Below, one piece after another: positions 1-43,410 of a DNA stretch of 43,410 nt (positions within the stretch are counted from its first letter, which is position 1; the number at the start of each line of letters is the position of its first letter). The stretch lies in the NCBI GenBank assembly GCA_013388895.1, contig JACAEK010000022.1, forward strand, positions 1 through 43,410. The letters are read 5' to 3'. The notes below the pieces were generated by a model. The model had not been told where the DNA came from, did not search any database, and saw only the letters and a list, made by a program, of their open reading frames with translations. The stretch comes from Candidatus Bathyarchaeota archaeon (GTDB taxonomy: Archaea; Thermoproteota; Bathyarchaeia; Bathyarchaeales; Bathycorpusculaceae). The translations under genes were made by a program, and so were the position numbers.

Positions 1-240
1 AATGTTGACATTCCAAACGTTAACAAGCTTTCGCTTTATGGTCCAGATTTGATTAACACTTCGCTTTTCGGAGACTACTGCAAGCATGGCGACTTATGGT
101 ACGTGGTGGCAAGGTCTAAAGAATATGGCTATGTTGTGGGCTTAACAAGAGACGCCTCAGTAACAATCTTCAACCTAACCGACAAAGAGAAATATTTGGA
201 ATACGTGACAAAAGAGATTTACCAATTAACAATGAAGTAG
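1..240 (+). CDS. C-terminal part of an unknown protein (5' end outside window)
   Basis: The reading frame is open from base 1 to the TAG at 238-240, so this is the last 79 codons of a gene that begins upstream. A TTG at base 49 could serve as a start but nothing favours it over a longer protein. The visible part is soluble, rich in aromatic residues and ends in a lysine/glutamate-rich helix. The pattern of a short strand with WYVVAR, then VVGLTR and a final helix is loosely like the tail of a PH-like domain, but I do not recognise the family. It reads in the same direction as the zinc-ribbon operon, 71 bases upstream of it. Confidence 0.6.
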   Translation, partial: NVDIPNVNKLSLYGPDLINTSLFGDYCKHGDLWYVVARSKEYGYVVGLTRDASVTIFNLTDKEKYLEYVTKEIYQLTMK

Positions 241-311
241 ACATATTTGTTGATTAACCGTCCATAAAACTTTAAAGGTTCACACGCAGAAAATAACAAT
301 GTTGGATAATT

Positions 312-1559
312 ATGGCACGTTATCAAAATCTCGGAGTTGACACTGAAACTCTTTTAGAGAAACTGAAAGCTTCCATGGAAAAGCAAGGCTACAAAATAGA
401 ACGTGTTTTAACGGGTGAAGCCAGCTTTTTGGTAGAATATAAAAAGCCAGGTATGTTTGGAGCAAAAGAATCTCTGAATGTAAGAGGCGTGCCGGACGAT
501 TTTATGGTTATTGGAATCAACGAAAACAACCAAGAAATCTGGTTTATTGTTGAAGACGTTATCTTAGCTTCAGCCAAGAATCCACAAGCTTTCAAAAGCC
601 ACACAGAAACCGTAGTAACTCCGTCACAACCTGCGCCTGTAGCGCCAGCAATTGTGGCTTCTACAGTTCCCCAGCCACCTGCCCCGGTTCAAAAGCCTGC
701 TGAGCCACCACCTACAAACTGCAGCAGATGCGGCGCACCATTCAGTATCTCACAAGAAGACATTGCAATAACCTGCAGATACTGCGGCTTCACAGTGACC
801 ATAGCCACAAGAGAAGAAATTAAGAAGCATAGTATGTTGGAAAATCGCCTTTTCGCTCAACAGGCTGCAGAAGCAGCTAAAAAATATATGGATAAAGGCA
901 TTCTCAGAGTTGGCGTTTCAAGAGATGCCTCAATAACAAATGTGAAACTTCGTTATGTTCCCTTCTGGGTTTTCTCAGCCAGCGCTAACACATCTTTTAG
1001 AGGCACATCAGGTACAGGAATTGCAGGAGAAATCCACCAAGCACAAGAGGCAGTTGGCGACAAAAGATCAAGCGGATTCGCAAAATTTGGAAAACTGGTT
1101 CTCGCTGGAGCCAAAGCTTACGCCGAAATGCAGCAAAAAGACAGGAAACCACATGCAGTCGCTTATTCATTCTCAAACAATTACATTTGGCCAACAATAG
1201 CTAGACAAACAATGATTAGCGAAATAAACTACTACGATGTGCCAGCGGCAAAGAAAATTCCATTCGATGCAGGGAAAATACCTGCAGAGGCAGAGTTTCT
1301 TAACACTGAGTTAAATGAGGAAGAGGCTAAAATGAGGGTTCAGGCAGAAGTTGAAGCAAAAGAAAAATTAATCGCAAGCGGCAAAGTGGATTCTCTTGAA
1401 ATGTGCAGTACAAACATAGTTCTCGGCGAAGCTGAACTCGTGCATGCACCAGTCTGGTTTGTCCACTACACATTGAAAGGAGAAAATTACGTGATTGCCA
1501 TAGATGGTTGCGAGGGAAAAGTTTTAGGTGGAGGAAGACCACTATTCAAGTTCAAATAG
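312..1559 (+). CDS. Zinc-ribbon protein, first gene of an SPFH operon
   Basis: A 415-residue predicted cytoplasmic protein. Residues 1-90 form an alpha/beta domain, followed by a proline/alanine-rich linker (about 100-133), a zinc ribbon with CSRC and CRYC pairs (about 136-160), and a C-terminal domain of about 250 residues with many lysines and aromatic strands. There is no signal peptide or clear membrane span. It lies 12 bases before the helical protein and shares an operon with an SPFH protein. The layout recalls the Bacillus ydjG-ydjH-ydjI set, in which a zinc-ribbon protein and an SPFH protein are linked to membrane-stress PspA; that comparison is from memory and is inference. The ATG at 312 is the first in frame. 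The exact function is unknown. Confidence 0.8.
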   Translation: MARYQNLGVDTETLLEKLKASMEKQGYKIERVLTGEASFLVEYKKPGMFGAKESLNVRGVPDDFMVIGINENNQEIWFIVEDVILASAKNPQAFKSHTETVVTPSQPAPVAPAIVASTVPQPPAPVQKPAEPPPTNCSRCGAPFSISQEDIAITCRYCGFTVTIATREEIKKHSMLENRLFAQQAAEAAKKYMDKGILRVGVSRDASITNVKLRYVPFWVFSASANTSFRGTSGTGIAGEIHQAQEAVGDKRSSGFAKFGKLVLAGAKAYAEMQQKDRKPHAVAYSFSNNYIWPTIARQTMISEINYYDVPAAKKIPFDAGKIPAEAEFLNTELNEEEAKMRVQAEVEAKEKLIASGKVDSLEMCSTNIVLGEAELVHAPVWFVHYTLKGENYVIAIDGCEGKVLGGGRPLFKFK

Positions 1560-1571
1560 AAGGTTAAGAAA

Positions 1572-2105
1572 ATGTCAGAAAAAGAAAAAAAAACTATAGA
1601 GAAAGTCAAAGACAAGCAAGGAATACTAGACAAAATCCAAAACGTATTCACGTTCGGATACGCCACCAAAGAAGACTTGCGAGAACTAGACAAAAAACTT
1701 CGGGACTTCTATTACGCTGACTTCAAAAGCATGCGTCACAGGTGGGAAGAACTCTATTTAGCAGCGTTGAATGCTGGAAAAGCCACTGATGACTTCAAAA
1801 AAGTCATACAAATCATGGATAGAGTTGCCGAAAAAGTGAATCACGCAGATTATGGTTATGCGGGCTTGATGGATCGTAGAGGGCATATAAGGGAAACTGA
1901 ATTGGCGCGGGTTTTTAATTATGACAAAGACGTAAGCATGGATATCCAATCAATCATAGATGCAGTGAAAGACTTATACAATGATAGCCAAGCTGAAAAA
2001 TGGTCTGAAGCGGGGGCTAAAGCTAGGAACGTTAAATCCTTAATACTCGGTTTTGAGTCTAAATGGGATGGTCGAGAGAAGCAATTCAGGCCTATGGAGG
2101 TGTAA
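1572..2105 (+). CDS. Helical hypothetical protein between zinc-ribbon and SPFH genes
   Basis: A 177-residue, highly charged, mostly helical soluble protein; residues 1-60 are rich in lysine, glutamate and aspartate and could form a coiled coil (KEDLRELDKKLRDFYYADFK region). No signal peptide or catalytic motif is visible. It starts 12 bases after the upstream stop and ends 5 bases before the SPFH gene, so it is almost certainly co-transcribed with both. Its place suggests an accessory or adaptor role for the SPFH assembly. I do not recognise a named family. Confidence 0.75.
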   Translation: MSEKEKKTIEKVKDKQGILDKIQNVFTFGYATKEDLRELDKKLRDFYYADFKSMRHRWEELYLAALNAGKATDDFKKVIQIMDRVAEKVNHADYGYAGLMDRRGHIRETELARVFNYDKDVSMDIQSIIDAVKDLYNDSQAEKWSEAGAKARNVKSLILGFESKWDGREKQFRPMEV

Positions 2106-2110
2106 ATTGA

Positions 2111-3196
2111 ATGCCAATTATTGAACGTGTTGCGTGGGATTATGCTGGTGCCGAAGACATAGCGTATAGATTTCCAAAACTTACGCTCAAATTTGGAAGT
2201 CAAGTAATTGTTAAGGAAAATCAGTGGGGCGTCTTCTTCAGAGACGGTAAAGCCTACGACGTTTTTGGACCAGGAAGACACACTATTACGAGCAAGAATG
2301 TTCCGCTTTTGACTGCCGCTTTAAAAGCTGTAGGCATTATGGGCGACATATTCGACTGCGAAGTGGTATTCGTCAGCAATAGCCAATTCCGCGCCAATTT
2401 CGGCGGCACAGCATATTCAGCGCCCAGCGGAGACATAAAATACCAGGCTGAGTTGGGATTTTTTGGTTATATGCTTTACAAAGTTGAAGATCCGAAACTT
2501 TTTGTTGTGGAGTTTTTCGGTAACAAAGGAGCGAGCACTTCAAGAGACGTTGAAAACTACATTCGAGGATTCATAAACGAACGCATCATAAACGAGTTTG
2601 GCGGCTACGACATTTTCACAGTTGTAAAGAATGTGGATGCCACAACTGACAAAGTGACTTTGAAAATAAGCGACGAAGCAGCAAGAGTGGGCTTAAAAGT
2701 GATAGACTGCGTGTTCGAAGGCGTCAAGATTCCTGAAGAAGCCCGAAGATTCGCCTCTGGAATGGGCGCTCAGGCTATGGTGATGCAGTATATGAAGGAA
2801 ACAGCTACAGAGCTGAAGGGTTCTGAAGGTGGCGGTGCAGCAGCAGCTGGCTTAGGCGCTGGAATGGGTTTGACGATGCCTTATATGATGGCGCAGCAGA
2901 TGCAGCAAGGTCAGCAAGCCCAGCAAGTCGTGATTTGTCAGAGCTGTGGAGCCAAAAATCCTGTTGGGACGAAGTTCTGTGGAAACTGTGGCGCAAGTTT
3001 GACACCCGCAGCCAAAATTGCTTGTCCAAAATGCAAAACAGAGAATCCTGTAGGAACGAAATTCTGTGGAAATTGTGGTTCGCCTCTTGCGCAACAAGCT
3101 GAAAGCAGCGGTGCAGAAATTGCCTGTTCAAAATGTGGCACAAAGAATCCTGCTGGAACAAAGTTCTGTGGCAACTGCGGAGAAAAACTAGGCTAA
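2111..3196 (+). CDS. SPFH (band 7) domain protein with three C-terminal zinc ribbons
   Basis: A 361-residue protein. Residues about 30-245 look like an SPFH/virion-core-protein (YdjI-type) domain: an early segment with NQWGVFFRDGK and FGPGRHTI, and later a SDEAARVGLKV helix and EEARRFASGMGAQAM. A glycine/alanine and Q-rich stretch (about 255-285) has a possible hydrophobic patch (GLGAGMGLTMPYMMAQQ). Then come three near-identical zinc ribbons (about 290-360), each CxxCGxxNPxGTKFCGNCG. Family knowledge: SPFH proteins form ring-like oligomers on membranes and recruit partners. Inferred role: a membrane-associated scaffold working with the two genes upstream (spacing 5 bases). The zinc ribbons may serve protein contacts, since no DNA-binding context is apparent. 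Confidence 0.85.
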   Translation: MPIIERVAWDYAGAEDIAYRFPKLTLKFGSQVIVKENQWGVFFRDGKAYDVFGPGRHTITSKNVPLLTAALKAVGIMGDIFDCEVVFVSNSQFRANFGGTAYSAPSGDIKYQAELGFFGYMLYKVEDPKLFVVEFFGNKGASTSRDVENYIRGFINERIINEFGGYDIFTVVKNVDATTDKVTLKISDEAARVGLKVIDCVFEGVKIPEEARRFASGMGAQAMVMQYMKETATELKGSEGGGAAAAGLGAGMGLTMPYMMAQQMQQGQQAQQVVICQSCGAKNPVGTKFCGNCGASLTPAAKIACPKCKTENPVGTKFCGNCGSPLAQQAESSGAEIACSKCGTKNPAGTKFCGNCGEKLG

Positions 3197-3200
3197 GTAT

Positions 3201-3527
3201 CTAGTTTCTCTTTTTTCTTGTTCTTTCTATTTTCTTTAGTGGGAAGCCGCATCTTCTGCAAAATTTTATGTTGGATGGCATTGTGGTGCTGCATTTTGGG
3301 CATTGGATGGGCGGTGATGGATATAGGGCTTGACCGCATGTTCCGCAAAATTTGTTTTCGTTTGGGTTTGGGTTGCCGCATTTTAGGCAGATGATGACTT
3401 GTTTGATAGGCTTTTTTGTGGATGTCATGAGTTGCGCCATGTATTGTCCCATTGATAGGCCGATGGTTAAGCCAAGACCTGCAACGAATGCGTCGCTTAT
3501 GTCTAGTTTGCTCATATCAGTCGTCAT
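3201..3527 (-). CDS. Small double zinc-ribbon protein
   Basis: A protein of about 108 residues, convergent with the SPFH gene (4 bases between stops). An N-terminal hydrophobic/glycine-rich segment (AFVAGLGLTIGLSMGQYMAQLM) resembles the glycine-rich linker of the SPFH protein next door, and is followed by two CxxC...CGxCG ribbons and a lysine/arginine tail. It looks like a paralogue of the SPFH protein's C-terminal third without the SPFH domain. The reading frame is open further upstream (to 3587), but MTTDMSKLD at 3527, or the second Met at 3515, gives a more natural N-terminus; no strong ribosome site decides between them. Confidence 0.65.
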   Translation of the reverse strand: MTTDMSKLDISDAFVAGLGLTIGLSMGQYMAQLMTSTKKPIKQVIICLKCGNPNPNENKFCGTCGQALYPSPPIQCPKCSTTMPSNIKFCRRCGFPLKKIERTRKKRN

Positions 3528-3748
3528 CAAGATAAGGAAACGTGGCATCAGAAAAATCTTACTGGGATTTGTCTTGCGTGTGCGCAACGCTTTCTATCCC
3601 CTCTATTTGGATCCTAGTATGTTTTATGAATTTGTGAATGGGTTACGTGGATAGTGGAGCTGGATTTGGTTAGGGACTTGTTTGCTGGATGTTTTTGGAT
3701 TTGGAAAGAATTAATAGAAAGAAAATTGAGTTCTATTGAGTGTACGGT

Positions 3749-3833
3749 GCAGCGGTCGCCGAGCCAGGTCAAAGGCGAAGGACTCAAGATCCTTTCCCGT
3801 AGGGGTTCGTCGGTTCAAATCCGACCCGCTGCA
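3749..3833 (+). tRNA. tRNA-Leu(CAA)
   Basis: The acceptor stem GCAGCGG (3749-3755) pairs with CCGCTGC (3826-3832), with discriminator A at 3833. The anticodon stem AAGGA/TCCTT (3778-3782, 3790-3794) encloses loop CTCAAGA with anticodon CAA at 3785-3787. A long variable arm (3795-3808, CCC/GGG stem) marks a class II tRNA. The T stem GTCGG/CCGAC (3809-3813, 3821-3825) has loop TTCAAAT. CCA is not encoded. No intron is seen. It reads UUG leucine codons. Confidence 0.95.
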
Positions 3834-3948
3834 CTAAGGCTTGCTATTGCGTTTGTTGTAGTTTGGTTGAACGATTGATGAGAAAGGTTTATTAAGACTT
3901 GCGACTTAATAGGCTGAAAAAATCAGATGACTTGAGGTGAATGAGAGG

Positions 3949-4062
3949 ATGAATAAGAAACGAAATGTTCGTGGGGAGAGGAAGGTTGAAGAAGTTAAAC
4001 TGGAGACGCTTATAGATAGTCCCGTTGTACATGAAATCTTCACCCGCAAAAAAACTACCTAA
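3949..4062 (+). CDS. Possible small basic protein (37 aa)
   Basis: A short frame beginning ATG at 3949 and ending TAA at 4060-4062. It is preceded by GAGGTGA and GAGAGG, either of which could act as a ribosome site. The product is rich in lysine, arginine and glutamate with no hydrophobic segment. I do not recognise it. The rest of the 353 bases between tRNA-Leu and nadA shows only a TATA-like GATATATG at about 4165-4172 that probably drives nadA. The ORF could be chance. Confidence 0.35.
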   Translation: MNKKRNVRGERKVEEVKLETLIDSPVVHEIFTRKKTT

Positions 4063-4201
4063 AAAGCAAGGCTTTTAACAGCCCAGCTTATGCAGCCCTA
4101 ACAATACTTTGTTTTTTCTGGTTTTGTTTTTGGCATTTTCGAAAAAGTTCACGATTTGATAAAGGATATATGCTTGTGTATGGTTAGTGCATTTTCACAA
4201 C

Positions 4202-5134
4202 ATGCTTAACAAGGCGAATATAGTGGCGTTAGCAGAAAAGATACTTGGGCTGAAGAAAGAGAAAAAAGCCATAATTTTGGCGCATAATTATCAGCGCCTA
4301 GAAGTTCAAGACATTGCAGATTATGTTGGCGACAGCATAGAGCTAAGTAGAAAAGCTATGAACGAACAAGAAGCCGAACTAATCGTTTTTGCCGCTGTGG
4401 ACTTTATGGCAGAATCAGCCGCCATACTCAATCCAAGCAAAAAGGTTTTGTTGCCAAGTCTAGGCGCGCGCTGTCCTATGGCACAGATGCTTACTGTGGA
4501 TGAGATAAAGCGTTGGAAGGTGCTTTATCCGCTTCTGCCAGTAGTGCTATACGTGAATACTTTAGCCTCTGCTAAGGCCTATTGCGACGTGTGTTGCACT
4601 TCGGCAAATGCTGTAGAAGTCATAGAATCGTTAGATGCTGAGACTGTGCTTTTCGGGCCTGACCGCAACTTAGCCGAATATGTTGAGAAAAAAACTGGCA
4701 AGAAGATTATTCCGATTCCTGAGCGGGGCTTCTGCCCAACACATTTGTTGTTTCAGCCCGAAGACGTGCAGTTGCTCAAAGCGAAACATCCGAACGCTGT
4801 TGCGTTGGTTCATCCTGAATGCAGCTTGGAAATGCGGGAAATAGCGGATTTTGTTGGGAGTACTTCGCAGATGTGTCGCTATGCAAGAGAAAGCAGTGCT
4901 CGAACGTTTGTTGTAGCTACTGAAGAGGGGCTTTTGCATCGTTTGAGGAAGGATAATCCTGATAAGCAGTTTATTTTAGCCTATGAAGGTGCTGTGTGCC
5001 CGAACATGAAGCTGACTACGCTTGAGAAGCTCTATGCAGCTTTAAAGGAAGAAAAGCATGTGGTTACGGTTCCAGATGCTGTGGCTAGACAAGGCAGAAA
5101 AGCGTTGGATAGAATGTTTGAAATAACAGCCTAG
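4202..5134 (+). CDS. nadA: Quinolinate synthase NadA
   Basis: A [4Fe-4S] enzyme that condenses iminoaspartate with dihydroxyacetone phosphate to quinolinate in de novo NAD synthesis. From the ATG at 4202 (310 residues) the family landmarks fall in order: LAHNYQ with His28, GDS with Ser45, Cys91 in GARCPMAQ, CTSANA near 132-137, Cys178 in FCPTH, HPEC at 204-207, and Cys266 in CPNMK. By spacing, Cys91, Cys178 and Cys266 match the three cluster ligands known from bacterial NadA. A GTG at 4187 would add five residues, but the TATA-like box at 4165-4172 puts transcription start close to 4190-4195, favouring the ATG. No nadB or nadC homologue is in the window. Confidence 0.95.
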   Translation: MLNKANIVALAEKILGLKKEKKAIILAHNYQRLEVQDIADYVGDSIELSRKAMNEQEAELIVFAAVDFMAESAAILNPSKKVLLPSLGARCPMAQMLTVDEIKRWKVLYPLLPVVLYVNTLASAKAYCDVCCTSANAVEVIESLDAETVLFGPDRNLAEYVEKKTGKKIIPIPERGFCPTHLLFQPEDVQLLKAKHPNAVALVHPECSLEMREIADFVGSTSQMCRYARESSARTFVVATEEGLLHRLRKDNPDKQFILAYEGAVCPNMKLTTLEKLYAALKEEKHVVTVPDAVARQGRKALDRMFEITA

Positions 5135-5139
5135 GCAAG

Positions 5140-5547
5140 CTAAATCGAGACAAACATTGTTTTGAGCATTTTTACTCCTCTTTTCGCGGCTAACTCGTCG
5201 CTTAAGCGGCGCACTTCTGTTGCGTTGCCTTTTACGGCTATGGCTTCCAGGCAGTCTCGTTCGCTCAGGTGAATGTGCATGGTTGAACAGATAATATGCG
5301 CAAAATGATGCTGAATATGGGTCAACGTGCTTTCTAAGTCTTTCACTTCGTGATCGTAAAGCAGCATTAGAACCCCTGCCTGTGTGCCTTTTTCTTCTTG
5401 AAGCCACTTCTTTTCGGAAACAAACAGCCTAACAGCATCTTGTACAGCCTTAGAACGATTCTCATAACCCATCTTGCCAATTATTGCATCAAAATCTTTC
5501 AGCAAATCAGGCGGAAACGTCACGCCCACACGAACTATTTTTGCCAT
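5140..5547 (-). CDS. nikR: Nickel-responsive regulator NikR
   Basis: A 135-residue ribbon-helix-helix repressor with a C-terminal ACT-like nickel domain. The N-terminal strand VRVGVTFPPDLLKDFD is followed by the RHH helices (NRSKAVQDAVR). The nickel ligands known from E. coli NikR (His76, His87, His89, Cys95) are matched exactly in spacing by HHFAH...MHIHLSERDC. The start at 5547 (MAKIVRV) is chosen because GAAGGGG precedes it by about five bases and the family starts here; the frame stays open to 5592. It is divergent from a putative transporter gene whose start region carries a repeated GTGTTAC, so it probably controls nickel uptake. Confidence 0.93.
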   Translation of the reverse strand: MAKIVRVGVTFPPDLLKDFDAIIGKMGYENRSKAVQDAVRLFVSEKKWLQEEKGTQAGVLMLLYDHEVKDLESTLTHIQHHFAHIICSTMHIHLSERDCLEAIAVKGNATEVRRLSDELAAKRGVKMLKTMFVSI

Positions 5548-5649
5548 ACATGCCCCTTCACTCATAGGTTTAAGACGATTACCATAAAACATTTGTTCTT
5601 ACAAATCGCGCTTGTCTTTTTGAAAGAGTAAGCTTTTTATTCGGATATG

Positions 5650-5677
5650 GTGTTACCAATGTGTCAAAAGGTGTTAC
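5650..5677 (+). promoter_or_regulatory. Candidate NikR operator: GTGTTAC direct repeat
   Basis: GTGTTAC occurs at 5650-5656 and again at 5671-5677, 21 bases (two helical turns) apart and in the same orientation (GGTGTTAC if one base more is counted). It lies just downstream of a TATA-like TTTTTAT (5634-5640) and immediately before the TTG start at 5681, so bound protein would block transcription. From memory, some NikR sites outside enterobacteria use GTGTTAC half-sites, normally inverted; here they are direct, which is unusual. Confidence 0.45.
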
Positions 5678-5680
5678 TGT

Positions 5681-6226
5681 TTGGCTTATTTCACAAGCAA
5701 ACAAGTCGCCGCCATAGCCATAAGCGCAGCTCTGTACGGCGTACTAAGCGCATATATCGCGCCAATCTTCTGGAACGCAACGCATCTGCCATTCTTCTGC
5801 GACACTTTAGGCATGTTCGCTTTCATCCTCGTCTTATGGTGGGTCAGAAAATTCGGAGCAGTAACCATGACTGGCATAATTGCCACAATTGTAACTTTAA
5901 CATTTAACCCATATTCAACCCAATTCTTCGGCTTCACAGTCGCAAGCATAGCATTTGACATATTAACAAAGCTTATTGGATACAAGAACAGTCTAGAAAA
6001 ACCAAAGCTAAGCGTAGTAAGCTTACTCTGCGCATCATTCGTTTCCACAGGCATAGCAGGCGTTATAATAGGCTACGTTTTCATGAACCCCGCATTCCTT
6101 GCAGCATTATTCGGAAGCATAGCCTTCTTCGCATTGTTGCACGCAGCAGGCGGAGTAGCCGGCGCCATAATAGGAATCATTCTAACAAAAGCACTTACAA
6201 CAAGGATTAATCTGCAGAAGATGTAA
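5681..6226 (+). CDS. Putative ECF-type transporter substrate-binding (S) subunit, probably metal uptake
   Basis: A 181-residue integral membrane protein with about five to six hydrophobic helices. The N-terminus (KQVAAIAISAALYGVLSAYIAP) is typical of S components of energy-coupling factor transporters, which start with a short charged segment and an AxxAALYxVL helix. The start is TTG at 5681; no ATG exists in frame upstream and the helix begins right after it. The gene is divergent from nikR with a putative operator at its start, and is followed 3 bases later by an FmdE-like gene. Nickel is the inferred substrate; another metal or cofactor remains possible. No ECF ATPase or T subunit is in the window. 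Confidence 0.6.
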   Translation: MAYFTSKQVAAIAISAALYGVLSAYIAPIFWNATHLPFFCDTLGMFAFILVLWWVRKFGAVTMTGIIATIVTLTFNPYSTQFFGFTVASIAFDILTKLIGYKNSLEKPKLSVVSLLCASFVSTGIAGVIIGYVFMNPAFLAALFGSIAFFALLHAAGGVAGAIIGIILTKALTTRINLQKM

Positions 6227-6229
6227 GCA

Positions 6230-6673
6230 ATGAAAACAAAAATTGAAACTGATTTGAAGAAACTAGTAGAGAAAGCCGCAGACTTTCATGGACACCTAGG
6301 TCCTTTTCTAGTCATCGGAGTTAAAATGGGAAAACTCGCAAAAGAGACCCTAAACACCAAGGAAAAAATAATATCTGAAGTGACTGCCAAAACTCCTCTT
6401 TTGACTCCCTTCTCATGCATTCTCGACGGCATCCAAGCCACAACCAACTGCACTGTAGGAAATCAAAAACTCAAAATAGAAAATTCCCAAAAAGAAATCG
6501 CGGCACGCTTTAAACTGCAAAACTCGGACGACTCATTAGAAGCGACAATTAACCCAAAAGTGATAGAGGATATCGTGAATAAGTTGTCTTCAGGCGTCTC
6601 CAACGAAGAACTCGCTTGGGAAATTGCAGCTATGCCAGAAAATCAATTATTTAAGATAAATAGGAAATGCTAA
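6230..6673 (+). CDS. FmdE-family protein
   Basis: A 147-residue protein with the FmdE N-terminal signature FHGHLGPF at 19-26, then CILDGIQATTNC (Cys63, Cys74), which matches the family's conserved C...DxxQ...GCT region, although Gly before the second Cys is Asn here. FmdE proteins were named for formylmethanofuran dehydrogenase, but stand-alone versions are widespread near metal transporters and are thought to bind metal. The C-terminal zinc ribbon of longer family members is missing. It is cotranscribed with the ECF-like gene (3-base gap), consistent with metal handling under NikR. Confidence 0.75.
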   Translation: MKTKIETDLKKLVEKAADFHGHLGPFLVIGVKMGKLAKETLNTKEKIISEVTAKTPLLTPFSCILDGIQATTNCTVGNQKLKIENSQKEIAARFKLQNSDDSLEATINPKVIEDIVNKLSSGVSNEELAWEIAAMPENQLFKINRKC

Positions 6674-6709
6674 AATTATGGCAATCCACCATTCTTGCGA
6701 AGATCAGGC

Positions 6710-7153
6710 ATGAAAGACTTAGACATTGCCAAACAACGCCTAAAAGAAAACAACTTAACTATGTCCATTGTAAAAAACGGCAAAACAATCTTCGAAAATT
6801 CTTCTCATGGAATTTCTGGTTTTCTAGAAGCAATTGAAAAACGCAGTGACACGCTTAAAGGAGCTTCAGTTGCTGATAAAATCACTGGAAAAGCAATCGC
6901 ACTGCTCTGCGTCTACTCAAAAGTCAAGGCAGTTTACGCGGTCATTTTGAGCAAAAAAGCAAGGACGTTACTCGAAAAGTATAAGGTTTATCATGAATGG
7001 AATAAACTAGTTGAGAACATACTCGACACAAGCGGGACAGACAAATGCCCATTCGAAAAATTAGCTGATGAAATTTCAGATCCAGAAAATGCCTACGGAA
7101 AGCTTAAGGCTCTACAAGTCAGTCTGAAACACTGCAAAGATGAAAGCAAATGA
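6710..7153 (+). CDS. DUF1893 family protein
   Basis: A 147-residue soluble protein of the DUF1893 family, recognised by MKDLDIAK...NLTMSIVKNGK, HGISGFLEAIE, GASVADKITGKAIALLCVY and the C-terminal GTDKCPFEKL. The internal GKAIALLCVY...VKAVYAVILSKKA pattern is characteristic. The biochemical role is unknown. The ATG at 6710 is preferred over a TTG at 6695 because known members begin MKDLxxAK. Its stop overlaps the start of the thioredoxin gene (ATGA at 7150-7153), so the two are translationally coupled. Confidence 0.8.
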   Translation: MKDLDIAKQRLKENNLTMSIVKNGKTIFENSSHGISGFLEAIEKRSDTLKGASVADKITGKAIALLCVYSKVKAVYAVILSKKARTLLEKYKVYHEWNKLVENILDTSGTDKCPFEKLADEISDPENAYGKLKALQVSLKHCKDESK

Positions 7154-7581
7154 ATGGTGAACACGAACAGTTTATATCTGAAGATGTGGAACTGAAACGT
7201 ATCAGAATGAAAAGGCTTAAAGAACTCATGGAACAAAAAGAGAAAAAGCAGGAGAGAAACATGGAACCACATCACGTAACAGATTCAAACTTCAACGAAA
7301 TAGTCAACAAAAATAACCTAGCCTTAATCGACTGCTGGGCGCCCTGGTGCGGACCCTGTCAAGCTCTAGGCCCCACAATCGAGGAACTGTGCGCACAGTA
7401 TGCGGGAAAAGTGCTCATAGGAAAACTTAACGTGGATGAGAACCCGGAAATTACTGAGCAATTCCAGATTTTCACTATACCCACAATGCTGGTAATGAAA
7501 GATGGAAAAGAAGTTGAAAGAATCGTCGGACTATGTCCAAAAAACCACATCGAAACAGTCTTGAAAAAGCATTTAAGATAA
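7150..7581 (+). CDS. trxA: Thioredoxin with charged N-terminal extension
   Basis: A 143-residue protein; residues about 40-143 are a complete thioredoxin fold with WCGPC (Cys67, Cys70), the cis-proline segment TIPTMLVMKDG and the C-terminal helix. It reduces disulfides in the cytoplasm. The first 38 residues form a highly charged helix (LKRIRMKRLKELMEQKEKK). The ATG at 7150 overlaps the previous stop, favouring the long form; an internal ATG at 7261 preceded by GGAG would give a standard-length thioredoxin of 106 residues. Either or both could be used. Last but one gene of the transporter-FmdE-DUF1893 run. Confidence 0.9.
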   Translation: MNGEHEQFISEDVELKRIRMKRLKELMEQKEKKQERNMEPHHVTDSNFNEIVNKNNLALIDCWAPWCGPCQALGPTIEELCAQYAGKVLIGKLNVDENPEITEQFQIFTIPTMLVMKDGKEVERIVGLCPKNHIETVLKKHLR

Positions 7582-7591
7582 GGGAAAACAC

Positions 7592-7732
7592 ATGAATATT
7601 CCAGAACGCAGAATAATAGGCGCCTTATTACTTCTTCTAGGAGTTACCCTCCTAACCGTAGCCACATATACAGGTCAACTAAGCACTGTTATTGAAATGC
7701 TGAAAAACGCCTTCAGCCCAGCTATATCATAA
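7592..7732 (+). CDS. Small single-span membrane protein (46 aa)
   Basis: The short frame from ATG 7592 to TAA 7730-7732 encodes 46 residues: a basic N-terminus (IPERRIIG), one hydrophobic helix (ALLLLLGVTLLTVATY) and a short tail. AAGGGAAAA just upstream is a plausible ribosome site, and the gene begins 11 bases after the thioredoxin stop in the same direction. The sequence looks protein-coding by composition and by the positive-inside pattern. Function unknown. Confidence 0.6.
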   Translation: MNIPERRIIGALLLLLGVTLLTVATYTGQLSTVIEMLKNAFSPAIS

Positions 7733-7737
7733 AACCA

Positions 7738-8340
7738 TTAGCTCTGACTCTTCATTTTTTCGTACATCTTCTCCAAAGTCCAGCGAATACTTGACTTAAG
7801 CTCACGCAAACGCTCTTCATCAACATTCCTAATCGTAATTTCACGAATTATGTCACCTTCCCGCGTAATGGCATAAGAAAAAATTTTCTCGGGCGGAATC
7901 TGCCCTGCCTTAGCTAATTCATTGTCTTTTTCCTGCATTTTGCCTAGAACACGTTCTACAAGAAACGAAGTGAATGGCGGCGAGTTAACGTCGAAACTTT
8001 TATCTTCAGCGGGCAAAACCTGCAACGAATCTTCATCAATGTAAAGAATTGCAAGAAGCTCGCCCGAAACGGCGATTAATGGAATAACGTTTTCATGTTC
8101 TGTTGGAGCCCGCATGGCAGAAGGCTCAGCAATAGGCTCTTCTTTCGGCGGCCAAGTCTCCGCTTCAGCAGATTCTTTTGCTATTTCGGCACGTTTAAAC
8201 CCCTTCTCCAAAAGTATGGCATTCACTGCCTCAAGTGTTGCCTGCAACTCCTTGAGCTCAGACTGCAAGTCCTCAACACGTTTTTCCAATTTTTGCTTAA
8301 ATGCTATAATCCTTTTCACTTTTTCTGCGTCATGCGACAT
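7738..8340 (-). CDS. Coiled-coil hypothetical protein
   Basis: A 200-residue soluble protein. Residues 1-50 are a strong heptad-like coiled coil (KRIIAFKQKLEKRVEDLQSELKEL), followed by a Pro/Glu-rich linker (about 60-85) and an alpha/beta domain (about 90-195) with VIPLIAVSGELLAILYIDED and a final basic helix. The start at 8340 has AAGGATA directly before the ATG. The layout, a coiled coil plus a small globular domain, suggests an oligomeric scaffold or regulator. Convergent with the thioredoxin operon. I do not recognise a named family. Confidence 0.75.
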   Translation of the reverse strand: MSHDAEKVKRIIAFKQKLEKRVEDLQSELKELQATLEAVNAILLEKGFKRAEIAKESAEAETWPPKEEPIAEPSAMRAPTEHENVIPLIAVSGELLAILYIDEDSLQVLPAEDKSFDVNSPPFTSFLVERVLGKMQEKDNELAKAGQIPPEKIFSYAITREGDIIREITIRNVDEERLRELKSSIRWTLEKMYEKMKSQS

Positions 8341-8393
8341 TATCCTTCACAGAACTATCTTTAGCGCATTTCCCTTATGAAACCTTTGAAAAA

Positions 8394-8891
8394 TTAAGCC
8401 GGTTCTTCAAGAGCAAGATTTTTCGATGTAGTTTCGGTTTTAACAGAAGGAGAAAGAGACTTCAGCTTAACTTTCAATTCGCTCTTAAGAAAGCGCTCGA
8501 ACTCTTGAAAGACACAACTATCGGTGCTATTCAATTTAATGCAAAGGTTTTTTCCCTGCAACAGTGGGCTCATGTCATAAAGCGCAATTCTCTCTGCAAA
8601 GCCCGGATTCTCGAAAACTGCTCTAACAACAGATTCAAAAGGTGTCTCCGAAAATAGCCATGCTGTATATGACGCAGATACAACTTTATACGATAAACCT
8701 TCACGGACAATGCATTTTCCATTTGAAACTATTTTTCTAAAGGAAGACGGATGGATGTCTTTAGTCCACAGAAAATTATGATACTGGTTATCAGTTTCAA
8801 CCCAATCTTCATTTTCAGAAATTCGCCAACCACGAAACTTGCATGCTTCTTTAAATTTTTTCAGAATTTCCCAAACCCTAGGCATTTTCAT
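8394..8891 (-). CDS. Hypothetical protein
   Basis: A 165-residue soluble protein rich in aromatic residues in its first half (WEILKKFKEACKFRGWRISENEDWVETDNQYHNFLW is the flavour of residues 6-41, given as composition only) and Lys/Ser-rich at the end. No signal peptide, membrane span or familiar motif. The ATG at 8891 has GAGG about 13 bases upstream; a TTG at 8903 is also possible. It lies in tandem with the coiled-coil gene, 53 bases apart, so they may share a transcript. Confidence 0.6.
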   Translation of the reverse strand: MKMPRVWEILKKFKEACKFRGWRISENEDWVETDNQYHNFLWTKDIHPSSFRKIVSNGKCIVREGLSYKVVSASYTAWLFSETPFESVVRAVFENPGFAERIALYDMSPLLQGKNLCIKLNSTDSCVFQEFERFLKSELKVKLKSLSPSVKTETTSKNLALEEPA

Positions 8892-9060
8892 TTTCTCACA
8901 CAAACCTCAAGGACAATTCTTCTAGAACAATATTCTATTTCCCAGACGCAAATTTAAACCTATTTGTCAGTTTATTCGCAAAAATGTAGAACAAAGATTC
9001 CCAGAATTGAAGCATTGTAGCCAAACAGGTTCATTATCGACAAATTTACGGAAACTAAAA

Positions 9061-9095
9061 TCGAAATTTCAAAGCGAAATCCGCGTGAATTTCGA
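9061..9095. promoter_or_regulatory. Inverted repeat upstream of Lrp-family gene
   Basis: TCGAAATT (9061-9068) is mirrored by AATTTCGA (9088-9095), an 8-base inverted repeat with a 19-base spacer in the 256-base gap between the divergent hypothetical gene and the Lrp/AsnC gene. Lrp-family proteins often bind such sites in their own promoters. Half-site centres are about 27 bases apart, nearer 2.5 than 2 helical turns, so phasing support is weak. Confidence 0.3.
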
Positions 9096-9159
9096 CATTT
9101 TTCCGAACAAAAACAATAAATCCCGACAGAGGTCTAATATGTTGGAGTAGGGGGTAGTT

Positions 9160-9690
9160 TTGAAACTTAGAAATAACATCTTTGCTTTAGACGTCACAGA
9201 CTATAAAATTTTAGAAGCCTTACAACAAGATGCAAGACAGACTTACACGGATATAGGCGAGCATTTAGACATAGCTCACTCAACAGTCTACGACAGAATA
9301 AAACGTATGGAGCAATATGGAATCATCAAACAGTACACAACGATAGTTGACGCTGGAAAAACAGGTGCAAAAAACATAACAGCCATAATGACCATATATA
9401 CAGAGCCAAAAGAAAGCGAACACGTCGCAGAAAAACTATGCAAAGCACCTGAAGTATTAGAAGTTTACACGTCTCTATCAGAAGAACTTCAAATAATAGC
9501 AAAAATCACCGCGGAAAACCAAGAACGTCTACATGCTTTTATTGCCAATTCAATTGCGCCTTTGCCAGGAGTTTTAAGAATACGCACATCAATATTGACA
9601 AAGAAGTTTAAGGAAAATCAGTTCTCAATAGGCAGTGACCCCAAAAAGGTTAGATTTATAAAAGAAACAAGTAATATAGAACGGAGATAA
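9160..9690 (+). CDS. Lrp/AsnC family transcription regulator
   Basis: A 176-residue regulator. Residues 12-60 form the AsnC-type winged helix (DYKILEALQQDARQTYTDIGEHL, then the recognition helix HSTVYDRIKRMEQYGIIKQ), and residues 70-145 the alpha/beta ligand domain (TAIMTIYTEP...VLEVYTSL...). A basic C-terminal tail of about 25 residues extends beyond the usual family length of 150. The start is TTG at 9160 with AGGGGG a few bases before. It is followed 5 bases later by a DUF5752 gene, so the pair is probably one operon. Ligand unknown. Confidence 0.88.
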   Translation: MKLRNNIFALDVTDYKILEALQQDARQTYTDIGEHLDIAHSTVYDRIKRMEQYGIIKQYTTIVDAGKTGAKNITAIMTIYTEPKESEHVAEKLCKAPEVLEVYTSLSEELQIIAKITAENQERLHAFIANSIAPLPGVLRIRTSILTKKFKENQFSIGSDPKKVRFIKETSNIERR

Positions 9691-9695
9691 ACTGC

Positions 9696-10025
9696 ATGAG
9701 TTTAGGAAAAGACATAAAGATTTTGAAGACAGTTCCGCGGGAAAAGGCATTTTACTTCTTTACGTCTATTGGGAATTACACGGGTTTGAGCGCTTCTTCT
9801 CTGAAAGAGTTTATGGAAAAAATTAACGAAGTGAACGTTAAATCCTTAGAGTTTCATCTTCACCGGAACGACTTTGAGAAGTGGATAAACGAGGTTTTGG
9901 AAGACCAGGAATTGGCAGCTGAAATGAGGAAATTGCAGAAATTTAATCTTGTTGGTGAAAATCTTCGTAACCAAATATACGTAACTGTTTCCAGACGGCT
10001 GAAACGTTTAACCAGTCAACTCTAG
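9696..10025 (+). CDS. DUF5752 family protein
   Basis: A 109-residue soluble protein matching the DUF5752 pattern: AFYFFTSIGNYTGLSASSLKEF, then SLEFHLHRNDFEKWI and a VLEDQELAAEM helix. Family members are small archaeal proteins, often beside sugar-related genes; no biochemical activity is established. Here it directly follows an Lrp-type regulator. Convergent with the broken caspase-like gene, one base between stops. Confidence 0.8.
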   Translation: MSLGKDIKILKTVPREKAFYFFTSIGNYTGLSASSLKEFMEKINEVNVKSLEFHLHRNDFEKWINEVLEDQELAAEMRKLQKFNLVGENLRNQIYVTVSRRLKRLTSQL

Positions 10026-10026
10026 T

Positions 10027-10908
10027 TTAACGACTAAAAGCTCTTCTCTTAGGAACTGCAATTGCTGAAAAACCCATACTACTCCCAACAGCACTATCTC
10101 TGTAGTCTGGAATAACATAGTTGGCTGAGCTTGTGGGATCATATTTGAGCTTGGATGAACCATACATGGAATTGTATTCTGGGATTTTGTTGACAGCTTC
10201 GCTGATGGTGTTATTTTCATCAATTAGATAGTCAAGTAGAAGGGCGATTGCCTCGTCATTGTCTTGTGGGTCAATCCATCCGTTCCAGCTTATGAACACT
10301 TTTACACCCTTTGCTTCGAAAGCTTCTGCTGTGGCATAGTAACCCTGTTTCAATCCGTTACAGCTCATGAAAATAAGAACAGTATCTTCAAATCCTCCGC
10401 CCATGACATCTCTGACGAAATCTGGAGTTATAGCAAAATACAAATATGGATCACCTGTTATGTTGCACAGCGTAAGCTGATCATTTGAGTACTCAGTGTA
10501 TTTGTTCTGTTCATATCTTTCAGAAGTGGATATGGCGATATATTTTGATTCTTCGTCAAGTGCAGAATGTGCTCTCCAAATTATCAGTTTATAACCTTCA
10601 GAAGCGAGTCGCCTATAATTTTCGACTGTGGCGTTATCTTTGTAATAGTCAATTTTAGAAAATCGACCATACAGAAGCGCTTGCGCTCTTTAAATGAAAG
10701 TATCGTTCTCGTGACGAGTGATATCGGCTAACTGGGAGCTACTTAGCGGGTCGATTATGGCTGCTTTTGGCTGGCTCGGATAGTTAGAATAAATGCGGAA
10801 AAACAAGCCTGCCAGAATCAGCATTACCGCAATTGCCGCAGCTATGTATACTAGTCTTTTATCATAACCGTGACTGTTCGTTTCGCCTTTTTTATTCTGT
10901 GTTTTCAT
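10027..10908 (-). pseudogene. Caspase-like membrane-anchored protein, interrupted by one in-frame TAA
   Basis: Two open segments lie in one and the same frame, separated by a single TAA at 10690-10692. The first (10908-10693) encodes 72 residues: a basic head, one membrane span (VYIAAAIAVMLILAGLFF) and the start of an extracellular domain (AAIIDPLS). The second runs about 220 codons to 10027 and holds a caspase/C25-like fold: KIDYYKD, then a histidine in WRAHSALD (codon 10567-10569) and a cysteine in FMSCNGL (codon 10360-10362), the expected His-Cys dyad order. No other disruption is seen. A single base change (for example AAA to TAA) would account for it. Sequencing error, read-through or recent loss are all possible. 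Confidence 0.75.
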
Positions 10909-10964
10909 CAGTTAGAGCCTCAGGTGGCAGCACAGGGCTTAAAAGAAATTATGGGAAAGGATGG

Positions 10965-13900
10965 TTATTTCCTTTTACGTTTTGGCATGCTTAGTGCCAC
11001 TGCAAACAAGACGATTATCATTCCATATACTGCGAGCATAGATGCTGGACTCATCCGCGGCAATGAAACTGTGTATCCTCCAACTGGGTGTTGCGTGCTA
11101 ACCGTGACTTTTGCAGTTGCAGACTGTACTGTGTTGCTCGCTGAATCGGTAACTTTAAGGTACACATAGTATATTCCGCTTGCCGAAGGCGTAAATGTCC
11201 AACTGCTTGACGTCGCGCCTGAAACTGGACTGCCGTCCAAGTACCACTGGTAAGTGTAAGGCGCTGTCCCTCCACCGACAGTTGACGTGAAAGTCACTGA
11301 TTCATTCACAAGTATCGTTTTTAAAAGCGGATTTATGGAAACTGAAGGTGGAAGAGCAATGGCAGTGTAGTTGGCTGTAGCAACGTGCAGCGCATTCATG
11401 CTTACGGCTATTGGGTTGACTCCGCTACCTTGGGAAGCACCGTCAACAATCCAATTGCTGAAAGTGTAGCCAGTGACGGTTTGAGCGTTTAGACTTACGC
11501 TTGTTGCAGCGTCATACCACCAGCCGTTCGTTGGACCTGCTTCACCTGCTGGGTTTCTTGTCGGCTGTGGACTTAGACCAGATGGATTCGTTTGCACTGT
11601 CAATAGATATTGTGTCTTGTAGTTGCCTGTCACGCTTCCAGAAGTTGAAACCGTTATTGAGCCGCTTTGTGATGTTGACAAGCCAGTTGTACTTGTCCAA
11701 ACATATCGCTTAACGTTAGCTCCCACTACTAATGGTGATTTGAAAGCAAAACTATGAGAGGAGCCGCTATCCCACCAGAATGATTTCGCAGTGGAATAAT
11801 CTGTTCCGTCGACATTAAATATTGCTCCTGAGAAATCTGGGTTCACACCAGAGTAAGCGAACGTTATTTCGTATTGTGTCTTGTAATTGCCCACTATATG
11901 AACTGAGCTTGTAACTGTGATTGGGGACGTTGGACCTGTTACGCCTGTTAAAATGAATCTTTTGCCAGCAGTCGTGCTGGAAACGTTACTGTATGAATAG
12001 GTGACTACTGTGCCTAGGTCTACAAAAAGATCGATGAATGGCAAATCATCATATGTTTTTGGATCACCATTAACGGTTACAACAGTGCCCGACGCCGAAG
12101 AGTCAAGCCCTGTATGAGTGAAAGAGACTCCATATTGAGTCTTATAGTTTGCTGTAATATCTTTTGGAGCATTCAACGTTACTGACACTGGTCTGCTCGA
12201 GCCAGAAGCATCACCAGTCCATTGAGTGAAAACGTATTGAATCCATTCTTCTAGATTAACTATTTGGGGGTCAATGTCCAGCTGAATCACCGTGCCTTGG
12301 TCAAACCAGCCAGTAAATGGCGCGGCGTCTGTGGCTGTTCCTAAAACTGTTGAGCCATCATAAACTTGAGTGATTACCAACCCTAATCCATTAGTGCGGA
12401 CTGTAAGCAAGTATTGGGTCTTCCAGTTTGCATTTGCAGTTTTCGGTCCACTCATTGTTATCGGATCGCTTTGCGCATAGTTTGTTCCTGAGGCGTCTCC
12501 GTTCCAGTAGATGAAGATTCTGCGCGTTCCGTTTCCTTGGTCAACGATGCTTGTGTTTAAACCAGCATAAGCTGTTGAGCCGGTGTCATACCAGCCAGCG
12601 CCTGTTGTTGTTCCATAAGGTGAGTTTACGGTTAAGCAATATTGCGTTTTGTAGTTTCCTACTATCGTCAGAGGACCGCTTACTGTTTGTGGTGAAGCTG
12701 GAGAAACACTTGTTAAGACATATCTTACTCCGGAAGAACCTGAAACAATATCTTGATACGTGTATGTAATTTGAGAACCGGCTTTAACCCAAACACTGAA
12801 TGGAACTGTTTCAGTGGGGTCAACATCTGCCGTGTACGTTACAGTTGGAGCTACTGCCGATCCTGTCTGAGTGAATGACACTAAATATTGCGTCTTATAG
12901 TTTCCCGTCACAGTGACTGCGCTCGTTACCGTGATTGGCGATGCAGGTCCACTTACGTCTACTAGGCTGAATCTTTTGCCAGAAGTGCTGCTTGACACTA
13001 TGCTGCTATAAGAATATGTGACAACCGTGCCGCTGTCCACCCAAAAGCTGTATGGAAGGTCGCCATAAGTTTTGGCTGAACTATCAACTGTCACAACTGT
13101 GCCGAGGGCAGATGTGTCCAAGCCCGTGTGATCAAACTTGACCATGTATTGGACTACGTAGTTGGCAGTCACAGTTTTCGCCTTATCCATAAGAACCGTG
13201 GTGGATATTGCCGAGGGATCGGCGATTTCTGGCATGTCACCTGTAGTCCAGCCGTTAAATCGATAACGAGAAACATCAGTTATGATGCTGACAAATTCAG
13301 GAGCAAAAATCGGCGCGTTTGTACTAGCATCATACCAACCAATGCCTGCCGGCGTCGTAACTCCAAGCGGACTAGTTGTCAAGTTAAGATAATATTGGGT
13401 AACATAGTGCGCAGTAGCAGTGTGATTGGCATTCATACAAATGGAAATTTCTCGTATGCCCGTGACATTTGGCACGCTGTCGACGTCCCAATAGTCGAAT
13501 CTGTATCTGGTTCCTGTCGATCCTGGGAAAGCTTCGGGCGCTGTTAGATTGACAATTGTGCTTGCGTTATACCATCCTTGCCCTGGAATTGTTCCGATGC
13601 CCGTTGGACTGGTTCGAACGGTTAAGTAGTATTTTAGAGGCGTAGGTGCTGTCGTAACTTGGAAACAGCAGTCTACATAATGAACCTCACAAGTTCCGGA
13701 TGCATCGTCTGCTTGTCTTACGTGAACTTTCCATGATCCAACTGGCGCAGTTGACAGTAGAACATAACTTCCAGTCATCTGGGTCACGCCAGTTGTCCAG
13801 CTGCCAACGAAGAATCTCGTTCCATTAGGCATCTCAAGCTTAAAACGATAATACTTGCTTGTTTGCAATCCAATAGTTTTGAAGTATACGGTTTCACCTT

Positions 13901-14561
13901 GGGCAAATGACGTTTTCACATTCGTGTAGGTTGAGTCAGTTGTCCACACCATTTTGCCAATGTAGACTTGTTTTGTTTTTTTAAGGGCACCATTTTCGTA
14001 AAGTTTAACTGTCCAATATCCAAGAATGTTCGAAAACGTAGGAAGGATTGTTAAGTTATCTCTGAATGAATGCACCCCTGTATATGTTGGGCTTTTTCTT
14101 TTTTCAACACCTGCTGGATCAAAATATTTTACGTAATATGACTTGCTAGTTGTTAATCCACTAGCCTCAGCATACAAGTACAGGCAGTCTCCACTGTTCC
14201 AATACGCGTTAAGATTAAGCCAGTTGTCGAAGGTTGTTGTGGCTACATTTACGCCATCAGTTGCGGTCACAGTATAGATGCCATGCATACCCTGCAAAAG
14301 ATATTGGCAAACGAAATAGCCGAACTGGTCGGTTGAAGTTTGAACTACATCTTCAACTAAATCTGGTCGAACAATGGTTACTGTGACTTGTGTTGAAGGA
14401 TTAAAGCCGTATCCATAGAGATAAGCCATTTCTGAAGGATCATACTGTTTCTTGTTTGACCACACAATGGGAAGTGCGTATTCTGCGTTACTAGGCACTA
14501 TAAAAAGCGGTGCAGCCAGTCCTGCAAGAAGCAGAACCAGTATTATCGCTAGTAGACGCAT
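10965..14561 (-). CDS. Giant surface protein with nine tandem repeat domains
   Basis: A 1198-residue exported protein. Residues 1-26 are a signal peptide. Residues 27-300 hold two or three beta-sandwich domains (one with YLYGYGFNPSTQVTVTI). From about 309 to 1066 there are nine repeats of 75-93 residues, most closing with a [AG]NYKTQY motif followed by a new strand, like the bacterial-repeat/InlB-B type found in adhesins. An Ig/PKD-like domain (about 1070-1155) and a C-terminal membrane span with tail KRKRK (about 1172-1198) complete it. Likely role: cell-surface adhesion or cell-wall-like layer. GGGAGAAGGGAA lies just before the ATG at 14561. No enzymatic motif is visible. Confidence 0.88.
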   Translation of the reverse strand: MRLLAIILVLLLAGLAAPLFIVPSNAEYALPIVWSNKKQYDPSEMAYLYGYGFNPSTQVTVTIVRPDLVEDVVQTSTDQFGYFVCQYLLQGMHGIYTVTATDGVNVATTTFDNWLNLNAYWNSGDCLYLYAEASGLTTSKSYYVKYFDPAGVEKRKSPTYTGVHSFRDNLTILPTFSNILGYWTVKLYENGALKKTKQVYIGKMVWTTDSTYTNVKTSFAQGETVYFKTIGLQTSKYYRFKLEMPNGTRFFVGSWTTGVTQMTGSYVLLSTAPVGSWKVHVRQADDASGTCEVHYVDCCFQVTTAPTPLKYYLTVRTSPTGIGTIPGQGWYNASTIVNLTAPEAFPGSTGTRYRFDYWDVDSVPNVTGIREISICMNANHTATAHYVTQYYLNLTTSPLGVTTPAGIGWYDASTNAPIFAPEFVSIITDVSRYRFNGWTTGDMPEIADPSAISTTVLMDKAKTVTANYVVQYMVKFDHTGLDTSALGTVVTVDSSAKTYGDLPYSFWVDSGTVVTYSYSSIVSSSTSGKRFSLVDVSGPASPITVTSAVTVTGNYKTQYLVSFTQTGSAVAPTVTYTADVDPTETVPFSVWVKAGSQITYTYQDIVSGSSGVRYVLTSVSPASPQTVSGPLTIVGNYKTQYCLTVNSPYGTTTGAGWYDTGSTAYAGLNTSIVDQGNGTRRIFIYWNGDASGTNYAQSDPITMSGPKTANANWKTQYLLTVRTNGLGLVITQVYDGSTVLGTATDAAPFTGWFDQGTVIQLDIDPQIVNLEEWIQYVFTQWTGDASGSSRPVSVTLNAPKDITANYKTQYGVSFTHTGLDSSASGTVVTVNGDPKTYDDLPFIDLFVDLGTVVTYSYSNVSSTTAGKRFILTGVTGPTSPITVTSSVHIVGNYKTQYEITFAYSGVNPDFSGAIFNVDGTDYSTAKSFWWDSGSSHSFAFKSPLVVGANVKRYVWTSTTGLSTSQSGSITVSTSGSVTGNYKTQYLLTVQTNPSGLSPQPTRNPAGEAGPTNGWWYDAATSVSLNAQTVTGYTFSNWIVDGASQGSGVNPIAVSMNALHVATANYTAIALPPSVSINPLLKTILVNESVTFTSTVGGGTAPYTYQWYLDGSPVSGATSSSWTFTPSASGIYYVYLKVTDSASNTVQSATAKVTVSTQHPVGGYTVSLPRMSPASMLAVYGMIIVLFAVALSMPKRKRK

Positions 14562-14564
14562 GAA

Positions 14565-14578
14565 TTCCCTTCTCCCTC
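14565..14578 (-). promoter_or_regulatory. Shared leader element before surface gene (copy 1)
   Basis: On the minus strand, GAGGGAGAAGGGAA ends 3 bases before the ATG at 14561. The purine core GGGAGAAGGGA recurs before three other secreted-protein genes in this window. It includes a strong ribosome-binding sequence but is longer than needed for that. Confidence 0.5.
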
Positions 14579-14705
14579 GGCACTATTAAATTAGAAATCA
14601 ATCTTTTTAAGCCTTTTGGAATTAACTTCTATGTGTAAGTTTCATTTCAGCATCGAAAATGAAAATAATAAGAGAATATTAACTATTATTAGTGAGTGAT
14701 GCAAA

Positions 14706-15524
14706 TTGAAAAACTTTGGCTTAAAAACGATGCTGGTAATCGTTCAAGCGCTACTTCTCTGCGTCTTGATAACAGTAGTCCTTGATACGCACGTAAGCTA
14801 CGCCATGAGCACTATTTATATCAGAGCGAATGGGGCGGTTGAACCTTCAACAGCGCCTATTTCAAGTGTCAACAATATAACTTATGTTTTAACAAACAAC
14901 ATCAACGATTCCATAGTGATTGAAAGAGACAACATTATACTTGACGGAAGAGGCTGTACTATTCAAGGCATAGGCAGTGGAAACGGAATCGACTTGACTA
15001 GCAGAATCAATGTGACAATAGAAAACATGAAAATTGAAAACTTTACTTATGGAATCTACCTTGCCGCTTCCAGCAGCATCACAATTTTCAATAACACAAT
15101 AACTGGAAATATCTGGGATGGGATATACGCCCTTTACACTGACACAAGCACTATTTACGGCAACACTATTTCATTGAACAAGAGATACGGAATCGCACTC
15201 TCTGAGTCTGGCAACAACCGAATTTTCCACAACAGTTTCATTGACAACACGAATCAGACACATATCTTCGCGTCCTTCGGTAATGTTTGGGATGATGACT
15301 ACCCTTTGGGCGGCAACTACTGGAGCGACTACGAGGAAAAATACCCAAACGCCACAGAAACAGATGGCTCAGGAATATGGAATACACCATACGTCATCGA
15401 CGCATATAATATGGACAGATATCCTCTGATAATCCCCGAATTTTCCACAGCCACCGTCATACTACTATTGACCACTACATTCATTCTAGTCACCATTTTG
15501 ACAAAGAAGAAAATGTTACTCTAA
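14706..15524 (+). CDS. NosD-like parallel beta-helix surface protein with C-terminal anchor
   Basis: A 272-residue exported protein with a signal peptide (residues 1-33), a right-handed beta-helix of about 200 residues (short repeats such as NVTIENMKIENF, SITIFNNTITGN, STIYGNTISLN, GNNRIFHNSF), the usual closing segment GGNYWSDY...PYVIDAYNMDRYPL, then IIPEF, a membrane span and tail TKKKMLL. The family includes the copper-chaperone NosD and many archaeal surface proteins; sugar or polymer binding is possible, no catalytic site is evident. The start is TTG at 14706, since the signal peptide follows it directly. Divergent from the giant repeat protein. Confidence 0.85.
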   Translation: MKNFGLKTMLVIVQALLLCVLITVVLDTHVSYAMSTIYIRANGAVEPSTAPISSVNNITYVLTNNINDSIVIERDNIILDGRGCTIQGIGSGNGIDLTSRINVTIENMKIENFTYGIYLAASSSITIFNNTITGNIWDGIYALYTDTSTIYGNTISLNKRYGIALSESGNNRIFHNSFIDNTNQTHIFASFGNVWDDDYPLGGNYWSDYEEKYPNATETDGSGIWNTPYVIDAYNMDRYPLIIPEFSTATVILLLTTTFILVTILTKKKMLL

Positions 15525-15634
15525 TGGCATATTGCCTTCCAAAAAATAAATGCCTCTATTAAAAAGCTTGTCTACTATAGTATTAAGCGACTTCCTAGAA
15601 AAATAGATTGTTCGAATCACTCAGGCATTTAGTC

Positions 15635-15681
15635 TTTTTCCGAAGAAATACCCGATTCGGATTACTATTTTTTCGGAAAAA
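15635..15681. terminator. Inverted repeat between convergent genes, possible two-way terminator
   Basis: TTTTTCCGAA (15635-15644) is perfectly mirrored by TTCGGAAAAA (15672-15681) with a 27-base spacer. It sits in the 195-base gap between the stop of the NosD-like gene and the stop of the convergent cohesin gene, so read in either direction it would give a stem with an adjoining T or A run. A T tract on the minus strand near 15690-15697 follows the cohesin gene. Confidence 0.4.
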
Positions 15682-15719
15682 ACAGGAATAAAAAAAGGTG
15701 GTGATGGCATTTGCGCAGT

Positions 15720-16355
15720 TCATCTATGCATTCGAAGTTTTCTGGCTATCAGTGCAGCGGCAGAGGCTAGCATCAGTATGGGCAGAAGCAGAACAGACAG
15801 GAATTCAGGTATGATATCAACGTGACCAGGCCAATATTGATGCGGTATCTCTTGTGCCAAGCCATCTAGCAAGCAATAGGCTTCATATCCTTCGGGCCAT
15901 ATTTGCAAAGTGAAATTTGTCTCGTCCGGTATCGTCGCCGTCACTACTGTGAATGTCAGATTAACCAGCCAGAAGGTTCCAGTCTGTGGTGTACCTGGAG
16001 ATCTTCCTGTAACGCTTTGATGATATGATCCAGCAACGTTATCTATCGGTGATACAACCCATGGACCTAAGAAATTGCCCGTTCCCCAAATATTGAAGTT
16101 CAACTCTTCGACAGTGCAATTAACTACGGTAGGATCCCAAGTTAATAGAAATTCCCAACCGAAGAGGTTTGTCACGTTTGCAGCGATTACGCTCGCTTCG
16201 AATGTCGTCTGTGTGTTTATGTCAACTGTTGCAGGGCCATCAAATAAGAGAACTGCTGTTTGAGCATGGGCGTTTCTCACAACGCTTCCGCAAAGAATTA
16301 GTGTCAAAGCGAGTCCGAGTAGAATTGCGTTTTTGTTTCTTAAACTAGCTTTCAT
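15720..16355 (-). CDS. Membrane-anchored single-cohesin protein (candidate anchoring scaffoldin)
   Basis: A 211-residue exported protein: signal peptide (1-31), one cohesin-type domain (about 36-165) and a C-terminal IIPEF plus membrane span plus basic tail (KLRMHR). The cohesin is recognised by the pattern NVTNLFGWEFLLTWDPTVV, then DNVAGSYHQS and TGTFWLVNLTFTV, which matches closely the first cohesins of the 643- and 602-residue neighbours. In bacterial cellulosomes a cohesin with a cell-surface anchor holds dockerin-bearing proteins; by analogy this would be the attachment point. It has no dockerin and no other domain. Tandem with the adaptor-like gene 98 bases upstream. Confidence 0.82.
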   Translation of the reverse strand: MKASLRNKNAILLGLALTLILCGSVVRNAHAQTAVLLFDGPATVDINTQTTFEASVIAANVTNLFGWEFLLTWDPTVVNCTVEELNFNIWGTGNFLGPWVVSPIDNVAGSYHQSVTGRSPGTPQTGTFWLVNLTFTVVTATIPDETNFTLQIWPEGYEAYCLLDGLAQEIPHQYWPGHVDIIPEFLSVLLLPILMLASAAALIARKLRMHR

Positions 16356-16453
16356 ATACCTTACCTTTAGACTAGTTTCCTTAACTTTAGCTTATTTAAT
16401 TTTCGGTTTGGTGATTCATTTTTTAGAAGAAAAGAGGGAAATGAGGGAAATTT

Positions 16454-18385
16454 TTAGGGAACGCATTGGGTTCCAAAGTTCATGCCCAGTAAGACTACGT
16501 CTTTCGCGTTTATCCATCCGTCCATATTCAAGTCAGCATTTGGGTTCCAGTTTGGTTCGCCTGGGTGTGTGCCGAAGGCATTTCCCATGATTATGGCGTC
16601 TAAGGCGTTTACGTAACCGTCACCATTAATGTCGCCCATCAGTTTCACGTGTATGTCACCGTCTACTAGCACGTTGTTTGCGGTGTCAACTTCGTAGGGT
16701 ACTTCGCTCGCCTCAGCACTTAACGTGTAATTATGGCAGGGTTCTTGCCACGCTTCATTTATGCTAAGAAGGAAAGTCAAAGTGGTTGTCGCGTTTGGTG
16801 CTAGCCCCGTGACTTCCTGCTCACCCATTTCGTGGCCGTCCATGAAGAGTGTTACGTTGAAGGTTTCGCTTATATCGCCTAAGTTCTCTGCTGTGACGTT
16901 TACTTCTATAGTCCATGATCTGTAAACTTCATAGAATTCTGGCGTGATGTCAATTATCGCGACATCTCGAATTAGAATGCTTACGAATCCGTCTTCAGCC
17001 TCATGTGTTATTTGACCGCCCAAAGAGTCAGAGAGTGAAGTGTCAGTGAGATCAAGCACCGTTGCTCCGAAAGACTGAACTTGGAAGAATATTGTGACTA
17101 AAGTTACTGGGTCTGTGGTCGTTAAGGATTCTGCCGGCGGGTAATATTGAACTTTTACCCACATTTTGCCAGCCGTGTCGTTCAAGGCAAATTCCACTTC
17201 GAACGACGTTTCATTTTCAAATGGATAGAATATCACGCCAAGACCATTGAGTACATCAGTGTCATATAGTAGAGTGAATTCGAAGTCGTAGAGGTCTGTG
17301 ACGTTAGCCACATTAATGTTTATCGAGAATTCTGCAGGAGGAACCATCGTTGGGTCTATTATTTCCGGCGGATCAACGTAGAGTTTCGGCATTAGTACGT
17401 TGTTGAAGTAGCCGTCTTGTGTTATGTGAACAAGTTCTACTCCTTCGGCATCATAGAGATGCGTGTCATATAGATGAAGCGGTGAGTCACCTATGTCCAA
17501 CACGTGGAATGTCAATTCAACTAATGTTCCGTCACCGCTCGCCACGACTCCGGCTGACGTCAAATTCACAGAAGCATAGATGTTACCTAAAATGTTATCA
17601 ATTGTGAACATAAACATTGTTGTTCCAAAAGATTGCAGTAAATCTCCTTCTTCAGCAAGCGTACATTCTATGACAGATGCATTGTAGCTCAATTGGAGAG
17701 TGAAGCCGTGAAGATATGACGCGTCAAGTGCAGTGATGTTTACGTGAAACTCTGTGCTGGGAACCAGCGAGGGATTTGCAATAGACGGAGGCGTTACTTT
17801 AACTGTTATCTCTTCTACAGGCGGTCTTGGACTGATAAATTGGTATAATCCATGACTGAAAATGTGAGGCAACTCATTTCCTTGGTCATCAAGTAGGCAA
17901 TAAACGTAGCCAGCTGCTGGCTCTAAAGTTAAATCCGTTGAAAGCGTTCCTCCATCTGGCGGGGCTTGAGTGATAGTGAAGGTAAGGTTGACTAGCCAAA
18001 ATGTCCCAGTTTTTGGAGTAGAGGGGGCTCTTGCAGTCAAGCTTTGATGATATGTTCCAGCAACGTTATCTATTGACGGTGAAACCCAAGGGCCTAGAAA
18101 GGCAGGCCAAACGCCGAAGTTTATTGTTTCTGTCGTGCAGTTAATCATGCCAGGTGTCCACGTTAAGAAGAATTCCCAACCGTAGAAGTCTGCAACGTTT
18201 TCGACGATTATGCTTATTTTGAAGGTGGTTCCAACCGAAGTAGTATTAGTGTAAAAAATGTGTTCTGGAGGTTCGACTTTGAGGTTTGTTGCTTGCGAAA
18301 AAGCAGGCATTATAGGTAAGACAGCGAGTAGCATTGTTGTGATTAGCATGATCATTGCAAAAGTTATAGATTTCTTATTGTACAT
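16454..18385 (-). CDS. Three-cohesin protein with C-terminal dockerin (adaptor-scaffoldin-like)
   Basis: A 643-residue secreted protein without an anchor. Signal peptide (1-31); cohesin-like domain 1 (about 36-185, with FYGWEFFLTWTPGM); cohesin-like domain 2 (about 193-330); cohesin-like domain 3 (about 336-470); a CARDB-like beta-sandwich (about 475-582, AIIDITPEFYEVYRSW); and a type I dockerin (about 583-640) with two calcium loops, DINGDGYVNALD and DLNMDGWINAKD. Having both cohesins and a dockerin, it could bridge an anchor cohesin and dockerin clients. GGAGAAGGGAGAAAA precedes the ATG at 18385. It is the only protein in the window with both partners. Confidence 0.87.
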   Translation of the reverse strand: MYNKKSITFAMIMLITTMLLAVLPIMPAFSQATNLKVEPPEHIFYTNTTSVGTTFKISIIVENVADFYGWEFFLTWTPGMINCTTETINFGVWPAFLGPWVSPSIDNVAGTYHQSLTARAPSTPKTGTFWLVNLTFTITQAPPDGGTLSTDLTLEPAAGYVYCLLDDQGNELPHIFSHGLYQFISPRPPVEEITVKVTPPSIANPSLVPSTEFHVNITALDASYLHGFTLQLSYNASVIECTLAEEGDLLQSFGTTMFMFTIDNILGNIYASVNLTSAGVVASGDGTLVELTFHVLDIGDSPLHLYDTHLYDAEGVELVHITQDGYFNNVLMPKLYVDPPEIIDPTMVPPAEFSININVANVTDLYDFEFTLLYDTDVLNGLGVIFYPFENETSFEVEFALNDTAGKMWVKVQYYPPAESLTTTDPVTLVTIFFQVQSFGATVLDLTDTSLSDSLGGQITHEAEDGFVSILIRDVAIIDITPEFYEVYRSWTIEVNVTAENLGDISETFNVTLFMDGHEMGEQEVTGLAPNATTTLTFLLSINEAWQEPCHNYTLSAEASEVPYEVDTANNVLVDGDIHVKLMGDINGDGYVNALDAIIMGNAFGTHPGEPNWNPNADLNMDGWINAKDVVLLGMNFGTQCVP

Positions 18386-18389
18386 TTTT

Positions 18390-18400
18390 CTCCCTTCTCC
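18390..18400 (-). promoter_or_regulatory. Shared leader element before surface gene (copy 2)
   Basis: Minus-strand GGAGAAGGGAG ends four bases before the ATG at 18385. TTAAATCG lies just upstream of it, a stretch also seen upstream of copy 3, and a TATA-like CTATAATATAG lies near 18410-18420. Confidence 0.5.
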
Positions 18401-18586
18401 GATTTAAGATTACTATATTATAGATTCTAAGGATATTTTAACATTTCTCCATGTGAGATAGGCTTTGCCTGCTTTTGGGTCATATTAAAGAAACAGGTTG
18501 ACTGGTGTTAAAGCTTTCTTTTACATTATGTTCTTGCTAGTGTCTACTCTAATGGATGGTCATGACATAAAAAGAAGGTAGATAAA

Positions 18587-20167
18587 TCAGTAGGATTCTC
18601 CGAAATGTGCGCCTAGTATTATTGCGTCTTTTGCGTTTACGAAGCCGTCTCCGCCTTCAACATCTATGTCTGCTGCAGGGTTATATTCGGGATCGCCTAT
18701 CTCTGAGCCGAATGCGGCGCCCAGGACTATTGCGTCTTTTGCGTTTACGAAGCCGTCTTGGTTTATGTCCCATCTTGGGTATTGCAGTTCAGTAGCCGTT
18801 ACAGTTTGGGTTGTGCTGTTTTGTAGGGATTCGCTGTCAGTTACTGTTAGTGTGACTGAATAGTTTCCAGCCGCTACGTAAGAATGCGATATGGTTGGGG
18901 TTGAAACTGTAGTGATGTTGCCGTCTCCAAAGCTCCATTCGTACTCAACGATTTCTGTCTCTCCTGTTCCGTTCCAGCCAGGCAACGTCGAGGATGCGTC
19001 AAAAGTTATTCTCAAGTTGCCTGAAGGATACCAAATGAAATCTGCTGTTGGACCAGTAGGTGGTTGAACTTCTACTTGTTTAGCGGTTGTGCACCATAAG
19101 CCATCGGTGTCTGTAACATTTAAGGTTACAACGTATGTTATGCTTTGATTGAATTTGTGTGATATGGTTGGACTTGTGCGTGTGGTTTTGTTGCCATCTC
19201 CGAAGTCCCATTGGTATAGGACTATCTCGTCGGCATATCCTTCGGCTGATGATCCGCTTGCGTCGAAATTGACTGTTTGGTTAACGTATGGCTTTGCTGG
19301 TGTGAAGGTAAAGGATGCTTGTGGAGGGACTTCATCATATTGCACATCAAAAGTCGTGCTGCTAGTTGTGAAAGCTACGCCTATGCTTCCAGTTGCTTCT
19401 ACCATGTATGTTCCTGTTCTTGATTCAGGTGAAAGCTTGAAACTTGAGTTATACGAACCGGGTATAGACGGGTTATAGAGGTTTGGACCATCAGTAACTG
19501 TTGTGCCTGGTCCGCGTGTTATGTTGAATGTGTTTGACTTTTCGAAGCAGTATGGAATTCCTTCAGTTATTGGATCTGTGCTGAAAACGCTTGCTACAAC
19601 GGTTGCTCCTCCAATGTATGCCCATGCGGGAATCAGTATTGGCAAGGAAACTTCTGTTTCTAAACCTGCACCTAAAGTCCAGCCCATTGAGTTAAAGCCT
19701 ATTGGAATCAGATTTCCATCGTAAATGGTGGCGGATACTAAGACTGATTTTTCGAACGTATCATAGTTTTTGAAGGCTACTTTCATGACACCTACTGTTC
19801 CGGCCTTGATTCTTGTGGTGGGAGTGGAAGGATTAGAGGCGTTGTATGGAGTAACTCTAAGAATGTCGACCAAGGGACTGAAGGAAAAGTTTCCAGTGGG
19901 CACTGTTCTAAACGAAATTGGACTATCGATCGAGTTGTAGACTCGTATGGCTATTAGTCCATTATCTGCTGGTACTCCATCTACTTCAAGGGTTCCATAG
20001 ATGTTGACTTCTTCTCTGAGAGTAAAAAGCTGTCTGTTAACGTCCACAGAAAGAGTTAGAGTCAATTCTGCTGATGGGTTAAAGTTTGCTGCAAAGCTTG
20101 GATAAGCAAGAATTGGAGATACCAATAAGGCGACAAGTAAGATAACCATAATACATTTGCCTAGCAT
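18587..20167 (-). CDS. Secreted PKD-domain protein with C-terminal dockerin
   Basis: A 526-residue exported protein from the ATG at 20167. Signal peptide (1-26); beta-rich region (about 27-270); two PKD domains (about 280-370 and 375-460) with the classic YQWDFGDGN and YEWSFGDGN cores; and a dockerin (about 465-526). The first calcium loop is regular (DINQDGFVNAKD); the second has an insertion (DIDVEGGDGFVNAKD). The frame is open further upstream to 20239, but a TATA-like box at 20211-20219 and GGGAGAAGGGAA right before 20167 fix the start. Predicted client of a surface cohesin. The N-terminal region resembles no enzyme I know. Confidence 0.87.
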   Translation of the reverse strand: MLGKCIMVILLVALLVSPILAYPSFAANFNPSAELTLTLSVDVNRQLFTLREEVNIYGTLEVDGVPADNGLIAIRVYNSIDSPISFRTVPTGNFSFSPLVDILRVTPYNASNPSTPTTRIKAGTVGVMKVAFKNYDTFEKSVLVSATIYDGNLIPIGFNSMGWTLGAGLETEVSLPILIPAWAYIGGATVVASVFSTDPITEGIPYCFEKSNTFNITRGPGTTVTDGPNLYNPSIPGSYNSSFKLSPESRTGTYMVEATGSIGVAFTTSSTTFDVQYDEVPPQASFTFTPAKPYVNQTVNFDASGSSAEGYADEIVLYQWDFGDGNKTTRTSPTISHKFNQSITYVVTLNVTDTDGLWCTTAKQVEVQPPTGPTADFIWYPSGNLRITFDASSTLPGWNGTGETEIVEYEWSFGDGNITTVSTPTISHSYVAAGNYSVTLTVTDSESLQNSTTQTVTATELQYPRWDINQDGFVNAKDAIVLGAAFGSEIGDPEYNPAADIDVEGGDGFVNAKDAIILGAHFGESY

Positions 20168-20168
20168 T

Positions 20169-20180
20169 TCCCTTCTCCCT
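20169..20180 (-). promoter_or_regulatory. Shared leader element before surface gene (copy 3)
   Basis: Minus-strand AGGGAGAAGGGA ends one base before the ATG at 20167. It settles the start of the PKD-dockerin gene. Confidence 0.5.
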
Positions 20181-20210
20181 CTATTCCGATTTAAAATACT
20201 CTTTTCCAAA

Positions 20211-20219
20211 CTTATATAC
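20211..20219 (-). promoter_or_regulatory. TATA-like box of the PKD-dockerin gene
   Basis: Minus-strand GTATATAAG about 45 bases before the ATG at 20167, giving a 5' leader of about 20 bases that would begin close to the purine-rich leader element. Confidence 0.5.
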
Positions 20220-20265
20220 ATTGTGGAATATTCTTCCACTCACTTCTAAATCTATTATTGCATGA

Positions 20266-20276
20266 CAAAAAAGGGG
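20266..20276 (-). terminator. T-tract terminator after the two-cohesin gene
   Basis: On the minus strand CCCC followed by TTTTTT lies about 25 bases after the stop at 20301. Archaeal transcription ends at such T runs without a hairpin. Confidence 0.4.
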
Positions 20277-20300
20277 GGAAGGTTAGTATTGGCTGGGCGT

Positions 20301-22109
20301 TTATGCCCAAGTAGCCAATATGTTGACTTCTGTAGTTATCTCTGGACAAAGTGCAGTTCCGAGGTCAAACGGGAAGTTAGTCAAAGCGCTTACGTGGATT
20401 ATGGCTGTTCCTGCGGCAACGCTCTTGTCAACATGTATAGTGAAGTCTGCATCATATTCTTCTGGTGTGCAGAAGACTGCTCCTCCGATTGTTACGTTGG
20501 CATAGACTGTTCCGGTGATCACTGGATAGTTGAGTTCGTCGTGTAGGGTTACGGCGATGATGACCCAATATTCTTGTTGGGCGTGGCTTGTGAATTCTAC
20601 TATGATGTTCATGTATGCGCAGTGGCCGTATTCTGGGAATTCAGTTGTTACTTTTGTAAAGTGCACTAAGTAGTCATAGTGGAACTGTAGTGTGTCGTTA
20701 ACCACTATGCAGGCGATGTCGACTGTGGCTACGACTGTCCATACGCCGAATAAGTCTTCTGGGTTCTCACATGGCCAGTTCATTCTGAAGCTGACATGTG
20801 CAACACCAGTTTCGTTGGTTACGCCTGTCAATATTGTCATGATCGTGCCGTCAGGGGCGCGTACTTCGAAGGATACTGGCTTTTGCTGTACTGGCCATTC
20901 GTTGTATGTGACTAGTGCGAAGAGGTGTACCTCTTTCTGTGGCCAGAACATGTCACTTGGTTGAGCTGGTCCTTGACCGCCGAATGGATCTGGATATTGC
21001 GTGTAGACGTCAATTACTCTGCCGATGACGTAGCCAGCTAGCTCGTAGTAGCCGTCTACTTCAGGGTCATATGGAATTTCGTCAGCTAGGAAGTTGACGA
21101 AGTATGAACCCATGCCGTTCTCAACGTCTACTTGGAGGTCTAGGTCGCTCCAAACTATGTCTGGGAATTGGTGTTGTAGAGTGGCATTGAATTCAATTGT
21201 GCATATGAGTCCGTCTCCAAAGGCTGCAGCTCCAGGACCTAGCATTGCATAAGCTACTCGCAATTTGCCTTCTGTCGGGAAGTCTTCAAAGAAGAAGAAT
21301 TCGGCAACGCAGAATGGCTCAAAGAATGTTCCTTCGGTTACTGAGAGAATGTCCAAGACTGAGGTGTTGTAGAACAGCAGGAATTCAATTCCTGACAGAC
21401 GCCATCCTGGATCAACGTCTCGAACGTTTATGTCGACGCTGAATGTGAATGGTGTCTTGTATATGTTCTTTCCAGCGAATATGTTGTCCTCCGGGTCCAC
21501 TTCTAAGTATGCGTACTCTGTTGGTGGTGCCCAGTGGTAGTAGTAGTTGCCGTGAATGTAGTCGTGTGGAATTTCGTTGCTTCCTGAGTCTAGCAAACAG
21601 TATGCAACGAAGCCTGCTGCTTTTTGCAGATGAAGTTCAGTGTGTAGCACTTCTCCGTATCCTGGCTCTTGTATAATCACAAATGTGAGGTTTGCCAGCC
21701 AGAAGGTTCCGTCTTTGGGCGTACCAGGAGCTTTTCCTGTAAGGCTTTGGTGGTATGTTCCAGCAACATTATCTATAGATGGGGAAACCCATGGTCCTAG
21801 GAAGTTGCCTGCACCCCAAATGTTGAAGTTCAACTCTTCGAGTGTGCAGTTGATCATACCTGGTGTCCATGTTAGGACGAATTCCCAACCGAAGAGTCCA
21901 ACGACATCTTCAGCCCTTACGCTTATTTCGAATGTGTCGCCTGGATGGTCTACGTCACTCCACTTGTGAATATCAGTGCCTAAAAGATCATCAATTGGTC
22001 TAGCGGCCAGTTTCGTATCGAAGGCAGATGCTGATTTCATTGGAATTGCTGCCATGAAGCTAAGCAATAGTACTGCCAGAGTCAATATTGAGAAAGTTTT
22101 CATTTTCAT
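20301..22109 (-). CDS. Two-cohesin secreted protein with C-terminal Ig-like domains
   Basis: A 602-residue exported protein: signal peptide (1-29); cohesin-like domain 1 (about 35-195, LFGWEFVLTWTPGM...DNVAGTYHQSLTGKAPGTP, very close to the first cohesin of the 643-residue protein); cohesin-like domain 2 (about 200-360, with GWRLSGIEFLLFYNTSVLDIL and GDGLICTIEF); and about 240 residues of beta-sandwich domains (PQKEVHLFALVTYNEWPVQQKPVSFEV) of the invasin/MG2 kind. No membrane anchor or dockerin is present, so how it is held at the surface is unclear. Start at 22109, with GGAGAAGGGAGAAAA upstream. Confidence 0.82.
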   Translation of the reverse strand: MKMKTFSILTLAVLLLSFMAAIPMKSASAFDTKLAARPIDDLLGTDIHKWSDVDHPGDTFEISVRAEDVVGLFGWEFVLTWTPGMINCTLEELNFNIWGAGNFLGPWVSPSIDNVAGTYHQSLTGKAPGTPKDGTFWLANLTFVIIQEPGYGEVLHTELHLQKAAGFVAYCLLDSGSNEIPHDYIHGNYYYHWAPPTEYAYLEVDPEDNIFAGKNIYKTPFTFSVDINVRDVDPGWRLSGIEFLLFYNTSVLDILSVTEGTFFEPFCVAEFFFFEDFPTEGKLRVAYAMLGPGAAAFGDGLICTIEFNATLQHQFPDIVWSDLDLQVDVENGMGSYFVNFLADEIPYDPEVDGYYELAGYVIGRVIDVYTQYPDPFGGQGPAQPSDMFWPQKEVHLFALVTYNEWPVQQKPVSFEVRAPDGTIMTILTGVTNETGVAHVSFRMNWPCENPEDLFGVWTVVATVDIACIVVNDTLQFHYDYLVHFTKVTTEFPEYGHCAYMNIIVEFTSHAQQEYWVIIAVTLHDELNYPVITGTVYANVTIGGAVFCTPEEYDADFTIHVDKSVAAGTAIIHVSALTNFPFDLGTALCPEITTEVNILATWA

Positions 22110-22119
22110 GCTCTCTTTT

Positions 22120-22130
22120 CTCCCTTCTCC
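22120..22130 (-). promoter_or_regulatory. Shared leader element before surface gene (copy 4)
   Basis: Minus-strand GGAGAAGGGAG followed by AAAAGAGAGC and then the ATG at 22109. The first 15 bases (GGAGAAGGGAGAAAA) are identical to those before the 643-residue cohesin gene. Confidence 0.5.
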
Positions 22131-22280
22131 TTATTAGCGTAGGAAATTATGTGAAGTTGTCAATTTAAATGTTCCGGAATTATCTTCTATTCGAAGGTTA
22201 CAAGGCTATCAAACGCGTAGTAAGAAAGAACACCATGGTTTTCACCGAAAAGTCAACTCTCACCGCCTATGGAGACGCTG

Positions 22281-23690
22281 TCATCCTTCATTCCTCATGA
22301 AACGCACTCTACCTAATAGAACATGTATTGCAGAGAATATTGCAAATGCAAACAATAAAAAGTAAAACAGAGGGAACTCGGGAATAACAATAATTCCCAC
22401 CACGGAATAATCATAGCCGAAGTAGATAATACTCATCGTTCCATTATCGAATATTATACTGTAATCAACTGAATTTCCATTAACAGTAACATTGTAGGGA
22501 GGAGACACCACATCATGCGGAATCGCCAGCCTACAGAAACCATCAGTCTGATTCGCAATTAATGAAGAGGCAAATATCCTAATCGAACCATCAGATTCAA
22601 AATACTGAAAATCTTCAATTATCGAGTTCGAAACCACATATACACCACAGCCTAAAGAAACATTGAAACTATAGAATACTCCCCGAAATGGGTATTCATC
22701 AACATTATTCACATCAACAAAGTAAGGTGCATCGCTTACTCCGTCGCTTCCAGTCACATTCTGATTCACACCACCATACTCATCAGTTAAGTCATGGTCG
22801 CTCCAGAAATTTCCTCCAAAAGGATAGCCATTATCCCAAGTGTTTTCAAGTGAAGGATAAATGTAAGCTTGGATTGTATTGTTGACAAAGTTATTGTTGC
22901 AGATAGTATTGTTTGGAGAATAGCGCAGCTGAATGCCATGATAGTTGTTCATCGTCACCGTGTTTCTTCGAATGTCGTTGCCGTTAGAGAAATAAAGACC
23001 GATTCCATCATAATTGTTTTCAGTAAAGTTGTTCTCAACTATACTGTTATTGTTAGAGTAACCAAGCCAAACACCATGTCCAATATGACCAGTTGCGACG
23101 TTCCCCACAATAACGTTGCCATCTGAATGATCAATTATCATAGCATCACAATCATTGTCAACTATCCTGTTCTGCATTATAGTGTTGTTATGCGAATGAT
23201 CTAATAGGATGCCTCTCCCCTTATTTTCAGTAAAATTGTTCACAATTACGCTGTTATTGTTGGAGTAACCAAGCCAAACACATCTTCCAATATTATCTGT
23301 TGCAAAATTTCCCACTATGACGTTACGATTAGAATAATAAAGCCAAACGCCAAAATAGAATCTGCTAATTCTCACGTTTTGAATAGTTACGTTGGTTCTT
23401 CCTGTAAGATTAAAGGCTTTAGACTCAAAATCTTCTATTCCAACTAAAGAATAGTCTTGTCCATCAACAACTATGTTATCTCTTTCAATGACAATCGACC
23501 CATTGATGTCTGACACAAATCTGTAGACGTTCCCATCTCTCTGAATGGGAGCGGTAGGAGGATCGATCATGCCATTAGCCCTAATGTAAATTGTCGTGAA
23601 AGCTCCGCTAACTGGGAAGATGTTGAATGAGTACGCAAGCAAAGCCCATGCAAACAGAAGCAAAATGGCAAAAGAAACTAGTTTTTTCAA
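22281..23690 (-). CDS. NosD-like beta-helix surface protein with additional C-terminal domain and anchor
   Basis: A 469-residue exported protein: signal peptide (about 1-30), a right-handed beta-helix (about 50-285) with regularly spaced NNS/NNN turns (SNNNSVIVNNFTENKGRGILL and similar), the closing GGNFWSDHDLTDEYGG...DVNNVDEYPF segment, a beta domain of about 110 residues that recurs in the next two genes, and IVIPEF plus membrane span plus basic tail. The start is a TTG at 23690, with AAGAAGG upstream. Divergent from two more NosD-like genes on the plus strand. Confidence 0.83.
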   Translation of the reverse strand: MKKLVSFAILLLFAWALLAYSFNIFPVSGAFTTIYIRANGMIDPPTAPIQRDGNVYRFVSDINGSIVIERDNIVVDGQDYSLVGIEDFESKAFNLTGRTNVTIQNVRISRFYFGVWLYYSNRNVIVGNFATDNIGRCVWLGYSNNNSVIVNNFTENKGRGILLDHSHNNTIMQNRIVDNDCDAMIIDHSDGNVIVGNVATGHIGHGVWLGYSNNNSIVENNFTENNYDGIGLYFSNGNDIRRNTVTMNNYHGIQLRYSPNNTICNNNFVNNTIQAYIYPSLENTWDNGYPFGGNFWSDHDLTDEYGGVNQNVTGSDGVSDAPYFVDVNNVDEYPFRGVFYSFNVSLGCGVYVVSNSIIEDFQYFESDGSIRIFASSLIANQTDGFCRLAIPHDVVSPPYNVTVNGNSVDYSIIFDNGTMSIIYFGYDYSVVGIIVIPEFPLFYFLLFAFAIFSAIHVLLGRVRFMRNEG

Positions 23691-23844
23691 CTGATGAACC
23701 TTCTTAAGCTATTTACGGTAGCTACTCAGAAACTTAAATGTTGCGCGATGATTTAATCTGAATGCTCGAGAACAGTAACTCATATTTCGAAGAATTTCAT
23801 TCTATAATGTAGAGGAGGGAAGGGTAAACACGATCATATTGAAG

Positions 23845-25191
23845 ATGCATGCTTTTCCATTTTGCTTCATGTTCGCCATCAGTCTCTTGTGCCCCCAACT
23901 GATCCTTCCCGTCAGCAATAGACCTTCAACATGCTTAGGAATTGATTTTCAGAACCAAATAACAGAAAGCGAAAACAACGTGCACAATGTCAATACGAGT
24001 TTATCCTATGCCACCATTCAGCAAGCCGTCGACGCCTCTGAAACCTCAAATGGACACACAATAATGATTGGAAAAGGCACATATTGTGAGAACATTCTTT
24101 TGAACAAATCTCTGAAAATAATAGGAGAAGATAACAGATTAACTGTGATTGATGCCAACTTTTCGGGAAGCCCATTTATCGTATCAGCAGATTATGCGGC
24201 AATCCAAAATTTGACAATAAGAAATAGTGGAAAGTATTATCCAAACAGCGGCATATTTGTGGACGCAGACAATATTTCGGTTTTGGATTCTATAATAACA
24301 AATTGTACTGCCGGAGTTTATTTTTATCATTCAAACAGCAGCAAAGTATACAATACTGAAGTAAAACAGTGCCTTTATGGATTATGGCTTGATCATTCCA
24401 GCCTAAACAACAAAATCGTTGGATGCAATATTTCCTTAAACACTTATTACGGCATATATGCAGGCGTTTTCAGTAATGACAACTTCTTCGCATTCAACAA
24501 CCTAAGTTCAAATCTTTATGGTTTTGGGTTCTCCCACACCTCGAATAACATTGTGTATAACAATAACTTTTTTGAAAACTCTGTACATGCAACTTGCTAT
24601 TCTTCGATAAATAACTGGACATACGGAAAAGAGGGAAACTTCTGGGACAGTCATAGCTTAACTGACAATAACCATGATGGCGTCTGCGATGATCCTTTTT
24701 TCGTAAACGCTGATAATGTGGATGTGTATCCACTTGCCGGTCCAATTTGCAGTTTTCAGGAAAGCGACTTAGGATGTTTTATAACAGTTGTTTCAGATTC
24801 AGAAATTAGGGAGTTTGAGTGTTTATCTTTGAATAGTTCGATTAGGCTTCTGGTTTCAAATTCCTCCCTAAATCAGGCTATTGGATTCTGTCGAGTTTGC
24901 ATCCCTCACAGTTTATTGGACGTTGACAACTTGTCAGTAACTATTGATTGGGGAGAAACGATTGTGCTCTATCAGAACACTTCCTTGTATGATAATGGCA
25001 CTCACAGGTGGATTTACTTTGCTTTTCTCTTCAATGAAGCGAAGACGTCCCACGAAATATTCATAATTCCTGAGATTTCTAGTTTGGCGGTTTACGCTAT
25101 TATTCTTGGATGCGCATCGATAATATTGATATTTGACAGAATTCGAAATTGTGTTTATCAGTTACGTAGATTGTTGAGGGGAAAAGAATGA
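23845..25191 (+). CDS. NosD-like beta-helix surface protein with C-terminal anchor
   Basis: A 448-residue exported protein: signal peptide (about 1-27); pectin-lyase-like start (YATIQQAVDASE...IMIGKGTYCENILLNKSLKIIGE), then beta-helix rungs to about 265, closing segment EGNFWDSHSLTDNNHDGVCDDPFFV...DVYPL, a beta domain of about 110 residues shared with its neighbours (IGFCRVCIPHSLL, TSLYDNGTHRWIYFAF), and IIPE plus membrane span plus arginine-rich tail. The family resemblance to carbohydrate esterases and lyases is structural; no catalytic residues are obvious. The ATG at 23845 is taken as start; a TTG six bases earlier is closer to the purine-rich GGAGGGAAGGG. Its stop overlaps the next start by 4 bases. 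Confidence 0.82.
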   Translation: MHAFPFCFMFAISLLCPQLILPVSNRPSTCLGIDFQNQITESENNVHNVNTSLSYATIQQAVDASETSNGHTIMIGKGTYCENILLNKSLKIIGEDNRLTVIDANFSGSPFIVSADYAAIQNLTIRNSGKYYPNSGIFVDADNISVLDSIITNCTAGVYFYHSNSSKVYNTEVKQCLYGLWLDHSSLNNKIVGCNISLNTYYGIYAGVFSNDNFFAFNNLSSNLYGFGFSHTSNNIVYNNNFFENSVHATCYSSINNWTYGKEGNFWDSHSLTDNNHDGVCDDPFFVNADNVDVYPLAGPICSFQESDLGCFITVVSDSEIREFECLSLNSSIRLLVSNSSLNQAIGFCRVCIPHSLLDVDNLSVTIDWGETIVLYQNTSLYDNGTHRWIYFAFLFNEAKTSHEIFIIPEISSLAVYAIILGCASIILIFDRIRNCVYQLRRLLRGKE

Positions 25192-26684
25192 AAACTGGTT
25201 TGCTTGGCAAAGTTGTATTAGTCTTATTACTTTTACGATTGGTGGCTTTAATGTTATGTGAAACAAACGGGGCAGCTTCCCTTGTGATTCACATTAGAGC
25301 GGACGGTGAAGTTGACCCTTCCTATGTACCTATTACTCGTTTTGACAATTACTATAGGTTTGACGACAATATTTCTGGCGCCATTGTCGTTGAACGAAGT
25401 GACGCTGTTATTGATGGCGGAGGACACTGCCTCGTTGGAAGTGGGCAGGGAACAGGATTTTATTTTTTGGAAGTCAGCAACATTACTCTGGAAAATGTTG
25501 AGATTCAAAATTTCGAGAATGGAGTATTTCTATACGAGGCTTATAATTTAAGTTTCCTTGAGTGTCTTACGAAAGAAAACCTTTTCGGTTTTAAAGTGGT
25601 TTCTTCCAGCCAAGTAGGCGTTTTGAAATGCAATGTTTCGAATAACGAGTTTGGATTGTCGCTTCAGAACTGCTCTGAAATCAATATTTTTAACAATTCA
25701 ATTATGCAGAATAGCCTTCACGGTATTTATTCCTATTTTTCATCGTTCAGTAGTGTATGCAACAATAGCATAACAGGTAACCAACGTGGCATCTATTTTG
25801 ATTTCTCATCCAATAATGAGGTTGTGGGAAACAACATTGTAGGTAACTCTTACAAAGGCGTGCGGATAGCGTACTCTAATAACAATTTGATTTCTGGGAA
25901 TAATATCTCAGCTAATCAGTATGGTTTTTGGTTTTTTAGCGCTTCTTTTAACAGATTTCTGGAAAATTATTTGGCATTTAACGACAAGGTTGGCCTTTAT
26001 ATTGAAATAAATTCTAGTTCAAATTCGTTTTTTGAAAATGTTATTATGGCCAATTCCGAAATTGGATTGTTTGTTGATTCTTCGTCAGACAATGTTTTTC
26101 TGCATAACAATTTCTTGATGAATGGCGAGAATGTGATTTTCAAAGAACAAAATTGCTCCAACTATTGGGATGATGATGTTGAAGGAAATTTTTGGGATGA
26201 TTATTCGGGAGTTGATTTGAACAGGGACGGCATTGGAGATGACAGTTACATTATTGACGCATGGAATCTTGACGGCAAGCCTTTGATGGGATTCTTTAAT
26301 AGGTTCGAGATTGGTAGTGGCTACTGTGTTAATGTTATCTCTAATTCCACTGTAGAGAATTTTGTCTTCTTTGAAGCTAATGGCACTATGAGGTTTGAAG
26401 TTTTGGGGAATGATGGTTTTGGTTTTTGCAGAGTTATGGTTCCGCGCATGATGGTTAATTCAGCCGGCTTGTTTGTTGTGATTGATAATGGAGAAACTCT
26501 GGTTCTTTTTCCCAATTATGAAGTTTACTCTAATGCCACGTATTTTTGGATTTACTTTGCTTACGAAACTGGTTTTCACGAGGTTCAGATTTTGGATGAG
26601 TATCCAGTTTGGTTTGGCTTGCTGTTTTTCATGCTATTTGTTTTAGTCTGTACTAAAATGATGAGTAAAATATGTCCTAAATAA
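25188..26684 (+). CDS. NosD-like beta-helix surface protein with C-terminal anchor
   Basis: A 498-residue exported protein: signal peptide (about 1-28); beta-helix (about 50-345), with rungs such as SSNNEVVGNNIVGNSYKGV; closing segment EGNFWDDYSGVDLNRDGIGDDSYIIDAWNLDGKPL; the same C-terminal beta domain as the two preceding NosD-like proteins (GFGFCRVMVPRMM...YFWIYFAY); and a terminal membrane span with tail SKICPK. The N-terminal IHIRADGEVDPSYVPI echoes IYIRANG...PSTAPI in the 272- and 469-residue proteins. Translationally coupled to the upstream gene (ATGA overlap at 25188-25191). The expected IPEF motif is here DEYP. Confidence 0.83.
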   Translation: MKTGLLGKVVLVLLLLRLVALMLCETNGAASLVIHIRADGEVDPSYVPITRFDNYYRFDDNISGAIVVERSDAVIDGGGHCLVGSGQGTGFYFLEVSNITLENVEIQNFENGVFLYEAYNLSFLECLTKENLFGFKVVSSSQVGVLKCNVSNNEFGLSLQNCSEINIFNNSIMQNSLHGIYSYFSSFSSVCNNSITGNQRGIYFDFSSNNEVVGNNIVGNSYKGVRIAYSNNNLISGNNISANQYGFWFFSASFNRFLENYLAFNDKVGLYIEINSSSNSFFENVIMANSEIGLFVDSSSDNVFLHNNFLMNGENVIFKEQNCSNYWDDDVEGNFWDDYSGVDLNRDGIGDDSYIIDAWNLDGKPLMGFFNRFEIGSGYCVNVISNSTVENFVFFEANGTMRFEVLGNDGFGFCRVMVPRMMVNSAGLFVVIDNGETLVLFPNYEVYSNATYFWIYFAYETGFHEVQILDEYPVWFGLLFFMLFVLVCTKMMSKICPK

Positions 26685-26703
26685 GAAACTCTGCATTATT
26701 TTC

Positions 26704-26719
26704 AAAAAGAAAAAAGGGG
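26704..26719 (-). terminator. T-tract terminator after the dockerin-SBP gene
   Basis: On the minus strand CCCC then TTTTTTCTTTTT lies 25-40 bases after the stop at 26744, in the 59-base gap between convergent genes. Confidence 0.4.
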
Positions 26720-26743
26720 ATTGTGTAGGATTTCTTGGCGTGC

Positions 26744-29053
26744 TTACCCTGCCCAGTTGAATACTGCACCAAGCAGCACTGCATCTTTGGCGTTGACGAA
26801 TCCGTCGCCATTGATGTCGCATGCTGGGTTCCAGTTGTAGTCGCCAGGTGCTGAGCTGAATGCTGCTCCTAGCAAGACTGCGTCTTTAGCGTTGACGAAG
26901 AAGTCCAAGTTGACGTCTTCAGGTATTGTGCTCCAGATGTATACTGGGTAGCCGTCTATGTCAGCGTGGCCTGTCAATGGGTCTGGACTTATGGTGGCTG
27001 TTATGACGTGCAGTCCTCTTGGATAGGTGTCAGTGTAGCTGAATATTGGAACTGGTACACAGGGTATCAGTTCTGGGTTAGAGAATGGACCGAGCACGAC
27101 TACTGTTCCGTTGTAGTATTCGATGGTTATGGTTATGGTGAATACGCTTGGGGGTATTATGCGTTGGAAGTCTTGGTTATGTAGCCAGAATGTGATTGTG
27201 TTGCTTGTGCCTGGTTCAATTACTTTGAGTGTGTCTACTGTTGCGAACATGTCAATTGGGTGATATGCAAAGTGGCGTACGTTAGCCACTAAGTGGTAGT
27301 AGTTTGTTGGGCTGCTGCCTACATAGTCGTAGATCCATGGGCCTGTGCCTACTGAGCATTCTTGTGCCACTGGGTCGAATTCTCGAGTGTGTCCTTCAAG
27401 GAACACTGGTTCCCAAACATGTTTTGGTATGATTGGGAGTCCACCTACCCAGTGCATAGCCCACAATGGCATGTAAATACCATAGTAGACTCTCACTGTG
27501 TATGGGTCGACCTCTTCTGCGTAGACTACGTCAGCCACTAGGGCGTTGTTCCATGAATCTGCAATGTCTCTGACACAGTAAATGCTGAAGATAACGTCGT
27601 CAGCCATGAACTTCTCGTTGGTTGCACCATCCCTTAAGAGTGGTGCGCCGCCTGGTGTTGATCTAGTTAGGCTAGGTGCAATGTCGTGCCAATACACGTC
27701 TTCTCTGAGTTTGAATTCCACGTATGTGGCTGGGCTTCCCTCGTAATCCCATGTTCCCAAGGCCCAGCTTTTTGCTAGCCATGGAAGGTCGTGGCTCATG
27801 TCGTATGGGTCTACGTTTATCAGTGAGTCGTAGATCAAACCCATTATGTTCCAGTCCCAAACCCATTCTGAGTGAACTGGATTAAGCTCTTCAATGTCGT
27901 TCATGAAGCCCCAGTCGATTGTGGCGTCTCCGGCTTTGTACGTGTTCATGAAGGTCCACCAGCTCCACGGGCCGGTTCCTTCAGCGTTGACAACTTTTTC
28001 CCATCCAGTCTTGTAACCGCCGTAGCTGGCGTATGTGAAGACTGGGATTACGCCTACGTCGTCCATGAGGATTTTCTGCATGTTGAACACTGCAACTTTG
28101 GCAGTGGGTATGTCAGGCGCGATTAGCATGGCTTCAGCCTCTAGGTCGAATGCTGGGCTCTGGTAACCTGGATAGTTAGGTGTATACGGGAATGACTGTG
28201 CATATGCGCCTAAGTACAGGAAGTACAGTGTGTCGGGGTCTCTTCCGAAGCTCCAGCCTCCAGTGTAGATGTGGTAGTCGAATTCAACCATCACCTTCTG
28301 GAAACACTCACTTTTTGGAGCTACGTGAAGATCCACGTCGATGACTGCTGCGGTGTATGGACTCCAATCCATTAAGCCTATGTCGATTTCCATTGCATCA
28401 GCCAAGAGCTGACCCATCGCACTTCTGTCTGGGTCATCCTGTCTTGCGTAGAAGACTATAGTAATCTCTTCGCCGCCAGGACCCTCAACATAACCGTCAG
28501 CATCTTGGTCAGTATATCCGTTAGCCTTCAGTATGTTGACTGCTGCCTGGAGATCGTATGGGTATAGGTCTGTGCAGTATGGGTTATACCAGCCTGCAGA
28601 CCATGCTAATGGCGAATCCATTTTGATGGCTAAACCAGCAAGCTGAGTGGCAATAAAAGCGTCTTTGTCAAACATGTGGGCTAAGGCTTTTCGGAACCAA
28701 ATGTCGTCAGTTGGGAACCTCTTCAGGTTCAAGTCGAACTCGCGCATACCTCTGTCAAGGAAGAACGCACGAGCATAAGTAGTCATGTCAGGATCGAGTG
28801 TGTCTAACTCGTCAACTTGAGCAGCCAGAAGAGACCAGTCCATGAAATCTATGTCACAAGCCAGATAAGCCAAGTACTCAGCTGTTTGACTACCCCATGG
28901 AGTGATTAGCATGTTAGGCGTCATAGGACCATAGCCATTATACAACCCATCGTCTGATGGCGCTGGACCAGGATAGAACCACGAAAAGCTTGGTGTTATC
29001 AATGCAAAAGCGAACACTACAACAAATATCGTAGCAACTATTGCCTTTTTCAT
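26744..29053 (-). CDS. Oligopeptide-type ABC substrate-binding protein with dockerin, lobes in permuted order
   Basis: A 769-residue exported protein: signal peptide (1-24); residues about 43-373 match the normally C-terminal half of an SBP_bac_5 protein (DDIWFRKALAHMFDKDAF, YPYDLQAAVNILKANGY, then FMNTYK); residues about 378-600 match the normally N-terminal half (IEELNPVHSEWVWDWNIMGLIYDSLI, LAKSWAL, VEFKLREDVYWHD, ADDVIFSI, IIPKHVWE, GTGPW); residues about 601-710 a beta domain; residues about 711-769 a dockerin with DVNLDFFVNAKD (Gly replaced by Phe) and DINGDGFVNAKD. It would capture oligopeptides or oligosaccharides for the permeases at 31-34 kb. No lipobox Cys is seen, so docking to a cohesin may be what tethers it. 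Confidence 0.9.
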   Translation of the reverse strand: MKKAIVATIFVVVFAFALITPSFSWFYPGPAPSDDGLYNGYGPMTPNMLITPWGSQTAEYLAYLACDIDFMDWSLLAAQVDELDTLDPDMTTYARAFFLDRGMREFDLNLKRFPTDDIWFRKALAHMFDKDAFIATQLAGLAIKMDSPLAWSAGWYNPYCTDLYPYDLQAAVNILKANGYTDQDADGYVEGPGGEEITIVFYARQDDPDRSAMGQLLADAMEIDIGLMDWSPYTAAVIDVDLHVAPKSECFQKVMVEFDYHIYTGGWSFGRDPDTLYFLYLGAYAQSFPYTPNYPGYQSPAFDLEAEAMLIAPDIPTAKVAVFNMQKILMDDVGVIPVFTYASYGGYKTGWEKVVNAEGTGPWSWWTFMNTYKAGDATIDWGFMNDIEELNPVHSEWVWDWNIMGLIYDSLINVDPYDMSHDLPWLAKSWALGTWDYEGSPATYVEFKLREDVYWHDIAPSLTRSTPGGAPLLRDGATNEKFMADDVIFSIYCVRDIADSWNNALVADVVYAEEVDPYTVRVYYGIYMPLWAMHWVGGLPIIPKHVWEPVFLEGHTREFDPVAQECSVGTGPWIYDYVGSSPTNYYHLVANVRHFAYHPIDMFATVDTLKVIEPGTSNTITFWLHNQDFQRIIPPSVFTITITIEYYNGTVVVLGPFSNPELIPCVPVPIFSYTDTYPRGLHVITATISPDPLTGHADIDGYPVYIWSTIPEDVNLDFFVNAKDAVLLGAAFSSAPGDYNWNPACDINGDGFVNAKDAVLLGAVFNWAG

Positions 29054-29076
29054 TTCTTTCTCTCCTTTCTTGTTAG

Positions 29077-29093
29077 CGATAAAAATATTATCG
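29077..29093 (-). promoter_or_regulatory. AT-rich palindrome at the dockerin-SBP promoter
   Basis: CGATAA (29077-29082) is mirrored by TTATCG (29088-29093) around a 5-base spacer. On the minus strand it holds TATA-like ATAATATTTTTAT about 25-40 bases before the start at 29053, so a repressor bound here would cover the promoter. Confidence 0.35.
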
Positions 29094-29165
29094 GGCTTGT
29101 TTAAAAGTTTTATGGAACATTATTACAGTAGAAAACACACAAAAAAACGCCAGAATCGAACCAAA

Positions 29166-30944
29166 TCAACCCTTAGACGCACGTTTCCGCTTGAAAAACC
29201 AAACAATGACAGCGCCTGCTACTACAACTGCACAAACTCCTAATCCATAAAACATGTAGAAATACCACCAAGGAGACGCAACAGTATAGACAAAGGTTTT
29301 TGAGCCTTCCAAAACCACATCATAACTATAGGAACTGCCATCAAAAACAATGGTTAATACATAAGTTTCAACAGGGAAATCTCCACTCGCATTGACATTC
29401 CTCTCAAATAACTGAAACACTGCCTCCCCATTTTCGTCAGAAACACCATATTCATATGACGCTGGAACCGTCACGGTCAAGTTAACACCCTCAACAGGCC
29501 TACCAAAATAGTCTATCACACGAACCATAAGATAAGACCAAACAACAACTTCAGCGTTATCTCTCACATTTACAGCTGTATATGAAGTATTCCACAGGTA
29601 AACCTTCGAGTCGTCAAAAAGGTCCAAATTCCGAAGCTTGGAGTCGTAAAAAGTTATATTGGAAGAACCCAGAAACCTAAAACTCCACCCCGTTTCTATA
29701 GACGTATTCAAAAATGTTGCATTGAGACCAACTGCGCTTAAACCAACACTGTCCCTATATCCCTCACTAAAACCATGAAAAGTCTGGTTCACAGACATTA
29801 ATTCCACAAGAACCTCCTCCGCATTCGAATTCAAGACAAGAACTTCTGCCGATTCGTAGCATCTAAAACGCCCCACCTGACAATTATCTAGATAAATGCT
29901 CGAATCATCTTCAGCAGACACGACGTTAAGGTCAGAATTTGACGCATTAACCTTTGATTGTTGCAAAGCTTCAATAAGCCAGTCCGCGTACGAATCTGAA
30001 AACTTTGTCTCAGAAAAATTATAACAATAGAAAATAGAAGATCCAAGCAAAGAATTCTTGACTTCCAATGTTGAATTGCCTTTAACCCTATAAATAGCAT
30101 CAGTCAACGAGCAGTTGTCAAGACTAATTTGTGCTGAACCATCAAGCCAAAACTCCCCGGGATACTTCGAAGGAGTAGAAGCCGCACTAAACACAGTAAT
30201 GTTGCCGTTGTTATAACACCTAACTTTAAACTGGTAAAGATTAATATCATCCAACGAAACAGACGAATTCTGGCCTGAGTAAATCTCTCCTAACAGAGAA
30301 GAGGCAGTAACCATTATTTCCGCCATATCTTCAGCACGAATTGCATAAGATACCGTACACAAAGAAACAGACGCCTTACCATAATCATAAACCTGAACCC
30401 TATCAAATGTACTTCCAGAAATATTAGCAAAAGAGTAATCATAAACAAAGAAAAGAGCCTGTCTACATCCAACAGCACTCGAACGCGAATAATCATAACA
30501 GTATACGAAAGCAAGACGAGAGTCAAGGGCCGTCAAGGACGCGTTACCATACAGCTTTATTGAAGAAGACGTTGAGCCAGTAAAATTCAAGTTATTCACA
30601 AAAGCACTACTCGCATCAAAAAGGGAAACCTCAAAACTCCTCGTAGATGTGAAAGTTGAATTTCTTACTTCCAAGCGAGGATCTCCACTTGCAGAACCTG
30701 AAAGTTCAATTCCATACTGATTATTCCTCGTTTGAACGAATCTAATCGTCGCATTCGCAATAACAAGCGTAGTATTTCCGGTTACAATAATATCTTGCTC
30801 AAAACTAAAAGAACCATTGGCATAATAATGAACCGAACCATCATTAAACTCAACTGCCTTCACCTTATCAACAATGGGAAAATTGAAAGCCATTAACGTA
30901 AATAGCAAAACCAAAAAGACTATTGCGAAACAATGCCTTTTCAC
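29166..30944 (-). CDS. Secreted beta-solenoid protein with C-terminal anchor
   Basis: A 592-residue exported protein: signal peptide (1-30), a long region (about 35-460) of short irregular beta rungs rich in Ser, Asn and Asp (for example LEVRNSTFTST, ISLDNCSLTDAI, IYLDNCQVGRF), consistent with a beta-helix that diverges from the NosD type, a carboxypeptidase-regulatory-like beta-sandwich (about 475-550, VRVIDYFGRPVEGVNLTVTVP and ENGEAVFQL), and a C-terminal membrane span with tail KRKRASKG. It lies between the dockerin-SBP gene and the divergent permease operon. Function unknown; ligand binding at the surface is a reasonable guess. Confidence 0.8.
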   Translation of the reverse strand: MKRHCFAIVFLVLLFTLMAFNFPIVDKVKAVEFNDGSVHYYANGSFSFEQDIIVTGNTTLVIANATIRFVQTRNNQYGIELSGSASGDPRLEVRNSTFTSTRSFEVSLFDASSAFVNNLNFTGSTSSSIKLYGNASLTALDSRLAFVYCYDYSRSSAVGCRQALFFVYDYSFANISGSTFDRVQVYDYGKASVSLCTVSYAIRAEDMAEIMVTASSLLGEIYSGQNSSVSLDDINLYQFKVRCYNNGNITVFSAASTPSKYPGEFWLDGSAQISLDNCSLTDAIYRVKGNSTLEVKNSLLGSSIFYCYNFSETKFSDSYADWLIEALQQSKVNASNSDLNVVSAEDDSSIYLDNCQVGRFRCYESAEVLVLNSNAEEVLVELMSVNQTFHGFSEGYRDSVGLSAVGLNATFLNTSIETGWSFRFLGSSNITFYDSKLRNLDLFDDSKVYLWNTSYTAVNVRDNAEVVVWSYLMVRVIDYFGRPVEGVNLTVTVPASYEYGVSDENGEAVFQLFERNVNASGDFPVETYVLTIVFDGSSYSYDVVLEGSKTFVYTVASPWWYFYMFYGLGVCAVVVAGAVIVWFFKRKRASKG

Positions 30945-31057
30945 TATTCTCCCACCACAAGAGACTATTCAAAACACATAGGCATATTTAAGATTTGAGC
31001 CTTCCCACCAAGACTTAAATACTTAATAGACCTTCCATAAAAAATGGGGCATAGCAA

Positions 31058-32092
31058 GTGGGATTAAGAAAATATATTGCAAGACGTATCGCTTACACGA
31101 TTTTTCTAATATGGTTTGTACTAACTTTAAACTTTATAATATTTGAAGTTATGCCAGGGAGCCCCCTAGAGTTCTTCGCCGGAAGACCAGGGTCACTAAC
31201 GCAGGAAAGAGTAGACGAACTACTAGAACTTTGGGGCTTCAACGACCCATTACATGAAAGATATTCCCGGTACATAGTTAACATGTTAACTCTGCAATTC
31301 GGAAGATCCGCCAGAACAGGAAAACCAGTTGTAGAAATAATACAAGAAGCGCTCCCAAACACCTTCTTACTTATGGGCTTCTCCACAGTCTTAGCAATAT
31401 TCATAGGCATCTTATTGGGAGCTGTATCCGCATACAAAAGAGGTGGAGCAGCAGATACAGGACTAGTTTTTACGTCGCTCATAACCTATTCACTACCAAC
31501 TTTTTGGATGGGAATGATGTTCCTAATAGCATTCGGGCTTCGACTAAACTGGTTCCCGATAGGCAAGACTGTTTCCTACTGGACAGAATACCCCACGGGT
31601 CTCCCTCCACCATTATTCGAATTCCAAATACTTTCATTCAGCTTCAGAATGCCAGGTTTAGTTGAACTCGCCGACAGACTATGGCACCTATTCTTGCCAG
31701 CCGCAGTACTAGTTCTGTTCCAATACGGAGGTTACCTATTACTAACCAGAGCTACAATGGTAGAAGCACTTTCAGAAGACTACATAGTCACTGCAAGAGC
31801 AAAGGGACTACAAGAAAGAGTAGTTTTATTCAGACATGCACTAAGAAACGCATCCCTTCCAATAATAACCAGTGCAGCCATGGCCTTTGGATTCATGCTC
31901 TCAGGAGCCATAATAACAGAAACAGTTTTCAGTTGGCCAGGACTTGGAGGACTAACCTGGGAGGCAATACAATTATACGACTATCCCATATTGCATGTAC
32001 TCTTCTACGTAATAGCACTCTGCGTAATACTCGCAAACTTCCTTGCTGACCTTATGTACGGAATTGTTGATCCTCGAATAAAATACGGGTGA
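31058..32092 (+). CDS. ABC transporter permease, DppB/OppB family
   Basis: A 344-residue integral membrane protein of the peptide/nickel permease family: N-terminal basic start and first helix (YIARRIAYTIFLIWFVLTLNFIIFEVMPGSP), and a cytoplasmic EAA loop EDYIVTARAKGLQERVVLFRHALRNA that contacts the ATPase. The GTG start at 31058 gives the expected family N-terminus; a TATA-like box lies about 35 bases upstream. The second permease follows 4 bases after its stop. It is divergent from the beta-solenoid and dockerin-SBP genes, which supports them working as one uptake system. Confidence 0.93.
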   Translation: MGLRKYIARRIAYTIFLIWFVLTLNFIIFEVMPGSPLEFFAGRPGSLTQERVDELLELWGFNDPLHERYSRYIVNMLTLQFGRSARTGKPVVEIIQEALPNTFLLMGFSTVLAIFIGILLGAVSAYKRGGAADTGLVFTSLITYSLPTFWMGMMFLIAFGLRLNWFPIGKTVSYWTEYPTGLPPPLFEFQILSFSFRMPGLVELADRLWHLFLPAAVLVLFQYGGYLLLTRATMVEALSEDYIVTARAKGLQERVVLFRHALRNASLPIITSAAMAFGFMLSGAIITETVFSWPGLGGLTWEAIQLYDYPILHVLFYVIALCVILANFLADLMYGIVDPRIKYG

Positions 32093-32096
32093 AAAA

Positions 32097-33617
32097 GTGT
32101 ACTCAAAACGAGTTAAAAGGACATTTGCAAGCACCAAAAAAATTCTCAGAGCTTTCTCACAAAGCAAAAGAGCAATGATAGGTGTAGGCATAATCACATT
32201 TTTCGCTATCCTCGCCATCACTGCACCTTTACTCACTCCCTACAACCCAACATTAAGCACATGGCTTGCAGGAAGCGGGCAGACCCGCGCAAAACCTATT
32301 TGGTTCAAATATCTTCCTGGCGGAGACATGTTGAGCGAAAATTTATCTCCAATAACTGACCCAGAATTCAGCACCCCGCAGATAGAGCAAAATTGGAACA
32401 TTACTACACTCTCATCATACACGAATTTTGAACATGTTGCCGGCATCGGTGAGGAAGGAAGTTTAGGAATAATGTTTCTGAGAAAGGCATCACAGACTCC
32501 GCAGGTAGCCACAGCTCGAGTATGCATGGATTTCACCTTTCCCTTCAGTGGACCGCCAGCTCGATTTTCCGGAGATGTCACAGTTCTAATTGAGGACGAA
32601 GTTGGAATTCCAATACAGCTAACAGTTTTCATCGAGGACAAGACTAATAACAAAAATTACACATGGGGATTTGGTTACGGATGGGCTGACGAAAATGTCA
32701 CAGAAACCACTACTACACCTCTTACTCCCAGTCCAGGCATAGAATCAGGCGCGCAAATTACTTGGAGACAGCAACGTTTCAACACAAGTTCAGAGCTTGG
32801 CAGGTTTATGTTTCCACAGGCCGCCAACTACTCTTTCGGATTGGAAATAACATTTTGGGATCTGCCTTCAAACGCAGGAAAAAGCGTCAAAGCCATAGCC
32901 TATGTTGACACACTAGACCTAGACTTTTACGGAACAGCTTTCGGGCTTCTTGGAACTGACTGGCAAGGAAGAGACATTTTTACACAACTTGCCTACGGAA
33001 CAAGAATTTCAATAATTGTCGGAATACTAGCTTCAGTTATTTCAGTGTTACTCGGACTGATTATAGGTTTGATTTCGGGATACCTAGGCGGATTGTTTGA
33101 CGAATCATTAATGAGAATCAACGATGCCCTACTAGTGCTTCCCGGTCTACCCTTGCTAATTGTGTTAATAGCAGTGCTTGGGAACAGGATACACATCATC
33201 ATTCTAGTACTAGGCTTCCTTGGATGGATGGGCTTCGCAAGAGTTGTTAGGTCTCAAGTGTTAAGCCTCAAAGAAAGACCATTCATCGAAGCCGCGAAAG
33301 CCATCGGCTCAGGAACAGGACACATCATATTCAAGCATATAGTTCCAAATGTTATGGGACTTGTCTATGTTACTTTGGCTTCAAGCGTTCCAGGCGCAAT
33401 TGTCGGAGAAGCGGCTTTAAGTTGGCTTGGATACTACGATCCGTACTTGATGTCATGGGGAAGAATGTTAAACGACGTCCAGACGCATCACGGATATAAT
33501 GATTGGTGGTGGGTCGTGCCACCTGGCCTGTGCATTGCAGCAATATCTGTCGCATTTATCCTTCTTGGATACGCACTTGATGAAATATTGAATCCAAAGC
33601 TAAGAATCAGACGATAG
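32097..33617 (+). CDS. ABC transporter permease, DppC/OppC family, with large extracellular insertion
   Basis: A 506-residue membrane protein; the usual family length is about 290. Helix 1 (AMIGVGIITFFAILAITAPLL) is followed by about 215 residues outside the membrane (about 48-280), then the normal FGLLGTDWQGRDIFTQLAYGTRISI and four to five helices with the EAA loop (RPFIEAAKAIGSGTGHIIFKHIVPN). The insertion is beta-rich, with the pattern of a jelly-roll/concanavalin-like domain (SLGIMFLRKA...VCMDFTFPFS...SVKAIAYVDTLDLDFYG). It could bind substrate or the SBP. The GTG start at 32097 sits 4 bases after oppB. Confidence 0.92.
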   Translation: MYSKRVKRTFASTKKILRAFSQSKRAMIGVGIITFFAILAITAPLLTPYNPTLSTWLAGSGQTRAKPIWFKYLPGGDMLSENLSPITDPEFSTPQIEQNWNITTLSSYTNFEHVAGIGEEGSLGIMFLRKASQTPQVATARVCMDFTFPFSGPPARFSGDVTVLIEDEVGIPIQLTVFIEDKTNNKNYTWGFGYGWADENVTETTTTPLTPSPGIESGAQITWRQQRFNTSSELGRFMFPQAANYSFGLEITFWDLPSNAGKSVKAIAYVDTLDLDFYGTAFGLLGTDWQGRDIFTQLAYGTRISIIVGILASVISVLLGLIIGLISGYLGGLFDESLMRINDALLVLPGLPLLIVLIAVLGNRIHIIILVLGFLGWMGFARVVRSQVLSLKERPFIEAAKAIGSGTGHIIFKHIVPNVMGLVYVTLASSVPGAIVGEAALSWLGYYDPYLMSWGRMLNDVQTHHGYNDWWWVVPPGLCIAAISVAFILLGYALDEILNPKLRIRR

Positions 33618-34004
33618 CCAAGTTTCTCCCGTATATCCACCGATTATACTCGCTATAAGGTTAATTAATAGCATAAACGGAAACGTTGAAGAAAATATTA
33701 TTCTCAGACTTTGAGAGTAGACCAACTCGTTCAGACTAGAATAAGAAAGCGTTCCCAAAAAAGCGGGTAAAGATAGAATAACAAACATGATCAACAATGC
33801 AACAAGAGAAGACAAAATAGCTTCAATAATGATCCGCTGGAAATCGACGATCACCAGACCAGCCACCAGGCCAGTCACGCCCCAAAAAAGATATCTCAAA
33901 AAAGAGTAGTCGGAAGCAAAAACCGAGAAAAACAAACTCATAGTGGTAAGTAACAAAGACCAAAGCAAAAACGTCGCCACTCTTATAGTATCCAAAGTAT
34001 CCAA
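33600..34004 (-). CDS. Hypothetical small membrane protein
   Basis: About 134 residues with three to four hydrophobic helices (TFLLWSLLLTTMSLFFSVFA, YLFWGVTGLVAGLVIVDF, ILSSLVALLIMFVILSLPAFLG, FPFMLLINLIASIIGGYTG). The frame is open back to 34139, but that part runs antisense to the start of the next gene and mirrors its signal anchor; TTG at 34004 with GGTGA upstream is a better start. Its last 18 bases overlap the 3' end of the permease gene on the other strand. No family recognised. Confidence 0.6.
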   Translation of the reverse strand: MDTLDTIRVATFLLWSLLLTTMSLFFSVFASDYSFLRYLFWGVTGLVAGLVIVDFQRIIIEAILSSLVALLIMFVILSLPAFLGTLSYSSLNELVYSQSLRIIFSSTFPFMLLINLIASIIGGYTGETWLSSDS

Positions 34005-34062
34005 CGAATCACCAAATCTTAAATGTAACCAGAAAATAAAAATGTATCGATAAGGCGAAAAA

Positions 34063-34599
34063 ATGAAACTCAAAAACAAGATCCAGATTGCATTCTTTGC
34101 TTTTTCGATAATTTCCTTTCTGGCAATTACACCGCTCATATCAAACTATTTAGAATTTTACAGAGCCATAGAGAAATGCGAAGTTAACCTTCACGAGGCA
34201 TCATTAAATCTAACAAGATTAAACAACGGATTGGTCTATTTAACACTCATATTTAACGTAACCAATCCAACAGGTTTCAGAGGCCTAACAATTTCTACGA
34301 CAACCTGTAATATACGTTACATCACGCCAGATCAAACAGATTTCAAGCAACTTCAAGGTCGCACAGAAACATTCCATGAACCTTTGGATATACCCCCGCT
34401 TGAAACAACCAAAATGATATTAAACTTCACCTTTAGCTACTTATCTGAACAATTGTCGGTGCAAGAATTCATGGCTGTATTTTTGATGGAGCCAGAATAC
34501 GTGCGATTTCTCTTCACAGGGCAATTCGTTTTAAACGCATATACTTATACTTTTGCCATATCTATGGGACCATTTGCATCTGTAATCAATTTTGGCTAG
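34063..34599 (+). CDS. Hypothetical signal-anchor protein with beta-sandwich domain
   Basis: A 178-residue protein: a basic N-terminus and one membrane span (about 8-28), then an extracellular domain of about 145 residues with alternating strands (VNLHEASLNLTRLNNGLVYLTLIFNVTNPTGF) typical of LEA14/WHy-like sandwiches, and a C-terminal hydrophobic strand. AAGGCGA precedes the ATG at 34063. It lies between the permease and ATPase genes of the transporter; whether it belongs to that system is not known. Confidence 0.7.
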   Translation: MKLKNKIQIAFFAFSIISFLAITPLISNYLEFYRAIEKCEVNLHEASLNLTRLNNGLVYLTLIFNVTNPTGFRGLTISTTTCNIRYITPDQTDFKQLQGRTETFHEPLDIPPLETTKMILNFTFSYLSEQLSVQEFMAVFLMEPEYVRFLFTGQFVLNAYTYTFAISMGPFASVINFG

Positions 34600-34613
34600 G
34601 GACAAGAGAACCG

Positions 34614-34994
34614 TTAGGATTTGTTATAATTAGCAAGTTTAAAAACAGCATGTTCAAAGAAGATTTTGAAATCTTTTTCTATGTTTGAAGATACTTCTCG
34701 CATTTTGATTTCGTTAAGCAGGAAGTATCCGCCTGTAAACAAAGAGTAGAGGAGATGAGGTATAAGCGAAGAAAATCCTTCTGATACAAATGACGCTTCC
34801 ACAGAAAAATCTTGAGAATTTCCTTCGACAACGATTTCTATGTTTTTTGGCATATGAGGAATTTTGCAGGTAATAATTCTTTCGTTGTCCAGAGTTGATT
34901 TTTTAACCTTGAAACCTTTTTCTTTCAAGTACACTTCTAAAGTTGAAATCAACAAATCCAAATCCACATTTTTTCCAATCCATCTAGCATACAT
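34614..34994 (-). CDS. Hypothetical protein
   Basis: A 126-residue soluble alpha/beta protein: helix LLISTLEVYLKEKGFKVKK, strands TCKIPHMPKNIEIVVEGNSQDFSVEASFVSEG, and a hydrophobic segment HLLYSLFTGGYFLLNEI that may be buried or membrane-associated. The layout resembles small proteins that handle a single polar ligand but no motif is decisive. It sits between the signal-anchor gene (convergent) and the divergent ATPase gene. Confidence 0.65.
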   Translation of the reverse strand: MYARWIGKNVDLDLLISTLEVYLKEKGFKVKKSTLDNERIITCKIPHMPKNIEIVVEGNSQDFSVEASFVSEGFSSLIPHLLYSLFTGGYFLLNEIKMREVSSNIEKDFKIFFEHAVFKLANYNKS

Positions 34995-35112
34995 CTGGCC
35001 GAAATCTCCTCTTCAGAGCAATACGACTTTCATGAGAAAGAAAATGCGCAGAAATATTAAAGCTTATATAAAATACTACCTATTTACCATAAAGAAAGGA
35101 GCCGATAGAACG

Positions 35113-36084
35113 ATGTCTCTATTGGAAGTCGAAGACCTCACAACATACTATAGAACTTTAAGGGGTTACGTCAAAGCAGTTGAGAACTGCTCATTTAGCA
35201 TAAATAAAGGAGAAGCTCTTGGGCTTGCAGGAGAGTCTGGATGTGGCAAAACGACAATAGCGTTATCTTTACTAAGAATCCTTCCACCAGGTGGCAAAAT
35301 AGTACAAGGAAAGATCATCGTCAATGGCACTGACATTGTCAAACTGCAAGAAGAAAAAGTGCGCAAGAAAATAAGATGGAAGGAAATTTCTCTGGTTTTT
35401 CAAGGGGCGATGAACGCTATGAACCCCGTGATAAGAGTTAAAGATCAGATAGTGGAAGCAATAAAACTTCATGAACATAACATAAGCAAAAAAGAAGCAG
35501 AAGAAAGAGTAAAAAAACTGTTTGAACTTGTAGGAGTAGAGCCAAGTAGGGCAGATAATTATCCGTTCGAGTTTAGTGGAGGTATGAGGCAGCGAGCAAT
35601 GATCGCAATGGCTGTGGCTTGCAGTCCCAAGCTTTTGATTGCAGATGAGCCGGGAACAGCCCTAGACGTTATAGTGCAAGCCCAAGTGATAAAACTGCTT
35701 GAAGAGCTGAAAAGCAAATTAGGTATGACACTTATCTTAATTTCACATGACCTTTCTTTAATAGCGGAGGTTTGTGAGAAAACGGCTATAATGTACGCTG
35801 GCAACATCGTGGAAATAGGAGATTCTGTTTCGATTTTCAAAAACCCGTTGCATCCATACACAAAAGGGCTGGTGCTAGCCTTTCCAAACATAAAAAGCCA
35901 AAAAGTGAAAATGATTTCTATACCAGGATCACCGCCGGACCTCCTAAATCCGCCAACAGGTTGCAGATTCCATCCAAGATGCCAATATGCCATGGAAGTC
36001 TGCAAAAAAATCGTTCCACCACTTGAAACGGTTGAAGAGAATCATAAGGTGGCTTGTCATCTAGTCAATAAGAAAAATGCTTGA
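35113..36084 (+). CDS. ABC transporter ATP-binding protein, DppD/OppD family
   Basis: A 323-residue ATPase. Walker A GESGCGKT (40-47), signature FSGGMRQ (154-160), Walker B LLIADEP (174-180) and H-loop His212 are all present, so it should be active. The oligopeptide/dipeptide C-terminal extension with CRFHPRCQYAMEVC...ACHL follows, a cysteine set that can hold an iron-sulfur cluster in this family. The frame is open to 34864, but GGAG before the ATG at 35113 and the family N-terminus LLEVEDLTTYY fix the start. Next gene 10 bases downstream. Confidence 0.93.
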   Translation: MSLLEVEDLTTYYRTLRGYVKAVENCSFSINKGEALGLAGESGCGKTTIALSLLRILPPGGKIVQGKIIVNGTDIVKLQEEKVRKKIRWKEISLVFQGAMNAMNPVIRVKDQIVEAIKLHEHNISKKEAEERVKKLFELVGVEPSRADNYPFEFSGGMRQRAMIAMAVACSPKLLIADEPGTALDVIVQAQVIKLLEELKSKLGMTLILISHDLSLIAEVCEKTAIMYAGNIVEIGDSVSIFKNPLHPYTKGLVLAFPNIKSQKVKMISIPGSPPDLLNPPTGCRFHPRCQYAMEVCKKIVPPLETVEENHKVACHLVNKKNA

Positions 36085-36094
36085 AGGAATCTAA

Positions 36095-37087
36095 ATGAAT
36101 GAAACAATCATCGAAGCTATAAATTTGAAAAAATGGTTTCCATTGAGAACAGGATTCCTCTCAACACTGTTGAGAAGTGAATTATACGTCAAAGCCGTTG
36201 ACGACGTTAGCTTCACGATAGGGAAAGGAGAAATTTTTGGGCTTGCTGGAGAAAGTGGAAGCGGAAAAACCACTGCTGGAAAACTGCTTATTAGACTGAT
36301 AGAACCTACAGGAGGAAAGATAATATTCAAAGGCGAAGACATTTCCAGATTATCAGAAAACAGGCTGAAAAGTTACAGAAAAAAGTTGCAACTTGTTTTT
36401 CAGGATCCTTATGAGTCGTTGAATCCACGTATGCTCGTAGAAGACATATTGTCTGAGCCTCTGCAAATTCACGGCATCAGTGAAGAGAAAGAAATATCGG
36501 GAATAATACACAAGGTAATGGAAGCAGTTAAACTGACTCCTCCTGACGAATTTCTGTTACGTTATCCACATGAACTAAGCGGTGGACAACGTCAAAGAGT
36601 TGCGACTGCAAGAGCTTTGATGTTGGATCCAGAATTCATAGTAGCAGATGAACCAGTTTCAATGTTAGACGTATCAATCAGAGCGGAAGTTCTAAACGTC
36701 ATTCTAGACTTGAGAAACAAATTTAACGTTGCCTTTTTATTCATAACTCACGACTTGGCTTTAGCAAGACACATTTGCGACCGAATAGCCGTCATGTATC
36801 TAGGAAAAATGGTAGAGATGGCCAGCGCTGACGAGTTAGTTTATGAACCGCTACATCCTTACACCAGAGCTTTAATTGAAGCTGTGCCTGTTCCAGACCC
36901 AACAGCAAACAGAATTTCAATGGTCATAAAAGGAGAAATCCCAAGCCCAGTTAACCCGCCATCCGGATGTCGTTTTCACACACGGTGCCCCTCATTCATA
37001 GGAGACGTGTGCCGCAAAAAAGAGCCCGAACTGGCAGAGATTTCAAAAGACCACTACGTTGCCTGTCATCTATATTCGAAAGCGTAA
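36095..37087 (+). CDS. ABC transporter ATP-binding protein, DppF/OppF family
   Basis: A 330-residue ATPase, partner of the preceding one. It opens with LKKWFPLRTG typical of OppF, then Walker A GESGSGKT (52-59), signature LSGGQRQRV (161-169), Walker B FIVADEP and H-loop His219. The C-terminal part carries the same CRFHTRCPSFIGDVC...ACHL cysteine motif. Same operon as the DppD-like gene (10 bases apart). Together with the two permeases and the dockerin-SBP they make a complete five-part importer, though split by three small genes. Confidence 0.93.
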   Translation: MNETIIEAINLKKWFPLRTGFLSTLLRSELYVKAVDDVSFTIGKGEIFGLAGESGSGKTTAGKLLIRLIEPTGGKIIFKGEDISRLSENRLKSYRKKLQLVFQDPYESLNPRMLVEDILSEPLQIHGISEEKEISGIIHKVMEAVKLTPPDEFLLRYPHELSGGQRQRVATARALMLDPEFIVADEPVSMLDVSIRAEVLNVILDLRNKFNVAFLFITHDLALARHICDRIAVMYLGKMVEMASADELVYEPLHPYTRALIEAVPVPDPTANRISMVIKGEIPSPVNPPSGCRFHTRCPSFIGDVCRKKEPELAEISKDHYVACHLYSKA

Positions 37088-37163
37088 TTTGAAACCAATT
37101 TGTCAAAATTTGAACTCGCCAAAGGTTAAATAACGCCATAAGTTAATTAATCAATGAACAAAG

Positions 37164-37538
37164 ATGGAGAACCGAAAACAAAGCCTAAAAAACGAAATTT
37201 ACGAAATGTTATACCTAGTAAAGACATGCATAACTGATTTCTGGTTTTGGTTACCGATTTTGTTTATGATCTTCATGTATACACAATTGATAATTTTCTT
37301 CTATATTCATCCTCTTCTCTTGCTTGTAGCGCCCACATTAATATCATTGTATGCGTTGAGGCAAGAAAAGAAAAGAATCAAATCAAAATACAACATTGAA
37401 GGTGGAAAAGTGCTTTCAGCTTCAGACCCTGCTGGGACTGTGCCGCATTCTCCAGATTCAAAATTTAACCTTGAACAGGCAGTAGAAGATTACGTAGGAT
37501 ATCTAAACCGCAAGAAAGATAAGAAAGATTCGTCGTGA
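37164..37538 (+). CDS. Hypothetical two-span membrane protein
   Basis: A 124-residue protein with two hydrophobic helices (FWFWLPILFMIFMYTQLIIFFY and PLLLLVAPTLISLYAL) and a charged, probably cytoplasmic C-terminal half ending KKDKKDSS. A TATA-like TTAAATAA about 40 bases upstream and no ribosome site suggest a short or absent leader. No family recognised. Follows oppF in the same direction, 76 bases later. Confidence 0.65.
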   Translation: MENRKQSLKNEIYEMLYLVKTCITDFWFWLPILFMIFMYTQLIIFFYIHPLLLLVAPTLISLYALRQEKKRIKSKYNIEGGKVLSASDPAGTVPHSPDSKFNLEQAVEDYVGYLNRKKDKKDSS

Positions 37539-37576
37539 TTAAAACTTTCATAGTTAAGAATTGAAGGGAAGAGAAC

Positions 37577-38215
37577 TTGAGAAAAAGACAGAGACAATTG
37601 CTGCTGGTTTTCTCGATAATCTTGGTCTTATCTGGGCTAATTTTGACGGCGAGCTCGTCAATTTACACCTCAGAAAACGAAGCCACCGTAGAAGAAAACG
37701 GTGTAAGCTACTCACTTTCTAAATCAGATCAAGAAATAACGTTTGGAACAGAAATAAAGCGATATTTCAGCCTTGGAGAGGAAATGACGGTAACGTTTAC
37801 CCATGCTTTTACGCCTCCTTACAACGATTTACTTCCTCCAATAAACTTCACGATTCAGTCACCCAGCAACAAAACGACCATTTTCTGGTACTGGCTGGAA
37901 CCTTACGATACTGATGAGGACACGATAATAGTTAAAACTAATCTAACCGTTTCCAAGGTTGACGGTCTCAAGAGAACAAACTCATCATCTGATTTGGATT
38001 TTGCGGGAGAAGCATTAGAAGATGGAACCTATACCTTAATCTTCACAACATTGTACAACACAAAGTTAAGCTACCTGGCTTTCGTCAAAATAATCACAAC
38101 ATATGATTATCCATATACGCATCTCTTGCCACTAGGAGCAACAATAATGGTCACTGGAACAATTCTTTTAATTGTCTCTTCCAAATTCGGAAGAAAGATC
38201 AAGAAAAATGTCTAA
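37577..38215 (+). CDS. Hypothetical protein with N- and C-terminal membrane spans
   Basis: A 212-residue protein: helix 1 (about 5-27, LLLVFSIILVLSGLILTAS), an extracellular beta-rich domain of about 150 residues (FSLGEEMTVTFTHAFTPPY...), and helix 2 (about 183-203) followed by a basic tail (KFGRKIKKNV), so both ends are cytoplasmic. The start is TTG at 37577 with GAAGGGAAGAG just before it. Downstream, 38227-38259 holds a GGGCAG/CTGCCC inverted repeat with a long loop and nothing else notable. Function unknown. Confidence 0.65.
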   Translation: MRKRQRQLLLVFSIILVLSGLILTASSSIYTSENEATVEENGVSYSLSKSDQEITFGTEIKRYFSLGEEMTVTFTHAFTPPYNDLLPPINFTIQSPSNKTTIFWYWLEPYDTDEDTIIVKTNLTVSKVDGLKRTNSSSDLDFAGEALEDGTYTLIFTTLYNTKLSYLAFVKIITTYDYPYTHLLPLGATIMVTGTILLIVSSKFGRKIKKNV

Positions 38216-38387
38216 AACTTAGTGATGGGCAGGTCTGCACCTTGGCAACAAAGCTGCCCTGCTCAATATGAACAATAGTGAGTTCTGAATACCAAATCTT
38301 GTCAATTTTACATACTAGTTTCTAAGAAACTACCTTTGTCAGACGTCTTGCCTTCAGTTTTTATGAAGAGTTTTTTTTACACTTACC

Positions 38388-38395
38388 TTTATAAG
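38388..38395 (+). promoter_or_regulatory. TATA-like box of the cohesin-regulator gene
   Basis: TTTATAAG 33-40 bases before the ATG at 38428, giving a leader of roughly 10-15 bases that contains the ribosome site GGGGGAAG. The gene therefore has its own promoter. Confidence 0.5.
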
Positions 38396-38427
38396 AGGGA
38401 AACCGCCCTAGTTTTTTTGGGGGAAGT

Positions 38428-39237
38428 ATGCCTCAGATAAGATGTCCATATTGTGGAGCAACCGTCAACCTAGAAAACCGCAAGGAAACAGACTTCACCA
38501 TCATTCTGAAGTCTTTAGAAAGCAGAGCAAGAAGCTTTTCTGAGCTACTCAAGATAACTGGGTTGCCTAGGAAGACTCTCAACATAAGATTGAAAGAACT
38601 ATGCGGCATGGAAGCAGTAACCAAGAATAAGCTGTACTATTTGAATGGGGCATGCCCCAAGAAGGAATGGCAGAAAAAAATATTGCAGAGGGATTCAATA
38701 TTGTCTAACAAGAGAAAGATACTAGCATTTCTAGTCATTATGTGCATTGGATTGCCAGCAGCAGGAAATTTTGTTCTAGCTATGTTCTTTTCTCCACCTC
38801 CTCCTGAACCAAAGCCCCTCGGAAACCTAATAGTCACAGTGAACGTTGGAGAAGTCTCAGATGTCTATGGTTGGCAGATTGGGCTACGTTTTGACACTGA
38901 AAACCTGAAAGTCGTAAGCGCTATGCCGGGCGATTTCCTTGGAGACCCTGTGGGAGGCACTAGTCTATCGGATCATGTTGAAAATGCAGGAGATACGCTG
39001 TTTTACCGCATTATCGTAAACGATACTTTAGTCTTGTGCCAAACCTTGAAAGGAAGTCGACCCTCAGTAACTGGCAGCGGTTCTCTAGCGATAGTAGAGT
39101 TTGAATACTACTCGACTCCATACGAAAACCCGTACCTAGTTTTCAACGAACCTCCTTGCGACACAATGCTCTTGAGAATGGATGCCTCGGAAATTCCAAT
39201 AGACAAAAATACAGTAACATTGCAATTTGTACCTTAA
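38428..39237 (+). CDS. Predicted transmembrane regulator: CxxC/winged-helix head, membrane span, extracellular cohesin
   Basis: A 269-residue protein of unusual build. Residues 1-12 hold a CPYCG knuckle; about 22-72 a winged-helix domain (FTIILKSLESRARSFSELLKITGLPRKTLNIRLKEL, then a KNKLYYL wing); 97-121 one membrane helix; 122-130 a proline linker; about 131-269 a cohesin-type domain (VTVNVGEVSDVYGWQIGLRFDTENLKVVSAMPGDFL, then VTGSGSLAIVEFEYY). Positive charges before the helix (SNKRK) place the N-terminus inside. By analogy with one-component membrane regulators, dockerin binding outside could alter DNA binding inside. This is inference; dockerin binding is untested, and Cys58 and Cys76 might complete a metal site. 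Confidence 0.85.
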   Translation: MPQIRCPYCGATVNLENRKETDFTIILKSLESRARSFSELLKITGLPRKTLNIRLKELCGMEAVTKNKLYYLNGACPKKEWQKKILQRDSILSNKRKILAFLVIMCIGLPAAGNFVLAMFFSPPPPEPKPLGNLIVTVNVGEVSDVYGWQIGLRFDTENLKVVSAMPGDFLGDPVGGTSLSDHVENAGDTLFYRIIVNDTLVLCQTLKGSRPSVTGSGSLAIVEFEYYSTPYENPYLVFNEPPCDTMLLRMDASEIPIDKNTVTLQFVP

Positions 39238-39319
39238 CATCCTCTTTTTTTCTCTTTTGGCTATGGCTCTGGGTATAATGATGCATCTTAAATGTTAAAT
39301 GCTCTAGTGTAAGCGTTAC

Positions 39320-41080
39320 TTAGCTTATTCTCTTCAGTTGTTTCTGGTACATCTCTAGAATCTCGTTTGCTGTTGTTGCATCTTCAGCCGCTTTGTCAAG
39401 CCTATAATTTCCCGTGAAACGTGGAAACCGAATTGCCAATCCACTTCCCTTTCGAATAACATCCACCGCACAAACATGAATAGGGCTTAATGTTATCTCA
39501 GCGCCTAGAATCTCAATTACTATGGCAGGCTCGAACCACACGTTTGCCTCAATTATTGATTGCACGCGCGAATGCTTGTGACCAATCTTATACTTCTGTA
39601 GCATTTTTGGCAACCTGGCTAAATCTTCGTCGGTGAAACCTGTTCCACATTTTGTCACAGTTTCGAAAACGTCTTTATCTTGGTTGTAGGCAGCTAAAAG
39701 CAATGCTCCGTATGTTCCTGTTCGTTTTCCTCTGCCATGGAAGGCGCCAACAACCACCAAGTCCACGGTGTCTGTCATCTCGCTCTTATAGTCTCGTTTA
39801 TACTTAATCCAAAGCCAACCTCTTGCTCCAGCCTGATAAACTGAATCTTCTGCCATAGACTTGCAGACTAGACCTTCGCAGCCATCTTCTATGGCTTCTT
39901 GGAAGAAGTTTTCGAGTTCCTTTGGGTCGCTTGTAATTATGTATTTGGCAGTTTTCATTCGGTCGCTTTCGCTTATTGCCTTTTTCAGGGCATGATGTCT
40001 AATTGGGTACGGCTCTAATGTTAGGTCTTTGCCGTCAAAGTAGAGCGCGTCAAACATGAATAGGGAAACTGGGTATTCTTCTATTGCCTTTCTTATTTCG
40101 TACTTGCGTCTGCGGTGCATTAGCTCTTGGAAAGGTCTCATCTCGCCTGTCTCTGTGTCTATTGCGACGCATTCAGCTTCTAGAATGGCATCTCTTGCCT
40201 TCACATGGTTCTTAACTAGTTCAATGGCGTCTGGATACTGGCTGGAAATATCTTCTAAACGTCTAGAAAAGAGAGTCACTTCGTTGTTTCTCTTGTGGAT
40301 TTGTATTCTTTCGCCATCGTATTTGTATTCGGCTATGCATTTTCCGCCGAGTTTTTCCAAGATTTCCTCTGGTGAAGATAGTCGTTCTGCAAGCATGGGT
40401 CTTATTGGTTCGCCTACTAAAACCTGAAACTTCTTGATTCCGCTCAATCCCTTTTCGACGACAGTTTTGGCGACTCTTCCAAGATCTGAGGAAATGTTGT
40501 AAGCCCGTTCTATGAATTCACGGGTTTCTTTTCCACCGCCGTAGGCTATGGCTAAAGCGTCAAGGACAGTCATGTCGGCAATGCCTAAGCGCAGATTTCC
40601 AGTAACAGTACGCATAATGTATTTAGCCTCTTTAGGAGTTGCATCAGCCAAAAGTCCAGCCAAAAGGGCGGTTTTAAGGTCTACGGCGCCTGAACCAGAA
40701 GCTTTCGCCATTTTGTCAAGAGTTTCGTAGACTCTTTCCACAGTCAGGGCTTTCTGAGGCATTAATGTGACTTGTTTTTTGCTTGTCATAAATTTCTGGC
40801 TTGATTCGCCGATATCACCTGTTTTAGGCAAGTCTTCTTCTATTTCTGTTTCTTTGCATCCAGAGGCTTTAGCGAGGGCTTTTATTGCTAGTTTTTCGGC
40901 TACGCCTATCTCGAGGCTGACAAAATCTGGGTAGATTCTGCCTTGGGTTAGGTATACGACTTTGTCGATGATTTCTTTTGGCGTGTTCTTAAGCAGGTCA
41001 ACCAGTAGGTCTGTCATTTCTAGCCGTTTGATTGTAGCTTCGATTTTTTCGTAAGCGTCGGCAATAACAGAGTATCGCAA
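39320..41080 (-). CDS. lig: ATP-dependent DNA ligase (archaeal Lig type)
   Basis: A 586-residue replicative/repair ligase. The N-terminal DNA-binding domain (about 1-215) is followed by the nucleotidyltransferase core with motif I EYKYDGERIQIHK, in which Lys253 is the adenylated residue, then motifs III/IIIa (ILEAECVAID, LFMFDALYFDGKDL), IV (EGLVCK) and V (WIKYKRDY), and an OB-fold ending FPRFTGNYRLDKAAEDATT. Length and order match archaeal ATP-dependent ligases. The start is TTG at 41080 with GAGAGG upstream. Divergent from the EamA-type gene. Confidence 0.97.
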   Translation of the reverse strand: MRYSVIADAYEKIEATIKRLEMTDLLVDLLKNTPKEIIDKVVYLTQGRIYPDFVSLEIGVAEKLAIKALAKASGCKETEIEEDLPKTGDIGESSQKFMTSKKQVTLMPQKALTVERVYETLDKMAKASGSGAVDLKTALLAGLLADATPKEAKYIMRTVTGNLRLGIADMTVLDALAIAYGGGKETREFIERAYNISSDLGRVAKTVVEKGLSGIKKFQVLVGEPIRPMLAERLSSPEEILEKLGGKCIAEYKYDGERIQIHKRNNEVTLFSRRLEDISSQYPDAIELVKNHVKARDAILEAECVAIDTETGEMRPFQELMHRRRKYEIRKAIEEYPVSLFMFDALYFDGKDLTLEPYPIRHHALKKAISESDRMKTAKYIITSDPKELENFFQEAIEDGCEGLVCKSMAEDSVYQAGARGWLWIKYKRDYKSEMTDTVDLVVVGAFHGRGKRTGTYGALLLAAYNQDKDVFETVTKCGTGFTDEDLARLPKMLQKYKIGHKHSRVQSIIEANVWFEPAIVIEILGAEITLSPIHVCAVDVIRKGSGLAIRFPRFTGNYRLDKAAEDATTANEILEMYQKQLKRIS

Positions 41081-41186
41081 TAATTAGCCTCTCAGCAAAT
41101 AGAATGCGTATGCGAGATATTAAAATTTCATCATTCTAAATAAAAACAGTTATACTAAACTAGTCTGTGAGCTTAGGTGATGTTGT

Positions 41187-42092
41187 TTGACTCACCACTG
41201 GGGCTATGTTGGTGCTCTTGCTTCTGCAGTTCTGTTTGGGATAAGTTCGACTTTGAATAAGATAGCGTTGGAAAATGTGAATCCTTTAGTTGTTGCGGGT
41301 ATGATTTATTCTGTTGGTGGCATTGTCCTCTTTGTTGTCCATTTTTCTCCATTTCATGGGAAGATTCTTAAGTTGTTTGAAACTTCAACCAAAACTGAGC
41401 ATGAGATAACCAGAAGAGACTTCAGAACTCTTGCTTTTGTAATATTGTTTGGTTCAGTGATTGCGCCGTTGATGCTTTTGCAGGGTCTAAGCCAAACTAC
41501 TGCAATTAACGCGTCTTTTCTTCTCAGTGCAGAGTCACTTTTCACGGTTTTACTGGCCTTCATTTTTTTGAAAGAACGAGGGAAAAGAAAGGATTACGTC
41601 GGGATTTTTGTTCTTCTTGTTGGAGTTGTGTTTCTAACTACGAACGGCAGATTTCAAGAGCTAACTTTGAGTAAAGAGATTATAGGCAACTTGTTAGTGC
41701 TGAGTGCTTGCCTATTTTGGAGCATGGACAACAACCTGAGCAAGTTTCTAAGCAAAAAACAGGAAATCACTCTGATAACCGCTTTAAAGTGCCTAATCGG
41801 CGGGTTTATCTTGTTAGCTACATCTTTGCTTCTTAGAATCAGCCTCTCTATTCCCTTAGTCTCGCTGCCATACATCCTGTCTGTAGGAAGTTTTAGCATT
41901 GCCACTTCAGTATTATTGTTTCTTTTTGCTTTGAGAGAAATAGGGTCAATGCGGACAGGCATTATATTTTCTACGTCTTCGCTTTTTGGTGCAGTATTTG
42001 CTTTCGCCGTTTTAGGAGAATCTTTTTCGATTGTGCAGCTTCTAGCTGGGCTAGTGATGCTGTTAGGCGTTTATCTACTTTACAGAAGATGA
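41187..42092 (+). CDS. EamA/DMT family transporter
   Basis: A 301-residue integral membrane protein with ten predicted helices in two EamA repeats (WGYVGALASAVLFGISSTLNKIALENVNPLVVAGMIY and LVLSACLFWSMDNNLSKFLSKK begin the two halves). The family exports or imports small metabolites; substrate unknown. The start is TTG at 41187 with TTAGGTGA upstream. The end VMLLGVYLLYRR fits the family. Followed by a perfect hairpin at 42169-42187. Confidence 0.88.
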   Translation: MTHHWGYVGALASAVLFGISSTLNKIALENVNPLVVAGMIYSVGGIVLFVVHFSPFHGKILKLFETSTKTEHEITRRDFRTLAFVILFGSVIAPLMLLQGLSQTTAINASFLLSAESLFTVLLAFIFLKERGKRKDYVGIFVLLVGVVFLTTNGRFQELTLSKEIIGNLLVLSACLFWSMDNNLSKFLSKKQEITLITALKCLIGGFILLATSLLLRISLSIPLVSLPYILSVGSFSIATSVLLFLFALREIGSMRTGIIFSTSSLFGAVFAFAVLGESFSIVQLLAGLVMLLGVYLLYRR

Positions 42093-42168
42093 CATTTGTC
42101 ATACATGTTGAATAAACTTTAAGGCTCAGCAAAACGGAAAACATGAAAAGCCAAATTCAACCTATATG

Positions 42169-42187
42169 TTCCGAAGTTTCTTCGGAA
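42169..42187 (+). terminator. Perfect hairpin after the EamA gene
   Basis: TTCCGAAG (42169-42176), loop TTT, CTTCGGAA (42180-42187): a perfect 8-base stem with a 3-base loop about 77 bases after the stop, followed a few bases later by a short T run (AATCTTGTTT). Could end the transporter transcript. Confidence 0.4.
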
Positions 42188-42243
42188 AATCTTGTTTAAA
42201 GGAGCTTTATTTGGGCTTCTTTTCACGAAGTCTTAGGAGAGAA

Positions 42244-42263
42244 GTTTAATCAGTTGATTAAAC
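42244..42263. promoter_or_regulatory. Perfect palindrome between EamA gene and DUF4760 remnant
   Basis: GTTTAATCA (42244-42252) is mirrored by TGATTAAAC (42255-42263) with two bases between. It lies 31 bases beyond the stop of the minus-strand DUF4760 remnant and 150 bases after the EamA gene. Perfect 9-base symmetry suggests a protein-binding site or a short transcript hairpin. Confidence 0.3.
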
Positions 42264-42293
42264 TAACTCATGAGGACTGATAGAAGAAAAGCT

Positions 42294-42764
42294 CTAATGG
42301 CGTTGTTCTCTTTTCTTGCTTTCATTGTGGAGGTATTCGAATTTGTTCCAAAGTGATGGAAAGTTGTATTGTTTTCTGGCGCCCTCAACGATAGGTTTCA
42401 TTTTTTCCCACATTGTGCTGGTTGGAATGTTTGAGATGGTTTTGTAGTCTGTCAGACCTCTGTATAGGAGTTCTCCAGCTCCTTCGTACAAGTTGCCAAC
42501 TATGCCAAGTGCTACGGCAACTGAGCTTTCAGCAAATGGTAGACCATACTTCTTCAAAAAATCATCGTAGTCCTCAAATTGCAGATTCCATACCTTAAAG
42601 GAAGCTTCGAGAAACTCTTTGCTATTGAAACTCTGATGAACTCTCCAGAACGCATCTGTTTTTCTTGATTTGGTCTGATGTCTAAGCTAAAGACTGTAAT
42701 AAATGACTCCAGCTACGACACTTGCAGAGGCTATCACTATAGAAACGGTCTGTATGTCAACCAT
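42294..42764 (-). pseudogene. DUF4760-like membrane protein gene with an in-frame TAG
   Basis: From an ATG at 42764 the frame runs through a membrane span (MVDIQTVSIVIASASVVAG) and stops at TAG 42687-42689, after 25 codons; the same frame then continues without break for 130 codons to 42294. The product around the stop reads YYSL-stop-LRHQTK. In DUF4760-type proteins as I know them this position follows the membrane helix and is a polar residue such as Gln, so CAG to TAG is the simplest reading. The rest (FWRVHQSFNSKEFLEAS, VAVALGIVGNLYEGAGELL, MWEKMKPIVEGAR) looks unaltered. Amber read-through or pyrrolysine cannot be ruled out from this window. Confidence 0.65.
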
Positions 42765-43060
42765 TTTCACCACTACATTTACAGTCTGATTCAACAAAAC
42801 CAAATATCACCTTCAGTCTCTGCTGACCATCCAGAATCTCCCACTTGCCATTTTGCTTCTGTCTAAGTATTATGCGACCAATGTCATAGTCATTCAGAAT
42901 CGAATTTACCAGAGGTTGCTTCTTGGGTAGTTTCCACACTTCGACCTTTGATATTCTGCATTGATGATTAGTCTAGCTTGCTTGTGTAGTTTCACAAAGT
43001 CATTAATAGTCCATGTCAATTTCTCTGTTGGCCACTGAAGCTGACCTGACAATAAGTATC
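42757..43060 (-). pseudogene. Frameshifted, truncated DUF262 (GmrSD-type) gene remnant
   Basis: Conserved DUF262 sequence is split between frames. One frame gives LQWPTEKLTWTINDFVKLHK and then RLIINAEYQR; the next gives VWKLPKKQPLVNSIL and ILDGQQRLKVIFGF, with the crossover at about 42938-42945 (one base missing). A second break lies near 43045-43055, where a VEVDTY frame and the SGQLQWP frame meet. The reading frame then ends at 42757 after VESDC, where the DUF4760 gene begins, so the C-terminal part is gone. DUF262 proteins are nucleases/NTPases of modification-dependent defence systems; this copy cannot be functional as is. Confidence 0.7.
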
Positions 43061-43195
43061 AACCTCAACGTTAGTACTCCTAGTGAACTCATAAGATTTT
43101 TGGAAGTATTAAGTGAAGAAATTCTGTGAACTGTTAAGTTAGAGTCAGCTAGCTTTCGAAGTATTTATAAACTTTAAATGAAGTTTAAGTTTACT

Positions 43196-43410
43196 ATGAA
43201 GATTAAAAAGGAGTTGCCACCAGAACAACGTGATGAACTACTCAGAGCATTGAAAGCCCGTTTTGAGAAAAACATGAATCGCCATAAAGGTCTTGAATGG
43301 GCTAAAGTACAAGCAAAGCTTGAGGCTATTTCAGATAGCTACCGGGATGAAAAACTTTGGTCGCTCAATGAAATGGAAAAAACTGGCGGCGAACCGGATG
43401 TTGTCAGTCA
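43196..43410 (+). CDS. N-terminal part of a DUF4256 family protein (3' end outside window)
   Basis: The open frame from ATG 43196 runs off the right edge with 71 codons visible. LPPEQRDELLRALKARFEKNMNRHKGLEWAKVQ-type composition and the segment LWSLNEMEKTGGEPDVV identify the DUF4256 family, known from bacteria and archaea but without a defined activity. A TATA-like TTTATAA at 43164-43170 lies 26 bases before the ATG, which suggests a leaderless transcript. The gene appears intact, unlike its neighbours. Confidence 0.85.
   Translation, partial: MKIKKELPPEQRDELLRALKARFEKNMNRHKGLEWAKVQAKLEAISDSYRDEKLWSLNEMEKTGGEPDVVS

Follow-up and report, generated by a model that had tools for sequence, protein, structure and literature searches.

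A single-pass membrane winged-helix protein with an outer cohesin domain and a conserved promoter footprint in Bathyarchaeia

Results

The window analyzed here is a stretch of 43,410 nt of a Candidatus Bathyarchaeota archaeon (contig JACAEK010000022.1). At 38428..39237 on the forward strand it carries an ORF with an ATG start codon, present in a single copy in this genome and backed by 12 full-length relatives, whose 269-aa product (hereafter the regulator) consists of a CPxCG knuckle, a winged helix, one transmembrane (TM) helix, and an outer cohesin. Invariant residues and pairwise identity support the cytoplasmic knuckle at residues 1–18 (38428..38481, +); its CPYCG motif lies at residues 5–10, and C6, P7, C9, and G10 are invariant in 13/13 members of the family. 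A complete zinc ribbon was rejected, as the CxxC stands alone and a second conserved pair is absent. The winged helix covers residues 19–75 (38482..38652, +) and is supported by HTH_5, HxlR, and HTH_20 matches in relatives and by the structure model (H19–31, H37–44, H48–60, E64–67, and E69–72; pLDDT about 90), with R48, K49, T50, L51, R54, and L55 invariant across the 13 members.

A linker joins the winged helix to the sole hydrophobic segment of the protein, residues 97–122 (38716..38793, +), which the structure model renders as a helix at residues 91–121. Because the N-terminal flank of this segment carries a charge of +3 and its C-terminal flank 0, the predicted topology is N-in/C-out, and a proline-rich stalk separates the TM helix from the cohesin at residues 131–269 (38818..39234, +). 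One TM segment precedes the cohesin in all 13 members, the helix of G153 being weak by hydropathy. The regulator is thus a single chain across the membrane with its winged helix in the cytoplasm and its input domain outside, i.e. it has the architecture of a membrane one-component regulator. The initial annotation had proposed a CPYCG knuckle and a winged helix ahead of one TM helix from the letters alone, and the residues, segment, and model given above bear this out.

Pfam matches are weak on the single sequence, and the cohesin and winged-helix assignments are therefore firm only when the relatives are included. Specifically, the window protein scores 16.3 bits (E 0.012) against Pfam Cohesin (PF00963), below the curated cut-off of 24.1, and reaches E 0.1 for HTH_5, also below cut-off; a search of the PDB with this one sequence returned no matches. 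Across the family, by contrast, Pfam Cohesin is matched in 10/13 members (best E 1.6e-8) and HTH_5 in 9/13 (best E 3.4e-6), and a PDB search with the family profile hits cohesins at E 6e-13. Modeled alone with AlphaFold, residues 131–269 form a beta sandwich (pLDDT 89, pTM 0.83), and all Foldseek matches of this domain at E<=0.001 are cohesins, with query-normalized TM scores of 0.53–0.63. Cohesins fill all top rows for both the full model and the cohesin alone, type II first, and an archaeal cohesin from A. fulgidus (2xdh) is among the top matches (TM 0.58–0.60). The outer domain accordingly has the cohesin fold that had been proposed and not that of another kind of sandwich, and the regulator is confirmed as a single-pass membrane winged-helix protein with an outer cohesin.

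An initial scan of named genomes gave no homologues, and family profiles proved necessary. Relatives were sought in 91 genomes of the family and then 257 genomes of the class. Five full-length relatives were found in the former and seven more in the latter, and the 12 named records retrieved are all Candidatus Bathyarchaeota; the same architecture, which the initial annotation had suggested looking for in related genomes, is therefore present there. Including the window protein, the 13 orthologs occur one per genome in families f1, f4, f6, f7, and f9, which belong to one Bathyarchaeota order. In one of them (G185) two PKD domains are inserted between the TM helix and the cohesin, which stays at the far end. 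Among the members, the knuckle has a mean pairwise identity of 72%, the winged helix of 56%, the TM helix of 30%, and the cohesin of 33%, so that the winged helix is better conserved than the cohesin. With a profile built from the 79 N-terminal columns, exactly the 13 members are retrieved at E<=2e-38 and the next match follows only at E 1e-8, which argues that the CPxCG-winged-helix module is dedicated to this cohesin in the class. Both domains are constrained, as dN/dS in the G067/G068 pair is 0.03 for the winged helix and 0.15 for the cohesin.

The regulator gene is predicted to have its own promoter and a near-leaderless transcript. Its TATA box, TTTATAA, lies at 38388..38394 (+), about 34 nt before the ATG and in the same position in relatives, and is preceded by the proximal element GTTTTTTTTACACTTA (38370..38385, +), which is conserved 5' of the TATA box in 13/13 members and is the proposed binding site of the regulator. 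In general form, the footprint GTTTYTTTTACRC-N5-TATA occurs upstream of all 13 regulator genes, although the regulator proteins are mostly just 31–58% identical; GTTTYTTTTACRC precedes the TATA box by five bases and the start codon by about 57–64 bases. Across the 13 promoters, columns within the element carry close to 2 bits of information each, and those of its upstream flank carry little. In G153 the TATA-proximal copy differs at one position (GTTTCGTTTACAC), with an exact copy 42 nt further upstream.

A palindrome, GTTTCTAAGAAAC in the window (38318..38330), is a proposed second binding site, 52 nt or five helical turns upstream of the proximal element. It is recognizable, as GTTTCTWAGAAAC, upstream of the element in only 6/13 genomes (with one mismatch in G072), at spacings of 52, 52, 53, 53, 53, and 63 nt. 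Together with the 42 nt of G153, the distances between paired sites correspond to 4, 5, and 6 turns of DNA, and such whole-turn spacing would be selected if one protein bound cooperatively to two sites.

The exact composite element with TATA is found at 14 places in 11/257 genomes, all of them regulator carriers, and the remaining two carriers (G045 and G153) have it at the regulator with one mismatch. This association suggests that the regulator itself binds the element, although another factor could do so. Reversed-pattern controls gave 24 matches at up to one mismatch, and one-mismatch sites away from the regulator are therefore regarded as background. Both the footprint and the composite element are new here.

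The promoter evidence also bears on whether the protein regulates transcription at all, since it could be a membrane protein that tethers DNA, or one whose HTH serves for protein contacts. A single CxxC knuckle and a small winged helix are not exclusive to regulators, but the invariant recognition-helix residues and a gene-specific footprint common to a second gene make such a function highly improbable.

Three exact elements lie away from the regulator, in G181, G195, and G072. In the first two genomes the extra element sits just before a gene for a membrane protein of about 210 aa that is unlinked to the regulator, and this protein is homologous to the product of the gene directly 3' of the regulator in G067, G068, and G045 (phmmer about 1e-24 to 1e-32). 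Being adjacent to the regulator in some genomes and element-bearing in others, the gene is tied to the regulator and represents a candidate second target in two genomes. Its loci include L256:3354-4037, L261:1613-2242, L031:11281-11877, and L102:10852-11481; the one member scanned has no Pfam match. The gene is present in 14/257 genomes (6/13 carriers vs. 8/244 noncarriers, P = 1e-5) and was not detected in the window's genome. The footprint and the second gene are in keeping with a one-component regulator that controls its own gene and has a small regulon. The membrane protein of about 210 aa may also be a signaling partner of the regulator.

Several further sites were noted. The second exact element of G072 (C14:4108) precedes another ORF (L257:3391-4155), and elsewhere in this genome (C31; L264:2809-3149) a one-mismatch element and a TATA box lie upstream of a small HTH_45-like winged-helix gene. 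In G067 (C86; L259:2017-2975), a one-mismatch palindrome and a one-mismatch element precede an ORF whose product resembles beta-helix surface proteins; genes for similar proteins adjoin the regulator in G067 and G068 and also lie within the window. The data give no case for a wider regulon: the one-mismatch palindromes and elements inspected elsewhere in the window's genome (C18, C21, C37, C45, and C53) are inside genes or have no fitting downstream gene, and total near-match counts there do not exceed the reversed-pattern control. Nor do they make a case for a shared operon, as the small membrane genes just upstream in the window (37164-37538 and 37577-38215) have no detectable kinship to the small membrane genes beside the regulator in other genomes.

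Versions without the winged helix indicate that the cohesin can function independently of the regulatory part. Such TM-cohesin homologs occur in G064, G066 (two), and G089; the three included in the cohesin tree all branch within the regulators, and genes of this kind adjoin dockerin and ABC genes in G064 and dockerin genes in G066. The element is absent at three of the four genes, while G089 keeps a two-mismatch version at −61. Divergent to the G089 gene lies a separate small winged-helix gene (HTH_45; L009:2240-2524), which by eye is similar to the HTH_45-like gene of G072.

These forms favor a reading in which the cohesin is first of all a surface anchor that holds dockerin proteins at the membrane, such as the solute-binding protein belonging to the ABC transporter nearby, and the winged helix merely autoregulates the amount of anchor without sensing occupancy. 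The only exact element in the window's genome is indeed that of the regulator's own promoter. However, in G181 and G195 an unlinked second gene carries the element too, the winged helix is conserved more strongly than the cohesin half of the protein, and an autoregulatory DNA-binding domain on the anchor's own chain would couple both functions anyway; we consider a pure anchor rather unlikely.

A cohesin is joined to a winged helix in a second manner in Bathyarchaeia. In G075 (C44; L040:9722-10603), a signal/TM segment is followed by a cohesin (PF00963, 1.7e-10), a TM helix, and a C-terminal DUF7343 winged helix (1.1e-16), both matches exceeding Pfam cut-offs, and another cohesin-TM gene starts 13 nt downstream. 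This fusion looks independent of the regulator because its cohesin groups with secreted ones in the tree. In addition, 18 adjacent pairs of a DUF7343 gene followed by a cohesin gene were found in 16 Bathyarchaeia genomes, on the same strand and within about 45 nt or slightly overlapping. Each of four pairs read directly encodes a membrane protein that ends in a DUF7343-like winged helix and, after it, a small cohesin-TM protein; two-gene units of this type lie at L146:92-1731, L147:1-1747, L173:895-2496, and L139:3137-4720.

The initial annotation had pointed to dockerin proteins in the neighborhood, and Dockerin_1 is indeed found in three ORFs about 9–22 kb from the regulator, each a candidate docking partner. 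The nearest (26744..29053, −) is a family 5 solute-binding protein (SBP_bac_5, 5e-32) with a C-terminal dockerin (4.6e-7), beside a Dpp-type ABC transporter; the others are a PKD protein with a dockerin (18587..20239, −; 1.1e-5) and a secreted protein with cohesins, CARDB, and a dockerin (16454..18385, −; Dockerin_1 2e-10, Cohesin 8.6e-9). Within these ORFs the dockerins occupy 26771-26920, 18614-18769, and 16487-16636, respectively. Overall, the window's genome encodes 13 dockerins and two cohesins over cut-off, plus weaker cohesins. A Dpp-type transporter within about 10 kb of the regulator, together with a DNA ligase close by, is found in the window, G067, G068, G045, and G072; in G045 and G072 the contigs stop within the solute-binding genes, so that the ends of these genes are not covered.

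Dockerins are present in 13/13 carriers vs. 104/257 genomes overall (Fisher P = 5e-6, without phylogenetic correction), and carriers have a median of 13 dockerins vs. 3 in other dockerin-positive genomes. Within family f6, several genomes without the regulator match the carriers in dockerin number and the difference largely vanishes; the association with dockerin counts is confounded by phylogeny. Beyond the regulator's own promoter, no exact element was found 5' of dockerin or cohesin genes in the window's genome, and we found no link between the regulator and control of dockerin genes.

Cohesins are dockerin receptors and the carriers encode dockerins, and for these reasons a dockerin is the most likely ligand of the regulator cohesin. 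The fold could instead sense the mechanical state of the S-layer or a different ligand, such as a polysaccharide, another cohesin, or a membrane partner. In the tree, the cohesins of the regulators are for the most part separate from secreted ones, their surface is divergent (33% mean identity), and the co-regulated protein of about 210 aa, whose presence correlates with the regulator, could itself be the ligand. With dockerins encoded by all carriers and dockerin-binding cohesins first in Foldseek, however, we regard a nondockerin ligand as unlikely.

Discussion

Our preferred reading, to which we assign a probability of roughly 0.55, is that the window encodes a one-component, single-pass membrane transcription regulator that acts at an element in its own promoter and has an outer cohesin as an input domain responding to dockerin. 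The winged helix in the cytoplasm would bind, probably in dimeric form, GTTTCT-type half-sites in the short element abutting its own TATA box and, in some relatives, also the element at the gene for the membrane protein of about 210 aa. The ligand of the cohesin would be a dockerin-bearing surface protein of the solute-binding, PKD, or scaffold-like kind, and its binding may alter dimer conformation or spacing across the membrane, so that a signal passing through one helix would change activity on the promoter. Either activation or repression is possible, as the element abuts the TATA/BRE region.

A tentative extension, which we hold somewhat less probable than its rejection, is that the regulator serves as a checkpoint of surface assembly, reading the occupancy of its cohesin and adjusting its own level and that of its membrane partner. 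Membrane winged-helix regulators coupled to a cohesin would then have arisen in Bathyarchaeia through two unrelated domain architectures. If so, docking capacity would be matched to the supply of dockerin proteins.

Cohesins are docking domains familiar from the machines that digest cellulose. Cohesin–dockerin pairs are treated as structural glue, and in archaea they are common but unexplained. If our reading is true, this glue becomes a signal, and a cell of these uncultured archaea may adjust gene activity according to the proteins docked on its surface, which would be the first regulatory role for archaeal cohesins and dockerins. Because cohesin–dockerin pairs are interchangeable, the regulator could then also serve synthetic biology as a modular switch from surface to promoter. 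The footprint makes it directly testable, with a short promoter, a short cytoplasmic domain, and about 14 candidate dockerins.

Among known systems, the ToxR/CadC-type regulators of bacteria have an N-terminal winged helix of the OmpR type, a single TM helix, and an outer C-terminal input domain. The regulator shares this layout but is archaeal, and the winged-helix type and outer domains of ToxR/CadC differ from its own; to our knowledge, none of them has a cohesin. Closer in host are ArnR and ArnR1 of Sulfolobus acidocaldarius, which are likewise archaeal, membrane-bound one-component regulators with an N-terminal HTH and bind defined promoter boxes (PMC6396743). In ArnR, however, the HTH is followed by HAMP and a sensing domain and then by two C-terminal TM helices, whereas here it is followed by one helix and an outer cohesin; with no Pfam match to HAMP and one TM segment, the regulator lacks the features of the ArnR family.

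The RsgI anti-sigma factors of Clostridium and Acetivibrio are also membrane-associated, with a cytoplasmic regulatory end and an outer domain of a carbohydrate system (CBM3, CBM35, CBM42, or PA14; none of those listed is a cohesin) (PMC3413522). Unlike the regulator, they are bacterial, act through SigI and not on DNA, and read polysaccharide with their outer domains (PMC3413522); the window protein has no RsgI match in Pfam or NCBIfam and its host is archaeal, which places it outside this group. Scaffoldins differ in being secreted or surface proteins with repeated cohesins and no cytoplasmic domain, whereas the regulator has one cohesin and a cytoplasmic winged helix.

The cohesin fold and the dockerin-bearing solute-binding protein in the window recall the noncellulosomal systems of archaea, i.e. 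A. fulgidus (2xdh) and the ANME archaea, in which NikA/OppA-type solute-binding proteins bear dockerins and archaeal cohesin–dockerin binding is reported as verified (PMC9012536); by contrast with the regulator, these cohesins have no reported DNA-binding part. TMEM132, an animal membrane protein family predicted to act in adhesion and tied to the cytoskeleton, has an outer cohesin homologue on a membrane protein and no described DNA-binding domain (PMC6030884). A limited search of the open-access literature returned no published regulator with a cohesin input domain, in agreement with the initial annotation, which was likewise aware of none that senses through a cohesin.
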